A model generated the notes under the pieces. The model had not been told where the DNA came from. It made no database searches and saw only the letters and a program-made list of their open reading frames with translations. This document shows, piece by piece, positions 1-64,000 of a stretch of DNA of 64,000 bases (position 1 is the stretch's first letter; each line of letters starts with the position of its first letter). Origin of the DNA: Promethearchaeia archaeon (GTDB taxonomy: Archaea; Asgardarchaeota; Lokiarchaeia; Sigyniarchaeales; SOKP01); assembly GCA_029856155.1 (NCBI GenBank), contig JAHQWL010000088.1, positions 1 through 64,000 of the forward strand, written 5' to 3'. The translations under genes and the position numbers were made by a program.

Positions 1-512
1 ATCCAACTTGCTATTATTGATCCAACCAAGTTTGCAAAATATACGAGTCCAAAAACACTTCCATATATTACGATGAACTGCACAATTGTTAAATCTGTAA
101 GCGGATTTACCATACCAACGATTATAGGTGCTAAAATTAATATCATCATTGAATATAACGGCGCCTTACCTAAAAATTCTCCAAGAAAGATATCGTTAGG
201 TTTAACTGGAGTCGCTAAAATAATCTCTTTCTCAAGAACTTCAGATTTTCTAAACAAAACAAAGAGTGGATACATCATTGCTATCAAAAATAATGAAATA
301 AAGGTAAATTCAATTAATTGAAAAATAAGTACTTCAAATTGATAAGAATACTCTTTAACAACTTCAGGAATAATTGCATCCAAGAAAAACGGTCCAATAA
401 AAAGTCCCCAGTATAATGAGATTGAAAAAACTAAAATAAAGAATACTCGCCTATAATTTCTAAATCGACTTGTCTTGATGCGAATTTCATTTTTTGCTAT
501 TGTTTTCCACAT
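1..512 (-). CDS. Membrane protein, ABC-2-type permease-like (C-terminus outside the window)
   Basis: Reading leftward from an ATG at 512-510 gives an open frame of 170 codons that runs off the window edge, so the C-terminus is missing. The protein begins MWKTIAKNEIRI, continues with a basic stretch and then hydrophobic helices at about residues 25-47, 60-82 and 115-165. A cytoplasmic segment (KSEVLEKEIILATPVKPNDIF) lies between the second and third helices. A basic N-terminus followed by helices and a loop of the type 'LATPVKPNDIFLGE' is typical of ABC-2 export permeases, where this loop docks the ATPase. No ATPase is visible in the window. The frame stays open upstream of the ATG and a TTG lies two codons earlier, so the start is not certain. 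The class call is an inference; a membrane protein is certain. Confidence 0.6.
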   Translation of the reverse strand, partial: MWKTIAKNEIRIKTSRFRNYRRVFFILVFSISLYWGLFIGPFFLDAIIPEVVKEYSYQFEVLIFQLIEFTFISLFLIAMMYPLFVLFRKSEVLEKEIILATPVKPNDIFLGEFLGKAPLYSMMILILAPIIVGMVNPLTDLTIVQFIVIYGSVFGLVYFANLVGSIIASW

Positions 513-797
513 ATTCAATAAATGTTTACTCTTTAAATTTGTAAAATACTCTAAATTTACAGAAATAAATATAATGAATTGTTTTTCTAAAATAAAAGTT
601 TTTTAGATTCCTATGAATGTTTAGATTTTGAAAATATTAATTATTGAAAGTAAAAATTTAATTTAACATAAGAAAATCATCTGTTAAATTTAAAAAAATC
701 AGAAAAAGGTCAATTTTTTGTTAATAAATATATATTAAATTTTATAAGATAATTCTATTCAGAAGTAAAGAATCAGATTTTCAATTTTAATTTGAAT

Positions 798-818
798 AAA
801 TTAGGTATACCTAAATTT
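798..818. promoter_or_regulatory. Palindromic operator, DtxR/MntR-like
   Basis: TTAGGTATACCTAA at 801-814 is a perfect 14-base palindrome, flanked by AAA and ATTT so that near-symmetry extends to 21 bases. The arms TTAGGT/ACCTAA resemble operators of metal-responsive DtxR/IdeR/MntR regulators. It sits directly against the TATA-like element at 816-830 and upstream of genes for a divalent-cation channel, so metal-dependent repression is a natural inference. The regulator itself is not in the window. Confidence 0.55.
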
Positions 819-830
819 TTAAATATAATA
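816..830 (+). promoter_or_regulatory. TATA-like promoter element of the MgtE-like operon
   Basis: TTTTTAAATATAATA lies immediately downstream of the palindrome at 801-814. A TATA box here would put the transcription start near 850 and leave a leader of about 100 bases before the ATG at 954. A second candidate, TATAAAAA, lies at about 896-903. Only sequence resemblance supports this. Confidence 0.35.
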
Positions 831-953
831 GATTCTAATTAAAATATAAGAAGAAGACTATTAATAAATTTTTAATGAAATTCACAATAAACTAGTATAA
901 AAAATGCTCGAAAAAGATAAATTAAACTCAACCGAATCTGATGAGGATGGCAT

Positions 954-1508
954 ATGGAGTCTCAAGATTCTAAAGGCAAAATTGTCAAAGAAACCTTCCC
1001 ATCAGAAATTGTCTCGATCGTTGGCGATATCCTAGCTGGAATCATTCTATCCCTCTTAATTATACGTTTTGCGAGTTTTCTTGTTTTAATATTAATGATT
1101 CCCGCCCTTTTGTCTCTAAGAGGCAATTTAAGTGGCCCTTTTATAGCTAGAGTTTCTCGAGATTTAGTTATTGGAGCATTATCTAAGAGATCATGGCTCG
1201 AAAATGCTCTTGCTACGTATACTCTCTCACTTATCACTGCATTTTTTATTGGTATTTTCTCGATGATCTTAAATTTAGCCTTTTTCAAATTAACTATTCT
1301 CCCAATGGGGTATTTTATTCTTATTCCAATAATTACAATTCTTTTAACACTTTCTATTTCAATTCCTTGTTCTACTGGGTTAAATTATTTAGCTTTCAAA
1401 AAAGGATTAAATCCAAATAATGTAGTAAATCCTGTGATGACCGCCGTTGATGATTTTTCTACTGTTTTTTGCTTTCTTTTAACTATAATAATGCTGGGGG
1501 TGCCTTAA
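954..1508 (+). CDS. MgtE/SLC41-type cation channel, first half
   Basis: A 184-residue integral membrane protein with about five hydrophobic helices. The segment LLSLRGNLSGPFIARVSRDL matches the ion-pathway motif of MgtE/SLC41 transmembrane domains (R/K-GN followed by a polar helix and SR). The family moves Mg2+ or other divalent cations across the cytoplasmic membrane. Here only one five-helix unit is encoded and the next gene encodes the second, so the working channel is probably a heteromer equivalent to a two-unit SLC41. The start is set by GAGG at 943-946, seven bases before the ATG, with an in-frame stop just upstream. The stop abuts the ATG of the next gene, indicating translational coupling. 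Confidence 0.8.
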   Translation: MESQDSKGKIVKETFPSEIVSIVGDILAGIILSLLIIRFASFLVLILMIPALLSLRGNLSGPFIARVSRDLVIGALSKRSWLENALATYTLSLITAFFIGIFSMILNLAFFKLTILPMGYFILIPIITILLTLSISIPCSTGLNYLAFKKGLNPNNVVNPVMTAVDDFSTVFCFLLTIIMLGVP

Positions 1509-2060
1509 ATGAAATATTATATGAAAATTTTCAAAGAATCAATAATTATTGTAATTTTATCTTCACTATTGGGAATCATTTCAGGTTCAGTTTTATCTTC
1601 AAACGAAGAGATATTATCTGCTATTCCTATATTGCTCCTAATAATCCCTGCATTAAATTCACTAATTGGCGACATGTCTACGGTTCTTGTGTCAAGATTA
1701 ACGACACATCTCTATATTGGAACATTAGCGCCTAAAGTTCAGATATCAGATCGATTAAAAGAAGATTTTTATGGATTACTCATAACTACGGTGTTAAGCT
1801 TAATTTCTCTGTTATTTTTAGGCTATTTAGTAGGAATAATCTCAGGAATCAGAATTGTAAATCCACTATTAATGATTTTTGTTATATCAATTACGATTTT
1901 ATTGATTTTTTTTATTATGTTTATAGCGTTATTTCTTGGGGCTATATTTCTATTTAAGCGAGGGAGAGACCCTAATAATTTTTTAATTCCATTTGTTACA
2001 TCTCTAGCTGATTTTCTTACGCCCCTATTCTTAATTGTATTTATAATAATATTTATATAA
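1509..2060 (+). CDS. MgtE/SLC41-type cation channel, second half
   Basis: A 183-residue membrane protein homologous in layout to the preceding gene. It carries the corresponding motif ALNSLIGDMSTVLVSRLTTH, close to the SLC41/MgtE pore motif, and four to five hydrophobic helices. The acidic Asp in this motif and the GN of the first half are the positions expected near the ion path. Its ATG follows the previous stop codon without a gap. The regulatory protein at 2098 follows 37 bases later, giving a three-gene operon. Substrate is inferred from the family (Mg2+ or another divalent cation). Confidence 0.8.
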   Translation: MKYYMKIFKESIIIVILSSLLGIISGSVLSSNEEILSAIPILLLIIPALNSLIGDMSTVLVSRLTTHLYIGTLAPKVQISDRLKEDFYGLLITTVLSLISLLFLGYLVGIISGIRIVNPLLMIFVISITILLIFFIMFIALFLGAIFLFKRGRDPNNFLIPFVTSLADFLTPLFLIVFIIIFI

Positions 2061-2097
2061 AAACAAATTTATATGAAAAATGAGTGAATAAAACAAT

Positions 2098-3348
2098 ATG
2101 ACTAAACCTAGTAAAAAATTTAAGTACAAACCACTCTCTGTAAAGGATATCATTAGAGAAATGAAACAAAATATCGATTTAATGATAGATTTGGCTTATA
2201 GTGCAATTAAATTTGGAAGTAGAGAACTAGCAGATGAAACCTATAAAATGGAACAAAGAATTCATGAACTTACATTCTTACTTAATTTCCAAATTATTCA
2301 AGCACCTCCAGGAGGACTGGATGGAGCCAAGAGTTTAGAACCAATCGTTGTTATGGGATATTCTATTGATAAAATTTCTGATGCTTTATCAGATATTGCC
2401 AGAGTAGTATATATCAATAATGATATCTCGTATTTTGCTCAATTATTTAGAGATATTAGCTACGTGCCCGAACCTATTGTCAAAATAATTGTTAATAAAG
2501 GGTGTGAATTTATCGGACAAGTGAGGAAAGAAATACACTTCAGATCTAAACATGGAGTTGATTTAATCGCAATTCGTAGAGAAGGAAAATGGCTTTTTGA
2601 GAGAGATGAAACGATATTAATAGGTGATATTTTAATTGTTAAGGGAGAAATTCAATCTATAATAGACTTAAAAAAACTATGTTATGATCAAGAACCTTTT
2701 TCATTTAAAATTGGAGAAGGGGAGAAAGAACAAATCCTCGACCTTGGTAATCCAGATATTTGTGAGAAAGTTGAAGAAATCCAAAGAAATTATATTTTAA
2801 TAACTGATATTTCAGAAACTATGATAGAATTGGCACTAGCAGCGCTCTTCTTCAGTAATGAGGAAGTTTCGGAAGACGTTTTAGAAATGGAGGAATTAAT
2901 GGATGGTTTAAATTTAGCTCTTGAAAAAGATCTTCTTGATTTAGCAAAATTGGTTGAATCACCACGAGATCTTACTGGAATAATGAGAATTGTATTTAGT
3001 TGTGAATTAATAGCTGATGCTGCTGCCCATATTGCAGAAAATATTCTTAAAGGATTTGAGCCACATGGAATTTTACAGCAAGCTATTCGAGAAACTTCAG
3101 AAATTGTAGTAAGAGAAACATTATCTGAAGATTCATACTTTAAAGGCAAAACATATAATGAATTACAAGATAAACGCTATAAGCGAGGTTTTCATATTAT
3201 AGCTTTGAAAAGAGAAGATAAATGGGTATATAGCTTTAAACCAGAGTTCATTTTCGAAGAGGGAGATCTCCTTATAGGATTAGGGCCATTAGAAACAGTT
3301 ATGCAATGGAAAAAGTGTGTGAATCCAGAAAAATATAAAGAAGAATAA
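2098..3348 (+). CDS. PhoU / TrkA_C double-domain transport regulator
   Basis: A soluble 416-residue protein built as two repeats of a PhoU-like helical bundle plus a TrkA_C (RCK-C) domain. Residues about 20-110 are helical and PhoU-like. About 135-185 is the first TrkA_C domain (GVDLIAIRREGKWLFERDET, then GDILIVKGE). About 235-315 is a second PhoU-like bundle, and 335-400 the second TrkA_C domain (GFHIIALKREDKWVY, then EEGDLLIGLGP). TrkA_C domains bind small ligands and gate channels. The position after the split MgtE-like channel suggests it is the cytoplasmic gating or sensing subunit. The fused organisation is known in archaea next to such transporters. Confidence 0.75.
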   Translation: MTKPSKKFKYKPLSVKDIIREMKQNIDLMIDLAYSAIKFGSRELADETYKMEQRIHELTFLLNFQIIQAPPGGLDGAKSLEPIVVMGYSIDKISDALSDIARVVYINNDISYFAQLFRDISYVPEPIVKIIVNKGCEFIGQVRKEIHFRSKHGVDLIAIRREGKWLFERDETILIGDILIVKGEIQSIIDLKKLCYDQEPFSFKIGEGEKEQILDLGNPDICEKVEEIQRNYILITDISETMIELALAALFFSNEEVSEDVLEMEELMDGLNLALEKDLLDLAKLVESPRDLTGIMRIVFSCELIADAAAHIAENILKGFEPHGILQQAIRETSEIVVRETLSEDSYFKGKTYNELQDKRYKRGFHIIALKREDKWVYSFKPEFIFEEGDLLIGLGPLETVMQWKKCVNPEKYKEE

Positions 3349-3364
3349 AAAAAATATCATTATT

Positions 3365-3952
3365 ATGACTTCTGAAAATAATCAAGAAAGATTTTATAAT
3401 ACAATGATAGAATTAGCAAGTCAAATAAGAATTAATGCTGAAACCATTAAAAGTCATGATGTTTTAAATACAATTGATTTAATTTTACAAATTTATAATA
3501 ATAAGAACAGAATTTTTGTATATGGTGCTGGACGATCAGGATTTATTGGAAGATGTTTTGCTCAAAGATTAATGCATTTAGGTATAAAATCATGTTTTGT
3601 ATCGGATGCAGTTACTCATCAATATACAAGTAAAGATCTATTGATTATAGTAAGTGGAAGTGGAGAGACTACTTCCACAGTCGCAATCTCGAAAAAAGCA
3701 AAAAAAATTGGAGGAAAAATAATCTCTCTCAGTAATAATTCTAAAAGTACAATAGGTAAACTATCTGATTATATTATTGAAATAAAAGGAAAAAGTAAAG
3801 ATGTCGCTTTAACTCATAAATCTCTTGCACCTTATACTAGTTTATTTGATATTTCAGCTTTAGCGGTTTTAGATTCGATAGGAGGTATATTGATGGTAAA
3901 ATTGAACATCACAGAAGAAGATATTGACAAAAGGCATGCATCAATAGAATAA
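3365..3952 (+). CDS. hxlB: 6-phospho-3-hexuloisomerase (SIS domain)
   Basis: A 195-residue single SIS-domain protein. The motif VYGAGRSGFIGRCFAQRLMH and the ending EEDIDKRHASIE are diagnostic of 6-phospho-3-hexuloisomerase (PHI), which interconverts hexulose-6-phosphate and fructose-6-phosphate. In archaea lacking the oxidative pentose phosphate pathway, PHI works with hexulose-6-phosphate synthase in the reverse ribulose-monophosphate route that makes ribulose-5-phosphate and formaldehyde. The sugar-phosphate loop SGSGETTST is intact. It starts 17 bases after the PhoU/TrkA_C gene and may be co-transcribed with it. No hexulose-phosphate synthase gene is present in the window. It converges with the Nudix gene, leaving 4 bases. 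Confidence 0.88.
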   Translation: MTSENNQERFYNTMIELASQIRINAETIKSHDVLNTIDLILQIYNNKNRIFVYGAGRSGFIGRCFAQRLMHLGIKSCFVSDAVTHQYTSKDLLIIVSGSGETTSTVAISKKAKKIGGKIISLSNNSKSTIGKLSDYIIEIKGKSKDVALTHKSLAPYTSLFDISALAVLDSIGGILMVKLNITEEDIDKRHASIE

Positions 3953-3956
3953 ACTG

Positions 3957-4382
3957 CTATTTAATATTCAATATTTTTAATAATTTATTAAAAGCAATGA
4001 TATTATATTTCCATTTTAATATATTCTTTACTTCATTTTGTGAACACCATAAAAATTCTTCATGTTCATAACTTAACTGTATTTCTTTTTCTTTGTTAAT
4101 TTCAACTGCAAAACAAAAGTCTTTCATTTTTTTTAATTCCTTATTCTTATTGGTTTTGTAAGTAAAATTATAATTTAGATCAATTATTCTTTTTATTTCT
4201 TTTATTCCAGTTTCTTCATAAACTTCTCGTTTTATGGTATCATTATAATCTTCCCCTTTTTCAATGCCTCCAGATAAATGTTGCCAAAATCCTCCTCGCT
4301 CTACAGTTCTTTTTAATATTAAGACTTTAAATTGTGGATTTTTTGTAAATATAAATACTTGGACATTACTTCTATCTATCAT
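3957..4382 (-). CDS. Nudix hydrolase
   Basis: A 141-residue protein with a complete Nudix box GX5EX7REUXEEXGU at about residues 38-60 (GGIEKGE ... REVYEETGI). The preceding FWQHLSGG and N-terminal NVQVFIFTKN resemble the dATP / dihydroneopterin-triphosphate pyrophosphatase (NudB-like) branch. Nudix enzymes cleave nucleoside diphosphates linked to another group, with Mg2+ bound by the REXXEE glutamates. The exact substrate cannot be told. It is divergent from the first SET gene, with one TATA-like element between them. Confidence 0.85.
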   Translation of the reverse strand: MIDRSNVQVFIFTKNPQFKVLILKRTVERGGFWQHLSGGIEKGEDYNDTIKREVYEETGIKEIKRIIDLNYNFTYKTNKNKELKKMKDFCFAVEINKEKEIQLSYEHEEFLWCSQNEVKNILKWKYNIIAFNKLLKILNIK

Positions 4383-4408
4383 AAATATTGAATTTTACTA
4401 GCTTTTAA

Positions 4409-4420
4409 TTTATATAAATA
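4409..4420. promoter_or_regulatory. TATA-like element between Nudix and SET genes
   Basis: TTTATATAAATA lies 30-41 bases before the ATG at 4450. This fits a TATA box giving a transcript with a very short leader. The sequence is nearly symmetrical and could also serve the leftward Nudix gene, whose ATG is at 4382. Confidence 0.45.
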
Positions 4421-4449
4421 TTATATTTGGTAGTTATTTAGTGATATTT

Positions 4450-4845
4450 ATGCATGAATATATTGAAGTAAAACACATTTCTGAAAAAAAAGGTAGAGGG
4501 GCTTTTGCTAAAAAGTCAATTAAGAAAGATAGCATTATTGATGTTGCTTACGTAGTTCCTATTCCTAATAAAGACTATAAGAAAATTTATAAGACAATCT
4601 TGTATAATTATTGTTATATTTGGGAAGACCCAGAGCATATGCCCGCATTTAGAAATGCCATAACTCTCAGTGTAAGTCAATTTATCAATCATTCTTATGA
4701 CCCCAATGTAAAATATCTTTATGATTATGAAAATAAAGCAATGGAATTTATTGCTATCAAAGATATTTCAGTTGGGGAAGAGCTTGTTACAAATTATAAT
4801 GCGAGGATAGATGATAAAAGTCCTATGTGGTTTGAGGTAGAATAA
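4450..4845 (+). CDS. SET-domain protein (protein lysine methyltransferase-like), copy 1
   Basis: A 131-residue minimal SET domain. It has the N-terminal GRGAFAKKSIKKDSII strand region, the cofactor-site motif QFINHSYDPNVKY (canonical NHS-x2-PN) and the closing ISVGEELVTNYNA (canonical GEELxxDY with Asp replaced by Asn). SET enzymes methylate lysine side chains with S-adenosylmethionine. There is no pre-SET or post-SET cysteine cluster. The ATG at 4450 is preferred over the in-frame GTG at 4441 because the tandem copy has a GGTGAT Shine-Dalgarno at the matching place. The substrate is unknown; histone-like or ribosomal proteins are possible. Confidence 0.8.
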   Translation: MHEYIEVKHISEKKGRGAFAKKSIKKDSIIDVAYVVPIPNKDYKKIYKTILYNYCYIWEDPEHMPAFRNAITLSVSQFINHSYDPNVKYLYDYENKAMEFIAIKDISVGEELVTNYNARIDDKSPMWFEVE

Positions 4846-4945
4846 TTTAATTTTTTCTTAATTATTTTCTTAATAAACTTCCTTTTTTGTTACATTTCGC
4901 ATTATTTAATATTGAAGTTATATTTTATTGTTAATGGTGATATCT

Positions 4946-5341
4946 ATGAATGATCTTGCCAAAGTGAAATTCATATCTTTAAATAAAGGAAAAGGTCTTA
5001 TTGCTAAAAAAGATATTAGAAAAGGAAAGATTATTGATGTTGCGCACGTTATTTTAATTTCTAATAAAGATTATAAACAAATTAATAAAACTCTTATCTC
5101 CAATTATTGTTTCGAATGGAAAAATCCAAAATATAAATCAGAAAATAAAATAGCTCTCGCTATGACTATTTGTCAGTTTATGAATCACTCTTATAGTCCA
5201 AATGTTATATATGAGTACAATTATAAAAATGATACAATTAAATTTAAAACAATAAAGAATATTTCTGCTGGGGAAGAGCTTGTTATGAACTATAATGCAA
5301 GACCTTCCGATAAATCTCTCGTATGGTTTGATGTAGAATAA
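4946..5341 (+). CDS. SET-domain protein, tandem paralogue (copy 2)
   Basis: A 131-residue SET domain clearly duplicated from the gene 100 bases upstream. It shares GKGLIAKKDIRKGKIIDVAH, the cofactor motif QFMNHSYSPNVIY and ISAGEELVMNYNARPSDKS. Even the bases around the stop codon (TAGAATAATTTAATT) are the same in both copies, so the duplication included the 3' flank. The ATG at 4946 is chosen because GGTGAT at 4936-4941 is well spaced; in-frame TTG and ATG codons exist further upstream. Divergence between copies is concentrated in the middle insert, which in SET proteins shapes substrate binding, so they may have different targets. It converges with endonuclease IV. Confidence 0.8.
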   Translation: MNDLAKVKFISLNKGKGLIAKKDIRKGKIIDVAHVILISNKDYKQINKTLISNYCFEWKNPKYKSENKIALAMTICQFMNHSYSPNVIYEYNYKNDTIKFKTIKNISAGEELVMNYNARPSDKSLVWFDVE

Positions 5342-5342
5342 T

Positions 5343-6197
5343 TTAATTCTTCCTTAAAGATTTAAGTATTTTTAAATTCATAACATCTTCTTTTAAATTA
5401 TCACTTTTTGGGGTTTCCAATATTCCTGGCATATCTTTAAATCTTTCATCATTAATTAAGAAACTAAATGGTTCTTTTCCTATTTTCCCCTGCCCAATAT
5501 GATTATGTCTATCAACTCTGGAGCCACATCCTTTATCGGTATCATTTAAATGAAAAGCAAACAAATATTTTAAACCAATAACATCATCGAATTCATTCCA
5601 CATCTCTTCATATCTTTTTTTTGTTCTAAAATCATATCCTGATGCGAAAGAATGGGCTGTATCAAAACATACACCTATTCTATTTTTATTTTGGATTTTA
5701 TCTATAATATATTTCATATGTTTAAATTCATATCCAAGATCATTGCCTTGTCCGGCTGTAGTTTCTAATAAAATTATGACCTTAGAATCTTTTGTGTCCT
5801 CAATTAAATTATTTAATTGTTTTGCAATACGAGTTAAAGCATATATCTCATCTTCATCTTCATTTTTATTTCCGGGGTGAATATTTGCATAATCGAGTTT
5901 CAACTGATCTGCTTTTATTAATTCATCCAACATCGCTGAATAAGATTTTTCCAGCTTTTCTTGCTCTGTGCCAGCTAGGTTGATTAAATAACTATTATGT
6001 GTTAGTATCGGCCAAATATTATCTAATTCTTTTCTCTTTCCTAAAAATTTATTAATCTCTTCTTGTTCTAAAGGTTTGGATACCCACCCACGTACATTTC
6101 GAATAAAAACTTGAATTGATTCACAACTTAATTCATTTCCTACATCTAAAGCCTTATATTTACCTCCAGAAACACTCATATGTGCCCCAATTCTCAA
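5343..6197 (-). CDS. nfo: Endonuclease IV (AP endonuclease)
   Basis: A 284-residue TIM-barrel metal-dependent AP endonuclease acting in base excision repair. It nicks DNA 5' to abasic sites with three zinc ions. Family landmarks are the N-terminal RIGAHMSVSGG, THNSYLINLAG, the zinc-site strand NIHPGN, ILLETTAGQGND, GVCFDTAHSFASGYD, FHLNDTDKGCGSRVDRHNHI and the C-terminal GILETPK. The TTG at 6197-6195 is chosen as start because it gives the canonical N-terminus and lies six bases after an AGGTG Shine-Dalgarno. An in-frame GTG at 6206 overlaps that site. Only one base separates it from the SET copy 2 stop on the other strand. Confidence 0.93.
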   Translation of the reverse strand: MRIGAHMSVSGGKYKALDVGNELSCESIQVFIRNVRGWVSKPLEQEEINKFLGKRKELDNIWPILTHNSYLINLAGTEQEKLEKSYSAMLDELIKADQLKLDYANIHPGNKNEDEDEIYALTRIAKQLNNLIEDTKDSKVIILLETTAGQGNDLGYEFKHMKYIIDKIQNKNRIGVCFDTAHSFASGYDFRTKKRYEEMWNEFDDVIGLKYLFAFHLNDTDKGCGSRVDRHNHIGQGKIGKEPFSFLINDERFKDMPGILETPKSDNLKEDVMNLKILKSLRKN

Positions 6198-6482
6198 TAA
6201 AAACACCTAACCAATAATTGTATTTTGATAGATATCTATTATATACTATAATTTCTTTTTTATTGATTAATTTTATCCAATAAATCCAATTTTAACTAAA
6301 TTAAAAAACTACATATTTTCAGATTCTATAAATCTTAAGAAATATAATTGCTTTAGATAACCTCCCAATATAATATAAGAATAATTTTAAATACTTAATA
6401 GAAAATGGACTACTTTTCTTTTATAAAGTTTAAATCTTTAGATATCTATAATATTTTTCTCATTCAAAGAGGTGTGGAGATT

Positions 6483-6689
6483 TTGGAAATTGAACAACAA
6501 TTAATAAAACGTGCAATAAAATTTTTAGGGCTTATATTTATGATGTGTGGTGGTATTATAATTATTTTTAATATAATCTTCCTACCTGGTAGAACTATAC
6601 TCCTCCCGGATTTTTTACCAGATTTTATTTTTTGGATATTAATTTTTTCAGTTGGATATGCATTAGATATGGTTTCAAGAGCCCTATAG
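6483..6689 (+). CDS. Small two-helix membrane protein
   Basis: A protein of 68 residues with two predicted transmembrane helices (about residues 15-37 and 45-65) separated by a short loop LPGRTILLPDFLPDF. No family is recognised. The TTG at 6483 is preferred because AGAGGTG at 6468-6474 is spaced as a Shine-Dalgarno; the frame is open back to an ATG at 6405, which would add 26 residues. It converges with the AOR gene across a poly-T tract. Confidence 0.45.
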   Translation: MEIEQQLIKRAIKFLGLIFMMCGGIIIIFNIIFLPGRTILLPDFLPDFIFWILIFSVGYALDMVSRAL

Positions 6690-6699
6690 AAAAAAATAA

Positions 6700-6710
6700 T
6701 TTTTTTTTTT
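6700..6710 (+). terminator. Poly-T terminator between convergent genes
   Basis: A run of 11 T residues starting 10 bases after the stop of the small membrane protein, followed by another T-rich stretch. Archaeal RNA polymerase terminates at such U-rich tracts without a hairpin. Confidence 0.5.
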
Positions 6711-6745
6711 CAATTTATTTTTTGTATAAAATTTAAGAAAAGAAA

Positions 6746-8476
6746 CTAAAATTTATGCTCATCTAATTTTTTCCAAAAATTTTTTAATTCTACTTTTTCA
6801 AAAGTATATTTTAAACCTAATGGTTCTGAAGGTTCATTTCTGAAAAATTCTGGAACATCATTCATCTCTTGAGTAATTCCTGCTTTCTCATTAAATGCAA
6901 GCTCAGTTCTTATGATATCAATACCAATATTAATTACATCTTCTCTTGTTAAGTTTAAATCATACATAGCATTAATTGCATTCGCTAAAATTTCCATGTT
7001 TTCATAACTTGGGCCGATAAAATAACAGCAACCCATAGAATCCATTATTGCTGTATAAATTTGAAGTTCGAAAGATAAATCAAGTTTATTTTCATTTTTC
7101 GTTAATTCTCCATAGTCTTTATGCTGACTTGGCACTCGATTGGCGATTGCTGCTCCAGCTGTATGATCTGCCCCCATAGGTGAAGTTGCATAAGTTACCC
7201 CCATACCTTTGAAGACTCTGCTATCATAAGCCGAAATTCCTTGTCCTTTTACTTGGGGAATTCGCTTAGCACTAAGTCTCTCTCCAATATTTTTAACACC
7301 ATTCCCATATAATTGCCCTTCTTCTGTATTATTTCGAATATCAGTATCTAAGATTTCGAAAGTTTTTTCAGCATTTCCCCACTCTATTTTTCCACAATCC
7401 ATAGCTACACCCATAGTTCCACCAAACTCAATTGTATCAAGACCTACATCATCACAAAGATGATCAATTTTAGCTAAACTATCTAAATCATCAATCATCA
7501 AGTTACTGCCATTTAGAGCCATTGTTTCATATTCTAGACTTGATGTAATGTGATTCCCCGATTCATCAACGACTAAATTTGAACATTTTATTACACAGGT
7601 TGGAGAACAAGCTAATCTCTTTTTACCCCCTCTCGCACTAACAAGCTCATGAAGTTTTTCTCCTGAAATATTATCAATTTTATCATAAGAACCCATCCTA
7701 AAATTTTTAGTTGGTATGCCTCCATATCCACTCATCGCAGCCATCATCATAGATGTACCGAAAATTGAGAATCTTTCTTTAGTTTGCGCCAATTCTTTCG
7801 CGAAAGGACTTGAAACTTCTCTAAATTTTTTAATATCATGAATTTTTAATTTCGATGTTTTTGGCGGTATAATTATTATCGCCTTAATTTTTTTCGAACC
7901 CATTACAGCACCTAAGCCACCTCGAGCAGCATGTCTACTGGGGTATCCTTCTAAATCATTTGCCCCTACAGTTGATGATTTCATCAAATATTCACCTGCA
8001 GGACCAATGGAATAAATTCCAATATTATCTCCATATTTTTCCATTAATTTAGTATGGAGTTCATAATTCCCATAACCAGTATATTGTTCTGCTGGTAAAA
8101 TATTAATACTATCTTCATCAATTAAGATAAGTTTTAATGTTGAGGATATATTTTCTAACACTATGGCTCTAATACCATGCCTAGCTAGCATCATAGCAGG
8201 TCTTCCACCTACATTAGCTTCTTTTATCCCATTAGTCAAAGGACTTTTTGCCCCTACTGACGTACGAGCAGAGCAAGGAAATGGGCTGCCACCAAGAAGG
8301 CCATTGGCTATAATTAATTTATTTTCCCTTCCTAAAGGATTGCATAATGGAGGGACTTCATCATGAATAATTTGAGAACTTAGTCCTCTAGCACCACGCT
8401 GGAAATATTTCGAATCCGGAGTTATTTCTTCAAATCGAATATCTTCATTCTCTACATTTATTCTTACGATTTTCAT
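6746..8476 (-). CDS. aor: Aldehyde:ferredoxin oxidoreductase (tungsten/molybdopterin family)
   Basis: A 576-residue AOR-family enzyme, somewhat short for the family. It oxidises aldehydes to carboxylic acids with ferredoxin as electron partner, or the reverse, using a bis-pterin tungsten cofactor and one 4Fe-4S cluster. Typical elements are the N-terminal FQRGARGLSSQIIHDEVPP, SARTSVGAKSPLTNG, VGGRPAMMLARHGIRAIV, AARGGLGAVMGSKK and the cluster region ACSPTCVIKCSN, whose last cysteine partner is in DSMGCCYF near residue 490. It is the last of three same-strand genes after a CCG-domain protein and a LutB-like protein, with a 49-base gap, suggesting an operon in which those Fe-S proteins take part in its electron transfer. 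The physiological aldehyde is unknown. Confidence 0.9.
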   Translation of the reverse strand: MKIVRINVENEDIRFEEITPDSKYFQRGARGLSSQIIHDEVPPLCNPLGRENKLIIANGLLGGSPFPCSARTSVGAKSPLTNGIKEANVGGRPAMMLARHGIRAIVLENISSTLKLILIDEDSINILPAEQYTGYGNYELHTKLMEKYGDNIGIYSIGPAGEYLMKSSTVGANDLEGYPSRHAARGGLGAVMGSKKIKAIIIIPPKTSKLKIHDIKKFREVSSPFAKELAQTKERFSIFGTSMMMAAMSGYGGIPTKNFRMGSYDKIDNISGEKLHELVSARGGKKRLACSPTCVIKCSNLVVDESGNHITSSLEYETMALNGSNLMIDDLDSLAKIDHLCDDVGLDTIEFGGTMGVAMDCGKIEWGNAEKTFEILDTDIRNNTEEGQLYGNGVKNIGERLSAKRIPQVKGQGISAYDSRVFKGMGVTYATSPMGADHTAGAAIANRVPSQHKDYGELTKNENKLDLSFELQIYTAIMDSMGCCYFIGPSYENMEILANAINAMYDLNLTREDVINIGIDIIRTELAFNEKAGITQEMNDVPEFFRNEPSEPLGLKYTFEKVELKNFWKKLDEHKF

Positions 8477-8525
8477 AGTTTAATTATAATAGCTGAAATT
8501 ATTTTATTTTTTCTCTTATTTTGAA

Positions 8526-9839
8526 CTAGTTAAAAGGATTTTTTTCCTTTAAGATTTTATCCTGATATTCCTTTAAAGGAGGAGGACACAATCCTTTTTC
8601 TGTGGCATTTTTTTTTAAAGCTTTAATAATTTCGCCTAGATTTAATGAAATTGGGCACCAGTGATAGCAATTTTCACACCCCGTACAAAGAAATAAACCA
8701 TCTTTCACAGCAGCTTCAATTCCGTTGTGAATATAATCTCTTATAATCGCGGTTGAACCAAGACCATATTTTGAAGCATATATATTACCAAATGCTCTAG
8801 AAGCAGTACAAACATAATTGCAGGTTCTACATCCGATGCATTTTAGAAATTCCTTGAATAAGAGGTTTTCCTTCAAGGCTTTTGTACGCCAATCATCAAC
8901 TAATATTACAACAACCTCTTTTGCTCCATACATTCCCGTAACACTTCTTCCTTGTATATCAGAAGTATTTGAAGGGCCAGATATTAAGCTAATATAATTG
9001 AATGATACATTATTAATTCTTGATTGTAATTTTGTAACCAAAACAGCATCTAATAGTGTAGGAACAATTTTTGTTATGCCACAGACAACAATATGTTTTT
9101 CGGTTGCTCTAGTGAGTAAACTTATGTTGCCTTCATTTTCTCCCAAAACAATAGTACCATCTTCAGCAGAAATCGCATTAGCAGAAGTTAAAGAGACTTT
9201 AACCTCATTGAGAAGTTCTTTCCTATATGAATTTCTAAAAAATTCTACAATATTTTTCGCATTGGGTTCAATCTCTACATCATATACTTCTTTTATTTTA
9301 TCTGCAATTTCCTTTTCTGTAAAATGAGCACCAGGGCCAACCTGAAAACTTGGTAACTTATAATCAAAAAGTTGTACAAGAATATCTCCTAAATCTGTTT
9401 CATTAATTTTAATGTTGTTTTTCTCCAATACGTCAATAATACCTATATCCTTTGCTTCTACTGATTTCGATTTATAGATCAATTTACTATCTCCTAATTC
9501 TTCCATGAAAAGATCTTGGGCCTCTTTGTTAGTTTTAGCATAATGTACTTTAAAATTTTGTTTGCGCATAATATCTATACATTTTTCTACATAATATTCC
9601 ATATTTTCAACAAAATTTTCTCTTATCTTGATTAGTTGATCTCTATATTTTTCTACAAATTCTCTACTTGTATCATCATAGAGATATCTCATGTCATGTT
9701 GTCTAGTTTTCACAGTACAAGCTAATTTCCAAAAATCCCCAAATTTTCTTTCTAGACAGTTCTCATCTTGAAGAATATTAATTCTTTGTTTTACCGTCTC
9801 ATATAATTCATTTCCTTTATTACTCACTAATGGGATCAA
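8526..9839 (-). CDS. LutB-like LUD-domain protein with two 4Fe-4S motifs
   Basis: A 437-residue cytoplasmic protein of the LutB / iron-sulfur lactate-oxidation type. The central LUD fold spans about residues 80-320 (for example AISAEDGTIVLGENEG and VVCGITKIVPTLLDAV). The C-terminus carries two ferredoxin-like cluster motifs, CIGCRTCNYVC and CTGCENCYHWCP. In LutABC, LutB works with the CCG protein LutA to oxidise L-lactate. Here the upstream neighbour is a CCG protein overlapping by 20 bases and the downstream neighbour is AOR, so lactate may not be the substrate. No LutC is present. Confidence 0.8.
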   Translation of the reverse strand: MIPLVSNKGNELYETVKQRINILQDENCLERKFGDFWKLACTVKTRQHDMRYLYDDTSREFVEKYRDQLIKIRENFVENMEYYVEKCIDIMRKQNFKVHYAKTNKEAQDLFMEELGDSKLIYKSKSVEAKDIGIIDVLEKNNIKINETDLGDILVQLFDYKLPSFQVGPGAHFTEKEIADKIKEVYDVEIEPNAKNIVEFFRNSYRKELLNEVKVSLTSANAISAEDGTIVLGENEGNISLLTRATEKHIVVCGITKIVPTLLDAVLVTKLQSRINNVSFNYISLISGPSNTSDIQGRSVTGMYGAKEVVVILVDDWRTKALKENLLFKEFLKCIGCRTCNYVCTASRAFGNIYASKYGLGSTAIIRDYIHNGIEAAVKDGLFLCTGCENCYHWCPISLNLGEIIKALKKNATEKGLCPPPLKEYQDKILKEKNPFN

Positions 9840-10560
9840 CTCCTTCCATTATTTTAGCTATAAAATCTTCAAACTTAATAACTGGCTTTTTTATATGGTT
9901 CTCCTCTTTAATGCGTTTAAGTGCTGTATAACAAAAAGGACATGCTGTTAACAGGGCTTTTCCCTCCTTAGATTGCTCAAAGATTAATCTAGAATTATAA
10001 TCGCTATTTTCCTTAAAAATAGAATAGACTCCTCCTCCAGCGCCACAACAATCACTATTAGTTCTATTATGCTCCATTTCATATAATTCAATATTATCTA
10101 TTGAATTAACTATCATCCTTGGTTCTTCTAATATAGGTTTTTGTGCATTTCTGAGGTGACATGCATCATGATAAACAACTTTGATTTTATTTCCTCGATA
10201 TTTTAAGTCAAGCTTTTGTAAATTCTCTTGTATTGATATAAATTGTAATAAATGTTTTATATCAATGTTAAAATCATTTCCTAAATATAAAGGATAAAAT
10301 TTAGTAAGATAATTGTAACAACCCGCACAAATTGTGACAATTTCAAAAACGTCGTTTAATTTAAACCAATCATTCACAAATTTAACATGTGCCTCTAACT
10401 CCTTTTCACTTGCAGTATTATATGCTAATGCGCCGCAGCAAGGAGTATTATCTATCACTTTATATTCTTGATCTAATTTCTTTATGATTTTTATAGCGTT
10501 AGCACATGTATCCTTATATTTAGAATTTGACAAGCACCCTAAGAAGATTAATTTTGTCAT
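9820..10560 (-). CDS. CCG-domain (Fe-S) oxidoreductase, LutA/HdrB-like
   Basis: A 246-residue protein with two CCG domains: NTPCCGALAYN near residue 40 and SDCCGAGGGVYS near residue 170. Each is preceded by its partner cysteines (GCLSNSKYKDTC, ICAGCYN and YHDACHLRNAQKP) and followed by LLTACPFCY. This is the fold that binds cubane or non-cubane 4Fe-4S clusters in HdrB, LutA and GlpC. It heads the CCG - LutB-like - AOR operon and its end overlaps the next gene by 20 bases. The likely role is to pass electrons between the LutB-like protein and a soluble carrier or thiol partner. Confidence 0.82.
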   Translation of the reverse strand: MTKLIFLGCLSNSKYKDTCANAIKIIKKLDQEYKVIDNTPCCGALAYNTASEKELEAHVKFVNDWFKLNDVFEIVTICAGCYNYLTKFYPLYLGNDFNIDIKHLLQFISIQENLQKLDLKYRGNKIKVVYHDACHLRNAQKPILEEPRMIVNSIDNIELYEMEHNRTNSDCCGAGGGVYSIFKENSDYNSRLIFEQSKEGKALLTACPFCYTALKRIKEENHIKKPVIKFEDFIAKIMEGVDPISE

Positions 10561-10698
10561 AGTTAGATTAAGTTATACGTTTAAAAAAAGATTTAACCTT
10601 ATTTTATTTAAGCTTATATCCCATTATACTTAATATTAAATTAATCGAAATTTATAACATCTAAAATATTTAATAACCCAATTAAAAAACTAAGTGAG

Positions 10699-10980
10699 TT
10701 GATTATAATCCCAAAATTGTTGGAAAACGAAAAAAAGAGATTCTCACTATTTCTTAATAAAAATCGGTGCGGAGGATGTCAAATGTGCATTTCTTTATGC
10801 CCAACTGGTATTTTAGAGCTCAGTAATGAATTGAATATGCGTATTGCTTATATTCCTAGAGTAAAGGAAGGAAAAGCAAACTATTGTACAGCTTGTAGAA
10901 GATGTGAATTTGGTTGTCCTGATTGGTGTATTTATATTCTAGATAAGGAAGAAAAAAAGAGTGAAAAAGCTAAAACATAA
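10699..10980 (+). CDS. korD: 2-oxoacid:ferredoxin oxidoreductase, ferredoxin-like delta subunit
   Basis: A protein of about 93 residues with two 4Fe-4S motifs, CGGCQMCISLCP and CTACRRCEFGCP. It is the small electron-wiring subunit that carries electrons from the TPP/cluster site of the alpha-beta core to external ferredoxin. It is the first gene of korDABG and lies 17 bases before korA. The TTG start at 10699 follows GTGAG with almost no spacing, so one of the TTG codons at 10714 or 10717 may be used instead. Confidence 0.88.
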   Translation: MIIIPKLLENEKKRFSLFLNKNRCGGCQMCISLCPTGILELSNELNMRIAYIPRVKEGKANYCTACRRCEFGCPDWCIYILDKEEKKSEKAKT

Positions 10981-10997
10981 TAGGGAGAGAGAAAAAA

Positions 10998-12170
10998 ATG
11001 AGTACAAAAGGTGGTAAGAGATATTTACAAGAAGGGAAATATGTTATGATGGGAAATGTTGCAATGTCAGAAGGAGCATTAGCTGCAGGTTTGGATTTCT
11101 TTGGGGGGTATCCAATAACTCCATCAACTGAAGTTATTGAGCATCTTACTAAACGATTACCAGAAGTTGGAGGATGTTGTATTCAAATGGAAGACGAATT
11201 AGCATCAATAAATGCTATCGTGGGTGCATCTTTAGTTGGAGCAAAATCAATGACTGCAACTTCCGGACCAGGCTTATCTTTAATGGTCGAGACGATATCA
11301 ATGGCAGCAAATCTTGAAATTCCTATTGTCTTATGTGATGTACAACGCGTTGGTCCTGGTAGTCATGGACCTGTAACCTCACCCCATCATAATGATTTAG
11401 GATTAATACGTTTTGCAGGTCATGGGGAATTTCAAGTAATCGCTTTAGCACCTATGAACTGCCAAGAACTCTTTGATTTAACTATTACGGCTTTCAATTT
11501 TGCTGAAACCTATCGATGTCCTGTATTTATTATTTCAGATGCTTATTTAGGACATCTTCATGAACCTGTTTATATCCCTGCAAAAGAAGAGCTAATTAAG
11601 AGAGTCATTAACCGTGAATTACCTCAAGATTATACATATAAATACTCTTTTAAGGATAATAATACTGGAGAATATATTATACCAAAACCTCCAATCGTTG
11701 GTACAGACTATTTTCCCCCCATGTCTCTCCATCTACCTCATAATAATGCAGGAATTCCAACATCAAATGCATTAGGATTTATGGAAATGTTAATTGAAAA
11801 GGTAAAATCTAATATAGATAAGATTTCGATAACCGAAGAATATAAATTAGAGGATGCGGATATTATTATCATTGCATATGGTCTGCCTGTTAGAGCTAGT
11901 TATCGTGCAGTTGATATGGCAAGGGAACAGGGAATAAAAATAGGTATATTTAGATTAATAACAATTTGGCCTTTTCCCGATGAAAAAGTAAAGAGAGTTG
12001 TAAAAAACGTTAAAGCAATTATTGTACCCGAATTAAACTATACAGGTTTTATAGCGGAACAAGTAGAAAGAGTTAAAAAGCTTGAAATTCCAATTTTTAA
12101 AATCCCTAAAGTGGGAGATTTTCATCATCCAGATGATATATTAAATGTTATTAAGGAGGTATCAAAATAA
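10998..12170 (+). CDS. korA: 2-oxoacid:ferredoxin oxidoreductase, alpha subunit
   Basis: A 390-residue alpha subunit of the 2-oxoglutarate-type enzyme, which decarboxylates a 2-oxoacid to its acyl-CoA while reducing ferredoxin. It shows FFGGYPITPSTEVIEHL, MEDELASINAIVGASLVGAK, TATSGPGLSLMVE and HGPVTSPHH, typical KorA substrate and TPP-pyrimidine-domain landmarks. The Rossmann-like domain II follows (DADIIIIAYGLPVRASYRA). GGGAGAG at 10983-10989 is the Shine-Dalgarno. The stop overlaps the korB start by one base. The 'GYPITPST' form favours a 2-oxoglutarate-type or branched 2-oxoacid enzyme over pyruvate, but sequence alone does not fix the substrate. Confidence 0.92.
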   Translation: MSTKGGKRYLQEGKYVMMGNVAMSEGALAAGLDFFGGYPITPSTEVIEHLTKRLPEVGGCCIQMEDELASINAIVGASLVGAKSMTATSGPGLSLMVETISMAANLEIPIVLCDVQRVGPGSHGPVTSPHHNDLGLIRFAGHGEFQVIALAPMNCQELFDLTITAFNFAETYRCPVFIISDAYLGHLHEPVYIPAKEELIKRVINRELPQDYTYKYSFKDNNTGEYIIPKPPIVGTDYFPPMSLHLPHNNAGIPTSNALGFMEMLIEKVKSNIDKISITEEYKLEDADIIIIAYGLPVRASYRAVDMAREQGIKIGIFRLITIWPFPDEKVKRVVKNVKAIIVPELNYTGFIAEQVERVKKLEIPIFKIPKVGDFHHPDDILNVIKEVSK

Positions 12171-13087
12171 TGTCTGATTTAGGTCCACGATATCCATCTG
12201 AGAAACCAGACCATCCATATGTCCAGTTTTCAATGGGTGGATATCTTTATGGTAAATTTAATTCCCTTTTTTGTGCAGGATGTGGGTATGGTATAATTGG
12301 ACATCTTTTTACTCGTGTTTTTGAGAATGAAAAACTAGATCCTAAACTATTTCCATTAATTATAGGTATTGGTTGTTATACACAATTAGTAACATTAGTA
12401 CATCATACCTCTCAAAAGATTTTTGCACTTCACGGTCGAGCTCCTGCAATAGCTACAGGAATTAAAATGGCAAATCCAAAATTAAAACCTATTATATTTA
12501 CCGGAGATGGAGATTGTTTAGGAATTGGTGGGAATCATTTTATTCATACTTGTCGTAGAAACCTCGATTGTGTTATGCTTATCTTTAATAACAGTATATA
12601 TGCTATGACAGGGGGTCAAGGTGCTCCAACTACATTGTATGGAGCAAAAAGCACAACTACACCTTACAAGACATTTGAAAATAGAAGTGATGCCATGAAA
12701 TTAGCTTTAGCTGCGGGTGCAACATATATCGCTAGAACTACGGTAGCACACCCACGAACTCTAATGAAATATTTTAAGAAAGCTTTAAATCATAAAGGAA
12801 CTTCTGTGATTGAAGTTATCACCCCTTGCCTAACATATTTTGGGAGTAAAAATCTCGATAGTCTGGGTGCTGAAAATTTAGGAATTCAGGGTAGTAAAAT
12901 GGATACTGGAGGAAAAATGATAGATTGGATAAAAAGAAATACAGTAAGAAAAAACCAAGCGCTATTCATGGATGATGCTGAACTATTTAATAGATACATT
13001 ATAGGTGAATTTCGATATGATATTGAGAAACCTGAATATTCAGAAGAATATGCTAAAATTCAGAAAAAAGCAATGGGAGAAGATTAA
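12170..13087 (+). CDS. korB: 2-oxoacid:ferredoxin oxidoreductase, beta (TPP-binding) subunit
   Basis: A 305-residue beta subunit that binds thiamine diphosphate and a 4Fe-4S cluster. FCAGCGYGIIG supplies the first cluster/TPP cysteines, IIGIGCYTQ follows, and the Mg-TPP motif runs from FTGDGDCLGIGGNHFIH to FNNSIYAMTGGQ (GDG-x(n)-NN). The C-terminal VITPCLTYFG is typical. The ATG overlaps the korA stop (TAATG) and is preceded by a strong AAGGAGGT eight bases upstream, so translation is coupled and efficient. Confidence 0.93.
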   Translation: MSDLGPRYPSEKPDHPYVQFSMGGYLYGKFNSLFCAGCGYGIIGHLFTRVFENEKLDPKLFPLIIGIGCYTQLVTLVHHTSQKIFALHGRAPAIATGIKMANPKLKPIIFTGDGDCLGIGGNHFIHTCRRNLDCVMLIFNNSIYAMTGGQGAPTTLYGAKSTTTPYKTFENRSDAMKLALAAGATYIARTTVAHPRTLMKYFKKALNHKGTSVIEVITPCLTYFGSKNLDSLGAENLGIQGSKMDTGGKMIDWIKRNTVRKNQALFMDDAELFNRYIIGEFRYDIEKPEYSEEYAKIQKKAMGED

Positions 13088-13089
13088 AT

Positions 13090-13689
13090 ATGAGTAGATA
13101 TGAAGTTAGAATTGTAGGATTTGGGGGTCAAGGAGTAATAACACTCTCAAAAATGATAATTACCGCCAGTTCGTTATATGAAAACCTAACAGCAACTCAA
13201 ACTGAAGCTTATAGTTCATCTGCGCGCGGAGGAAAATGCTGGGCAGAAATAGTCATAGATTTAGACAGAAATATTAAATTAATAGATTATCCAAAGGCAA
13301 TGAAACCTTATGATTTTCTTATCATCCTTTCAGAAGAAGCTGCTAATGAAGTAAAACCCGATCATCTTAAAAAGAATGGACATTCTGGATTTTTAATTTG
13401 GGATACCTCAACTATACAAAGATTTCGAACTTTAAGAGGAATTGATAAAGTTATTGGAATGCCTATTCAGAAAATGGCAGTAGAGAAATTTGGAAATATG
13501 GTTTATGGAAATTCAATATTATTTGGAGCATTTACTATTCTTTCAGGCATTTTTTCTGAAGAATCTGCTATTGAAACCATCAAAAAATTTGTACCCTATT
13601 CTACTCTTGAAAACAATTTAGAAGCATATGAATTAGGAAAACAAGAAGCAAAAGAATTCCTCACGCAATTAAAGGAGGAGAAACACTAG
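13090..13689 (+). CDS. korG: 2-oxoacid:ferredoxin oxidoreductase, gamma subunit
   Basis: A 199-residue gamma subunit. The N-terminal VRIVGFGGQGVITLSKMI, the TEAYSSSARGGKCWAEIVI stretch and IDYPKAMKPYDFLIILS are the standard gamma-subunit blocks. This domain binds the CoA moiety and caps the active site. It starts two bases after korB. AAAGGAGGAG at its 3' end serves as the Shine-Dalgarno for the next gene. Confidence 0.9.
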   Translation: MSRYEVRIVGFGGQGVITLSKMIITASSLYENLTATQTEAYSSSARGGKCWAEIVIDLDRNIKLIDYPKAMKPYDFLIILSEEAANEVKPDHLKKNGHSGFLIWDTSTIQRFRTLRGIDKVIGMPIQKMAVEKFGNMVYGNSILFGAFTILSGIFSEESAIETIKKFVPYSTLENNLEAYELGKQEAKEFLTQLKEEKH

Positions 13690-13691
13690 TT

Positions 13692-15509
13692 ATGTATATT
13701 AATAAAATACAAAAAGGTTGGAAAGAATTAGAATCTGAAGTAATTACTTCTGGAAAATGTGTTTTTTGTGGTGCTTGTGGAGCCTTCTGCGATAATATTA
13801 AATTTGACATGATCAAAGAAGTCCCGAAAGAAGACGGGTCATGTAAAGATGCTAATACTTGTAGAGATGGATTCGGAATATGCTATAATTTGTGCCCTAA
13901 AACTGAGATTGATCAATATCCCCTTTCTTTATTGGACAAGTGGGTGTTTGAGAAAAAGCATGATAAAATTCTGGGTCATTATATCGATATTCTGTCTGTT
14001 AAGTTAACAGATAAAGCTCAAGAAAAGATTCCTCTTGGAGTAGGGCCCTTAACTGGTTTATTATGGGTTGCAATGGAAAACGAATTAATAGATGCCGTAC
14101 TCATAACTGATAAAGATGAAAATTATAACCCTATTCCCAAAATAGCAAATTCTTCAAATGAATTGTTCAAGGGAATTGGGTATAAACCATCTCAAGTACC
14201 TATTCTATCGTTAGTGGGGGAAGCAATTAATCAAGAATATACGGATATTGCAGTTGTAGGAACATCTTGTCAAATACAAGCATTGAGAAAGTTACAAAAT
14301 CACCCAGGTTTTGATTTTGAAGCTTATGATTTGGTAAGTTTAGCAATAGGAACCTTTTGCACAGGAACCTTCTACAATCAAATTCTTGAAGAAATCTATA
14401 AGGAATATGATATTAATAGGAAGGAAATTCTTAATATTAGAACTGATAGAGATCATTTCAATCTTATAATAAAATCAGATTCAAAAGTAACTAAAATTCC
14501 ATTAAATTACCTCTATGATAGAGCTATTAGAAAAGCTTGCTTTTCATGTTCAGATTATACGGCATCGTTTGCAGATATTTCAGTAGGAGAATTTGGGAGT
14601 GAATCTGGCTGGAATACTATTATTATTCGAACAATAAGAGGTAAAGAAGTATTAGATTTAGCTTTAGAACAAGGAATTGTTAAAGCAAAACCTCTTGATA
14701 AAGATAATGAAGAAATAATCTTGGATTTAACAAGAAATAAAACTGACATTGTGAATATTGAATCTATTATCGATCATTCTCCCGATATTAAAAGTTTTAT
14801 AATTAGGAATCAGAGAATTGCGAGAGTTTATCGTCCAGGAATGTTTGTAATCCTATGGATTCCAGATTATGATTTTTTACCAATGTCAATTTCTAAAATT
14901 GATGGAAATCTTATTGAAATTACAGTTCAAAAAGTAGGCGAAGGTACATCAAAATTATTCGAAATGAATGAAGGAGATATTATCGGTATTAGGGGACCAT
15001 TTGGAAGTTCATTTAATTACGAGGATGCTAATAATATTTTGATTGTAGGAGGAGGTATGGGAATTGCAGCTCTTACAACCTTAATAGAGCCATTAAAAAA
15101 TAATAAGAAAAACGTTTTCATCAATATTGGGGCAAAAGATAAAGCATCATTAATATTTGAAGAGCGGTTGAGCGCTTTAATCCCAAACACTATGTGTACC
15201 ACGGAAGATGGGTCTTATGGAAAAAAGTGTCTGGTAACTGATACAATAGAACAAATTATTAATGAAGAAAATATTGACCTTATTATAACCTGTGGTCCTG
15301 AAATGATGATGAAACGAGTTCTAGAAATAGCTAATTCAAAAAGAATTGAACTCCAAGCAAGCTTAGAACGAAAAATGAAATGTGGAATAGGATTATGTGG
15401 TTCATGTTCTATTGGCAGTAATAATGACATTACAGTTTGTAAAGATGGTCCAGTATTTACTTCCATGCAATTAAAGGACTTTCCTCAATTTGGAACCTAT
15501 AAAAAATAA
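13692..15509 (+). CDS. FrhB-like / PyrK-like fusion flavoprotein
   Basis: A 605-residue fusion. The N-terminal half (about 1-345) is FrhB-like: the ferredoxin-type CVFCGACGAFC, a second Cys-rich block ending CYNLCPK, FCTGTFYNQIL and ACFSCSDYTASFADISVGEFG. FrhB proteins bind FAD and exchange electrons with F420 or other carriers. The C-terminal half (about 350-605) is a PyrK/ferredoxin-reductase module: an FAD-binding barrel with PMSIS, a nucleotide fold with IVGGGMGIAAL, TCGPEMMMK and a 2Fe-2S loop CGIGLCGSC...C. It is the last gene of the kor operon, three bases after korG. The inferred job is to link reduced ferredoxin from the 2-oxoacid enzyme to F420 and/or NAD(P). The two domains are normally separate proteins. 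Confidence 0.85.
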   Translation: MYINKIQKGWKELESEVITSGKCVFCGACGAFCDNIKFDMIKEVPKEDGSCKDANTCRDGFGICYNLCPKTEIDQYPLSLLDKWVFEKKHDKILGHYIDILSVKLTDKAQEKIPLGVGPLTGLLWVAMENELIDAVLITDKDENYNPIPKIANSSNELFKGIGYKPSQVPILSLVGEAINQEYTDIAVVGTSCQIQALRKLQNHPGFDFEAYDLVSLAIGTFCTGTFYNQILEEIYKEYDINRKEILNIRTDRDHFNLIIKSDSKVTKIPLNYLYDRAIRKACFSCSDYTASFADISVGEFGSESGWNTIIIRTIRGKEVLDLALEQGIVKAKPLDKDNEEIILDLTRNKTDIVNIESIIDHSPDIKSFIIRNQRIARVYRPGMFVILWIPDYDFLPMSISKIDGNLIEITVQKVGEGTSKLFEMNEGDIIGIRGPFGSSFNYEDANNILIVGGGMGIAALTTLIEPLKNNKKNVFINIGAKDKASLIFEERLSALIPNTMCTTEDGSYGKKCLVTDTIEQIINEENIDLIITCGPEMMMKRVLEIANSKRIELQASLERKMKCGIGLCGSCSIGSNNDITVCKDGPVFTSMQLKDFPQFGTYKK

Positions 15510-15669
15510 CAATTAATAAAAAATATTAAATTTTTAAGGTCTAAAATACTTAATCTATGGATTTTAGGTTCTTCTTTTATTACTTTAAATTTCAATTAAT
15601 TAGCATTTCTAGATCTTTTATAAATTATATTTCATAATATTAGCAAAAAACAAATAGGAATTCAATATA

Positions 15670-15900
15670 ATGGTATCAAAAGGTATTAAATATTTAATTG
15701 GTCTAATTGTAATTATTCTAATTACTCTGTTTTTAGGATTTGTTTTTACAAGAATTATTGGAGCAAATGTGTGTGGGTTTGAAAATCCTACGTGTGAACA
15801 AAGATTTTTCTTTAAATGGTTTTTCCCAGTATGTGTATTATCATTTCTCGCACTTCTAGGACTTATAGGAATTGGGTTACTTTGCCAAAAATTAGGATAA
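15670..15900 (+). CDS. Small two-helix membrane protein
   Basis: A 76-residue protein with two strongly hydrophobic helices (about residues 8-30 and 48-72). The loop between them contains two cysteines (NVCGFENPTCEQRF), which could form a disulfide on the outer face. No family is recognised. No clear Shine-Dalgarno precedes the ATG. It stands alone between the kor operon and the EamA gene. Confidence 0.5.
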   Translation: MVSKGIKYLIGLIVIILITLFLGFVFTRIIGANVCGFENPTCEQRFFFKWFFPVCVLSFLALLGLIGIGLLCQKLG

Positions 15901-16101
15901 AGAGTATTATGACAGAGATCCTTTCTTAATAATTTTTTACCATAATTTGAGTAAGTTAGAAAATGCTCAAAGTTTGCGAATTTTAAAAAATATACAATTT
16001 GTATTGCCTTGTAAAATAAGTTTTAAGAAGCTGTTTATTATATAATACTTTTAACTTTAATTCCCAAATTTTTAATTATTAATTAATTTTTTTCTAATAG
16101 C

Positions 16102-17055
16102 GTGGAAAACTATAATTTAAAAAAGGGGGTAATCTTTGCCTCGATTACAATTTTCACAATTGGCTTACAACCAGTAATCTCAAATGCTCGTCCCAGTATA
16201 ATAGATCCTTATTTATTTGGCGCAATTACAGCTTTAATTGAAGCGGTAATTTTTCTTCCTATATTTATATTAGAAAGACGTAAATTAAAAAAAGAATTAC
16301 AAAATAGCTCAGAATTGTTTGAAAAAAATTTTTCTTTACTTAACGGTTGGAAAAAGAGTGTAAATATTAAAGTGCTGATCATAATAGGTTTATCGTTTAG
16401 TGCAGTTCCTATACTACTTTATATTGGATACGAATTAGCAGGCGCAATAATAAGCTCCTTAACAATGAAATCAGAAATCATTTTCGCATTAATCTTTGGA
16501 TTTTTTTTATTAAAGGAAAAGATTAATAAAATTCAAATTGCTTTTTGCTTTCTCTTATTCTTTGGCCTAATTATTGCGATTACTGGTGGGTCCTTTAACA
16601 TTCTTGAATTTAATATAGGTGTAATTATTCTTCTCTTAAGCGTAATACTCTTTACTTTTGTCCATACACTTACAAAAATTAGTTTTGAAAGAAACGAATT
16701 ATTTCCTTCTCAGGTTGTGTTTATACGGAACTTTATTTCTGGTATTCTCTTAACAATTATATATTTCTTAGTTTTTCCTCTTGAAAATATTTTCATAGTT
16801 ATTAATCCTAATAATTTAATGTTTTTCCTAATTATGGGCTTAGATTACGGCATTAGTTTATTCTTTTGGTATAAAGCATTAACATACATTCAGATTGGGA
16901 AAGCAAGCATAATTATATCATTAAGCCCTATAGTCTCTTCTTTTTTTTCTTTTCTTTTTCTTGGAGAACTTTTCACAATCTACCATTTAATAGGTACAAT
17001 AATAATTATATTATCAATTTGTATGATTATGAAAGAAAAGAATAAAGTGGAGTGA
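16102..17055 (+). CDS. EamA/DMT-family permease
   Basis: A 317-residue protein with ten hydrophobic helices arranged as two five-helix EamA repeats, with a charged insert at about residues 52-80 (LERRKLKKEL onward). Characteristic stretches are SSLTMKSEIIFALIFGFFLLKEKI (repeat 1) and GKASIIISLSPIVSSFFSFLFLGE (repeat 2). The family exports or exchanges metabolites and amino acids; the substrate is unknown. The start is GTG at 16102, with no obvious Shine-Dalgarno, so it may be leaderless. Its 3' end overlaps the relic at 17014-17274 on the other strand. Confidence 0.85.
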   Translation: MENYNLKKGVIFASITIFTIGLQPVISNARPSIIDPYLFGAITALIEAVIFLPIFILERRKLKKELQNSSELFEKNFSLLNGWKKSVNIKVLIIIGLSFSAVPILLYIGYELAGAIISSLTMKSEIIFALIFGFFLLKEKINKIQIAFCFLLFFGLIIAITGGSFNILEFNIGVIILLLSVILFTFVHTLTKISFERNELFPSQVVFIRNFISGILLTIIYFLVFPLENIFIVINPNNLMFFLIMGLDYGISLFFWYKALTYIQIGKASIIISLSPIVSSFFSFLFLGELFTIYHLIGTIIIILSICMIMKEKNKVE

Positions 17056-17274
17056 ATAAAAAATTTTCAAATATTTAAGGTTTAAAATGCTTACTGATTC
17101 TTGAGGGATAATTTTCAGATTTAAAACAATTTCAGCTTCTTGAGGGGTAAATTGATGTTTTAAGATTCTAAGTTCTACACCAGATTCCGTCTCAGGATAA
17201 TCAATTGGAAGAGAATCTAAATAAATCTGAAGTTTTCGATAGATATCATCTTCATTTTTGGAGTTCATAAACAC
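17014..17274 (-). pseudogene. Truncated copy of the N-terminus of the 35.8-kb Cys-rich ferredoxin protein
   Basis: The first about 55 residues (DDIYRKLQIYLDSLP, then ETESGVELRILKHQFTPQEAEI) align with the N-terminus of the intact protein at 35779-36870 (NDIYRNLQIHLDQFP, then ATKTDIEIKVLMHLFSEKEALI). After residue about 58 the similarity stops and the frame continues with unrelated AT-rich sequence into the end of the EamA gene. All cysteine motifs of the parent are absent. It is best read as a relic of a duplicated or lost gene. A functional stand-alone helical domain is unlikely. Confidence 0.65.
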
Positions 17275-17575
17275 AAATTGATTATAATATCTTAAAAATC
17301 TACCCTCAGATTAATACATATAATTTTGCAACAATCAATTAAACATTTACCTAAATTTGTTCACTTAGATTTTTAAAAATTGGGAAAAAAAACCCACTCG
17401 CATTTAATTTATCAAAAAAAAATTCAGAAAATATTATCTTCAACAACTTTTTTTCAATATATTTAAATATACAACTATGATCTATTAGCATATCACCTAT
17501 TATTATTTATAAATTAATAGCCGTGATATTATGTTATTATCGTTTTTTTAACAATTTATTTTATTGTGAATAATC
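17275..17575 (+). promoter_or_regulatory. Promoter region of tfb
   Basis: About 300 AT-rich bases without coding potential. It holds a 14-base palindrome TATATTTAAATATA at 17458-17471 and a TATA-like TTTATAAATT at 17506-17515. The latter is flanked by inverted pairs CTATTA (17482-17487) / TAATAG (17515-17520) and ATATCAC (17490-17496) / GTGATAT (17523-17529). The second TATA-like element lies about 65 bases before the ATG. Regulator binding around it is possible but unproven. Confidence 0.4.
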
Positions 17576-18502
17576 ATGAATGAGCAGTATCGTGACCGAA
17601 TTTTTAATAATAAAATCGATGAAGATCAATTACCCCAATCAAGATGTTGTGATATTCCTATTATTGAATCTCGAGATGGCAATAAAGTATGTTTAAACTG
17701 TGGTGTGATCTTTGAACGAACGTTTGTTGGAAATGAAAGAAGAGCCTATACAATAGAGGAAATTCAGAATCGCCGTAGAACAGAACCTCGATGGCGAGAT
17801 TTTGGACCACGTACTATGTTGCCAAATACAAAAACAGACAGTAAAGGTAAATCTATTGGTGCTAAGGAGCAAGCTCTCTTCTCTCGACTCTCAAAAATTC
17901 AAAATTCATTAATCTCTAGCATTGAGAGGAATTTTTGGGAAGCAAAACCGAAATTAAAAATGTTGACTTCTAAACTTAATATACCAGAGTACATCTCCGA
18001 AACAGCGTGGAAAATATACAGTATTGTAGCAAAAAAGAAATTAACTATGGGTAGATCAATAAATGGGTTTATTTCAGGTTCCTTATATGCTGCTATACGT
18101 GTTCATGATTTTCCACGATTATTAGATGAGATATGCGAAGCATCATTAACACCAAGGCGAACAGTTCATAGGAGTTTAGCTATGATTATTCGTGAAGTAT
18201 TACCGGATCTTAATTTAAGGTATCAGCCTATTACTGCTGAAAGTTTGGTATTTCGATTTGGTAATGAGTTAGATCTACCAATAAAAATACAAAAAAATGC
18301 AATTAATATGTTAAAAGATGCTTCAAAAAATGGACTTAAAAGAACGGGAAAAGACCCAAAAGGATTAGCTGCGGCATGCATTTACATTGCTGCAAAAAAC
18401 GGATGTATTCGCAAGACTCAATCGAAGGTCGCTGACGTAGCTAAGATTACAGAGGTAACTTTGCGGAGTCGTGCCAAACAGATTAAAAGTAAGCTACTTT
18501 AA
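17576..18502 (+). CDS. tfb: Transcription initiation factor TFB
   Basis: A 308-residue TFIIB homologue. The N-terminal zinc-ribbon region (residues about 20-45) ends in CLNCGVIFERT, followed by the B-reader/linker (RRAYTIEEIQNRRRTEPRWRD) and two cyclin-like repeats (about 105-200 and 205-305) with LYAAIRVHDFPR and GLAAACIYIAAKNGC. TFB bridges TBP-bound promoters and RNA polymerase. The first zinc knuckle reads RCCDIP rather than CxxC, so one zinc ligand is shifted or missing. It has its own promoter region of 300 bases. A divergent TFB-like gene follows 830 bases downstream. Confidence 0.92.
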   Translation: MNEQYRDRIFNNKIDEDQLPQSRCCDIPIIESRDGNKVCLNCGVIFERTFVGNERRAYTIEEIQNRRRTEPRWRDFGPRTMLPNTKTDSKGKSIGAKEQALFSRLSKIQNSLISSIERNFWEAKPKLKMLTSKLNIPEYISETAWKIYSIVAKKKLTMGRSINGFISGSLYAAIRVHDFPRLLDEICEASLTPRRTVHRSLAMIIREVLPDLNLRYQPITAESLVFRFGNELDLPIKIQKNAINMLKDASKNGLKRTGKDPKGLAAACIYIAAKNGCIRKTQSKVADVAKITEVTLRSRAKQIKSKLL

Positions 18503-18621
18503 GAAGGTTCTATATCTTTAAGTAATTAAATCAATTATTCTTTATTTTTCTTTATTATCTCGTTTAAAAGAAATTAAAAACAAATTCTATTACTTTATTT
18601 CTTATTATTTCGAATAAAAAA

Positions 18622-19179
18622 TTAAGATTTTTTAGATTGTTCTTGTTGGAGAGTGTATTTTATTCCAACAGCAGTAATAGTTAATCCAATAAGTAAATAG
18701 TAAGTATTTACCGTCATAAAGGAAACCCAGTATATTGCTGGTAAAATTGAAGTAATATCCATATTATAAAGGGCAGTTTGAAAATGGATAGTAGTAAAGG
18801 GTGTTGTAATAGCAGTTTTACCTAATAATACTAAATAATTCATTTTAATAAAAGCTCCCATTAAGACCACCATACCAATAACAACGATGAACTTTGCTAA
18901 TGGAATGCTTTCGATGTCATCTTTTAACGATCTTTTAAACATAAAAATTCCTACGATTAAATAACAACACATAGAAGTAACTAGAAATAACCACAATACT
19001 GTTCCAGTAAGCGGGAAGATTGTAGATGAATATATAAATTCCGAAAGTAAAAGTGAATTTCCATCAAGAATAAACGGTGTAAAATTTAACAAAATGATAA
19101 AAGCAATCTCGAGTAATGAAAGAATAATAAATATAGATCCGATGATTCGAAGAAATTTTAGAACTTTTTTATATTCCAT
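18622..19179 (-). CDS. Four-helix membrane protein of unknown function
   Basis: A 185-residue membrane protein with four hydrophobic helices (about residues 8-32, 52-78, 92-118 and 145-172). No conserved motif is recognised. AAGGTGAG precedes the ATG with good spacing. It lies on the opposite strand between the two TFB-type genes, and nothing in the sequence ties it to them. Confidence 0.6.
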   Translation of the reverse strand: MEYKKVLKFLRIIGSIFIILSLLEIAFIILLNFTPFILDGNSLLLSEFIYSSTIFPLTGTVLWLFLVTSMCCYLIVGIFMFKRSLKDDIESIPLAKFIVVIGMVVLMGAFIKMNYLVLLGKTAITTPFTTIHFQTALYNMDITSILPAIYWVSFMTVNTYYLLIGLTITAVGIKYTLQQEQSKKS

Positions 19180-19331
19180 TTTAACTCACCTTAATTTTTT
19201 TAAAAATCCAAGAAAATTTTTTATGCAATTATACTTATTATTGTTTTTGAAATTATTAAAAATTTTTAATATTATTGTTTTTTACATAAATTCTATTCAA
19301 TAGTAATTAAATATATCAAATTGATTTTTGA

Positions 19332-20297
19332 TTGAAAAAAAAGAAGAATCACGCACCGGAAATTTTTACTTGTTCGCATAAAAATGTCAAACAAGACAGT
19401 GGGTTCATAGTTTGTCAAGATTGTGGATTAATTATGGAAGATAATTTAGCTTTTGAATCCACAGCATCAACTAGCGACTTTTATACAGATTCGCAGAGAG
19501 ACTATGAAAGAAGAATTAATATAAGTAATTCGAAGGCGCTTCAAGATCCCATAATAAAAGAGAAATACGACCGAATTAAAACACTTGAAAAATGGTTCCG
19601 AGACTATAAATCTGATTTTACTGAACAAAAAAAGACTATTGAATTATTAAAAAGCCATAGCATAGGATTAAACATTAATAATGTAAAATACAAAGAAATT
19701 AAGGATAGGTATTTGAAATATAACAAATACCATCACCATAATTATCAAAATATGGTTATTATTTTTCTCGCAATTGTATGGTTAGAAATAAAAGATATCA
19801 CAAATATACGAATCGAAGAATTTATTAAAGTTTCTAGAGAATTAGGGCATAAAATCAATAAAAAGATGGTCAATAACGCCATGCTAAAAGTTAAAAGAAC
19901 AGAAAAGATATTTAAAGATAAAAAAAGTGCTTTAGATCTAGAAAATGAGATCAAAAATAAAATAAAAATTGTTTTTCAAAAAGATCTAAACAATATTTCA
20001 TTCAAGGAAGTTCAAGAGTTTTTTAGTGATAAAATTGAATATGAAAAAACTAAAATTGAAATGCTATTATTAGCTGATAAAGTATTAAATATAATCTCAT
20101 ATAATCAAATTCAAAATTTAAACTATAAAGCATTTACAGCGGGATTGATTTATTATGTAGGACAAACACTTGACAATCGAAAAATATTTACTCAAAGCCT
20201 TATAGAAAGGACCAGCAAATTTTCAAGTACTACTATTAGAAAGAAGTATCATGTCTTAAAAGATCTTTTAGGAGATCCCCAAAATCTGGAATTGTGA
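19332..20297 (+). CDS. Divergent TFB-like protein
   Basis: A 321-residue protein whose N-terminus is a TFB-type zinc ribbon of the CxH...CxxC form (TCSHKNV, then CQDCGLIMEDN). The rest is helical and lysine-rich, at the size of two cyclin folds, but the usual TFB signatures (such as GLAAACIYIAA) are replaced by NYKAFTAGLIYYVGQ and the ending STTIRKKYHVLKDLL, which keeps the last recognition-helix pattern. It probably acts as a specialised initiation factor. The start is TTG at 19332 with no clear Shine-Dalgarno. It could also be a non-functional relative, though the frame is intact. Confidence 0.7.
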   Translation: MKKKKNHAPEIFTCSHKNVKQDSGFIVCQDCGLIMEDNLAFESTASTSDFYTDSQRDYERRINISNSKALQDPIIKEKYDRIKTLEKWFRDYKSDFTEQKKTIELLKSHSIGLNINNVKYKEIKDRYLKYNKYHHHNYQNMVIIFLAIVWLEIKDITNIRIEEFIKVSRELGHKINKKMVNNAMLKVKRTEKIFKDKKSALDLENEIKNKIKIVFQKDLNNISFKEVQEFFSDKIEYEKTKIEMLLLADKVLNIISYNQIQNLNYKAFTAGLIYYVGQTLDNRKIFTQSLIERTSKFSSTTIRKKYHVLKDLLGDPQNLEL

Positions 20298-20389
20298 TTT
20301 AAAAAGTATTTCTTTAGTCAAAATCATTAATATACTTCAAAACCTTATTAAATAATATTTAAATTACACTTACAGTTTTAATAATTAAA

Positions 20390-23260
20390 ATGTCATCATC
20401 AGAAAAACCTAATGAAATCATTTATTACAGTCAATCCATTGAAGATCTAATCAAAGCTTTCAATACTGATATAGATCATGGATTGAAATCATCAGAATTA
20501 AATGAAAGATATTTAAAATCTGGATATAATGAATTACCAAAAATAAAAAAATCAATTTGGAAGATTTATCTTGCCCCAATTTTCAATTTTTTGATTGTGA
20601 TTCTTCTTATAACAGGCATAGTGATTGTAATTTTAGGTTCTGCTGAAGAGACCGTTATTACATTTACAGTTGTAATTTTAAATTCTGCAACTGTAGTAAT
20701 TCAACAATATAGAGCACAGAAGGCTTTAGAATCTCTACGGCAAATTTCTGCGTTAAAAGCTACAGTAATTAGAGATGGGAATCAATTCGAAGTACCGAAT
20801 AGAGAATTAGTACCTGGAGATGTTGTGATTTTGGAACAAGGAGATAAAATACCCGCTGATGGGAGAATCATAAATTACGTAAATCTTACGATTGATGAAG
20901 CTCCTCTAACTGGTGAAAGTGAACCAGTAGAAAAAACTAATAGCATTATCAAAGAAAATGATGTTTCAATACAAAAGCAAACTAATATGGTATTTATGGG
21001 AACATATATTTATACTGGAAGGGCAAAAGCATTGATTACAGGAACTGGTATTAATACTGAGATTGGGAAGATATCTGAAACCCTTAATGAAATGGGGAGT
21101 ATTGAAGATATCCCACTAACAAGAAAATTAAATAGATTAGGGTATATTTTAGGGACAATCGTGGTAATAAATTTAATCGTATTAATCATTTATAAATTTT
21201 CTTTATTGTTAATTCAAGGAAATTTCATTCAATCAGAAATAAGTAGCGCTCTTGTTAGTTCTATATTAAGAGCTATTAATATCTTACCCATCAATCTTCC
21301 CATTTTGTCAACACTAGTATTAATTACAGGTGTACTAAATATGGCTCAAAGTGGCGTAATAATCAAAAATCTTTCTTCGATAGAATCACTCGGTCGGGTT
21401 TCTGTAATTTGTTCAGATAAAACTGGTACAATTACTAAAAATGAAATGACGGTTGAAAAATTTTGGATTAACGAGGAAGAATTTGACGTTACAGGTTCTG
21501 GTTATGATTCTGAAGGAGGAATATTTAAAAATAGTACTCCCATAAGCTTGAAAGATAATCCGACTTTTATTAAATTTATAGATTCAATGGTTTTAAATAA
21601 TAATGCTCAACTAGTATATGAAGATGTTAAAATCAGATTAAAAGAAAAAAGAGAAATGGCAGTAAGACGAGCCCTAGGTTCTCCAACTGAAGCTGCTTTA
21701 TTAGTGCTAGTTGAAAAAGCTGGACATATCCCTTACGATATTAAAAAGAAATATGAATTCATTAATGAATTTTCTTTTACTTCTGAATTAAAAAGAATGA
21801 GCTCAATATATAAAATTAATAATAATGAAAATGAAATATTTGTATTTACTAAAGGAGCTCCTGAAAGAATTATCGAGATTTCTTCTAGTATTGATATAAA
21901 TGGAAATATAAAACCTTTAGATTCTAACTTTAGAAAAGAAATACTGAATAAAATAGAAGATCGTGCAAATGAAGGATATAGAACTCTCGCTTTATCTTAT
22001 AAAATGTTTGCTAATGTTAACGATCCTAAAAGAGAAGAAGTAGAAAAAGAATTAATTTTATTAGGATTTGTTTCAATTATGGACCCTCCAAGAAAAGGTG
22101 TTAAAGAGTCTATTGAACAATGCCAAAATGGGGACATAAAAGTTATAATGATTACTGGTGATCACCCCGCAACAGCTAAAACAATTGCTTCACAAATGGG
22201 AATTCACAAAGAAGGAGATTTAGTTATCGAAGGTTCTCAGTTAAAAAGTTCTGAAAATATTGATTTTGAAAAAATTTCTGTTTTTGCTCGTGTAGAGCCT
22301 TCAGATAAAGAAATAATTGTTAAACGTTACCAAGATAATGATAAAGTAGTTGCTATGACGGGAGATGGAATTAATGATTCACTAGCATTAAAGCTCGCTA
22401 ATGCGGGTATAGCTATGGGTATTACAGGAACAGATGTTGCAAAAGAAACTGCGGATATGGTTATCTCAGATGATAATTTTACTTCTATTGAAAAAGGTGT
22501 TAGAATCGGCCGTGGTTTATTTTCGAAAATTAGGACTATAATCTATTTTTTTATTTGTTTGAATATAATGGAAGCAATCATCTTTTTTACTTATGAATTT
22601 ATACCCACATTTGATCTCTTTAGTTCAGAATGGCAACATATCTACATTTTTGGTATTGTACACTCCCTTCCTTCATTGGCATTAGTGATCGATACACATC
22701 CTAAGGATATTATGCTTGAACCACCTAGAGATGAAGAACAGATATTGAATAAAAATATGTGGATAATGTTATTAACACAAGCTTTTCTTATGGGTTTGGG
22801 ATTAGTTCTAATTCTGCAATTGACGTTATGGCACGTCATTCCGTTGAATAATTGGAACTTAAATCCATATTTTAGCTATTTTAATCCTGCCTCTAAATTT
22901 TCTGAATTGGTGGCTCAAAAAGCAAGAACTATGTTTATTACTACCATATTTATTCTCGAAACAAATTTCATATGGACATTTAGAAGACCAAATAAATCTC
23001 TCAATAGAAGTATAAAAGAAGAATTTAGTCTCTCTTTATTAGTTATATGTTTGTTTACGTTAGCATTGCATATTCTTTTTATTTGTTTTTCATACCTTGT
23101 TAATTACTATGTAAATGATGTTTTCGGGTTAGATTTACAGATAAATTTCATGTTTCTAAGCGGAACAGATTGGATACTCTGTATTTTATTTGCTTTACCA
23201 GGTATATTTGGCATTGAAGTATTTAAATATTTTGCTCGAGAAAAAAACATTCATTTTTAA
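20390..23260 (+). CDS. P-type cation ATPase, copy 1
   Basis: A 956-residue P-type ATPase with the type-II domain order: cation-ATPase N-domain (about 10-80), actuator with LTGESEP, phosphorylation site CSDKTGTITKNE, nucleotide domain with FTKGAPE, hinge MITGDHPATAKTIA and MTGDGINDSLALK, then a C-terminal helix bundle. The ion-site helix M4 reads PINLP instead of PEGLP of SERCA. M5 keeps NIME, equivalent to NxxE. M6 has HSLP where SERCA has the aspartate of TDGLP. The transported ion therefore cannot be assumed to be Ca2+. A second homologue follows 144 bases downstream. Confidence 0.9.
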   Translation: MSSSEKPNEIIYYSQSIEDLIKAFNTDIDHGLKSSELNERYLKSGYNELPKIKKSIWKIYLAPIFNFLIVILLITGIVIVILGSAEETVITFTVVILNSATVVIQQYRAQKALESLRQISALKATVIRDGNQFEVPNRELVPGDVVILEQGDKIPADGRIINYVNLTIDEAPLTGESEPVEKTNSIIKENDVSIQKQTNMVFMGTYIYTGRAKALITGTGINTEIGKISETLNEMGSIEDIPLTRKLNRLGYILGTIVVINLIVLIIYKFSLLLIQGNFIQSEISSALVSSILRAINILPINLPILSTLVLITGVLNMAQSGVIIKNLSSIESLGRVSVICSDKTGTITKNEMTVEKFWINEEEFDVTGSGYDSEGGIFKNSTPISLKDNPTFIKFIDSMVLNNNAQLVYEDVKIRLKEKREMAVRRALGSPTEAALLVLVEKAGHIPYDIKKKYEFINEFSFTSELKRMSSIYKINNNENEIFVFTKGAPERIIEISSSIDINGNIKPLDSNFRKEILNKIEDRANEGYRTLALSYKMFANVNDPKREEVEKELILLGFVSIMDPPRKGVKESIEQCQNGDIKVIMITGDHPATAKTIASQMGIHKEGDLVIEGSQLKSSENIDFEKISVFARVEPSDKEIIVKRYQDNDKVVAMTGDGINDSLALKLANAGIAMGITGTDVAKETADMVISDDNFTSIEKGVRIGRGLFSKIRTIIYFFICLNIMEAIIFFTYEFIPTFDLFSSEWQHIYIFGIVHSLPSLALVIDTHPKDIMLEPPRDEEQILNKNMWIMLLTQAFLMGLGLVLILQLTLWHVIPLNNWNLNPYFSYFNPASKFSELVAQKARTMFITTIFILETNFIWTFRRPNKSLNRSIKEEFSLSLLVICLFTLALHILFICFSYLVNYYVNDVFGLDLQINFMFLSGTDWILCILFALPGIFGIEVFKYFAREKNIHF

Positions 23261-23389
23261 TATTGTTTTTATTCTTAAAAATTACTATTGAATACATTCT
23301 AGCAAAAAAGCAATAAATTAAAAGTTATGAATATCATAGGTTATTTATTATATTGAATAGAAATTTGAATTCAATTATTTGTTAAAAAC

Positions 23390-23404
23390 TGTGGAAGAAC
23401 CACA
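23390..23404 (+). promoter_or_regulatory. Hairpin touching the start codon of the second P-type ATPase
   Basis: TGTGG (23390-23394), loop AAGAA, CCACA (23400-23404) directly precede the ATG at 23405. A five-base stem at this position would cover the place of a Shine-Dalgarno. It may modulate translation, or be chance. Confidence 0.3.
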
Positions 23405-26317
23405 ATGGAATCTACAGAAGAAAATTTTTATAATCTTGAATTAGGCGAAATCTACAAAAAATTTCAAACCGATCCTAAGAATGGTTTATCTGTAAAAGAA
23501 GCTGTCAAACGATTAGAAAAATATGGTTTAAATGAAATTCCCAAAGTCTCTAAGGGTTTCATTAAAATATACCTTGCTCCATTATTTAACTGGTTAATCG
23601 TTATTTACCTAATAGGGGCTGTAATACTAATTTTAGCATGGGCTTTTGGTGGAGAGGGAGATTTAATAACTGTTGCATTGACTTTATTTATCGTTCTTTT
23701 AAACTGTGTAGTCGCAATTATACAGCAATACAGAGCAACAAAAAAACTTAAAGCTTTACGAGAATTAACCGCTCCTACATCCACTATAATTAGGGATGGG
23801 CAAAAACAAGAGGTTCTGACCAAAGAAATTGTTGTGGGTGATCTGTTAGTAATAAGTCAAGGGGATAAGATTCCTGCAGATGCGAGGATTATTGAATCCT
23901 TTAATCTTGTGGTAAATGAAGCTTCTTTAACAGGAGAAAGCGAACCTGTAAGAAAAACGGAATTAGGAGAAGCAATAAAAAAAAGAGATATTTCTATAGG
24001 AGAACGTAGTAATATGGTATTTTATGGAACATTTATTTCTACAGGAACAGGTAAATCCGTCATAGTTGAAACTGGGGGAAATACTGAAATAGGGAAGATT
24101 TCTCATGGTCTAGAAGAAGCTGGTACAAGCGAGATTCCAATTCGCCAAAAAATGAATAATTTTGGTAAATGGTTAGGGATTATTGTTTTCGTTTTTTGGT
24201 TAATAACATTAATAATTATCTGGGCTGCAAGGGGGTCTCCTGAAATTGTGGAAAGTTTAAATTCTGCTCTCGATCTTATGCCAATCAATATACCATTATT
24301 GGTTACTATTATCTTAATAACTGGAGTACTTGCTATGGCTCATCGTGGCGTAATTATAAGAAATCTTGCTTCCGTTGATAGTTTAGGACGTGTAAGTGTT
24401 GTATGTTCTGATAAAACAGGTACACTAACTAAGAACCAAATGTCAGTTCAACATGTTTGGACAAACGGATCAATATTTCGAGTAACAGGTAGTGGATATA
24501 GCCCTGAGGGAGATATTATTCTCATGGATGACCCTAAGAATCATATTTATGTTAAACATATTAATGAATACCCATATCTTAAATTACTTTTGACTTGTGG
24601 TTTCCTAAACAATAATTCTGCTTTAGTGAAAAATGAAATTGAAATATCTGGAAAAACCCTCTATAATTGGAATGTGATTGGCTCTCCTACTGAGGGAGCA
24701 CTGATGGTTTTATTTCAGAAGGGTATGGGTGATTATCTTCTTGAGGATTATGAATCTATTACAGAATATCCGTTTGATTCATCTTTAAAACGAATGACTA
24801 AACTTTATAAAAGAGATAAAGTATATGTTTCCTTTACAAAGGGCGCAAGTGAAATTTTAATGCCCTTATGTTCAAAAGTAATATATAATGATAGTAAAAT
24901 TGAATTTACTGATGAGATAAAGAAGAAGATTATGGAAATTGTAAATTTATATGCAAATCAAGGTTATAGAATTTTAAGTTTATGCTATAAAGAAATGAAT
25001 GAGATCCCTCCAGAAGGAATTGAAGGTAGAGAAATAAGTGAAACAGATTTAACATTTATTGGGTTTGTTACAATATTAGATCCTCCAAGAGATGGTGTAA
25101 GAGAATCTATAGAACAATGTCATGAAGCGGGTGTTGATGTGATAATGATCACAGGAGACTCTCCAGCTACTGCGAGAGCGATTGCTTCACAGATCTCTAT
25201 TGTAACTAAAGAAAGTGATATTGTTGTAGAAGGGAGAGAAGTTAAAAATATCGAATCCTATGAAGAATTTTCTAAAATTAAGGTGTTTGCTCGAGTATCT
25301 CCAGAACATAAAGAAGATATAGTTGAGAAATATCAGGAACAAAAAAAAGTTGTTGCTATGACAGGTGATGGTGTGAACGATGCTTTAGCTTTAAATATGG
25401 CTGATGCAGGAGTAGCTATGGGAATTGCCGGCACTGATGTAGCTAAAGAAGCTTCAGATATGGTGATATCCGATGATTCATTTAACTCAATAGTAACAGG
25501 TATTCAACAAGGAAGGGGGATATTCGCAAGAATCCGAGCTGTAGTATTTTTCTATATTGTTATTAATGTATTTGAAGGTATTGTCCAATTTATATTAGCT
25601 ATTATACTAGATTTGCCTTATTTCTTAGATGAAGCTTTCTATTATCAATGGGTTTTTCTTTCAATAACTTTACATATATTTCCAGGATTAATTCTTACAT
25701 TTGATACTACTTCAAAAGACATAATGAAAGAAAAGCCGCGAGATTCAGAAGAAATCCTTTCAAAAAATACTTTTAATCTATTATTTATATTTGGTATTTT
25801 ACTTGCTATAAGTATGGTGATAGTGTATTTCATAACAATTACAGGCTTATATCCTGTTTTTCCTGAAAATATAGTTCCAGGATATCTATATTTTGATGAA
25901 TCACTATTACCTCCCGAGATATATAATATTCCAGAAGTTGCATTAGCCGACGTTTTAGAAAAAATAAATGTAATCAGAACTATTGGAAAAACCTTAACAA
26001 TGATGATGTGCACTCTATTTTTCTGTGAATCTTTTCTTGTATATCAGATTAGAAGGCCAAATAAATCTTTGATAAAGAGTCTTATTGAAGATCGAAATAA
26101 ATTTATGTTTCTTCTAATTGGACTTTTATTCTTTGTTTTCATTGCTCTAATATATATTCCTGGAGTACAAGTTTTCTTAGCTTCTGCAGGACTCAATTTT
26201 ATGTTCATGTTTCTAACAGGATTAGATTGGCTGGTATGTTTCTTAATCTCTTTAGTCTGCATCGTATCGTTTGAGATTGTAAAGTTTGTGGCGCGTAAAA
26301 AAGATATTACGTTTTAA
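23405..26317 (+). CDS. P-type cation ATPase, copy 2
   Basis: A 970-residue paralogue of the preceding gene with the same domain order. It shows LTGESEP, CSDKTGTLTKNQ, FTKGASE, MITGDSPATARAIA and MTGDGVNDALALN. Its M4 motif is PINIP, M5 keeps NVFE, and the M6 region has HIFP, again with histidine at the SERCA Asp position. The shared non-canonical residues suggest both pumps belong to one unusual subfamily of type-II-like ATPases. It has a 144-base upstream region and probably its own promoter. Transported ion unknown. Confidence 0.9.
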   Translation: MESTEENFYNLELGEIYKKFQTDPKNGLSVKEAVKRLEKYGLNEIPKVSKGFIKIYLAPLFNWLIVIYLIGAVILILAWAFGGEGDLITVALTLFIVLLNCVVAIIQQYRATKKLKALRELTAPTSTIIRDGQKQEVLTKEIVVGDLLVISQGDKIPADARIIESFNLVVNEASLTGESEPVRKTELGEAIKKRDISIGERSNMVFYGTFISTGTGKSVIVETGGNTEIGKISHGLEEAGTSEIPIRQKMNNFGKWLGIIVFVFWLITLIIIWAARGSPEIVESLNSALDLMPINIPLLVTIILITGVLAMAHRGVIIRNLASVDSLGRVSVVCSDKTGTLTKNQMSVQHVWTNGSIFRVTGSGYSPEGDIILMDDPKNHIYVKHINEYPYLKLLLTCGFLNNNSALVKNEIEISGKTLYNWNVIGSPTEGALMVLFQKGMGDYLLEDYESITEYPFDSSLKRMTKLYKRDKVYVSFTKGASEILMPLCSKVIYNDSKIEFTDEIKKKIMEIVNLYANQGYRILSLCYKEMNEIPPEGIEGREISETDLTFIGFVTILDPPRDGVRESIEQCHEAGVDVIMITGDSPATARAIASQISIVTKESDIVVEGREVKNIESYEEFSKIKVFARVSPEHKEDIVEKYQEQKKVVAMTGDGVNDALALNMADAGVAMGIAGTDVAKEASDMVISDDSFNSIVTGIQQGRGIFARIRAVVFFYIVINVFEGIVQFILAIILDLPYFLDEAFYYQWVFLSITLHIFPGLILTFDTTSKDIMKEKPRDSEEILSKNTFNLLFIFGILLAISMVIVYFITITGLYPVFPENIVPGYLYFDESLLPPEIYNIPEVALADVLEKINVIRTIGKTLTMMMCTLFFCESFLVYQIRRPNKSLIKSLIEDRNKFMFLLIGLLFFVFIALIYIPGVQVFLASAGLNFMFMFLTGLDWLVCFLISLVCIVSFEIVKFVARKKDITF

Positions 26318-26370
26318 AATCATCTTTTTTCTTTTATTTTTCTTAAATTTGATAATAAAGGATACTTTTT

Positions 26371-26380
26371 TATTATAAAC
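26371..26380 (+). promoter_or_regulatory. TATA-like element of the GNAT gene
   Basis: TATTATAAAC lies 17-26 bases before the ATG at 26397. The spacing fits a leaderless transcript, and no Shine-Dalgarno is present. Confidence 0.4.
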
Positions 26381-26396
26381 TTGATTTTTTTCTTTT

Positions 26397-26942
26397 ATGT
26401 TAAGAGGGAAAAGAATCAAATTAGGTCCTATTAAAAGAGAATATATTGATTCATTTCTAAAATGGTTTAATGATCCCGAAATTACTCAATATCTTATAAT
26501 CTATCGTCCAATGACTAGGATGGCTGAAGAAGAATGGATGGAAACATTAAAAGAACGTGAGGATACTATTCATTTTTCTATTGTTATTCCAAATGAAGAT
26601 GGATCAGAGATTCTTATAGGTAATTGTGGAATTCATAAAATAGATTGGAAAAATCGAGTAGGAGAACTTGGAATAGTAATTGGAGAAAAAGAGTATCAAA
26701 ATGAAGGATTTGGTACTGAAGCAATAGAAATATTATTAGAATATAGCTTTAACACGGTGAACCTAAACAGAATCGAATTGCTTGTCTATGATTACAATGT
26801 TAGAGCCATGAAAGCATATAAAAAAGTAGGATTTATTGAAGAAGGGCGAAAGCGGCAATTTATGTGGTATAAGGGAGCTTATCATGATGCGATAATGATG
26901 GGAATATTAGCTGAAGAATGGGTAAAGAAAAATAAAAAATAA
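26397..26942 (+). CDS. GNAT N-acetyltransferase, RimJ/RimL type
   Basis: A 181-residue GNAT-fold acetyltransferase. The N-terminal RGKRIKLGPIKREYIDSFLKWFNDPEI, the acetyl-CoA loop IGEKEYQNEGFGTEAIEILL and the C-terminal NVRAMKAYKKVGFIEEGRKRQ are typical of the RimJ/RimL branch, which acetylates protein N-termini, amino acids or small molecules. The substrate is unknown. It ends two bases before the 3' end of the convergent luciferase-like gene. Confidence 0.88.
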   Translation: MLRGKRIKLGPIKREYIDSFLKWFNDPEITQYLIIYRPMTRMAEEEWMETLKEREDTIHFSIVIPNEDGSEILIGNCGIHKIDWKNRVGELGIVIGEKEYQNEGFGTEAIEILLEYSFNTVNLNRIELLVYDYNVRAMKAYKKVGFIEEGRKRQFMWYKGAYHDAIMMGILAEEWVKKNKK

Positions 26943-26943
26943 T

Positions 26944-27999
26944 TTATTCTAATTCCTTAAAGTATGGGATTATCTTATCTCGAAATATTTCATAGACTTT
27001 ATTTGTATCGGGACCTCTATTCATTAAACTCATATGTGTTGCTCCGGCTTGTTTATATTTTTCTATACTTGAAATGACATCATCGATTGTGCCTAAACAA
27101 TTAGTATCTTGCAGAATTGTTTCAGGCAATTTATCCAGATTCTCTAAGTAATCCATTGAATTCATACTATTCATTTCAAAATCATGAACATTAAAATCTT
27201 CTGGTAAATCTAAGTTAGGATATGCTTCGTTCGTAATGAAGGAATTTAATAGATAGGAAGATTTAAAGAATTCACATCTTTTTATAGCATTCTCGGGATC
27301 CTCATTATCAATGGCTACAAAGCAATCATAAACATAATCAATCTCAGTAGGATCTCTGCCAGCTGCTTTTGCTGCATCAAAAACCTCTTTTTGTTTCTCC
27401 TTATAGAGCCATGGCGGTTGATAAAGTGGATACCACCCATCTGCTAATTCTCCAGTTATTTGACGAGTTTTTGGTCCATTGCCAGCAATATAAATTGGTG
27501 GACTTTTCTGAATTGGTTTTATTTGAATATAGGCTTTTTTTATTTCTCCCCAGAATTCACTGTTTCTATTAACTTTTTTCTTGGTCCAAAATTCCCTCAA
27601 TAAGATAATATACTCTCGTAATTTTGAAACAGATTTGTTTCTATCTAAACCATACATGTCAATATTCATTGCCTCTCCTGCTCCAAGCCCAATCATACCT
27701 CTCCCATTAGAGATCTGGTCTAATGTAGCTACTTTATGAGCCATTAATGCTGGATGAAAGCGATGACAATCAGAGACACCAGTGCATAATTTAATTTTTT
27801 TTGTTATCATCGCTAAGGATGTTAAAAAGCAATAGGCATCATAGCATGTTCCTGGACCTGGAGGTAACATTATTGTATGATCTGCATAAAAAACACCAAA
27901 AAACCCACACTCTTCAGCCTTTTTTGTTCCTTCGAACATATATTCAAGACGAGGCGTTGGTACAGGGATATGGAAACTAAACTTCATTATTCTAATCAT
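26944..27999 (-). CDS. LLM-class F420/FMN-dependent oxidoreductase
   Basis: A 351-residue luciferase-like TIM-barrel protein. Markers are MKFSFHIPVPTPRLEYMF, AEECGFFGVFYADHT, ALMAHKVATLDQISNGR, MIGLGAGEAMNIDMYG and PPIYIAGNGPKTRQITGELADGWYP. In archaea this family usually uses coenzyme F420 (Mer-like or F420-dependent dehydrogenases). The substrate is unknown. AGAGGAG directly precedes the ATG at 27999; the internal ATG at MKFSF is an alternative start. It is divergent from two related genes with a strong inverted repeat between them. Confidence 0.87.
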   Translation of the reverse strand: MIRIMKFSFHIPVPTPRLEYMFEGTKKAEECGFFGVFYADHTIMLPPGPGTCYDAYCFLTSLAMITKKIKLCTGVSDCHRFHPALMAHKVATLDQISNGRGMIGLGAGEAMNIDMYGLDRNKSVSKLREYIILLREFWTKKKVNRNSEFWGEIKKAYIQIKPIQKSPPIYIAGNGPKTRQITGELADGWYPLYQPPWLYKEKQKEVFDAAKAAGRDPTEIDYVYDCFVAIDNEDPENAIKRCEFFKSSYLLNSFITNEAYPNLDLPEDFNVHDFEMNSMNSMDYLENLDKLPETILQDTNCLGTIDDVISSIEKYKQAGATHMSLMNRGPDTNKVYEIFRDKIIPYFKELE

Positions 28000-28035
28000 A
28001 CTCCTCTAGTATTGTTTAATCTTTTTTTGAACATT

Positions 28036-28077
28036 ATTTATCAAAATTTGTATTTTTATTCAAATCTTTTGATAAAT
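28036..28077. promoter_or_regulatory. Inverted repeat between divergent LLM genes
   Basis: ATTTATCAAAA (28036-28046) is matched perfectly by TTTTGATAAAT (28067-28077). Symmetry continues inside with TTTG (28047-28050) and CAAA (28061-28064), offset by two bases. The element lies 36 bases from the leftward start and 73 bases from the rightward start. It fits a binding site for a dimeric regulator controlling both directions. Confidence 0.5.
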
Positions 28078-28150
28078 TTTAAAATCCAAGAGATTTATAA
28101 AATTTTTAGAATTTCTTTAACATAATAAGAAAATATATAGAAGTGATAAA

Positions 28151-29272
28151 ATGGATATTGATATAAAATTCGGGACAGAGGGTACATTTATCCCTCCTTT
28201 TGATAGGGGTATTGAAACCATAAAGAGAATCGAGAATAGTGGTTATGATTCAGTATGGTTTGCAGATCATTTAATGGGGTGGATTCCAGAATCAATTTGG
28301 ACTCCAGACCTTATTGAAATGTCAACAATTCAGAATAGTCCACATGATTTTTACGATGTTTTTTCTGTAATGTCAGTGGCAGCTTGGAACACTAAAAATG
28401 TTAAATTGGGTACGAGTGTTACAGAGACTTTTAGGAGACATCCAGCTGTGCTAGCCCAAACCTTTTTAACGTTGGATCATATATCAAAAGGGCGATCAAT
28501 TCTCGGCATCGGTACCGGTGAAGGGGAAAATATCATTCCATATGGTATAAAATGGGAGAAACCTGTTAGCAGATTGGAAGAGGCAATAAAAATAATAAAA
28601 CTCCTTTGGGAAAATGAAGGAAAAGTCAGTTTTGATGGGAACTTTTGGAAATTAAAAAATGCTGTCCTTTCTATAAAACCCTATGAAGAAAAAAAATATC
28701 CTCCGATATGGATCGCAGCACATGGCCCTAAAATGTGTGAATTGACGGGGAGATTAGGAGATGGTTGGATACCGTCCAACTTTAATCCTAAAACATATAA
28801 AGAAAAGCTTGATATTATTCAAAATTCAGCAAAAAAAGCAGGACGTAGTCCAGAAGATATTACACCCGGTTTATGGTGCAATTTAATTATTGATGAAGAT
28901 CATAATGAATGTGATAAACTATTAGAATCCGCTTATGTAAAAAACTATAGTTTAATTCAATCAAATGAATATTTTGAAAAATTTGGTATTTCACATCCAT
29001 TCGGCAAAGATTTTTACGGCCTTCTTGACTATATCCCTACAAACTATGACCGAGAAACTATGCTTGAAGCTTTTAGTAAGATACCAGCAAAATTGTGCGA
29101 TGAAAGTTTTTTACATGGCACACCAGATGAGATTATATCTAAAATTGAAGACTATGCCAAAGCTGGTTTGAAACATATTGTTCTTTATAATATTACCTAT
29201 AATTGCGATATTACTAAAATAAAAAGTTCATTTGGATGTGTAAAGAAAATATTACAATATTTCAAGGGTTAA
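28151..29272 (+). CDS. LLM-class F420-dependent oxidoreductase, tandem copy 1
   Basis: A 373-residue luciferase-like protein with the Mer-like blocks GYDSVWFADHLMGW, GTSVTETFRRHPAVLAQTF, LDHISKGRSILGIGTGEGEN and PPIWIAAHGPKMCELTGRLGDG. The conserved WADH/WFADH strand and the GTGEGEN loop mark F420-binding members of the family. GAAGTGAT precedes the ATG. It is a close paralogue of the next gene and more distant from the divergent one at 26944. The substrate is unknown. Confidence 0.88.
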   Translation: MDIDIKFGTEGTFIPPFDRGIETIKRIENSGYDSVWFADHLMGWIPESIWTPDLIEMSTIQNSPHDFYDVFSVMSVAAWNTKNVKLGTSVTETFRRHPAVLAQTFLTLDHISKGRSILGIGTGEGENIIPYGIKWEKPVSRLEEAIKIIKLLWENEGKVSFDGNFWKLKNAVLSIKPYEEKKYPPIWIAAHGPKMCELTGRLGDGWIPSNFNPKTYKEKLDIIQNSAKKAGRSPEDITPGLWCNLIIDEDHNECDKLLESAYVKNYSLIQSNEYFEKFGISHPFGKDFYGLLDYIPTNYDRETMLEAFSKIPAKLCDESFLHGTPDEIISKIEDYAKAGLKHIVLYNITYNCDITKIKSSFGCVKKILQYFKG

Positions 29273-29348
29273 ACTCTATGAAAAACTTTTTTCCAAATTA
29301 AATAATGTTTTTCCTATTGTTTTATTTATAATTTATAAGTGAGCAATT

Positions 29349-30482
29349 ATGGATATTTCAGAAATAAAAATAGGAACTGAAAGTAGCATTTTTGGACCAG
29401 TTGATAAGGGAATTACTCAAATAAAAAGGTTAGAGGAAATTGGTTTTGATTCTGTTTGGATGGCAGATCATTTAATGGGTTGGACCCCTGAATCAATATG
29501 GACTCCGGATCTTATTAAAGTAGCAGCGGTTCAACAAGATCCTCACATTTTTCATGAGGTATATTCTATATTAGCTGTTGTTGCATGGATTACAAATAAA
29601 ATATTGTTGGGAACAAGTGTCACCGAGACATTCCGAAGGCATCCAGCAGTATTGGCACAAACCTTGATAACTCAAGATAATATATCTAAAGGTCGAGTTA
29701 TTTTAGGAATTGGTACTGGAGAAGGAGAAAATATTGTTCCTTATGGGATAAAATGGGATAAGCCCGTAAGTAGGCTAGAAGAATCAATAAATATAATTAA
29801 ACTCCTTTGGGAAAGTGATAAAAAAGTAAATTATAACGGAGAATTTTGGAAGCTTAAGGATGCTGTTCTAACCGCAAAACCATTTAAAAAAAATAAATAT
29901 CCTCCTATTTGGATTGCTGCACATGGACCTAAAATGCTAAATTTAACTGGACGATTGGGTGATGGATGGTTACCCGCATATTCGGACCCTCAAGCTTATA
30001 AATATAGATTAAATCATATTCACAATGCAGCTAAAAAAGCTGGAAGAGATATTGATGAGATTACACCTGGTTTGTATTCATATCTAATTATAGATGAGGA
30101 TCATAACGCATGTGATGATTTAATTGGGAGTCCTTATGTTAAAAACATGTTGTTAACATTTCCGAATTCTGTTTATAAAGAATATGGAACAAAACATCCA
30201 TTAGGCGAAGATTTTTATGGATTAATTGATTACATTCCCACGAAATACGATCGAGAAACAATACTAGAAGCTATTAATAAAATTCCTCAAAAAATGTGTG
30301 ATGATCATATCTTGCACGGGACACCTGATGATATTATTGGAAAAATTGAAGAATATGCAAAGGTTGGAATGAAACATATTGTTCTTACTAACTTAACCTT
30401 TGTAAATGATTTATCGAAAGTTAAAAGCTCATATTATTATATGCAAAAAGTACTAAAATATTTCAAGGATAACAATCCTTAG
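29349..30482 (+). CDS. LLM-class F420-dependent oxidoreductase, tandem copy 2
   Basis: A 377-residue paralogue of the preceding gene, with the same blocks (GFDSVWMADHLMGW, GTSVTETFRRHPAVLAQT, GIGTGEGENIVPYG and PPIWIAAHGPKML). The two are similar along their whole length, including the C-terminal LHGTPDDIIGKIEEYAK, so this is a full-length tandem duplication. GTGAG precedes the ATG. The retention of two copies suggests different substrates or expression. Confidence 0.88.
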   Translation: MDISEIKIGTESSIFGPVDKGITQIKRLEEIGFDSVWMADHLMGWTPESIWTPDLIKVAAVQQDPHIFHEVYSILAVVAWITNKILLGTSVTETFRRHPAVLAQTLITQDNISKGRVILGIGTGEGENIVPYGIKWDKPVSRLEESINIIKLLWESDKKVNYNGEFWKLKDAVLTAKPFKKNKYPPIWIAAHGPKMLNLTGRLGDGWLPAYSDPQAYKYRLNHIHNAAKKAGRDIDEITPGLYSYLIIDEDHNACDDLIGSPYVKNMLLTFPNSVYKEYGTKHPLGEDFYGLIDYIPTKYDRETILEAINKIPQKMCDDHILHGTPDDIIGKIEEYAKVGMKHIVLTNLTFVNDLSKVKSSYYYMQKVLKYFKDNNP

Positions 30483-30756
30483 AAATCTAAAAGAAAAAAA
30501 TTTTATTTCATTTTTGCTAAATTTTTATTTTATCTTTAATTTCAATTTTCAAGCAAAAATTTTTTACATTTTGAATAAAAATTCAGGTTTCATAAGCACT
30601 AATAAAATATTATCTACAAATTTTAATAATTCAATTTCCGATTTATCCCATATAGAATAAATAATAATGATTCAAATTTACATATCACTATTACTTAGAT
30701 AATAGTACCAAAAGATTTACTCAAATATTTGATTTATATTGGAATGTAGAAGAACG

Positions 30757-33700
30757 ATGACTAAAATTAACAATTATAATATAAAGAAAAATAAAATTGT
30801 TTGCATTTTAATTATTTTCCTTACATTACTTATAACTTCTGATGTTAATCGAATAGCTAGAGATAATCTAAATAAAAAAAATGAATCAGATCTCATAACT
30901 ACACCTAATAGTGATTTAGATTTAAAATTAAGTGATGAACCTTTAAATGAATATTCTGGAATAGGAAAAGCTCAAAATATTTCTGAAAGTGGGAATGGGA
31001 ATTTTCAAAATTACAATTTGGATATAACAAATAACGATAATGCTTCGATACAAGTTCCAAATTATTGGAAAGCTAATGAAATCATATGTAATATATCCAA
31101 TATTTATGAATATGATAAATATTGGATAAATGATACATTTGATTCGGGATATGATTCAGATTTTTGGAAAGGTTACACTAACTCTGAATATGTTTCTTTT
31201 GGTTGGCATGAGGCCTCAACTGGAACAAATGATTCAATATATATGAAATTTAGTGAATCTGGTGCTTCATGGGTTAATGTAATTGCTAATTGGAATTGTA
31301 CACTTCCAGTCCCAAAAGAACACATACCATTTGATAATTGGGAAATAATATATAAATACCGTGTAATATATACCGATTATACTTGGCTACCTGGTGGAGG
31401 TGCTTATAATAGTTTAACTATTGATGTTGATGGTAGATCTCAGGAATTTACTCAACAAAAGCTTGATACTTTAGATAATGATACCTGGTATACTGGAAAT
31501 GTTCCTTTGATTCAACCAGAGATATATAATTGGGCCCTTCCTGGCAATATATCATTAATATTTGAAATAGGTTATAAAAATTCTTTCATTAATCCAACGG
31601 GTTATTTAAAAGTATTTTATGATAATATTACTCTGAAATTATCGACAATCCCAAAACCCTCTCAAATAAATCTTACTATCAATGATTTGACTAATGGGTA
31701 TAATGCAAGTGTTAATGATCTTATTGAATTTGGTAAAGGGACAGTAAATTTAAAAAATACTTGGAATGGAGATGAAGGGGGAAAATACCATTATTTTTCG
31801 TTTTCCCATAATTCTACTGGTAATTTAGTTATCTATACAGATTTTTATGCAGAAGCTACATCCTCTCGAAAAACAAACTCGCTATTGTTGATCGAGGGGA
31901 GTGAATTTATGGCTGAAAATAATTCTAAGACACAATGGACAATGTTTTTTACAGTAACTCAACCTGGTTCTTATTCTAATGATTATTATTTCAATATTTC
32001 TAAACCATTAAATTGGAATATTACTGAGGTAATTGATCCTTATTTAAATAATAAAATAAATGATACAATAGGGGCAGGGTATGGTAATACAACTTTTACA
32101 ATTCCTAATAACATAATAACTAATGGTTTATGGAAATTTGTAGCGGAGGCTCCAAATTATATAAAAGAAGCAAATTTTTATAAATGGAGTGGTGTTGATT
32201 GGATTAAAAACTCTACTTTCCATCATGGAGAAAAATTAAAGATTAATGCTTCAATTAATACTGAATTAATTCCAATTACAGAATTAACAAATGGATCTTT
32301 ACAAATTTTTTATCCCAATGGAACCCTATTTTACGCAGAAAATACTTCTGTAAGTAGTGGTGGAAGTCTTGAATTTTCAGAAATTATCATAGGGAGAAAA
32401 AATGCAAGTGCTGGAAAATATTCAGTATGTATTATTTGGAATGATGATGATGTTAACATGACTCAAGTTGGATTCTATAAACTAGAATTTATTGTATACC
32501 ACCATACAAGTTTAACCGCTATTGACTCCTTTTTCGAACAGACTGCTGGAGAACCTCTCCTAATAAAAGTGAGATTTAATGATACTGTTCTTAATAAGGC
32601 AATTGAATTTGCGACAATCACTTATAAATCAACATTTGGTTCATCTGGAACAATGGCTTATATAGGTGCTGGAACATATTTTTCTGAAGTAAACACGGAT
32701 GGTTTGGCACTTGGAGATTATTATTTTTCATTTAATGCCTCAAAACTCTATTATGAGAATCAAACTGCTATAAATTTGATCCAATTAAGAATTATCGCCC
32801 AACCATTAACTTTGGAAGTGCCGAGTACTATTATTAGTGCGATTGCAAATGATTATGCTATTTGTCAGATAAATGTTACCGGGGCGATTTCTGAGGCGTT
32901 TATTACAGATGGTGTTAATATTAGCACGGATTGGGAAAATCCATATTCTATTGAAGATTTTAATAACGGTACATTCGAACTTAACTTTTCTACATATCAT
33001 TTACCCTCTCAAGGTATTATAGAGACTTTCACAGTTACTATTTTTGCTAATAAGACTGATTATGGGAGTACTACTAGCTATATTTCGATACAAGTAACAC
33101 CGTTAGCCACCACAGCATATTTAAACCAAACTGTTGTTAATGTATTATTAAATCAAGGTTTTTATTTAAAAGTAAATTATACTATTGCGGGAACGGGTGA
33201 ATTAATTACCGGAGCAACCTTAAATGTGACATGGGCATCAACTTATACGATTTTTCCTGTTGCTGATGGTTTTATCGTATATTTTTCTACTAGTGGTCTT
33301 TCAATAGATATCTATACAATATTCTTTCAATTAAATCATCCAGAATATCAAACAGCATTCGAAAGCATATTTGTAATTATAGAGGAAAATCCAACTTATA
33401 TCGAAGTATATTTGAATCAACTAGACAGAACAACGGAAAAAACGATAACGATTCAATGGAATGAGGCTTTAAATATTACTATTTTATATAAAGATTCTTT
33501 AACCAATGATTTTATTTCTGGGGCTATAGTATATATGAATGGATCAGGGATTTCAAGAGTCTTAGATGAAAACGGACAACAATATTATACTATTTTAAGC
33601 TCGGGAGTCATGTCTGTTGGAATTCATTTTTTGACGGTTTCAATTGAAAAAGATAATTATATTTTTGTTTCAGAGATTCTTAAAATAGTAGTAGAACAAG

Positions 33701-34881
33701 TAGTAATTTCTGTTGGGACTATCGATATTGAAAATTCTCTTGATGTTTATGCTGGAAGTGATCAATTAATTAAAATAAACTTAACGGAACAAAATTCTGG
33801 AAATTTAATTCCAAATGCCAATATCTCCTTCTTGTGGAGATTTGATATAGGTGAATTTGAAAATTTAGGTGATGGTACTTACCAAGTTCAATTAAATATT
33901 CCAAGTAGTGCATTGGGAAGTTATAGCGTAGAGCTTATAATATCTGTTGAAGGAGGATACTATAAAACAACAGAATCGTCTTTTCTTATAGTAGTATTAC
34001 AAGAACAAACTCCAGATAATAGTTATTTAATCTGGGTAATAGCAATAGTGCTATTAAGTGTAATAGGGGTTCTTGGCGTTTTAATTGCAAGAAGTTATAT
34101 ATTCTTACCGAGGAAAAGAGAAAAGGAACAACAATTTTTAGACAAAATTCAAGTCTTTAAAGATCTTGAGAATATTCAAGGAATTATGCTTATTCAAAAA
34201 TTAAGTGGCATGCCATTTTTCACAAAAAGTGTTTCTGAATTTAATTTTGAAGAAAATATTCTAATTTCTGGTTTCATTCAAGCAATTACTTTATTTGGTG
34301 AACAATCTGTTATAGCTACTTCATTAAAAGAGAAAAAAAAACATCATGAAATATATTCTGAACATATAATTGAATTGAATTTCAAATTTTTTCATTTGTT
34401 GATTTGTGATTATCAGTGTCTAAGAACTCTTCTGATCCTTAAAGATGCATCTTCAGAGAAATTAAAAAATCAGTTATATATATTAACAGTTGAAATATGC
34501 TCTAAGTTTTCAGAAGAAATAGAAGATTATAAAGGAAAAGCTATTGAATTTGAAGAGATTATTGAAATTTTAATGAACAAGTTCTTATTTTTATTTTATA
34601 ATGAGCCTTTTAAGTTAAATCAAGGTGAAGTCTTTATAGAGTCTATGAAAAAGAGTCGCGAATTAGAATCAATGGAGTCTCGAGTTCTTAATGTAATAAT
34701 AACTTTAACCAATTATAGTGAAGAAATCACACTAGATAGAATAATTCAAGAAATTGGCGAGGAAAATATAGATTTAATTTATGGGGGTTTACAATCTTTA
34801 ATTGAAAATAAATTTATACTTCCTGCCTATTTCAAAAATAACAATTCAAATTCTTCACCAAGTAAATCGATAAAGGGTTAA
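30757..34881 (+). CDS. Giant surface protein with Ig-like repeats, one membrane span and a cytoplasmic longin-like domain
   Basis: A protein of about 1374 residues. It begins with a signal or anchor helix (KIVCILIIFLTLLITS). A long extracellular part (about 45-1085) follows, rich in Asn-x-Ser/Thr sequons and beta-sandwich-like repeats, for example 'GTYFSEVNTDGLALGDYYFSF' and the later 'GDGTYQVQLNIPSSALGSYSV'. The transmembrane helix is at about 1088-1115 (LIWVIAIVLLSVIGVLGVLI), then a basic stop-transfer. The cytoplasmic part (about 1120-1374) begins IQGIMLIQKLSGMPFFTK and ILISGFIQAITLFGEQ, then alternates strands and helices in a longin/roadblock-like pattern. That layout suggests a receptor or adhesin coupled to small GTPases. 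ATG at 30757 is preferred over TTG at 30739. Fold calls are inference by eye. Confidence 0.72.
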   Translation: MTKINNYNIKKNKIVCILIIFLTLLITSDVNRIARDNLNKKNESDLITTPNSDLDLKLSDEPLNEYSGIGKAQNISESGNGNFQNYNLDITNNDNASIQVPNYWKANEIICNISNIYEYDKYWINDTFDSGYDSDFWKGYTNSEYVSFGWHEASTGTNDSIYMKFSESGASWVNVIANWNCTLPVPKEHIPFDNWEIIYKYRVIYTDYTWLPGGGAYNSLTIDVDGRSQEFTQQKLDTLDNDTWYTGNVPLIQPEIYNWALPGNISLIFEIGYKNSFINPTGYLKVFYDNITLKLSTIPKPSQINLTINDLTNGYNASVNDLIEFGKGTVNLKNTWNGDEGGKYHYFSFSHNSTGNLVIYTDFYAEATSSRKTNSLLLIEGSEFMAENNSKTQWTMFFTVTQPGSYSNDYYFNISKPLNWNITEVIDPYLNNKINDTIGAGYGNTTFTIPNNIITNGLWKFVAEAPNYIKEANFYKWSGVDWIKNSTFHHGEKLKINASINTELIPITELTNGSLQIFYPNGTLFYAENTSVSSGGSLEFSEIIIGRKNASAGKYSVCIIWNDDDVNMTQVGFYKLEFIVYHHTSLTAIDSFFEQTAGEPLLIKVRFNDTVLNKAIEFATITYKSTFGSSGTMAYIGAGTYFSEVNTDGLALGDYYFSFNASKLYYENQTAINLIQLRIIAQPLTLEVPSTIISAIANDYAICQINVTGAISEAFITDGVNISTDWENPYSIEDFNNGTFELNFSTYHLPSQGIIETFTVTIFANKTDYGSTTSYISIQVTPLATTAYLNQTVVNVLLNQGFYLKVNYTIAGTGELITGATLNVTWASTYTIFPVADGFIVYFSTSGLSIDIYTIFFQLNHPEYQTAFESIFVIIEENPTYIEVYLNQLDRTTEKTITIQWNEALNITILYKDSLTNDFISGAIVYMNGSGISRVLDENGQQYYTILSSGVMSVGIHFLTVSIEKDNYIFVSEILKIVVEQVVISVGTIDIENSLDVYAGSDQLIKINLTEQNSGNLIPNANISFLWRFDIGEFENLGDGTYQVQLNIPSSALGSYSVELIISVEGGYYKTTESSFLIVVLQEQTPDNSYLIWVIAIVLLSVIGVLGVLIARSYIFLPRKREKEQQFLDKIQVFKDLENIQGIMLIQKLSGMPFFTKSVSEFNFEENILISGFIQAITLFGEQSVIATSLKEKKKHHEIYSEHIIELNFKFFHLLICDYQCLRTLLILKDASSEKLKNQLYILTVEICSKFSEEIEDYKGKAIEFEEIIEILMNKFLFLFYNEPFKLNQGEVFIESMKKSRELESMESRVLNVIITLTNYSEEITLDRIIQEIGEENIDLIYGGLQSLIENKFILPAYFKNNNSNSSPSKSIKG

Positions 34882-34908
34882 TTAATTTTTAGTATCTCTA
34901 AAATAAAT

Positions 34909-35679
34909 CTATTTAAATCCTTGACAAAAAGAATCCACGTTTTCTGGTAATACATTATGATTATAACCTCCTTCTAATAAAGCAAATCGTCTTCCCCTAC
35001 ATAATTTCTCAGAATATTCGTTCATTAATCTTCCTAGTTCTGTGTAATCTTCAGGGTATAGAAGATGCCCCCAATCCTCGATACCTTGATCGAATCCAGC
35101 ACTTGCAACAAAAATATCAATATCCTTCAAATTTTCCATATATGATTTTACTTCATTAATATAACCAGTTCTCCCACTTGAATCAGGATTAAGAATCTTA
35201 ACCTTAAAGTCGTCATCTCTATTTGTTAAAATGTTTATATTTCCGTCTCCTGTATGAAGATCAAAATCTAATATAAATGCTGATTTAATTTTACTTTCAG
35301 AATATAATCTCAATAGACTTATACTAATATTGTTAAAATAACAAAATCCCCAACAAGAATCTGCTGAAGCATGATGACCTGGAGGCCTAATAACGGCAAA
35401 TGTTGGATTACCTTTAAACCCTTCCTCAGCAGCTAAAATTGCTCCGCCAGCAGCTAAGGATGCTAATTCACACAATAATTTGTCTCTTTTTATATTTTGG
35501 AGATGCCTATGAGTATGAGCTCTTAAAATATCTTCATCTGTCGCGGGAGTAGGAGTAATGATTTCATATTCTTTGTTTTCTGAAATTTTGTCCATAATCC
35601 CTTCTAATCTTCCTGGAGAAGCTGCAGGGTCCCATGCATACTCAGAATTATAGTATTTTTCATGAAACACAATTTTCAT
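34909..35679 (-). CDS. Histone-deacetylase-family deacetylase
   Basis: A 256-residue arginase/deacetylase-fold enzyme of the HDAC / AcuC / acetylpolyamine amidohydrolase superfamily. It contains the proton-relay motif IRPPGHHA, GFCYFNN, the zinc ligands in DFDLHTGDGN (D and H), the third zinc ligand in AGFDQG and the transition-state tyrosine in LEGGYN. All catalytic residues are present. It is short, like archaeal and bacterial class members. It removes acetyl groups from lysine side chains or small amines; the target is unknown. It converges with the surface-protein gene. Confidence 0.92.
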   Translation of the reverse strand: MKIVFHEKYYNSEYAWDPAASPGRLEGIMDKISENKEYEIITPTPATDEDILRAHTHRHLQNIKRDKLLCELASLAAGGAILAAEEGFKGNPTFAVIRPPGHHASADSCWGFCYFNNISISLLRLYSESKIKSAFILDFDLHTGDGNINILTNRDDDFKVKILNPDSSGRTGYINEVKSYMENLKDIDIFVASAGFDQGIEDWGHLLYPEDYTELGRLMNEYSEKLCRGRRFALLEGGYNHNVLPENVDSFCQGFK

Positions 35680-35778
35680 ACTTTTATCAACCTTATTTAA
35701 TTACATTTAAAAAACCATATGATGAATATTATTTAACCATTTTAATAGATTTATTAACTTTTTTTATAATATACGAAA

Positions 35779-36870
35779 ATGCTAAATTATAATGATATAT
35801 ACCGTAATTTGCAAATACACTTAGATCAATTTCCTGTAGGATTTCCAGCTACAAAAACAGATATTGAAATAAAAGTCTTAATGCACCTTTTTTCAGAAAA
35901 AGAAGCGTTGATTGCGACAAAATTAAATTGGTCGTATGATACTCTTGAAAATATATATAATCGTCTTGAGAGTAAGGATATTTCTATTGAATCGTTAGAA
36001 TATTCGCTTAATACTATGATTAAAAAAGGTACAATAAAATATAAAACTGAAAACGGAAAGAAATTATATGCTAATCTTCCGTTAGTTGTAGGTATTTTTG
36101 AATATCAAGTTAACAAGCTCACTAAAGAATTTTTTCAAGATTTTGATGAATACTTGGTATCTGCATTTGGAGCAGAGTTATTAGGTACAAAAGTTTCTCA
36201 ATTTCGTACCATCCCGATACAACAAAGTATCATACCAGAAAATTTTATAGCAAACTATGATGAAGTAAAACAAATAATTCAAAATTCTGAAGAACCCTTA
36301 ACTGTAGCTAATTGTGTCTGTCGTCAGAGCAAAGAACTTTATGATCAACCTTGTGAAAAAACATCTTTGAGGGAAACCTGTTTTTATTTTGGAAAAACAG
36401 GACAATTATTTTTAGACCAAGGATGGGCTCGTCAAGTAAGTAGAGAGGAGGTTTTAAATATTATGCAACAAGCTGAAAATGATGGACTTATTTTCCAATC
36501 AGGAAATACTATTAATCCAGAATTTATTTGTTGTTGTTGTGGTTGCTGCTGTGCGATTCTTACAAAATTGCAGAAACTCCCACGCCCTTCAAGAGTAATT
36601 TCAAGTAATTATCATGCTGAAATTAATCCTGATTTATGTGTTGGATGTGGAACATGTGTTGATCGATGCCAAATAAATTCAATAAAACTATACGACAATT
36701 TAGCAAAAGTTATACTTAAACGATGTATTGGATGTGGAGTATGTATTCCATCTTGTCCGGAAGTAGCAATTCAGCTTATAAAAAAAGAAGGAGAAATGAG
36801 ACCTCCATCGACACAAGAAGATTTATTTTCACAAATAATGAATAAAAAGCAACAATTAAGAAAAAAATAA
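35779..36870 (+). CDS. Cys-rich ferredoxin-type protein with CCCCGCCC motif
   Basis: A 363-residue protein. The N-terminus (1-110) is helical and looks like a winged-helix domain. The middle holds ANCVCRQSKELYDQPCEKTSLRETC and then the run CCCCGCCCAIL at about residues 253-263. The C-terminus has two ferredoxin motifs, CVGCGTCVDRC and CIGCGVCIPSCP. This architecture (helical domain, cysteine run, bis-4Fe-4S) occurs as an uncharacterised redox family. The run of seven cysteines around one glycine is unusual and likely binds a metal or Fe-S cluster. A truncated relic of the N-terminal domain sits at 17014-17274. Function unknown; electron transfer or redox sensing is inferred. Confidence 0.75.
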   Translation: MLNYNDIYRNLQIHLDQFPVGFPATKTDIEIKVLMHLFSEKEALIATKLNWSYDTLENIYNRLESKDISIESLEYSLNTMIKKGTIKYKTENGKKLYANLPLVVGIFEYQVNKLTKEFFQDFDEYLVSAFGAELLGTKVSQFRTIPIQQSIIPENFIANYDEVKQIIQNSEEPLTVANCVCRQSKELYDQPCEKTSLRETCFYFGKTGQLFLDQGWARQVSREEVLNIMQQAENDGLIFQSGNTINPEFICCCCGCCCAILTKLQKLPRPSRVISSNYHAEINPDLCVGCGTCVDRCQINSIKLYDNLAKVILKRCIGCGVCIPSCPEVAIQLIKKEGEMRPPSTQEDLFSQIMNKKQQLRKK

Positions 36871-36897
36871 TTTTAGATGAAATTGAAACATCATTTC

Positions 36898-37842
36898 TTA
36901 AAGTCTTCGACTTAACTTATCAATCATATCTTTTGTCATATTAATAAGATTATAACTGGGATTCCAACCCCATTCCTCACGAGCAAGCGAATCATCAATC
37001 GATTTTGGCCATGAATCTGCAATTTCTTGTCTAAAATCAGGTTTGTAATCTATTTCAAATTGAGGTATATGCTTCTTAATTTCTGCAGCAATTTCTCCTG
37101 CGGAGAAACTCATACCAGTAATATTATATACTCGACGTTTTAGTTTTGAATTATCTGCTTCTAAAAGATCGATCATACATTTCAAGCAATCCGGCATGTA
37201 CATCATAGGTAACGCTGTATCTTCTTTTAAGAAGCATGTATATTTCTTATTCTTAATTGCTTCATAAAATATCTCAACAGCGTAATCTGTAGTACCACCC
37301 CCTGGAAGCGTTTCACTACTAATTATTCCAGGAAGTCTCATTGAGCGAATGTCTAACCCATATTTTTTGTAATAATATTCTGCTAATAGTTCTCCTGCAA
37401 CTTTCGTGATACCATACATAGTTGTAGGTTGTAGTATTGTGATATTTGGTGTATTCTCTCTTGGAGTAGTAGGACCAAAAGCAGCTATTGAACTTGGCCA
37501 AATTATAGTTTTAATTTCATACTTCCTACTTGTTTCAAGAATATTAATTAATCCATTCATGTTTATATCCCAAGCAGTCTGAGGCATTTTCTCACCTATT
37601 GCTGAGAGTATTGAAGCCATGTGAAATATTGTATCTATCTCATATTCATAGAAAACTCTTGAAAGCGTATTTTTTTCTAAAGCATCTAGATATATTACTG
37701 GACCAGATTTTCTAATTTCATCTGGAAGTGGGGTTTTTCTTCCAGTAGCTATTACATTATCATTTCCATATGTATTCCTCAGGAAGGGAACTAATTCACT
37801 TCCAATTTGACCCGCAGCACCTATTACAAGTATTTTTCTCAT
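36898..37842 (-). CDS. tdh: L-threonine 3-dehydrogenase, SDR/epimerase type
   Basis: A 314-residue extended SDR. It has an NAD-binding glycine motif (ILVIGAAGQIGSELVPFL), FHMASILSA, WPSSIAAFGP, the catalytic MYGITKVAGE (YxxxK) and RLPGIISSETLPGGGTTDYAV. This combination is diagnostic of the epimerase-like threonine dehydrogenase found in Thermoplasma and Flavobacteria, which oxidises threonine to 2-amino-3-oxobutyrate with NAD+. The divergent neighbour is the ligase for that unstable product, which strongly supports the call. Confidence 0.9.
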   Translation of the reverse strand: MRKILVIGAAGQIGSELVPFLRNTYGNDNVIATGRKTPLPDEIRKSGPVIYLDALEKNTLSRVFYEYEIDTIFHMASILSAIGEKMPQTAWDINMNGLINILETSRKYEIKTIIWPSSIAAFGPTTPRENTPNITILQPTTMYGITKVAGELLAEYYYKKYGLDIRSMRLPGIISSETLPGGGTTDYAVEIFYEAIKNKKYTCFLKEDTALPMMYMPDCLKCMIDLLEADNSKLKRRVYNITGMSFSAGEIAAEIKKHIPQFEIDYKPDFRQEIADSWPKSIDDSLAREEWGWNPSYNLINMTKDMIDKLSRRL

Positions 37843-38024
37843 TTTTATCAGATTTTATAATGTTAAGTTGTTAGTATAATTCATAATATACTCAATAAAA
37901 AAAGGTTTATTCATAATAATCCCATCTTTAAACCCCATTTAGAGGATAAGTAAAACTAAAATACTTTTCACAATAGACATAAATAATAATTAAACTCACT
38001 AATTTCAAAAAAATTTTAGGTGAT

Positions 38025-39215
38025 ATGATGAAAAGAGATCCTGTTGCTTTTCTTAAGGAAGAAATGACCGAATTAAGAAGCAACAATCTTGAATGGATTA
38101 TTCGATATTTAGAAGAAGGGTCAAAACCTCACTCCACTGTAGATGGCAAGAAAGTGTTAATGCTCAATACGAACAACTATCTCGGTCTAGCAACTCATCC
38201 TAAGATTATACAAGCTGCAATAGATGCGACAAAAAAATATGGTGCTGGAGCAGGAGCGGTTCCTGTCATTGCTGGTAGTTTTGATTTGACGAAAGAGTTC
38301 CAAAAACAATTTGCTAAATTTAAGGAAGTTGATGCTTCGCTTTTATGTCAAACAGGATTTGCAGTTAACACAGGATTAATTCCTATGTTAGTTGGAAAAC
38401 AAGATATAGTAGTTTCAGACGAGTTAAACCATGGTTCGATAATTGACGGAGTAAGGCTATCTGGAGCAAGTCGTATTATTTATAAGCACAATGATGTTGG
38501 AGATTTAGAGAGACAATTAAAAGAGGCTGAAAAGCAAGAACCAAGAAGAATCTGTATTATTACTGACGGAGTCTTCTCTATGGATGGAGATATGGCTCCA
38601 CTAGACGGTATAGCTAAAGTTGCGGAAGATTTCGGAGCCATGATTTTCGTTGATGATTGTCACGGAGAAGGCGTATTGGGAGAGGGAAGAGGTATCGTTG
38701 CTCATTTTAATCTACAAGGGAAAGTTCATGTTGAGGGTGGTTCAATGAGTAAAGGATTCGGTGTATTTGGAGGTACTGTAGCCGGTTCAAAAGATTTAAT
38801 TGAATTCTGTGCCAATAAAAGCAGAACTTACCTTTTAAGCACTGCACATCCCCCCGGAGTTGTAGCTGCTAACATCGCTTCAATTGATGTAGTCGAAACC
38901 GAGCCCGAACACGTCAAACGAGTGTGGGAAAACACGAATTATTTCAAAAAAGAAGTTCAAAGTATGGGATATGATACAGGAAACTCGTCAACTCCTATAA
39001 TTCCATTGATTATTGGAGATCCGGGAAAAGCTCAAGAGCTAGCACGAGTTCTTTTTGAAGACGAAGGAATCTATGGGACACCTATAGTATTCCCTATGGT
39101 CGCAAGAGAATTATCAAGAATACGAGTACAGATGAACGCCTTGCTGACAAAGGAAGATTTAAACATGGCGTTAGCTGCCATAGAAAAAGTTGGAAAGAAA
39201 TTAGATATTATTTAA
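38025..39215 (+). CDS. kbl: 2-amino-3-ketobutyrate CoA ligase (glycine C-acetyltransferase)
   Basis: A 396-residue PLP-dependent alpha-oxoamine synthase. It has NTNNYLGLATHP, SDELNHGSIIDG, TDGVFSMDGDMAPLDGI, FVDDCHGEGVLGEGRG and the PLP lysine in EGGSMSKGFGVFGG. It splits 2-amino-3-oxobutyrate with CoA into glycine and acetyl-CoA. With the divergent threonine dehydrogenase it forms a complete threonine-to-glycine route. AGGTGAT at 38018-38024 precedes two consecutive ATG codons (38025 and 38028); the second is better spaced. GC usage looks slightly higher than in neighbouring genes by eye. Confidence 0.9.
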   Translation: MMKRDPVAFLKEEMTELRSNNLEWIIRYLEEGSKPHSTVDGKKVLMLNTNNYLGLATHPKIIQAAIDATKKYGAGAGAVPVIAGSFDLTKEFQKQFAKFKEVDASLLCQTGFAVNTGLIPMLVGKQDIVVSDELNHGSIIDGVRLSGASRIIYKHNDVGDLERQLKEAEKQEPRRICIITDGVFSMDGDMAPLDGIAKVAEDFGAMIFVDDCHGEGVLGEGRGIVAHFNLQGKVHVEGGSMSKGFGVFGGTVAGSKDLIEFCANKSRTYLLSTAHPPGVVAANIASIDVVETEPEHVKRVWENTNYFKKEVQSMGYDTGNSSTPIIPLIIGDPGKAQELARVLFEDEGIYGTPIVFPMVARELSRIRVQMNALLTKEDLNMALAAIEKVGKKLDII

Positions 39216-39238
39216 TTTATTTTTTAATCATTTTTTAT

Positions 39239-39570
39239 TTATAAAAAAAACTGTTTTATAACAGTTATATATTCATATCTGGTCACAAGAAGAATTCCTT
39301 CATTTAGATTTATATCAAGAATCCTTTCTAGATGCATTACTTCCTCACTCACTATCTCAATGGTATTAAGAAAACCTGAAAAAACAGTTTCGGTTATATT
39401 CATGTCTGTCCAGTCATGATCATATAAAGGATTACCTTTATTATCTCTTACCGCGATTCTATAAACAATATAAGGCAAAAAATAGAGAATTTTAACTTTT
39501 TCATGATACCTATTGTTATTATTAATATTCAAATGAAATTTGATAGTTGGACGAAAGTGTTAAAAATTAA
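39239..39570 (-). pseudogene. Relic of a 7TM-longin sensor gene (duplicate of part of 40715-42040)
   Basis: A 97-codon frame (39239-39532) carries ILYFLPYIVYRIAVRDNKGN and ILDINLNEGILLVTRYEYIT, almost identical to the longin-like segment of the intact gene at 40715-42040. Nucleotide similarity continues past the frame's ATG to about 39570 (matching about 41453). All seven membrane helices and the C-terminal tail are missing, and the frame ends in an unrelated IKQFFL. This is a degenerate partial duplicate. Confidence 0.8.
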
Positions 39571-39604
39571 AGAAAACATTCGGTCATATCTAACAAAAAA
39601 CAAG

Positions 39605-39777
39605 ATCAATTTTTATAGACAACAAAAAAGATATGATATAAATTGGAGACAAAAAAACAGACTATAATTATTGTATTAATTGCAGTAATAGCTACAGCCG
39701 GAATAGCTGTAGGAATAACTTACGTCCTTGTAGTCCCTACTCCAGGAACAGAAGCAGAAGTGGATGCACTCGAAATA
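39605..39777 (+). repeat. Duplicated segment (partner 42945-43112)
   Basis: These bases match 42945-43112 closely. The match covers the leader ATCAATTTTTATAGACAAC, the ribosome-binding region and the first about 45 codons of the sugar-binding-protein gene. Both this and the adjacent sensor relic have their intact counterparts in the same order and orientation at 41.1-43.1 kb, with about 1.5 kb deleted between them here. Confidence 0.8.
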
Positions 39778-39810
39778 ATTTTATTCAATTATATGCATAT
39801 GGCTTTTTAA
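39643..39810 (+). pseudogene. 5' relic of a sugar-binding-protein gene
   Basis: Starting at TTG 39643, 55 codons read METKKQTIIIVLIAVIATAG, then a proline-rich spacer and EVDALEI. This matches the membrane anchor and mature N-terminus of the intact binding protein at 42984. After EVDALEI the frame diverges and stops at 39808-39810. Only the anchor remains, so it cannot bind sugar. Confidence 0.8.
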
Positions 39811-39933
39811 GCTTCTTCTGACTTCGTTTTTCGAGATATTTCGTCCAATTAAAAGACATAATAAAAAACATAATAGTAATTGTTATGTTGTGTTTTTACA
39901 TTTATATTTAGGATTAAGAGAGGAATCGATTGA

Positions 39934-40203
39934 CCAAAGAAAGCCAAATTAGAAAAGGAATTAAAAGTTGAGGAAGGGATTTTTAGGTTAATAAAACAAC
40001 CTCAGCAAATTACTGAAGAAGAAGTCTCGATTTCTAAAGAAAAGAAAATTTGCCTTGTATATAAAGGAAAAGTTTTTGGGCTGAATTTTATTTGTCCTCA
40101 ATGTGAGGCTTTTTACTGTGCAAAATGTTCTGAAGCATTAAATAATTTAGAAAATGCGTGTTGGACTTTAATTTTCACAGGGATTTCTGCTTATCTTATA
40201 TAA
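39934..40203 (+). pseudogene. Relic of a zinc-finger protein
   Basis: The frame between the TGA at 39931 and the TAA at 40201 has no start codon at its beginning. It encodes a charged helix (KLEKELKVEEG), then EEVSISKEKKICLVYKGKVF, FICPQCEAFYCAKCSEALNN and LENACWT. It looks like the C-terminal zinc-finger module (CxxC...CxxC...CxxC...CxxC) with the second cysteine of the first pair replaced by tyrosine and the last CxxC lost after ACW. Both ends are truncated, so this is a degenerate fragment. Assignment to a zinc-finger domain is from the cysteine pattern. Confidence 0.6.
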
Positions 40204-40352
40204 AGACGATATAATGGAATAGCCTAAAAAAAATCAACTATTTTACTTGTTTTAGCTACTTCTAACAAATTTTTCTTTATATTCTTTATTTATATGATAT
40301 TTATAAATTGTAGTGTTTTATCTTTTTTGGGATATTTATCAGTATTTTAACT

Positions 40353-40628
40353 GTGCCTGAACAAGCTATCAAAACTATGGATAAGAACCAAGATTTGATA
40401 ACTAATTGTGGTTTTGAACTTATAAAACAATTGAACTGGCCTGAGGATTGCTGGTGGACTGAATATTATAGCCTATTGGAAAAAAAAGTCAAGGAGATCC
40501 GTGAATAAAAAGAAAATCCAGATATTTTCAAAAATATTAGCGTCATCGAGGCAGAAATTAGGCGGGTAAAGACCAATCCGAAGAATAGCGATTGTGCGCA
40601 TTATATTTTACAAAAAAAAGGAGATTAA
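40353..40628 (+). pseudogene. Relic of a class I methyltransferase C-terminus
   Basis: One frame reads VPEQAIKTMDKNQDLI, FELIKQLNWPEDCWWTEYY and LEKKVKEIRE, then an in-frame TAA at 40506-40508, then continues IEAEIRRVKTNPKNSDCAHY to a stop at 40626-40628. The WWTEYY...PLEKR and final NPKNSDCAHYI pattern resembles the C-terminus of SAM-dependent methyltransferases of the UbiE/class I type. The N-terminal SAM-binding part is absent. The family call is tentative; the interrupted frame is plain. Confidence 0.5.
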
Positions 40629-40647
40629 TTTATAAAAGGTAAAAAAG

Positions 40648-40713
40648 ATGAATCGGATAAATGTAGTAGGGGCAAGACTTCATAATTTAAAGGATTTAAA
40701 TGTGGAATTTTCA
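40648..40713 (+). pseudogene. 5' fragment of a uvrA-like gene
   Basis: From an ATG at 40648, with AAAGGT upstream, about 22 codons read MNRINVVGARLHNLKDLNVE. This matches the conserved UvrA N-terminus (I-x-I-x-GAR-x-HNLK-x-I/L-x-V/L-E). The Walker A that should follow within 20 residues is absent: the sequence runs straight into the 3' end of the sensor gene on the other strand. It is a truncated relic created at a rearrangement breakpoint. Confidence 0.65.
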
Positions 40714-40714
40714 A

Positions 40715-42040
40715 TTATTCTAAATATTTATTTTTTTCTACTTCTTCCTTTGACTTTTTCAATTCCAATTCATCAATTTCATTTTTAAATTCATCATAGA
40801 AATCAAAAAATTCAGAAGGGTCTGAATATGGAGTTTTAATTAATTCATTTAAAACATTTTCATATTCATCTTCGTTTTCAAAAATATTTTTAAAATTATT
40901 CTCAATCTGTTTTGGCAATTCATGATATTTAGCTGATAATGTCATAAGCTGGTTTTTATTTTTAATATTCTGATATGGAATAATTGAGAAGTATTTATTT
41001 ATAAACTCATAAGCTGATTTATACTCGTTCATATCTATACAAGATTTTTCGAGAAGACTTTTAAATTTATTTTCAAAATCATTTGTAAAATTATTAACAC
41101 AATCTCTTAATAATTTGGATGCTTTAGATGCAAGTAAACAAACAGTTATATATTCATATCTGGTCACAAGAAGAATTCCTTCATTTAGATTTATATCAAG
41201 GATCCCTCCTACATGCATTACTTCCTCACTCATTATCTCAATGGCATTAAGAAACCCTGAAAAAACAGTTTCGGTTATATTCATATCTGTCCAGTCATGA
41301 TCATATAGAGGATTACCTTTATTATCTCTTACCGCGATTCTATAAACAATATAAGGTAAAACGTAGAGAATTTTAATATCTTTTATGATAACTATTGTTA
41401 TTATTAATATACCAATCAAATTTGATAGATAGACGAAAATGTTAAAAATCGGATTAATATTATTGAGTAGATGAAATATAGAACCTCCAACAAATATTAT
41501 AGTTCCTGTAAAACATAATAAAGATTTTTTTTTATAATAAAAAGGGCTACTTGACCACGTTTTAATCCCCCAGAAAAATAAATAAGTAAGAAATACTGAA
41601 TAAAAGATAATAAATGCAATATTAAAGAGTCCATTAGGTACATATTTTTCAAATCCCATTTCTATTACAAGCTTGACAGCGTTAGGTTGGGTTCCCAAAA
41701 AAATAAGTAAAAAACCCAAACAACAGGATAAAATAAGACCAAAAGTATAATATGACTCTTTTAACATATTATTAAAAAATAGAATAAAAAAGAATGTAAA
41801 TGGGAATACAAGCATAATATGAATACGAGCAAAAGCTCCATTTTCAAAAATAATAGAAATAATATTTGTTAAAAAATATAAGCCCAAAAACCATGATGTT
41901 AGTCTTAAATAAAATAACAGTGGAAATCTTTTCGTAACCTTAGATACCTGTATTGCGATCGTTATTATTAGAAAGATTACCGTCATGGAAATTAAAGAAG
42001 CAAACTCTAAAATAATAAATAAGTTCATAATGATCCCCAT
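40715..42040 (-). CDS. 7TM membrane sensor with cytoplasmic longin/roadblock-like domain
   Basis: A 441-residue protein. Seven hydrophobic helices span residues about 5-225. A cytoplasmic alpha/beta domain follows (about 228-335): LPYIVYRIAVRDNKGNPLYD, then TETVFSGFLNAIEIMSEEVM, ILDINLNEGILLVTRYEYIT and CLLASKASKLLRDCV. This order of strands and helices resembles longin/roadblock folds. The tail (335-441) is acidic and helical. The layout mirrors bacterial 7TM sensor kinases but with the kinase replaced. It lies just downstream of a winged-helix gene on the same strand and divergent from a sugar ABC operon, suggesting a role in sensing its substrate. A second ATG at 42028 is an alternative start. 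The fold call is inference. Confidence 0.7.
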   Translation of the reverse strand: MGIIMNLFIILEFASLISMTVIFLIITIAIQVSKVTKRFPLLFYLRLTSWFLGLYFLTNIISIIFENGAFARIHIMLVFPFTFFFILFFNNMLKESYYTFGLILSCCLGFLLIFLGTQPNAVKLVIEMGFEKYVPNGLFNIAFIIFYSVFLTYLFFWGIKTWSSSPFYYKKKSLLCFTGTIIFVGGSIFHLLNNINPIFNIFVYLSNLIGILIITIVIIKDIKILYVLPYIVYRIAVRDNKGNPLYDHDWTDMNITETVFSGFLNAIEIMSEEVMHVGGILDINLNEGILLVTRYEYITVCLLASKASKLLRDCVNNFTNDFENKFKSLLEKSCIDMNEYKSAYEFINKYFSIIPYQNIKNKNQLMTLSAKYHELPKQIENNFKNIFENEDEYENVLNELIKTPYSDPSEFFDFYDEFKNEIDELELKKSKEEVEKNKYLE

Positions 42041-42071
42041 TTTTATATATATATTAATTTAATTTACCTTA

Positions 42072-42773
42072 TCAAATTATATCTTTTTTAAAATTTTCTA
42101 AAAGAAATTCTTTCATTCTCTGTGAAATACAAATCTCTTTTGTGGATTCATCTTTATAGATTAAAATTTGATGTTCCATTAATATTTTTAATCGATAATT
42201 AACATTTTCTCTCTTAAAGTTAATCTTCTTATAAACATGTGGTTTTTTAATCTTTTTATAGTCCATAAATAGTTGAATAATGTTTCTATTAAGTTCATCT
42301 TTCATAAAAAAACACAATTTTCCAAAATCATCTTCTATATCCAAAGGAAGAAATAAAGAATAATTTCCAACTTTAATTTTTTTTATATATTTAAATTTAA
42401 GTAGCATCTTTAAATGCCAAAGTAATTGTCCTGCACTTCCAGAATGATCTGTAAAAACCTTCTCCCTTATATAAGAGAATGTTGCACCATTAAGACTATC
42501 TATCACATGATAAATCTTTTTCCTATATAGATTCAATAATATCGTGTCTCTTGTATGTTTTGAACCATCAATAAGTATTTTATTATTATTTAAAAATTGT
42601 ATGATCTCCAATATATCTCCTGTAGAAATGCCCAAAGATCTAACAGCTATATTATAGAGTTTTTTTACTTTCACAATCTTATTATTTTTGATTAATTCTT
42701 TAGCAATTTCTATTATTTTTTGAACATTAGGATTTTCTAACGATAGTGGCCCAACGACATTTTTAAATTTCAT
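42072..42773 (-). CDS. Double winged-helix transcription regulator
   Basis: A 233-residue protein with two predicted winged-helix regions. One is at about residues 85-150 (FSYIREKVFTDHSGSAGQLLWHLKMLLKFKY, an ArsR-like recognition-helix layout), the other at about 170-225 (KINFKRENVNYRLKILMEHQIL). The N-terminal 80 residues are helical. It is the first gene of the leftward pair with the 7TM-longin sensor (31-base gap) and is divergent from the sugar ABC operon, so it is the obvious candidate regulator of that operon. No effector domain is seen. Confidence 0.7.
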   Translation of the reverse strand: MKFKNVVGPLSLENPNVQKIIEIAKELIKNNKIVKVKKLYNIAVRSLGISTGDILEIIQFLNNNKILIDGSKHTRDTILLNLYRKKIYHVIDSLNGATFSYIREKVFTDHSGSAGQLLWHLKMLLKFKYIKKIKVGNYSLFLPLDIEDDFGKLCFFMKDELNRNIIQLFMDYKKIKKPHVYKKINFKRENVNYRLKILMEHQILIYKDESTKEICISQRMKEFLLENFKKDII

Positions 42774-42983
42774 TTTTAAGAATAATACCTAATAAATAAT
42801 CTAAATTTTGAAAGTAGACAAAATTGAGAAGGTTTCCCAATTTTGATTATATCTTCTAACACTTTAAAAATTTTTGGAAAATGTTAGTCCTTATATCCTT
42901 TAATAACGCTAAAAATATTTCTTAATATCTAAAAAAAAATTAGTATCAATTTTTATAGACAACAAAAAAGAGATGATATAAAA

Positions 42984-44339
42984 ATGGAACCTAAAAAACA
43001 AACAATAATTTTTGTTTTAATTGCCGTAATATCTACCGCTGCAATTGTTGCAGGAGTAACTTATGTTATTTTGGCTCCCACTCCAGAAGGAGAAGTGGAC
43101 GCACTCGAGATATACCACTGGTGGACATCGGGAGGGGAAGCAGCAGCAATTACAGCGCTTGTAGATGAGTTCATAGCACTACATCCCGATACAACTGTTC
43201 AACAGGTCCAAATTGCTGGAGGAGGAGGTTTTGAAATGAGAGTAAAGATAAAAACATTGATGCTTGCAGGACAACCTCCAGATACTTTCCAAATTCATAA
43301 TGGTTATGAGTGGAAAATATTTTATGATGCCGGCTTGTTAAATAATATAGATCCTATCTGGACAACAGCGTTAAAAGCTGCAGTTCCTGATGTTGTAGAA
43401 GATATAAGTAAAGGACCTGATGGCCATTACTACGCTGTCCCTGTTAACATTCATAGAAGTAATGTATTATGGTTTAATTATGAAATACTTAATGATACTG
43501 GAATAGATCCCGCAACACTTACTACTTGGCCAGCTTTTTGGGCTGCATGTGATGCTATAATAGCCAATCCAAACTATACCATTACGGCACCAGTCGCAAT
43601 GGGAGAGCAATGGACTGCTGCACATGCTTTTGAACAAGTTCTTGCTAGTGTAGGTATTGATACCTATGAAGCATGGATAAATGGAGAAATTGATAGTACT
43701 TCAGCAACCCATTACGCTGATTTAGTCACTGCCTGTGAAATCTATAAAACCCTTACAACTTATATTAATTCTGATTGGGCTGGAAAATCATGGGATAGTG
43801 CTATAGCTAAATTGCTTGCCGCAACACCAACTGCTGCGTTTGCAATTATGGGTGATTGGGCAAACGGAGAATTCTTCCAAGCAGAATGGGATCATGGTGT
43901 TGACTATGGAACTATCGGAGTTCCAGGAACAGGTAATATGTATGGTCTTGTAGTAGATTGTTTTGAAAAACCAAAAAATATTCTTCATCCAACTGCTGTA
44001 GACAACTGGTTAGGAGTGGTTGCTTCAAAAGATGGACAAGATGCCTTTAATCCTCTAAAAGGATCAATATCCGCCCGAACTGATGCAAATATTTCTAAGT
44101 ATGGGGCTTATCAACAATCTGCTATAGCAGACTTTAATACAATTGACGCTTCTCCTACTTCATATATGTTTCCAAGTGTAGTTCATGGTAGTGGTGCTCC
44201 AGAAGCATTTAATACTGATTTTATTCCTTTAATCGGAGCATTAACCTCAGGTACAGCTACCGCCTCTCAAACAGCTACAGCTTTAGCTGCCCTAGCGGCT
44301 ACATATAGCAGTGATTTTATCAAAACATGGAGTTTATAA
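42984..44339 (+). CDS. Sugar ABC transporter substrate-binding protein
   Basis: A 451-residue family-1 extracellular solute-binding protein. The N-terminus is a membrane anchor (IIFVLIAVISTAAIVAGVTY) followed by a Pro/acidic spacer; there is no lipobox cysteine. The mature part shows EIYHWWTSGGEAAAITALVD, KTLMLAGQPPDTFQIHNGYE, YAVPVNIHRSNVLWFN and AAFAIMGDWANGEF, close to glucose/mannose-type binding proteins. It is the first gene of an operon with two permeases and an ATPase. A poly-T tract follows and may raise its level relative to the permeases. Confidence 0.92.
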   Translation: MEPKKQTIIFVLIAVISTAAIVAGVTYVILAPTPEGEVDALEIYHWWTSGGEAAAITALVDEFIALHPDTTVQQVQIAGGGGFEMRVKIKTLMLAGQPPDTFQIHNGYEWKIFYDAGLLNNIDPIWTTALKAAVPDVVEDISKGPDGHYYAVPVNIHRSNVLWFNYEILNDTGIDPATLTTWPAFWAACDAIIANPNYTITAPVAMGEQWTAAHAFEQVLASVGIDTYEAWINGEIDSTSATHYADLVTACEIYKTLTTYINSDWAGKSWDSAIAKLLAATPTAAFAIMGDWANGEFFQAEWDHGVDYGTIGVPGTGNMYGLVVDCFEKPKNILHPTAVDNWLGVVASKDGQDAFNPLKGSISARTDANISKYGAYQQSAIADFNTIDASPTSYMFPSVVHGSGAPEAFNTDFIPLIGALTSGTATASQTATALAALAATYSSDFIKTWSL

Positions 44340-44354
44340 AATAAATTCTAAAAC

Positions 44355-44365
44355 TTTTTTTTTTT
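44355..44365 (+). terminator. Poly-T tract after the binding-protein gene
   Basis: A run of 11 T residues, 16 bases after the stop codon and 50 bases before the next start. In an archaeon this could terminate part of the transcripts, giving more binding protein than permease. Confidence 0.4.
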
Positions 44366-44414
44366 ATATTATTTAGTAAGATTAAATTTACTCAAAAAAT
44401 AGTAAGGTGTTAAA

Positions 44415-45368
44415 TTGGAACAAATAAGTGAAGAGATAGATAAAATTGAAGATTTTAAAGTTGAAAAAAAGCTTAAATTTTCAAAAGATATAATAAATAA
44501 CATATTTGCTAGAGATAAATTAATTATTCGATTAATTTTCATTACTTGTTGTATTCTTGTAGCATACTTTGTATATTATTTTATAGTATGGAATATTCTT
44601 GTCTCAATGACAGATTGGCAGGGATTAATTCAAACTTATAATTTTGTAGGTTTTGAAAATTATCTCAGAATGCTTGATGATCCAATATTTTGGACTTCTT
44701 TAACAAACAATCTTGTCTTTATGCTTGTATTTATACCGTCCAGTATTGTTATTGGACTCTTCTTAGCAATACTTTTAGATCAAAAAATCAGGAAAGAGAG
44801 TGTCTTTAGGACAATATATTTATTACCTTATGCGCTTTCATTCATTGTTACTGCTTATTTATGGCAATGGATGTTTACTGAAGAGGGTGTTATTAATTTT
44901 ATATTAGATCTATTTGGTCTTGGATTTTTAAAGATGTCTTGGATAAGTGATCCAGATATAGCGCTTTTCAGTGTTTCATTCGCTTTAGTTTGGCAATTTT
45001 CTGGTTACATAATGTTAATTTTTTTAGCAGCAATAAGAACCGTTCCACAATCACATATTATGGCTGCCCAAATAGATGGTGCGTCTGGTTTTAGACTATA
45101 TACACGTGTTATTATCCCACAAATTAAGACATCGACTTTTACAGCTTTTGTTATTCTTATGATATTTTCCTTAAAAGCGTTTGATTTTATATGGATTTTA
45201 ACCGATGGAGGTCCAGGTTGGGCAACTACAATTTTACCAATTACTGTATATAAAGTAGCCTTTAAATCAAATCAATTTGCTTATAGCTCTGCAATTGCAA
45301 CAACATTATTATTAATAGTTATGGTAATTGTAATTCCTTACCTTTATATAACATATAGGAAGAGGTAA
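44415..45368 (+). CDS. Sugar ABC transporter permease 1 (MalF type)
   Basis: A 317-residue permease with six to seven membrane helices. The EAA loop that docks the ATPase reads AAQIDGASGFRLYTRVIIPQIKTS. Other matches are FENYLRMLDDPIFWTSLTNNLVF and ILTDGGPGWATTILP. The start is TTG at 44415 behind AAGGTG with six bases spacing. It lies six bases before the second permease. Confidence 0.93.
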   Translation: MEQISEEIDKIEDFKVEKKLKFSKDIINNIFARDKLIIRLIFITCCILVAYFVYYFIVWNILVSMTDWQGLIQTYNFVGFENYLRMLDDPIFWTSLTNNLVFMLVFIPSSIVIGLFLAILLDQKIRKESVFRTIYLLPYALSFIVTAYLWQWMFTEEGVINFILDLFGLGFLKMSWISDPDIALFSVSFALVWQFSGYIMLIFLAAIRTVPQSHIMAAQIDGASGFRLYTRVIIPQIKTSTFTAFVILMIFSLKAFDFIWILTDGGPGWATTILPITVYKVAFKSNQFAYSSAIATTLLLIVMVIVIPYLYITYRKR

Positions 45369-45374
45369 TAAGAA

Positions 45375-46292
45375 ATGAGTTCACATGAAGTAAACCAAAC
45401 TGAAACGTTAGACGTAATAGATGATTTAAAATGGGAAAAGATTCACGGTAGTAAAGGATTTAGATTATTAAAAATAAGGCAAATAATAAAAAAAATAATA
45501 CTTTATACTGTTTTAATAGTTGCCTTAATTGTAACGGTAATACCACTTTGGTCCGGTATTATGTCTGCCTTTAAAACTCAAGCAGATTTATCATTAACAT
45601 CACCACTTGCTCCACCTACAATTCCAACATTCGAGCCTTTAATTTATGCTTGGAAGGAATTGCAGCGACCTTTAATAAATTCCGTTCTATTTACTACTCT
45701 AGCAACTATCTTTTCTTGTTTGCTCGGTTCTATATGTGGTTTTGTATTGACTAAATTAAAGTTCAAAGGTTCTAATACTGTATTTCTTCTTATTACTTTA
45801 GGAATTTTCCTTCCATATCAGTCTATTATAATTCCTCTTTTTATTACTATAAGAAATTTGGGAATATATGATACAATGTGGGCTATGATATTAGTACATT
45901 CAGTCTATGGAATTCCTATGACGACACTTCTCTTTAGAAGTTATTATGAATCGATACCAATCAGTATAATAGACGCGGCTAAAACTGATGGGGCGGGAGT
46001 AATGGCGATATATAGAAGGCTTATACTTCCATTATCTCCTTTACCCTTTGTTGTTGCTGGAGTGTTTCAGTTTACTAGTATTTGGAATGATTATCTTTTT
46101 GCTCTGATACTTACAGGGTCAAATTTCGAACCAGCTTCATTTGCCCTTTCAAATATGGCAGGAGGAACTGAAACTGCTTGGAATAATACAATGGCGGGTA
46201 CTTTTTTGTATTCTTTACCTATTTTACTTATTTTTGTTTTGTTAGGTAAATATTTAATGCAAGGATTAATGGCAGGAGCAGTAAAAGGTTAG
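45375..46292 (+). CDS. Sugar ABC transporter permease 2 (MalG type)
   Basis: A 305-residue permease with six membrane helices. The EAA loop reads IDAAKTDGAGVMAIYRRLILPLSP, preceded by LLFRSYYESIP, and the C-terminus LGKYLMQGLMAGAVKG is the classic MalG/CUT1 ending. It pairs with the preceding permease to form the channel. It lies ten bases before the ATPase gene. Confidence 0.94.
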   Translation: MSSHEVNQTETLDVIDDLKWEKIHGSKGFRLLKIRQIIKKIILYTVLIVALIVTVIPLWSGIMSAFKTQADLSLTSPLAPPTIPTFEPLIYAWKELQRPLINSVLFTTLATIFSCLLGSICGFVLTKLKFKGSNTVFLLITLGIFLPYQSIIIPLFITIRNLGIYDTMWAMILVHSVYGIPMTTLLFRSYYESIPISIIDAAKTDGAGVMAIYRRLILPLSPLPFVVAGVFQFTSIWNDYLFALILTGSNFEPASFALSNMAGGTETAWNNTMAGTFLYSLPILLIFVLLGKYLMQGLMAGAVKG

Positions 46293-46302
46293 AGGTTATA
46301 TT

Positions 46303-47424
46303 ATGCCAAATGTAAAAATAAGAAATTTAGTAAAGAAATATGGAGATATTTATGCACTGGATAAAATAAACTTAGATATAAACGATGGTGAACTATTCAT
46401 ATTACTTGGCCCATCTGGTTGTGGAAAAACAACAACTCTCTTTAGTGTCGCAGGGTTGATTAAACCTGATGAAGGTGAAATATGGTTTGGAGACCATTTG
46501 ATTACTAGTGCTGAGAGGAATTACATTGAAAGACCTCAAGATAGAAATATTGCTATGGTTTTTCAAGACTATGCTATCTACCCTCATTTGACTGTTTTTA
46601 AAAATATTGCCTTCCCATTACAAATTATAAATCTAAGTAGAGATGAAATTAAAAAAAGAGTTTTTGATACAGCAAAAAGTCTTGGAATAGAAGATCTTCT
46701 AGAAAGGAAGCCAAAACAACTTAGTGGTGGCCAACGACAAAGAGTAGCTTTAGCCAGGGCAATTGTTAGGGAGCCTAATGTATTTTTGATGGATGAACCT
46801 CTTTCTAATCTTGATGCTAAATTGAGAGTTTTTGCTAGAGCCGAACTTAAAAGATTGCATAAAAAATTAGGAATTACAATTATTTATGTAACTCACGACC
46901 AGATAGAAGCACTTTCAATGGGAACTACAATTGCGATTTTAAACAAAGGAAAAATTGAACAAGTAGGTAAACCAGATAGTATTTATAACTTTCCTAAAAA
47001 TTTATTTGTTGCGGGGTTCATTGGAAGTCCTCCTATGAATATGTTAGATGGTAGTTTGAAAAAAGATAATGGAAATGCATATCTAGATTTCGGTTTTACA
47101 GAATATAAATTACTAAATGAATTACATCAAATTAATACAGTAAAACATAAGGAAATAGTGTTAGGCATTCGACCAGAAGATGTTCTTATGTCAAAAGAAA
47201 TTGTTAATAATTCCGTTAGAGCAATAATTGATATTATAGAACCAATGGGGAGAGAATTTGAAATACATCTAGATCTAGGGAAAAAAATAATAATTAGTGT
47301 AATGAGAAAAATTGAGAATTTTAGAATTGGTGATGAAGTTTATCTAACTTTTAATGATAAAAAACTCCATTTTTTTGATAAAAAAACGGGAGAAAATATA
47401 TTTACATCAAATTATAATGATTAA
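46303..47424 (+). CDS. Sugar ABC transporter ATP-binding protein (MalK/UgpC type)
   Basis: A 373-residue ATPase. The Walker A is GPSGCGKTTT, the Q-loop MVFQDYAIYPHLTV, the signature LSGGQRQRVALARAI, Walker B VFLMDEPLSNLDA and the H-loop VTHDQIEALSM. The C-terminal TOBE-type regulatory domain (about 240-373) includes LGIRPEDVLMS. This is the energising subunit of a CUT1-type sugar importer and ends the four-gene operon. Confidence 0.94.
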   Translation: MPNVKIRNLVKKYGDIYALDKINLDINDGELFILLGPSGCGKTTTLFSVAGLIKPDEGEIWFGDHLITSAERNYIERPQDRNIAMVFQDYAIYPHLTVFKNIAFPLQIINLSRDEIKKRVFDTAKSLGIEDLLERKPKQLSGGQRQRVALARAIVREPNVFLMDEPLSNLDAKLRVFARAELKRLHKKLGITIIYVTHDQIEALSMGTTIAILNKGKIEQVGKPDSIYNFPKNLFVAGFIGSPPMNMLDGSLKKDNGNAYLDFGFTEYKLLNELHQINTVKHKEIVLGIRPEDVLMSKEIVNNSVRAIIDIIEPMGREFEIHLDLGKKIIISVMRKIENFRIGDEVYLTFNDKKLHFFDKKTGENIFTSNYND

Positions 47425-47466
47425 TTCCATTGGAACAAAAGATATTATTTTTTATTCCATTCTTGT

Positions 47467-47610
47467 TTATAATGGTTTTGCTAGTATAGCTTTAACTCTA
47501 TGATTTTTAAATTCCCTTGTTGGTACTGGTTTAATTAGACAAATCGTATCTGTCTTTCTCCCTGTTCCACCAATAGCAATGATCTCTCTATCAATAAAAA
47601 GGATATGCAG
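47467..47610 (-). pseudogene. C-terminal relic of a pyruvate-kinase-C-like gene
   Basis: Read leftward, about 45 codons end IIAIGGTGRKTDTICLIKPV and then HRVKAILAKPL before the stop at 47469-47467. They match the last 45 residues of the intact gene at 49151-49735 (IICIGGTGRGADTVCLIKPM, RVKAILAKPL). The rest of the gene is missing and the similarity starts right next to the VOC gene's stop. It is a partial duplicate left by rearrangement. Confidence 0.75.
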
Positions 47611-48000
47611 TCACATAGTTATTTCAATTCGATTTTTTTCAGGATCTAATATCGTACTTTCGAAATAACCGTCCCCCGTATATCTTGGACCACCTAAAAT
47701 TTCATAACCATCATTAGCTAACCGAGTAGTCAAAGCAATTACCTTTTCCTTAGATCCTACAGATATAGCTAAATGAATAAAACCTGTAAACTGTTTATAT
47801 GGGTTATTTGAAGATTCTGGAATTGATGGCATTTGCATTAGTTCCAACCTAGTTCCACCATCAAAGGTTAAGAAATATGACGAGAACTAATGTTTACTAT
47901 TGAAGTATAGATCATTTGATTTTGCACCAAAATAAGTTTCATAAAAAATTCTAATCTTTTCCAAGTTCCTAACCCAGATTGCAATATGGTCGATTTTCAA
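47611..48000 (-). pseudogene. VOC/glyoxalase-family gene interrupted by an in-frame TAG
   Basis: From TTG at 48000-47998, seven bases after GGTGA, the frame reads MKIDHIAIWVRNLEKIRIFY and ETYFGAKS, reaches TAG at 47889-47887 (codon 38), and continues without shift: FSSYFLTFDGGTRLELMQMP, FTGFIHLAISVG, GGPRYTGDGYFEST and DPEKNRIEITM. Apart from the TAG it is a full-length (129-codon) VOC protein with the metal-site regions DHIAI, LELM, HLAI and NRIEI. A nonsense-mutated pseudogene is the simplest reading; the rest of the frame looks undecayed, so the mutation would be recent. Readthrough or recoding cannot be excluded. Confidence 0.75.
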
Positions 48001-48107
48001 TAGAATTTCACCTTAAATAGTTTTAATTCATTTAGTCTAATCTTCTTCTAAATGCTATCTCTTATTTTCTTTATTATTATTTCTTAAAATTAACGTATAG
48101 TAATTAT

Positions 48108-49100
48108 TTATTCTCCGGGATATTTAAAATGCCATTGAGAACGTAATATGTCCATAGTTTTCATTATTTCTAAAGTTTCATCTAATGGCATGATCTTACT
48201 TTCGATTTTATTGGTATTTAAACATTGCATTACTTCCATTGCTTCATAGTTATAACCGGTTGATTTAAACGGTATCCTAATCGTTTTTTTTGGTTTTCCC
48301 TCTAATTTCAAAATCATTTTCGTTGGATGAAAAAAGTCAGGAATTTCCAGATATCCTTTAATTCCATAGATGAAAGCATCATGTGGCATAATCAGCCTAT
48401 GTGAAGAAGAAAGCATAGCAGTTTGTCCATTTTCATATTCAAATAAATAACAAGATTTTTCATCCACATTTGTTTTTCCAATATATGCGCTACTTTTAAT
48501 TTTCGAAGGAGGTTGTTTATAAATCATTCTCGCAAATGAAATAGGATAGATTCCCAGATCAAGTAATGCACCCCCTCCTAAATCAGGATTGAATGAACGG
48601 GCTTTAGGGTCTAATTCCTTTTTAATTCCAAAGTCAGCCGTAACATGTTGAATTTCTCCTAATAGGCCCTCGTCTACAAATTCATTTAATTTTACGATAC
48701 AAGGTAAAAATCTTGTCCACATAGCTTCCATTAAAAATATATTATTGTTACGGGCTGTGTTAATTAACCCTTCAGCTTGTTTAGCATTCAATGTAATAGG
48801 TTTTTCACAGAGAACTGGTTTTCCGTGATTTAGACAGAGTAATGTATTTTTATAATGGAAATTATGAGTAGTTGCAATATATATAACATCCACAGCGGGA
48901 TTCTTTACCAATTCTTCATAATTATTATATACATTTTTCACACCGAACATTTTACCAAAACTTTCAGCTTTTCCCTCTGTTCTAGAAGCAACACCCTCTA
49001 ATATTGCATCGGGAACTACCTTTAATCCCTCAGCAAACTTATAGGCTATCCTTCCACAACCTAAAATTCCCCATTTTATTATATTACCCATATTATTCAT
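48108..49100 (-). CDS. Gfo/Idh/MocA-family oxidoreductase
   Basis: A 330-residue NAD(P)-dependent dehydrogenase. The Rossmann motif is KWGILGCGRIAYKFAEGL, then IYIATTHNFHY, KPVLCEKPIT and LMEAMWTRFLPCI, with DLGIYPISFARM later. The EKP lysine is present, and the LMEAMWTRF block is typical of the branch containing dihydrodiol dehydrogenase and D-xylose or glucose 1-dehydrogenases. Its location close to a sugar importer and a sugar symporter suggests sugar oxidation. The substrate is not certain. Confidence 0.88.
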   Translation of the reverse strand: MNNMGNIIKWGILGCGRIAYKFAEGLKVVPDAILEGVASRTEGKAESFGKMFGVKNVYNNYEELVKNPAVDVIYIATTHNFHYKNTLLCLNHGKPVLCEKPITLNAKQAEGLINTARNNNIFLMEAMWTRFLPCIVKLNEFVDEGLLGEIQHVTADFGIKKELDPKARSFNPDLGGGALLDLGIYPISFARMIYKQPPSKIKSSAYIGKTNVDEKSCYLFEYENGQTAMLSSSHRLIMPHDAFIYGIKGYLEIPDFFHPTKMILKLEGKPKKTIRIPFKSTGYNYEAMEVMQCLNTNKIESKIMPLDETLEIMKTMDILRSQWHFKYPGE

Positions 49101-49150
49101 TTATTATTTTAATCGAATTTAATAGTAAAATCTTGTTATTCCCTTTTTGT

Positions 49151-49735
49151 TTATAATGGTTTTGCGAGTATCGCTTTAACTCTTAACTGATGAAATAAAC
49201 TTGTAGTCATGGGTTTTATTAGGCATACTGTATCTGCTCCTCTCCCTGTCCCACCAATACAAATGATATCATCATCAAGATTTGAAATTAGTCCCGCATC
49301 AGCAACCATGGCTGCAATCTCCATACAAACTTTTGTACCCTGACTGAAATTTTCTCGAAGATATTTAGCCATAATCTCTACAGGAGCCCACTGCTTTAAA
49401 GACATCCGAAGGCTTCTTTCTACTGAACCAAATGCGTGTGTCGCGGAAAATACAATTAAACCGTCCTGTCTCAACTCTTTTATTAAATCCTCAGGAAATT
49501 CTTGTCTCTTTTCTGTTCCACCAAAGTAAAATGAGTGGGTAACAATTATCAGTTTATATTTTTTAAGATCAAAGATATCTTTTGCCTTTTGAGCAGTCAT
49601 ACCAGTAGTGCTGGCAATTACAATCTCTTTTATACCAAATTTTTCAGCGTATTTTTTAGCAATTTCTAATGCTTTTTCAGTGTTCTGAGGCCCCCCATTT
49701 TCAAAATAAGTAACTTCAATATTTAAATCTGGCAT
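49151..49735 (-). CDS. Pyruvate-kinase C-terminal-domain-like protein
   Basis: A 194-residue stand-alone protein resembling the pyruvate kinase alpha/beta (C-terminal) domain. It shows VTYFENGGPQNTEKALEIA, IVIASTTGMTAQKAKDIF, IVTHSFYFGG and ICIGGTGRGADTVCLI. In pyruvate kinase this domain binds allosteric sugar phosphates. Stand-alone versions are common in archaea and have no proven function. A C-terminal relic of the same family lies at 47467-47610. Confidence 0.8.
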   Translation of the reverse strand: MPDLNIEVTYFENGGPQNTEKALEIAKKYAEKFGIKEIVIASTTGMTAQKAKDIFDLKKYKLIIVTHSFYFGGTEKRQEFPEDLIKELRQDGLIVFSATHAFGSVERSLRMSLKQWAPVEIMAKYLRENFSQGTKVCMEIAAMVADAGLISNLDDDIICIGGTGRGADTVCLIKPMTTSLFHQLRVKAILAKPL

Positions 49736-49928
49736 ATATCATCAAAATTTTTACTTTTAATATTTAAAATATTATTTTTTTATTAGTAAAGAATATGATT
49801 CTAATTAAATGAATATTATTAAGGTCAAGGTTGTTCTTTATAAGTATTGATATAGTTTTAAAAAGATCAAAATCTAAATACATTTAATTACTTTTTAATG
49901 TAAATTTAATAACAAATGTGGATATAAT

Positions 49929-51380
49929 ATGAGCGAAAGAGAAATTTCTTTAAAAGAAAAAATATTATTTGGCACAAACGCGTTCCCAGATCAAATGACT
50001 TATCAAGCATTTACTATTTATGTGTTTACTTTTTTCTTTGCTGTTGTACATCTCAGCATGCTTGAAATGTGGATAGGATTCGTTCTATGGGGTATTTGGA
50101 ATATGTTTAACGATCCTCTTTTAGGAGCATTAAGCGAAAAAACAAAACAAAAAGGTAGATTGGGAAAACGTAAATTTTATTTGATAATTTCATTTATCCC
50201 GCTCGCGTTGATAATGATTTTTCTTTTTACAGTAATTCCAAGGGACCCACTTAGTACCTCACAGTTTACTTTTCATTTCTGGTATTTTATGTTAATAATT
50301 TTCACCTTTGAATTCTTTTATACAATGTTTTCAGTAAATACAAATGCTGTATTCCCCGAAATGTTTCCCACAGAAAAACAAAGAGGCGATGTAAACGTAT
50401 TTATAAAAGCCTTTACTATGGTTGCTGTAATACTTGCTTCATTAATTCCTACATTTATCGTAACTCCTTCTTTAGTTCCAACAACTGATCCATTAGTTGA
50501 TCCAGTAACTTACGCAGCAGAAGTTGCTAGTATTCAGAATAAATATATTATTTCTGGTATAGTATTAGCTGTAATAATATTGATCACAGCAATTTTGTTT
50601 ATTTTCTTTGGTGTGAAAGAAAAAGAAGAACAAATAAGTGATTTTGAAAAAAGACCAGGATTTTTCGAATCATTGAAAATAACATTTTCAAATAGAACAT
50701 TTATAAAATTCACACTTGGAAATATGCTTATTTGGTATTGCTTTAATATATTATTAACAATATTTCCACTCTACGCTGTCTACGTACTGGGAAGAACTAA
50801 AGGAACCTCATTAATTGGCATTACATTGATGTTAGCGCTATTATCTGCAGCATTTCTTATGCCTATTCAAGCAAGGATTAGAAAAAGATACGGTACTCGT
50901 AAAGGATTAATGATTGGCTTGGGAATATGGATAATCACTTTATTTCCCCTAGTTCTTTTATCAAATAATGAAATAAGTAGAACATTATCATTATTTGTCT
51001 TTATAACGATAGGATTTGGCTTATCAGCTGCGCTATTTTTTATTGATATAATTCACGGTGATGTAATTGATCAAGATGCACTTAAATTTGGCATAAAAAG
51101 AGCAGCTAGCTATTATGGTGTAAATGCTTTTATCCATCGTTTTTCAATGATACTTGGAATTACAACTATTTATATTATCTTTTCGGGAACTGGATGGAGT
51201 AGTTATGTACCTGTTGTTGCTGATCCATTATTAAGAGAAATTGGTATAAAAGCTTTGATGTTTCTGTTTCCTTCAATAGCTCTTATTGGATCAATTCTCT
51301 TCTTTAAATTTTACGATTTACATGGTGAAAAGCTTGAAAAAATGAGACAGGAATTAGAAAAACATCCCGAATTAAAGTAA
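49929..51380 (+). CDS. GPH-type (MFS) sugar:cation symporter
   Basis: A 483-residue protein with twelve hydrophobic helices of the glycoside-pentoside-hexuronide branch (MelB-like, MFS_2). Typical stretches are WNMFNDPLLGALSEKTKQKGRLGKRKFY (GPH loop 2-3), NTNAVFPEMFPTEKQRGDVN and MPIQARIRKRYGTRKGLMIG. It imports sugars or glycosides with Na+ or H+. It is the second sugar uptake system in the window. A 14-T tract follows its stop. Confidence 0.88.
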   Translation: MSEREISLKEKILFGTNAFPDQMTYQAFTIYVFTFFFAVVHLSMLEMWIGFVLWGIWNMFNDPLLGALSEKTKQKGRLGKRKFYLIISFIPLALIMIFLFTVIPRDPLSTSQFTFHFWYFMLIIFTFEFFYTMFSVNTNAVFPEMFPTEKQRGDVNVFIKAFTMVAVILASLIPTFIVTPSLVPTTDPLVDPVTYAAEVASIQNKYIISGIVLAVIILITAILFIFFGVKEKEEQISDFEKRPGFFESLKITFSNRTFIKFTLGNMLIWYCFNILLTIFPLYAVYVLGRTKGTSLIGITLMLALLSAAFLMPIQARIRKRYGTRKGLMIGLGIWIITLFPLVLLSNNEISRTLSLFVFITIGFGLSAALFFIDIIHGDVIDQDALKFGIKRAASYYGVNAFIHRFSMILGITTIYIIFSGTGWSSYVPVVADPLLREIGIKALMFLFPSIALIGSILFFKFYDLHGEKLEKMRQELEKHPELK

Positions 51381-51383
51381 ATA

Positions 51384-51397
51384 TTTTTTTTTTTTTT
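51384..51397 (+). terminator. Poly-T terminator after the GPH symporter
   Basis: A run of 14 T residues four bases after the stop, in the 16-base gap to the convergent gene. Its last two bases are part of that gene's stop codon. Confidence 0.5.
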
Positions 51398-52310
51398 ATC
51401 TTAATCCTAATTTTTCCCTGGTTTCATCAACAGTAGCGGGATCTCTCCCAAGTTCTTTGGTTAATCGAACCATCCTTTTTACTAACTGAGCATTACTCTC
51501 TACCATTTCTCCTTTCTGATAATATAAAATATCTTCAAGCCCAGTCCGGACATTTCCCCCCATACAAAGAGCAATCGTTGTTGTTCGAAGATTTAATTTG
51601 CCTACAGTAACTACTTGCCAAGTGGATCCTTCTGGTAATAAATCAACCATGTTTAATAAATTTCTAATTGTTGCTGGTGCTCCTCCTCCGATACCTAAAA
51701 CAATACTAAAGTGAAGTGGAGGTTCAAGAACCTTGAATCTTGAGACTAACGTCTCAATATTGGTAATATGACTTGTATCATATACTTCAATCTCAATCCC
51801 AAAACCCTTTTTATTACAGCGCTCAACATATCGTTTATTGAAAGACAATGGATTATCAAAAGTATGGTTACCATATTTAGTTTGAAATTCAAAGGTACCA
51901 GCGTTAATAGTATGCATATCTGGTGGAGGATCTATATTGAGAAGATTTAACCGTTCTTTAAGAGTGGGCATAACAATGGTTTGACCGTATTTCCGTCCTT
52001 TACTACTAGTTTTAGTACCATATGCTATGCGGGCACCTATTCCATTCCCAATTTGAACAATAATTGGACACTTTTCACGTATGAGCTTAACAGCTTTATT
52101 ATAATATTTGAGATCCGGTGTATTTTGTCCGTCTTCGCCACGAACATGAAGATGTATTATTGAAGCACCTGCTTCATAACATTCCAATGCATCTTGAGCT
52201 TGCTCTTCAGGAGTTATAGGTATTGCTGGATTTGCCCATTTTCCTTGAATTCCTCCTGTAATTGCTGCTGTTATAATTACTTTTTCATCTGTAAGTAAAT
52301 TTGGTTTCAT
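51396..52310 (-). CDS. BKACE-family beta-keto acid cleavage enzyme
   Basis: A 304-residue TIM-barrel zinc enzyme of the BKACE (DUF849, 3-keto-5-aminohexanoate cleavage) family. It has VIITAAITGGIQGK, the zinc-binding SIIHLHVRGEDGQ (HxH), MHTINAGTFEF, FGIEIEVYDTSHI and VVTVGKLNLRTTTIALCMGGNVRTGLED. These enzymes condense a beta-keto acid with acetyl-CoA to give acetoacetate and an acyl-CoA. The specific keto acid is unknown. The neighbouring acyl-CoA synthetase and SDR are compatible with keto-acid or fatty-acid metabolism. Confidence 0.9.
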   Translation of the reverse strand: MKPNLLTDEKVIITAAITGGIQGKWANPAIPITPEEQAQDALECYEAGASIIHLHVRGEDGQNTPDLKYYNKAVKLIREKCPIIVQIGNGIGARIAYGTKTSSKGRKYGQTIVMPTLKERLNLLNIDPPPDMHTINAGTFEFQTKYGNHTFDNPLSFNKRYVERCNKKGFGIEIEVYDTSHITNIETLVSRFKVLEPPLHFSIVLGIGGGAPATIRNLLNMVDLLPEGSTWQVVTVGKLNLRTTTIALCMGGNVRTGLEDILYYQKGEMVESNAQLVKRMVRLTKELGRDPATVDETREKLGLR

Positions 52311-52509
52311 TTTTTAAACCTTTTATTTAATTATTAGCAATTTTATTATTTGTTACGGTTGTTTATGTTAATTGTAATAATAATCTCTTTCATTTAATTC
52401 TCATGATTTAGAAAAAATTCAGTTTTATATTAAAATAAATAAAAGATAAATATAATTTTGGAATTAAATACCTTATCGTAATTATAATAAATTTAGAATC
52501 ACTCTAATC

Positions 52510-54282
52510 ATGCCCAATTATACTCCTAAAGAAGCTGAATTCTATGCTCGTTTTGGTGAACAAATGCAAAAGGCTCTAACTAATCCAAATCAGAGTATAG
52601 CCACATCTATTGAAGAGTTGGCAAAAAACATGCCAAAAAAAAAGGCTTTACTATATGAAGATTCTTCTTGGACTTGGCAAGAATTTAATGAAGAAAGCAA
52701 TATAATCGCAAACCATTTTCTTAATTCAGGATTAGAACCAAATGATACTGTTGCTTTAATGCTTGAAAATTCACCTGAATACCTCTTTTATACAACTGGA
52801 ATTAATAAACTGCAAGGGATTAGTGCGTTAATTAATTTTAATCTTAGGAAACAAGCATTAATCCATTCTTTTAAATTGGCAGAACCAAGGTGGATAATTG
52901 TTGATGGTGATAGTTTACCTTACTTTATTGAAATTGTTGAGGATTTAGATTATCCCTATGAGAATATTTATGTTATTAATAACAATAAGAATAATCCTCA
53001 TGATTTTACTAACTTACAAACTATCACTAAAAACTTATCCAGAACTAATCCTGATACTACTTATAATTCAATTTTACATCAAACTGCATTGTATATTTAC
53101 ACTTCAGGCACAACAGGTCTCCCTAAAGCCTGTGTAATGGAAAATTTTAAACTATTTACTCAAGGTAACTTCTTAGGAATAGCTTTTGCAAAAACGGATA
53201 TAAACGATATTGTATATATCCCAACCCCACTTTACCATAATTTAGCTATAGGCGTTGCCTGGCCAGCTATTTCTCAAACTGGTGCTACTCTAGCAATAAG
53301 AAAACGTTTTTCTGCCTCTGAATACTGGAAAGATATCCATAAATTTCAAGCGACTTGTAGCATCTATGTTGGTGAAATCCCTCGATATCTTCTCAATCAA
53401 CCACCCTCTGAATATGAAAAAAATCATACACTCAAAAAGATGTTAGGATTAGGCCTCCGAAAGGAGATATGGGAGAGATTTCAATCTCGTTTTCAGATTG
53501 GACATATATACGAATTTTATGGATTAACTGAGGGTCATCGATCTCTTATTAATGTTGAGGAAATTCCCGGAATGATAGGGAGATTAACTCAATCTGGATT
53601 AATTTTAGTGAAAGTTAATCCTGAAACAGGTGAATTTTACAGAAATGAGAGAGGTTATTGTATCAAATGCAAACCAGGTGATATTGGAATGGTTTTGCTT
53701 AAAATTGATAAGGGAACCTTTTTCATGGGGTACACAGATAAAGAAAAAACAGAAGACAAATTTCTACATGATGTTTTTTTAAAAGATGATACTTATTTTA
53801 ATACCAATGATATGTTAATGCTTCATGATGACCTTTGGGTATCGTTTGCAGATCGATTCGGTGATACTTACCGATGGAAAGGTGAAAATGTATCTACTCT
53901 TGAAATAGAATCCATTCTAAATTCTTATCCATCAATTTATATGTCCGCTGTTTATGGTGTTTCTATTCCAAATACAGAAGGAAAAGCTGGAATGGCTGCA
54001 ATTAAATTAAATCCCTCTTTGAAGTTTGAAATTGATAATTTTTCTCAATTTATTGCAGATGTTTTTCCAGTTTATTCTATTCCTGTCTTTATTCGAATTT
54101 GTGAAGATGAACTAGAAATTACAGGCCCCTATAAAATAAAGAAAACTAACATACTTCGAGAAGCATATCATATTGACTTAATCACTGATAAAGTATATCT
54201 ATGGAATCAACAGGACAAAATCTATATTTCGTTGGATAATGATATATATCAGAAATTAATTAATGGGCAGTTGAGAATATAA
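52510..54282 (+). CDS. AMP-forming acyl-CoA synthetase (FATP/FadD6-like)
   Basis: A 590-residue ANL-superfamily enzyme. The P-loop reads LYIYTSGTTGLPKA (A3). Other landmarks are YIPTPLYHNLAIG, IYEFYGLTEGHRS (A5), FNTNDMLMLHDD (A7), FADRFGDTYRWKGENVST (A8) and the catalytic lysine region GPYKIKKTNIL near the end. The A8 form and length favour the FATP / very-long-chain acyl-CoA synthetase branch. It activates a carboxylic acid with ATP and CoA. An SDR gene follows 26 bases downstream. Confidence 0.9.
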   Translation: MPNYTPKEAEFYARFGEQMQKALTNPNQSIATSIEELAKNMPKKKALLYEDSSWTWQEFNEESNIIANHFLNSGLEPNDTVALMLENSPEYLFYTTGINKLQGISALINFNLRKQALIHSFKLAEPRWIIVDGDSLPYFIEIVEDLDYPYENIYVINNNKNNPHDFTNLQTITKNLSRTNPDTTYNSILHQTALYIYTSGTTGLPKACVMENFKLFTQGNFLGIAFAKTDINDIVYIPTPLYHNLAIGVAWPAISQTGATLAIRKRFSASEYWKDIHKFQATCSIYVGEIPRYLLNQPPSEYEKNHTLKKMLGLGLRKEIWERFQSRFQIGHIYEFYGLTEGHRSLINVEEIPGMIGRLTQSGLILVKVNPETGEFYRNERGYCIKCKPGDIGMVLLKIDKGTFFMGYTDKEKTEDKFLHDVFLKDDTYFNTNDMLMLHDDLWVSFADRFGDTYRWKGENVSTLEIESILNSYPSIYMSAVYGVSIPNTEGKAGMAAIKLNPSLKFEIDNFSQFIADVFPVYSIPVFIRICEDELEITGPYKIKKTNILREAYHIDLITDKVYLWNQQDKIYISLDNDIYQKLINGQLRI

Positions 54283-54308
54283 AAAAAAATTTTTTTGGAG
54301 ATATAATT

Positions 54309-55181
54309 TTGAAAAATCTTTTAGATGGAAAATATGCATTAATTACGGGTGGTGGAAGAGGAATTGGAAAAGCAGTCGCTCTTGAGTATGCAAGAAATGG
54401 TGCTAACATCGCAATTACAGCTTTAGAAGAAAATGAGTTACTTGCAGTTGTTGATGACATCAAAAAGTATGGTGTGGAAGGGATTTCCATTCCTGCTGAC
54501 TTGACAAATGTTGAAGAAGTAAAATTAGTCGTAGAAATGTATTTTAAGAATTTTAAGAAATGCGATATTTTAGTAAACAATGCAGGGATGTCATATTATT
54601 GCTCAATGTTAGATGTATCCCTCGAGAAAGCAATAAAATTATTTAATCTTAATCTTATTGCCTATTATGCAATAATTAAATTAATACTTCCTAAAATGGT
54701 TGAACAACAAAGAGGAAATATCATCATGACGGCTTCTGTTCATGGAAATATGTTTTTTAATCCAAATCAAGTAGCTTATTCTTCTACAAAAGCAGGAGTT
54801 TCTGCTATGGGAAAATGTCTTCATAATGAATTAAATCCATTTAATATCCAGGTAAATGTAATTCTTCCAGGAGCAATTCAAACTAAATTATATGAAGATA
54901 GTGCAGAACGAGGACAATTAGCACCTAAACCAATCTCTCCTGAAGCAATTGCTCCGATATACGTTTTTCTTGCAAGTGATTTATCATTTAAGCGGTACCA
55001 AGGAAAGATAATAAATCAAATGTTGCTCTTTGATCTTTTACCTAAAATTAAGAAAGAAGTGAATAACACAGATTTTAAAATTAGAGCTATAACCAAATCT
55101 ATGAAAAGTAAACTAAGGAAAGGTGAATACAGTTTATTACGAAAAAATCAAGAATTAATAGATTTTCTAATTAAATATTGA
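54309..55181 (+). CDS. Short-chain dehydrogenase/reductase
   Basis: A 290-residue SDR with ALITGGGRGIGKAVALEYA, LVNNAGMSYY and the catalytic VAYSSTKAGVSAMGK (YxxxK), then NVILPGAIQTKLYE. It is longer than classical SDRs by a basic C-terminal helix (about 245-290). The start is TTG at 54309 behind GGAGAT. It follows the acyl-CoA synthetase in the same direction. A 3-ketoacyl reduction role is plausible but the substrate is unknown. Confidence 0.87.
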   Translation: MKNLLDGKYALITGGGRGIGKAVALEYARNGANIAITALEENELLAVVDDIKKYGVEGISIPADLTNVEEVKLVVEMYFKNFKKCDILVNNAGMSYYCSMLDVSLEKAIKLFNLNLIAYYAIIKLILPKMVEQQRGNIIMTASVHGNMFFNPNQVAYSSTKAGVSAMGKCLHNELNPFNIQVNVILPGAIQTKLYEDSAERGQLAPKPISPEAIAPIYVFLASDLSFKRYQGKIINQMLLFDLLPKIKKEVNNTDFKIRAITKSMKSKLRKGEYSLLRKNQELIDFLIKY

Positions 55182-55207
55182 ATTTACATTCTGTATGTGG
55201 AATAATT

Positions 55208-55894
55208 ATGAAGGAAATACTGACTAAAATGGAAAAAGATGCACTTTTAACTCATTTAGTTTTCGTAATTATATGTGTAATCTTAATTCTTGTGCCCTTT
55301 GGTTTTGGTATGGGTTTAAAATTGTTTTTACTAGTAATAATCTATAATATAATGATTGGATTTGTAAGTATTTGGCGGAAATATGAAATCTGGATAAATA
55401 TTTGGCTTTTTGTATTAATACTTAGTATATTTCAACTATTCCCAGATTGGTTTTTATCTGCTGAACTTGGCATTTTGGTATTTCCTGAAGATGGATTCAT
55501 TAAAGTTGGAACTGTCTCACTATACATGATGGGTTTATGGTCTCTACCGTTATTTTTAATTACATTTATTGGAACTAGTTTTCAAGAACGGTATTCAAAA
55601 TTAATTACATATTTGACTGTGACATTAATGACATTGATTATATTTGGATTAGCTGAACAAACAATGTGGATGCTTCAATCTTGGTATGCACAAAATGTAG
55701 TTATGATTGGGCATGTAGCATTATATATAATTATTCCAGAGGTTATCCTTGGTTTATCAACCTATTTAGGATATAAAATAATTCAACAGAAAAACCATTT
55801 CTTTAAAATTCCAGTTGCATTTACTATAATGCTTTTATATCTTGGAAGTGCGACATTCTTTTATTTCTTAATTGAACAAGTGTTATTAGGGTAA
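55208..55894 (+). CDS. Six-helix membrane protein of unknown function
   Basis: A 228-residue membrane protein with about six hydrophobic helices and few charged loops; the helices hold aromatic-rich stretches such as IWINIWLFVLILSIFQLFPD. No family is recognised. The ATG at 55208 is preferred; the frame is open to a TTG at 55178 that overlaps the SDR stop, and a further ATG lies at 55229. It may belong to the acyl-CoA synthetase-SDR operon. Confidence 0.6.
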   Translation: MKEILTKMEKDALLTHLVFVIICVILILVPFGFGMGLKLFLLVIIYNIMIGFVSIWRKYEIWINIWLFVLILSIFQLFPDWFLSAELGILVFPEDGFIKVGTVSLYMMGLWSLPLFLITFIGTSFQERYSKLITYLTVTLMTLIIFGLAEQTMWMLQSWYAQNVVMIGHVALYIIIPEVILGLSTYLGYKIIQQKNHFFKIPVAFTIMLLYLGSATFFYFLIEQVLLG

Positions 55895-56007
55895 AAAGAA
55901 ACTTAAAATTAAAGTATTCAATATTGATAATTTAGAGATTATTGAAGATTTTTAAGTATTAAAGTTAATATTAAATTAAAAAAAAATAAAAAGAGGAGAA
56001 ATAAAAA

Positions 56008-56241
56008 TTGACTCTATGTTTTGTTTTAATGAATGTTCAAGCGGGATTTGTAGAACCTGTAGTTCGTGGTTTAGAAAAAATACCTGAAGTTAAAGAAAGT
56101 TATCCAGTTACCGGAGGTATTGACATAATTGTTAAAGTAGAAGGCCCAGATGTAGAAACAATTGCAAAAACAATTCTAGCGAAAATCCATAGTCTTCCGG
56201 GCGTTAACCGTACAGAAACTCATATTGTTGTGCCATTATAA
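56008..56241 (+). CDS. Stand-alone Lrp/AsnC RAM-domain protein
   Basis: A 77-residue protein that is only the ligand-binding RAM (ACT-like) domain of Lrp/AsnC regulators: FVLMNVQAGFVEPVVRGLEK, VKESYPVTGGIDIIVKVEG and LPGVNRTETHIVV. The DNA-binding helix-turn-helix is absent. Stand-alone RAM proteins form oligomers that bind amino acids and may modulate full-length Lrp proteins. The TTG start at 56008 follows AGAGGAG with suitable spacing. Confidence 0.88.
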   Translation: MTLCFVLMNVQAGFVEPVVRGLEKIPEVKESYPVTGGIDIIVKVEGPDVETIAKTILAKIHSLPGVNRTETHIVVPL

Positions 56242-56320
56242 ACTCTATAAATCTAGAACAGTGCTATTATAAGCATTAAAAGAAAAAAAAAGAAGTTAAT
56301 TGGATTTTTCTTAAAATATT

Positions 56321-57118
56321 CTAGGATTCATCAGAATTTTTAGGTTCTTTTTCTATTTCCCTTCTAATAAATTTAATGTTTTCTTTAAGGGTTTTTTTTA
56401 TTGGGTCATCTTTTATCTCAAGTTTATTTAAAATCTGAACTGCTTCCTCAAATAATTCTAATGCTTCAGGGTATTGAGCTTTTTTATAGTATAATCCCGG
56501 AAGATTAAAGAATTTATATGATATACATTGGATGGCAGTTATAATGATCCATATCAGTATGAGAATTGATAAGATCCATTCGATTAAGGGATTAAACACA
56601 ATAAGAAGAATTATCAACATAAATCCTATAAAGAAACCATAATATGCCAAATATTTTTTAAATGCTGGACCTTCATACATCATTGATTTTGGTACTAAGT
56701 ACATTAAATAACTATAAAGAACGATATAGAAAGACGAACCAATAAAGGCAGTGGATGCAACAAAACTATGAAATGCTACGAATGCCGCTATGTATGTTTC
56801 ATCTGGAATTATTCCGACTAAGGCAATACACATGTTAGAGAAAATTGCTATGCCTGTTGCTAACCTTCTAAGATTATCATTTATATTAACTAGTTCTCTT
56901 TCTAAATAAATATAAAATGGAATTAACAATGAGCCTGTCACCACAAAAGCAATACTGAACAATGATTTAGCTTCCATTAATCCTAATGTACTTACGGTGT
57001 GTATTAATGGTGAATATCCCGGAGTAACTAAAGCAGTTAGAGGTAGCATAATTGCCATAAATAACGCACCCGCAAGACCAAATAATACTTCCATCCTAGA
57101 TTCTGTTTTTAATACCAT
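56321..57118 (-). CDS. DUF998-like membrane protein with C-terminal helical tail
   Basis: A 265-residue membrane protein with six to seven helices (MEVLFGLAGALFMAIMLPLT, HTVSTLGLMEAK, and GIIPDETYIAAFVAFHSFVA resemble DUF998 proteins). A soluble tail of about 60 residues (YKKAQYPEALELFEEAVQILNKL and following) reads like one TPR-type helix pair. The ATG at 57118 is chosen because GAAGTGAT is well spaced before it; the frame is open about 34 codons further upstream. Function unknown. Confidence 0.6.
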   Translation of the reverse strand: MVLKTESRMEVLFGLAGALFMAIMLPLTALVTPGYSPLIHTVSTLGLMEAKSLFSIAFVVTGSLLIPFYIYLERELVNINDNLRRLATGIAIFSNMCIALVGIIPDETYIAAFVAFHSFVASTAFIGSSFYIVLYSYLMYLVPKSMMYEGPAFKKYLAYYGFFIGFMLIILLIVFNPLIEWILSILILIWIIITAIQCISYKFFNLPGLYYKKAQYPEALELFEEAVQILNKLEIKDDPIKKTLKENIKFIRREIEKEPKNSDES

Positions 57119-57315
57119 TTTTATCACTTCTAAAAATAATGGATAAAATATATTAATGTAAAAATTCCACCATTTTATAACATAATTATTGTCGTAAAAG
57201 TTTATTAAACTTTTACCCACTTTTCCTATTATAAATTACTCTTCTATAATAGAATTCCTATAATGATAACCGTATAATTATTATACTTCAGAATTATAAC
57301 TTTTATTAAAATAGG

Positions 57316-57501
57316 TTGAACTTAAGTAATAATAGAATTTGCGAAGTACCAAAGGCTATAGCGAGATTAGAAAGGCTTCAATCAATTAATTTAAGCTTCA
57401 ATAATATATCAATATTGCCAAAGGCAATAGAAGAAATAGAGGGATTGCGCTTTATCTATTTGGAAGGAAATCCAGAGTTAACAAATACTGGGAAAAAATA
57501 A
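57316..57501 (+). pseudogene. Leucine-rich-repeat fragment
   Basis: A 61-codon frame with two to three LRR units: LSNNRICEVPKAIARLERLQ, INLSFNNISILPKAIEEIEG and IYLEGNPELT. It is bounded by a stop three codons before a TTG and has no convincing Shine-Dalgarno. LRR domains need several repeats with caps, so this is most likely the remnant of a larger LRR protein, possibly one associated with the Ras-like GTPase that begins 112 bases downstream. A real micro-LRR protein cannot be excluded. Confidence 0.55.
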
Positions 57502-57612
57502 AATATTAAGATAAATTTGTTATTATAGAAAAGTATTTTTATTGTTCTAAACAATTAAGAAATATTTATAAATTAGGTGAACAACCATATATAAGAGAAG
57601 TGTGATATTTTA

Positions 57613-58161
57613 ATGGACGGAGAGAAATTTACTTTCAAAATTACAGTGATCGGAGATGGTGCTGTAGGAAAAACGTCATTAATCCGAAAATTTACTGAAG
57701 GTGGTTTTGAAGATGCCTATATCCAAACTATAGGAGCACAATTTTCTAAATATACTGAAGAAATAGATGGTGATAACTGTAAATTATTTTTTTGGGATAT
57801 AGCGGGTCAAGATACCTTCCATTTTTTACGTCCTGCTTTCTATAAATCTAGCTTGGCTGCTATTATTGTATTTTCTCTTGAAGAAAATGATTTTGGTAGA
57901 GATAGTTTTAAACATGTCCAGAATTGGCAAAATGAAATAAAAAAATTCTGTGGAGAAATACCTATTTTACTGTTTGGAAATAAAGTTGATTTAATTGATG
58001 AGAAAAACTTCGATGAAGAGAAAATCCAAAAATTTGTTGATAAAAAAGACTTTTTTGGGTATTATAAGACTTCCGCTAAAACTGGACAAGGAGTATACGA
58101 AGCATTTCAAGCAATTATTCAAAACTTATATTCTAAATACAAGGAAATCTCTGAAAAATAG
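57613..58161 (+). CDS. Ras-superfamily small GTPase (Rab/Ras-like)
   Basis: A 182-residue complete G domain. G1 is GDGAVGKTSL, the switch I region QTIGAQFSKY supplies the G2 threonine, G3 is FWDIAGQDTF, G4 is LFGNKVDL and G5 is TSAKTG. The glutamine of WDIAGQ is present, so GTP hydrolysis should work. There is no C-terminal prenylation cysteine. GTGAT lies seven bases before the ATG, and a TATA-like TTTATAAAT lies at about 57564-57572. This is a eukaryote-type GTPase expected in Asgard archaea. Confidence 0.93.
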   Translation: MDGEKFTFKITVIGDGAVGKTSLIRKFTEGGFEDAYIQTIGAQFSKYTEEIDGDNCKLFFWDIAGQDTFHFLRPAFYKSSLAAIIVFSLEENDFGRDSFKHVQNWQNEIKKFCGEIPILLFGNKVDLIDEKNFDEEKIQKFVDKKDFFGYYKTSAKTGQGVYEAFQAIIQNLYSKYKEISEK

Positions 58162-58228
58162 AAAAAATTGAAAATTTAGGCAAACTTTTGAATTTTACAT
58201 TTAAAATCTTTAAAATTTACTACTCTAC

Positions 58229-58813
58229 TCAGTAAATTTTAAAAATAATATCGTTTAAAGGTCTTTTAGGAACGTGCATTTTCCCCTCATTGTCTTTCCA
58301 ATAGTTGAAAGAATCTATATAAGGTTCTATTACAGATTCTTCATCTGGATATCCTATACTAATTACTTGTTTAATTATATAGTAATCTGGAATCTCTAAT
58401 AATTTGCCAATTTTTTTTACATTAATTGATCCCATCCAACAGCATCCAAAACCAAAATTAACAGCACCAAGCAATATATTTTCAACGGCAGCTCCAACAT
58501 CAAAATCAATATATGCATTTTTTATGTGTGTATTTACAAGCACTATAATATATGCTGTAGGTTCTCTTCCTTTTTCGGGAGTTCTTTGTTCCTCAGGGAG
58601 TGAGGCAGCCCAATTTACTAATGGAAATAATTTCTCCCTGATTACAGCATTATGAACAATAATGAATTCAAGAGCTTGAATATTACGTGCCACTGGAGCT
58701 ATACGGGCATAATCAATTAACTTTTTTAAAAGTTCTAATGGGACGGGATCTTGTTTAAATCTTCTTATCGTTCTTCTCTTATATATTATTTCTTCCAAAT
58801 TCAAATTTTTCAC
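58229..58813 (-). CDS. Nitroreductase-family flavoprotein
   Basis: A 194-residue FMN-dependent nitroreductase-fold protein. It has the N-terminal RRTIRRFKQDPVPLELLKKL FMN-binding block, ARIAPVARNIQALEFIIV, VGAAVENILLGAVNFGFGCCW and the C-terminal VISIGYPDEE. Members reduce quinones, nitro compounds or flavins with NAD(P)H. Substrate unknown. It follows the longin-GTPase at 58825-59868 by 11 bases in the same direction and may be co-transcribed. Confidence 0.88.
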   Translation of the reverse strand: MKNLNLEEIIYKRRTIRRFKQDPVPLELLKKLIDYARIAPVARNIQALEFIIVHNAVIREKLFPLVNWAASLPEEQRTPEKGREPTAYIIVLVNTHIKNAYIDFDVGAAVENILLGAVNFGFGCCWMGSINVKKIGKLLEIPDYYIIKQVISIGYPDEESVIEPYIDSFNYWKDNEGKMHVPKRPLNDIIFKIY

Positions 58814-58824
58814 TTCATTTTTGC

Positions 58825-59868
58825 TTATTGATGGGATTTAATTAAACTTTCCGCCAATTTATAAAAGCTTTCTTCTACATTTTTTCCAGTTAACGCAGAA
58901 GTCTCAATATACTCTAAATTAAGTTCATTTGCGATTTTTAGTGCTTCTTCAGATGCTATATTTCTTTTAGACATTAAATCTTCCTTATTTCCTAAGATAA
59001 AGCCAATCAAAATTTCTTGCGAAGGAACAACATTTTTTTTAATATCTTCGTACCAATTTTGAATACTTTCAAAAGATTTGCGATTTGTTAAATCAAATAT
59101 TAAAATTACTGCTTCTAGCCCCATATAAAAATGACGCCTCATAAGCTCGAATTTACTTTGTCCTGCGATATCCCAAAGAATCAAATTGACATGATCATCT
59201 TGTACTTGAATATTTTTTTCTGAAATTGATACACCCAACGTAGGAATATAGGTTTGCATAAAGGCATGATCTATAAACCGAAGTATGGTGCTTGTTTTTC
59301 CAACTCCTGGATCTCCACATACAACAATTTTATAGTTGAATCCTAATCCTCTTTCTCTTGGTTTTTTTTCTTCTGGAAAAGCCTCTACTGTAGTGATCTT
59401 TTTTTCTTTATTACGTAGGTCATCTAAAATTTCTGAAATTCTAGTTTTCAAATTGGTTAGTTCAACATAAATTTCATCAGAATTAGCCTTTCTATTCTCT
59501 AATTCAATAATTTTTTGAACACTATCAGCAAATGTAGACTCAAGATAATTAATATATTTATAGAAAATAAGGTCATATGCTTCATTGAATAATACTGTAA
59601 TTGATGATATTGCCGCACCTCCCCTGCTAGCTTCATTTTCTCGTTCTACATATTTAATGATACCTTTTAAATTGAACATTGGAAAAGGAATTATAACTAA
59701 AGACTGAGGTATGATTCCTTGATCAGTTGAGAGAATCGTGATTGATTTAATGCTCACTGACATTCGAATGTCATCTTGTAGATCAACTGGATCCCATAAA
59801 AAAGGTTGTGGACCAACTTTTTCGTCCAATAACGTATAAACTATTGAGGTGATTATTTTTTCAGTCAT
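58825..59868 (-). CDS. Longin-like domain fused to a Ras-type GTPase, copy 1
   Basis: A 347-residue protein. Residues 1-120 form an alpha/beta domain of longin/roadblock type (IVYTLLDEKVGPQPFLWDP, SVSIKSITILSTDQGI, LVIIPFPMFNLKGIIKYVER, ISSITVLFNEAYDLIFYKYI). A coiled linker follows (about 125-170). The G domain (about 176-345) has GDPGVGKTST, TYIPTLGVSIS, LWDIAGQSKF, LGNKEDL and TSALTG. In eukaryotes longin and roadblock domains are partners of GTPases; here both are in one chain, which may self-regulate. An 8-base inverted repeat lies about 130 bases upstream. A homologous gene is next on the same strand. Confidence 0.88.
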   Translation of the reverse strand: MTEKIITSIVYTLLDEKVGPQPFLWDPVDLQDDIRMSVSIKSITILSTDQGIIPQSLVIIPFPMFNLKGIIKYVERENEASRGGAAISSITVLFNEAYDLIFYKYINYLESTFADSVQKIIELENRKANSDEIYVELTNLKTRISEILDDLRNKEKKITTVEAFPEEKKPRERGLGFNYKIVVCGDPGVGKTSTILRFIDHAFMQTYIPTLGVSISEKNIQVQDDHVNLILWDIAGQSKFELMRRHFYMGLEAVILIFDLTNRKSFESIQNWYEDIKKNVVPSQEILIGFILGNKEDLMSKRNIASEEALKIANELNLEYIETSALTGKNVEESFYKLAESLIKSHQ

Positions 59869-59999
59869 TGCCGAGATTAAATGATATAATAATTATAGAA
59901 AAATTCAATGTTTTATTTGACTATATTCTATAATTTATAAAAATAGGAGTTTATAAAAATTTGTGAATTTGAATGGTTTACATTTTAAATACTAATAGT

Positions 60000-60021
60000 T
60001 CGTGAAACACCTCTTTCACGA
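60000..60021. promoter_or_regulatory. Perfect inverted repeat between the two longin-GTPase genes
   Basis: TCGTGAAA (60000-60007), six-base loop CACCTC, TTTCACGA (60014-60021). It lies 17 bases past the stop codon of the upstream GTPase (60038) and about 130 bases before the start of the next. It could be an RNA hairpin at the 3' end of the first transcript or an operator for the second. It is GC-richer than its surroundings. Confidence 0.45.
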
Positions 60022-60037
60022 TGAAAACTCTTGATAA

Positions 60038-61081
60038 TTACAAACGTGATTTGTACAATAAAGTAGCAATTGTAGAAAAAGCATAATCAACATTTTCTCC
60101 TTGTAGTGCAGAAGTTTCTATAAACCCTAAATTTAATTGGCTTGCTAGATTATTTGCCATATCAGTTGTTATTATTCTCTGCTCAACTAAGTCGTTTTTA
60201 TTTCCAATAACAAATCCAGTTAGCATATCTGATCTATTTTTTAATTGAGCGAGGACATCAGAATACCACTTTGGAATGCTATTAAAGGTCTCGATTCTAG
60301 TTAAATCAAAAACTAAAAAAACCGCGTCAAAACCTCGGTAAAATTGTTGCCTCATTGTTTCAAATTTGACTTGTCCTCCTATATCCCATAAAGTTAATTG
60401 AATTATAGCATCTTCAACCTTAAATATCTTATCTGTTACATGAACTCCTAGAGTTGGTACATAAGATCTTCTAAACGCATTATTTGTATATCTTAAGATT
60501 AATGAAGTTTTACCTACGGAGGGATCGCCTATTATTATTATTTTAAATTGATAATCTATTAAACTTCGGTCTTTATATTGCTGTTCAGGGAATGCCTCAC
60601 TCTCTTGTTGAGCCATTTCTTGAAGTTTTAATTCTTCCAAAAGAGCAGATATATTAAATTCAAGATGTTCAATTAATTTAACGAAATCTTCCCTGGATGC
60701 TTTTGATTTTTCTAAATTTATTATTTCTGGTGTAAGATTATTAAAAGGAATAGATAGATCATTAATATATTTATAAAAAATTACATCATCTATTTCTTGA
60801 AACAACAATACAAGTGCAGATAGACCAATACTTCCTCTTCTTGAAGGATCATCCCATTTAATGTATTTAACAATTCCCTTCAAATTCTTTGAAGGAAAGG
60901 GGAGGATTACTAAAGATTCTGGGATAAGTCCTTCTTCACCCGATAGGATTGTTAATGCCTTAATGCTTATGTGAATTAAATCCATTTGTGTGAATGTATT
61001 GGGTTTCCATGCTACGGGATTTGGTCCCATTTCATCACTCATTTCTATGTATACTATCCCTTGAATTATTTGACGTTTCAT
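60038..61081 (-). CDS. Longin-like domain fused to a Ras-type GTPase, copy 2
   Basis: A 347-residue homologue of the gene at 58825-59868 with the same layout. The longin-like domain (IVYIEMSDEMGPNPVAWKP, SIKALTILSGEEGL, LVILPFPSKNLKGIVKYIKW) is followed by a linker and a G domain with GDPSVGKTSL, SYVPTLGVHVT, LWDIGGQVKF, IGNKNDL and TSALQG. DIGGQ in place of DIAGQ in G3 is the main difference, so switch II may behave differently. No lipidation cysteine is seen. Confidence 0.88.
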   Translation of the reverse strand: MKRQIIQGIVYIEMSDEMGPNPVAWKPNTFTQMDLIHISIKALTILSGEEGLIPESLVILPFPSKNLKGIVKYIKWDDPSRRGSIGLSALVLLFQEIDDVIFYKYINDLSIPFNNLTPEIINLEKSKASREDFVKLIEHLEFNISALLEELKLQEMAQQESEAFPEQQYKDRSLIDYQFKIIIIGDPSVGKTSLILRYTNNAFRRSYVPTLGVHVTDKIFKVEDAIIQLTLWDIGGQVKFETMRQQFYRGFDAVFLVFDLTRIETFNSIPKWYSDVLAQLKNRSDMLTGFVIGNKNDLVEQRIITTDMANNLASQLNLGFIETSALQGENVDYAFSTIATLLYKSRL

Positions 61082-61206
61082 AATTATTTAGAATTCTTCT
61101 GAATGAGAAATTAAAGCAATGATAGAGTGTAAATATTTCGTTTTTAACTAATAATATAATCTTTTTATATAAATATTAATTTGCTAAAAAAAAAAATGAA
61201 ATTAGA

Positions 61207-61917
61207 TTATACTTTTAAACCTAAATACATAAGCCAGAAACTAGATAGATACCCAATTCTTACTATAATCACTAAAATTCCTGGAACAGTTAACCCCTCT
61301 AACAAGCCAAATATACAAAAACATATCGAACCTGCTGAAAGATAAAGAAAATTTCTACGTATGACTCCTGAAGATTGAAGAGCTTTATATAAAAAGCCTA
61401 GTCCTAAAAAGACAAGAACTGTTATTAACATAACACCCATTAATATTCCCGCTAAAGTCATTAAATTTACATTATAATCAATTAAGTTTATAAGTGGGTC
61501 GTCTGGTGGTGAAGGAACGAAATTAAAAGACCCTAGAGGATCTAAAAATACAACGATTTCAAAGAATATTGAAATTATTAATATAATTACTAGGATATAC
61601 ATTTTTATTTTTGGGGTAAGTAATTCTGCACCGATATACATTGCTGTTATGATCGCAGGAGCAAACCAAATATAAGATAGAATAGCAACCGAACCATTAT
61701 TAGGTAGATTGTGTCGAATAGTAAGAACTAATAGAAAATCTATAAATACACCTAACCACATAAGCCCAGCAAACATGTTGGCTGTACCTAAAAAAGCAAC
61801 TAATTTAGCCTTTGTTTTTCTTGAACGATAAATAAAGAATAAGCCAAATATAATGCCAAAAATCACTACCCCTGACGCAGTAACTCCATCAATCCATCCA
61901 TTTATATCCAATACCAA
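61207..61917 (-). CDS. Seven-helix membrane protein (7TM sensor-like, no cytoplasmic domain)
   Basis: A 236-residue protein with seven hydrophobic helices and nothing beyond the last one. The layout (short N-terminus, seven spans of about 20-25 residues) resembles the membrane half of the 7TM-longin protein at 40715-42040 and of bacterial 7TM sensor proteins. AGGAGG precedes the TTG at 61917. It is upstream of the longin-GTPase genes on the same strand with a gap of 125 bases, so a sensor for them is possible but only inferred from position. Confidence 0.6.
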   Translation of the reverse strand: MVLDINGWIDGVTASGVVIFGIIFGLFFIYRSRKTKAKLVAFLGTANMFAGLMWLGVFIDFLLVLTIRHNLPNNGSVAILSYIWFAPAIITAMYIGAELLTPKIKMYILVIILIISIFFEIVVFLDPLGSFNFVPSPPDDPLINLIDYNVNLMTLAGILMGVMLITVLVFLGLGFLYKALQSSGVIRRNFLYLSAGSICFCIFGLLEGLTVPGILVIIVRIGYLSSFWLMYLGLKV

Positions 61918-62018
61918 GATTAAATCTTCCTCCTTTTCATTTTGTTATTTATTGGAAGAAAAATTATTTTTATAATATGTATTATATAATCTTTTATTGT
62001 AATAAATACTAGGTTTAA

Positions 62019-62092
62019 TGGGAAAGAGGGGATTTGAACCCCCGACCTCTTGGTCCCGGACCAAGTATCATACCAATCTAGACTACCTTCCC
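62019..62092 (-). tRNA. tRNA-Pro (anticodon CGG)
   Basis: On the minus strand the sequence folds into a cloverleaf of 74 bases. The acceptor GGGAAGG pairs with CTTTCCC (one G-T) with discriminator A. The D arm is GTCTAGATTGGTATGAT, the anticodon stem CTTGG/CCAAG encloses TCCGGGA, and the T arm is GGGGG-TTCAAAT-CCCCT. The loop gives anticodon CGG (Pro). Position 33, normally U, is C. The CCA end is not encoded. There is no intron. Confidence 0.9.
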
Positions 62093-62138
62093 ATAGTAAC
62101 TAAATACACTAAAAATAAGTAATTTAATTGAATAAAAC

Positions 62139-62154
62139 TTTAAATATATTTAAA
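62139..62154 (-). promoter_or_regulatory. TATA-like element of tRNA-Pro
   Basis: TTTAAATATATTTAAA, a 16-base palindrome, lies 47-62 bases upstream of the tRNA 5' end. This spacing fits a TATA box with a short 5' leader. Confidence 0.45.
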
Positions 62155-62254
62155 ATCTCTAGAATTAATTTTCTTCTACATTAGGATTTTTTAAGCAATC
62201 TTACTGAATTTGATAATTATGGAAAATCATCATAAAACATCCAAGAAAATTTTC

Positions 62255-62530
62255 TTAATCTTTTATTTTTTCTAAGATAGAGATGATTCGGTAAATTGTA
62301 GTGCGGGAGTGGAAGGGGATATTGGGATCTTGACTTAAATCACCAACCATATACATTACATTGCTGGAAAGAACACCTGGGGTCTCATCTTCCCTATGTA
62401 ATTCATTAATACCTCTTTGTGCGATTCTCTTTATATTCCTAGGTACACTACGGTCATTTATCATTCCATTTAAAAGATATTCAACATTTTCAAAGCCCTT
62501 TTTTTCTTCTTCAGTTAGTGTTCTTGGCAT
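62255..62530 (-). CDS. UPF0147-family archaeal protein
   Basis: A 91-residue helical protein of the archaea-specific UPF0147 family: NVEYLLNGMINDRSVPRNIK, then RIAQRGINELHRE and MYMVGDLSQDPNIPFHSRTT. The ATG at 62530 (MPRTLTEEEK) is chosen because GGTGAT precedes it by seven bases. Members are widespread in archaea, with no established function. Helpful as a marker of archaeal origin. Confidence 0.9.
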   Translation of the reverse strand: MPRTLTEEEKKGFENVEYLLNGMINDRSVPRNIKRIAQRGINELHREDETPGVLSSNVMYMVGDLSQDPNIPFHSRTTIYRIISILEKIKD

Positions 62531-62944
62531 TGAAAAAATCACCATATAAAGTCTACAGCAGATTAATAAAATAGAAATTTAAAATGTAAAATATTTTTTA
62601 AAATATAATTTTTTTGATTTTAAAAGAATTATAGCAGAATCCTAATTCAAAATTTGTCTTTTAAATTTAGTATCGTATTATCTGAATTCATTAATTTGAG
62701 GCTAAAATTTATGAAATGAATCAATAACCTTATTTTTCAAACGTTTTCAGAAGTTAATGAAATCGATTCTAATCCGAGTATTTGAACAATTAAAAGTTAT
62801 TGTTGGAGTCTAAAAAAATTCCTAAGATAAAAAGCTTAAAAATAATGGTATCAATATCAAGTTTATATCTTATAATATGAGATTCAATCTAAATATGGAT
62901 CTTAAATTATTAAAAAAAAAATAATATATAATGGGTGATAAATA
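62531..62944. other. Intergenic region between UPF0147 and enoyl-CoA hydratase
   Basis: About 410 AT-rich bases between divergent genes with no coding potential seen on either strand. The right end contains GGGTGAT at 62932-62938, the Shine-Dalgarno of the next gene, and T/A-rich stretches such as TTATATCTTATAATATG near 62862-62879 that may serve as its promoter. Confidence 0.5.
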
Positions 62945-63787
62945 TTGACACTTTCACCATATGAAGGATATAAATTTTTCCAAATGGAAAAGGATAAAGA
63001 TGTATTAATTATAAAATTAAATCGACCTAAAGTAAATGCATTAAGCGAAAATGTTTTTGAAGAATTATTCAATATAGTTAAAACTGCAAATGTTGATACA
63101 GAAGTAATTTCTGTTGTTATAGCTAGCGCAAATCCAAAGCTTTTTACAGTAGGAGCAGATATTAAAGAAATGATTAAAAAATATGGTAGAAAACCAAAAA
63201 AGGCTATTGATAATCTAAATTTAGGTCATTCCACACTTAATTTAATTGAAGACTCTCCAAAATGCTTTATAGTAGCATTCAAAGGTACATCTTATGGAGG
63301 AGGTATCGAACTAGCATGTGCGTGTGATATCAGAGTTGCTTCAGAAGATGCATATTTTGCTATGCCTGAAACAAGAATTGGGCTTGTTCCAGGATATGGA
63401 GGAACCCAACGACTTCCTCGTATTATTGGTTGGGGGCGAGCTAAAAAATTTATATTAAGTGGAGAGCCAATAGATGCTCAAGAAGCCTTCAGAATAGGTC
63501 TAATTGATGAAATTGTACCTAAAGGCAAAGAATTACAAAGAGCTTTGCATTATGCTCATTCAATTGCACGGGGAGCTCCAATATCGGCAGCATTAACTAA
63601 GAAAGCTATAAATGAAGGTTTTAATATGAATTTAAAAGATGCGCTTGAGAAAGAAAAAGAGTGTTTTATGAGAAATATCAAAACCCAAATGTGGGAAGAG
63701 GGACTATGGGGTTTTATCAGAAAAAAACCTCCAGCATTCAAACGTATTGGGGAAATTGGATATCCCTTTGAAGATTATTTTGCTTAA
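62945..63787 (+). CDS. Enoyl-CoA hydratase/isomerase
   Basis: A 280-residue crotonase-fold enzyme. The oxyanion-hole strands are FTVGADIKEM and GTSYGGGIELACACDI. Both catalytic glutamates are present (GGGIE and AMPETRIGL), followed by VPGYGGTQRLPR. It hydrates trans-2-enoyl-CoA in fatty-acid degradation. The TTG start at 62945 follows GGGTGAT. Together with the acyl-CoA synthetase, SDR and BKACE genes it points to acyl-CoA metabolism, though they are not adjacent. Confidence 0.93.
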   Translation: MTLSPYEGYKFFQMEKDKDVLIIKLNRPKVNALSENVFEELFNIVKTANVDTEVISVVIASANPKLFTVGADIKEMIKKYGRKPKKAIDNLNLGHSTLNLIEDSPKCFIVAFKGTSYGGGIELACACDIRVASEDAYFAMPETRIGLVPGYGGTQRLPRIIGWGRAKKFILSGEPIDAQEAFRIGLIDEIVPKGKELQRALHYAHSIARGAPISAALTKKAINEGFNMNLKDALEKEKECFMRNIKTQMWEEGLWGFIRKKPPAFKRIGEIGYPFEDYFA

Positions 63788-63849
63788 AAGGGAATATTCT
63801 TCATATGAAAAAAAAAATCAAAAATTCATAATTTTTAATTTAATATAGA

Positions 63850-64000
63850 TTATACAATTAATTCAATTTTTTTTCCGCAAAAACTACATTTTTTTAATTC
63901 TCTACTAAAAAATTCTCCACATTCATTACATTTTTGTAAATTTGCATCTATTATTTCTTTAGCTATACTTAAAAATGCTTCTTTTACATTTTGCCCTGTT
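63850..64000 (-). CDS. Small GTPase with C-terminal zinc ribbon (N-terminus outside the window)
   Basis: Reading leftward from the window end, 50 codons encode TGQNVKEAFLSIAKEIIDAN, which is the G5-following helix of a Ras-like GTPase (SAKTGQNVKEAF type). A zinc ribbon follows, KCNECGEFFSRELKKCSFCG (CxxC...CxxC), and the stop at 63852-63850. Most of the G domain lies beyond the window. It converges with the enoyl-CoA hydratase gene. Confidence 0.75.
   Translation of the reverse strand, partial: TGQNVKEAFLSIAKEIIDANLQKCNECGEFFSRELKKCSFCGKKIELIV

Follow-up and report, generated by a model that had tools for sequence, protein, structure and literature searches.

A large Asgard surface protein with a predicted longin/roadblock-like cytoplasmic tail

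The locus

The DNA analysed (the window, 64,000 nt) comes from an Asgard archaeal genome assembly of 4.1 Mb that is 97% complete. An open reading frame on the forward strand (30757..34881) begins with ATG at 30757, has a stop codon ending at 34881, and runs complete and uninterrupted for 1374 aa, in agreement with an earlier note on this DNA that described a giant surface protein of about 1.37 kilo-residues; a TTG codon 18 bp upstream is a possible alternative start. On the evidence of the reading frame, its homologues and dN/dS, the gene was read as encoding a surface protein with an ectodomain, a membrane helix, a longin-like domain and a winged-helix-like domain, all features below being on the forward strand. 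A hydrophobic helix at the N-terminus (residues 11–27, 30787..30837, or 9–27 in a wider delimitation; hydropathy and a model helix of low pLDDT) is a predicted signal peptide or signal anchor. It is followed by an all-beta, sequon-rich ectodomain (approximately residues 30–1090, 30844..34026; AF2, Foldseek, sequon test, and Pfam matches in a few homologues) and a membrane helix (about residues 1091–1116, 34027..34104, or 1092–1110 in a narrower delimitation; hydropathy, model and positive-inside test). A basic juxtamembrane motif, PRKREKE, starts at residue 1118 (34108..34128; family alignments and charge test), and the remainder of the tail comprises a longin/roadblock-like domain of order a-bb-a-bbb-a-a (residues ~1119–1282, 34111..34602; AF2, Foldseek and alignments) and a C-terminal winged-helix-like domain (residues ~1291–1357, 34627..34827; model secondary structure and recognition-helix charge). 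Against close homologues the tail gave dN/dS values of 0.21–0.29, indicating purifying selection, and the ectodomain values of 0.36–0.69, a faster change than in the tail.

The window holds a second longin-bearing membrane protein, of 441 aa with seven transmembrane (TM) helices and the same longin type (40715..42040, reverse strand; profile match E 2.5e-10, HHalign 97%). Three complete Ras-family GTPases, each a candidate partner, are encoded at 57613..58161 (forward strand; Pfam Ras 7.3e-43), at 58825..59868 (reverse strand; 4.5e-47), where the GTPase carries a 170-aa N-terminal domain, and at 60038..61081 (reverse strand; 2.7e-44), with an N-terminal domain like that of the preceding protein. 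The earlier note had counted four small GTPases, and the fourth Ras-family gene is cut by the right edge of the window. The GTPase genes lie more than 20 kb from the 30757..34881 gene.

Topology and ectodomain

The ectodomain contains 40 N-X-S/T sequons against 16.8 expected from shuffled sequence, none of 2000 shuffles reaching 40 (maximum 29), which bears out the sequon richness claimed previously; the tail contains 2 against 1.9 expected. In 66 family members taken together, the ectodomains held 2194 sequons (958 expected) and the cytoplasmic tails 70 (90 expected). The 20 residues on each flank of the TM helix had a mean net charge of +4.7 on the C-terminal side and −1.3 on the N-terminal side (n = 66), the difference having the same sign in 66/66 members. 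The ectodomain is therefore placed outside the cell and the tail inside, so that the cytoplasmic location proposed in the earlier note survived its topology test. A single TM helix does precede the tail as that note had it, and a single-span topology is a reasonable reading that requires cleavage of the N-terminal helix. Judged from hydropathy and from the sequon and charge statistics, the predicted features (ectodomain, one TM helix, cytoplasmic tail) are those of a type I surface receptor or adhesin, and from the sequence we infer that the ectodomain is glycosylated.

The AF2 model of the ectodomain (34 sequences, mean pLDDT 71.7, pTM 0.39) was all-beta up to the TM helix. A Foldseek search with this model, which is of moderate confidence, returned chains of tandem beta-sandwiches, namely titin Ig domains, the macroglobulin domains of complement C3, C4 and C5, and MDGA1, at E-values down to 3e-14 and with low TM-scores, as expected for a flexible chain. 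Pfam searches of homologues gave MG2, Invasin_D3 or Big_11 in a few cases. No internal repeat was found by BLAST of the ectodomain against itself. The ectodomains of homologues aligned at shifted registers. The model thus agrees with the Ig-like repeats described earlier, and the ectodomain is predicted to consist of tandem beta-sandwiches for which Ig-like and macroglobulin-type are equally fair names.

Fold of the cytoplasmic tail

The tail (257 aa, residues 1118–1374) was modelled by AF2 from 49 family sequences with a mean pLDDT of 79.7 and a pTM of 0.75. In tail numbering, the first set of elements in the model (H2-22, E23-30, E36-41, H51-70, E87-91, E96-102, E105-111, H117-139, H149-160) is the longin/roadblock core, having the bb-a-bbb order with flanking helices that defines the superfamily; the second set (H174-183, H188-201, H209-216, H221-233, E237-239) looks like a winged helix. 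The earlier note had placed the longin/roadblock fold in the first 100 residues of the tail; the fold stands, and the modelled core, with its extra helix, spans approximately 145–165 aa and is followed by the winged-helix-like domain. Alignments showed a conserved motif, [LI][FI][SA]GFIQAI, in the central helix of the longin domain. The tail was searched against the PDB with Foldseek, and 50/50 matches listed were longin/roadblock-type subunits or complexes containing them, including Sec22b, VAMP7, AP sigma, LAMTOR, TRAPP, zeta-COP, a Thorarchaeal roadblock protein and dynein LC7 (TM-score 0.67). The top match was the Sec22b longin (E 2e-4, TM-score 0.72 on the target), with VAMP7 and AP sigma next. 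Model and search together upheld the fold assignment against the refutation by an unrelated fold that the earlier note had allowed for.

Longin domains differ from roadblock domains in lacking an N-terminal helix and having an additional C-terminal helix (PMC10933270). The tail core shows both the two C-terminal helices of a longin and the N-terminal helix of a roadblock domain, and was for this reason named longin/roadblock-like, although its N-terminal helix may be just a juxtamembrane linker. No usable match to a curated family was found for the tail or the whole protein in Pfam, NCBIfam or PDB sequences, with protein or profile queries; the superfamily is defined by fold, a sequence-library match being supportive and not strictly defining, and absence from these libraries may account for the missing annotation. 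Matches to dynein heavy chain sequences were rejected as weak helical similarity. Pfam searches gave no SNARE family match, and the TM helix precedes the longin domain, which is not the SNARE-type layout; nor was a Vps28-C, steadiness-box or adaptin domain found in the window protein by Pfam. Throughout the family the recognition-helix position of the winged-helix-like domain is acidic, with a net charge that averages −2.24 and is positive in no member; the domain as a whole averages −1.35.

Distribution of the family and of its longin type

Of 61 genomes in the same archaeal family, 60 matched the tail in a single-sequence search, with at most 10 matches each; a profile search across the phylum detected the module in 130 genomes out of 145. 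All of a first set of 19 surface-type matches, drawn from the same family (f1) and from f2, f3, f4, f5, f10 and f16, across several families, orders and classes, had the order ectodomain, TM helix, basic motif and longin. A second set of 20 matches from other Asgard families comprised 16 proteins with the surface layout (f8, f10, f13, f16, f19 and f22) and four soluble ones. The search for this architecture that the earlier note had suggested thus found it in 35 of 39 further matches checked at full length, spanning eleven Asgard families and also present in Lokiarchaea. As the layout is common across genomes and families, it is a phylum-wide feature and no chance fusion. The largest member (L141) has 3033 aa, about 2400 of them outside, and a Njordarchaeal protein (L086) is of the 7-TM-longin type.

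With a profile of eight family members, 22 copies of the longin type were detected in the host genome. Inspection of the reading frames identified ectodomain-TM-longin genes (the window gene, C33, C49 and C77), 7-TM-longin genes (C28, C103 and that at 40715..42040), TPR-longin genes (C71, C100 and C92) and fusions in which the longin lies N-terminal to a GTPase domain (two in C54, one each in C50 and C68), the other copies being soluble or short longins. The Pfam GTPase domain (Arf, Roc or Ras) was clearest in C68 (Roc 2.5e-15, Arf 5e-15) and weak in the other fusions. The longin-GTPase fusions also gave a sub-threshold match to Fuz_longin_1. In profile-profile comparison (HHalign) the window longin matched the GTPase-fused longins at 97% (E 8.6e-11) and the 7-TM longins at 97% (E 1.2e-10). 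The sequence profiles indicate homology between the tail longin and longins that form one polypeptide with a small GTPase.

Gene context

With 77 Ras-family matches spread over the 4.1 Mb of the host genome, the occurrence of GTPases in the window, which the earlier note had taken as a sign of partnership, carries little weight and was dropped as an argument. Across 112 family genes no enrichment of GTPases was found among immediate neighbours (8/186, against 28/496 for other ORFs at the same loci, a background inflated by a conserved RagA locus; p 0.57), and no GTPase was found within 8 kb of the orthologues of the window gene. The neighbours shared by the window gene and its orthologues are histone-deacetylase-like, Fe-S protein, epimerase-like and KBL-like genes. 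A C33-type paralogue locus, conserved in more than 20 genomes, combines a RagA-like GTPase and a small longin with a secreted transglutaminase-like protein and an eL13-like protein (assigned by eye). The host copy of this locus is broken across two contigs, one part lying at the right end of the contig that contains the window and the other at the start of C33. Same-strand adjacency to a GTPase was observed in host C77 and in G044 C17, where the order is TPR, Ras, GTPase, TM-longin, and in G018 C5, with a gap of 16 bp; family genes in G021 and G026 are likewise adjacent to a GTPase on the same strand. No ESCRT gene was found among those recurrent neighbours of family genes that could be named. 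In MK-D1, GTPase genes are seldom in operons with presumed regulators (PMC10933270). The gene context neither proves nor excludes a link to GTPases.

Proposed function and alternatives

We read the window protein as belonging to a family, spread across Asgard archaea, of single-pass surface proteins that are receptor- or adhesin-like and probably glycosylated, and we give about an even chance to the proposal that their tail is a platform for GTPases. The ectodomain would bind other cells, surfaces or ligands, and the tail longins would dimerise via the conserved central helix (SGFIQAI), by analogy with roadblock and longin domains. Under the membrane such a dimer could form a docking or regulatory platform (GEF, GAP or recruiter) for at least one of the approximately 77 Ras-family GTPases, so that contact outside might set the state or place of a GTPase inside and lead to remodelling of membrane or actin; the winged-helix part may be a protein-protein module recruiting an effector. 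This receptor or adhesin role in a GTPase system is our best inference, made plausible by the fusion of this longin type to Arf/Ras-like GTPases elsewhere in the host genome. The GTPase genes beside some family members and the RagA-like GTPase of the C33-type locus point the same way; the lack of enrichment among immediate neighbours and the absence of GTPases from the window gene's conserved neighbours point the other. Roadblock and longin dimers are known GTPase platforms, whereas the longins of SNAREs do not regulate GTPases and such regulation is not common to every longin (PMC10933270); paralogues of the tail could also differ in function by divergence.

The longin may instead serve to dimerise, sort or anchor an adhesin or envelope protein, clustering it or tethering it to an internal coat or scaffold with no GTPase regulation, a reading that we consider unlikely while giving it appreciable weight. 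Eukaryotic precedents exist in the longins of VAMP7 and Sec22b and in the AP-coat sigma subunits, and these same proteins headed the Foldseek results; the non-significant adjacency to GTPase genes also favours it, as does the surface of Lokiarchaeum, with its abundant complex proteins and no ordered S-layer (PMC9834061). The GTPase fusions of the same longin type speak against it, as do the Foldseek matches to the GTPase regulators LAMTOR and TRAPP. The winged-helix-like domain in the tail model would fit two further roles. In one, which we regard as improbable, longin and winged helix would together recruit ESCRT-II/III or adaptin-like proteins, so that cargo at the surface is coupled to an ESCRT-type machinery that releases vesicles or turns the surface over. 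Multidomain Asgard proteins are on record in which longin, Ig-like and HTH/PCI domains occur together with Vps28-C and an adaptin appendage, and winged helices are core parts of archaeal ESCRT systems (PMC10936438), but none of the marker domains was found in the window protein by Pfam and the nameable recurrent neighbours are free of ESCRT genes. In the other, the protein would be a membrane-tethered one-component transcription regulator (ToxR/CadC-like) in which ligand sensing by the ectodomain leads the winged helix to bind DNA; the acidic recognition-helix position and domain charge argue against DNA binding, the least likely of the rivals and in our view a very improbable one.

Asgard genomes encode dozens of small GTPases and longin domains, and to our knowledge no component is established as connecting them to the membrane or to signals from outside; a phylum-wide family of longin-tailed surface proteins is a direct candidate for that link, and one testable with a handful of recombinant proteins. 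Asgard longin domains themselves were already described, 41 of them in Lokiarchaeum and some fused to Arf-like GTPases, and a 2016 review stressed that neither a SNARE nor a coiled-coil domain accompanies the Loki longins (PMC4917890); Lokiarchaeum cells have been seen to carry complex surface proteins (PMC9834061). No published description of an Asgard surface, transmembrane or receptor longin was found in a search of the open literature, with few subscription papers and no preprints. The domains are thus known and the widespread architecture, a surface protein with a longin tail, is new. Should the GTPase link be proven, these proteins would amount to a new type of receptor system. More broadly, and with a confidence somewhat short of even, we suggest that a large class of Asgard longin-tailed single-pass receptors, together with 7-TM proteins bearing the same tail, recruits Ras/Arf/Rag-type GTPases to the plasma membrane or passes signals to them there, in a system with no known counterpart that possibly predates eukaryotic GTPase signalling and traffic. 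If true, it would suggest that the longin-GTPase pairing served the cell surface first, before internal compartments.

Comparison with known systems

In longin SNAREs the longin is N-terminal and the TM helix C-terminal, with a SNARE helix between them and almost nothing outside the membrane. The window protein has in common with Sec22b and VAMP7 the predicted longin fold and one TM helix, but differs in its 1060-aa ectodomain, in having the longin after the TM helix and in that no SNARE helix was identified by Pfam. Ragulator/LAMTOR, TRAPP and MglB share the fold of the tail, whose dimerisation is presumed; unlike the window protein, they are soluble or peripherally anchored and have no ectodomain. 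A glycosylated ectodomain of tandem beta-sandwiches, as predicted here, is found in the Ig-repeat surface adhesins of archaea and bacteria, of which we know of none with a longin tail.

The domain vocabulary of the Asgard ESCRT-related multidomain proteins (longin, Ig-like, HTH/PCI) overlaps that of the window protein, but they are defined by Vps28-C or the steadiness box, often with an adaptin appendage (PMC10936438), none of which was found in the window protein by Pfam, and are not, as far as we know, described as surface receptors. The Asgard longin-GTPase and roadblock-GTPase fusions (PMC4917890, PMC10933270), which occur in the same phylum and the same genome, have a longin homologous to the window tail (HHalign 97%), and whereas the host longin-GTPase fusions carry no TM helix, the window longin forms the tail of a surface protein that carries no GTPase.

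Longin-like domains and GTPases in and around the window

A locus that combines a surface protein of the ectodomain, membrane helix and longin tail type with a RagA-like GTPase is kept in more than 20 Lokiarchaeal genomes (longin-family loci L044, L050-L070 and others), and its copy in the present genome spans 79-89 kb of the window's own contig (C88) and the beginning of contig C33. The surface protein is accompanied by a YkgJ-like Cys protein, a 540-aa protein for which Pfam gave no match, a methyltransferase-like protein, a 164-aa protein, an eL13-like protein, a small longin, a transglutaminase-like secreted protein and the RagA-like GTPase. Surface proteins of this architecture also close a one-strand array in the order TPR protein, Ras GTPase, second GTPase and TM-longin protein, conserved in two genomes, the present one (G000; contig C77, locus L180) and G044 (contig C17, locus L188).

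In the window, two paralogous Ras GTPases of 347 aa each (58825-61081, reverse strand) carry a 170-aa N-terminal domain without assigned family; the RagA-like GTPases contain a related domain, with a sub-threshold match to Folliculin (longin). A fourth Ras-family GTPase (63949-64000, reverse strand) is truncated at the window's right edge.

Upstream of the surface protein gene (30757-34881), three adjoining, duplicated genes at 26944-30482 resemble, by eye only, the luciferase-like (F420-type) oxidoreductase family.

The longin type of the surface protein recurs as the C-terminal domain of a 7-TM protein (40715-42040, reverse strand; no match in Pfam), which has paralogues on contigs C103 and C28 of the same genome; L086 is a relative from a Njordarchaeal genome. 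The longin domain of the 7-TM gene has also been partly duplicated, and the copy, at 39260-39570 (reverse strand), is decayed: a stop and a frame change precede a stretch 89% identical to the 7-TM gene's longin over 81 aa. Possibly, 7-TM proteins with longin tails constitute a second receptor class.
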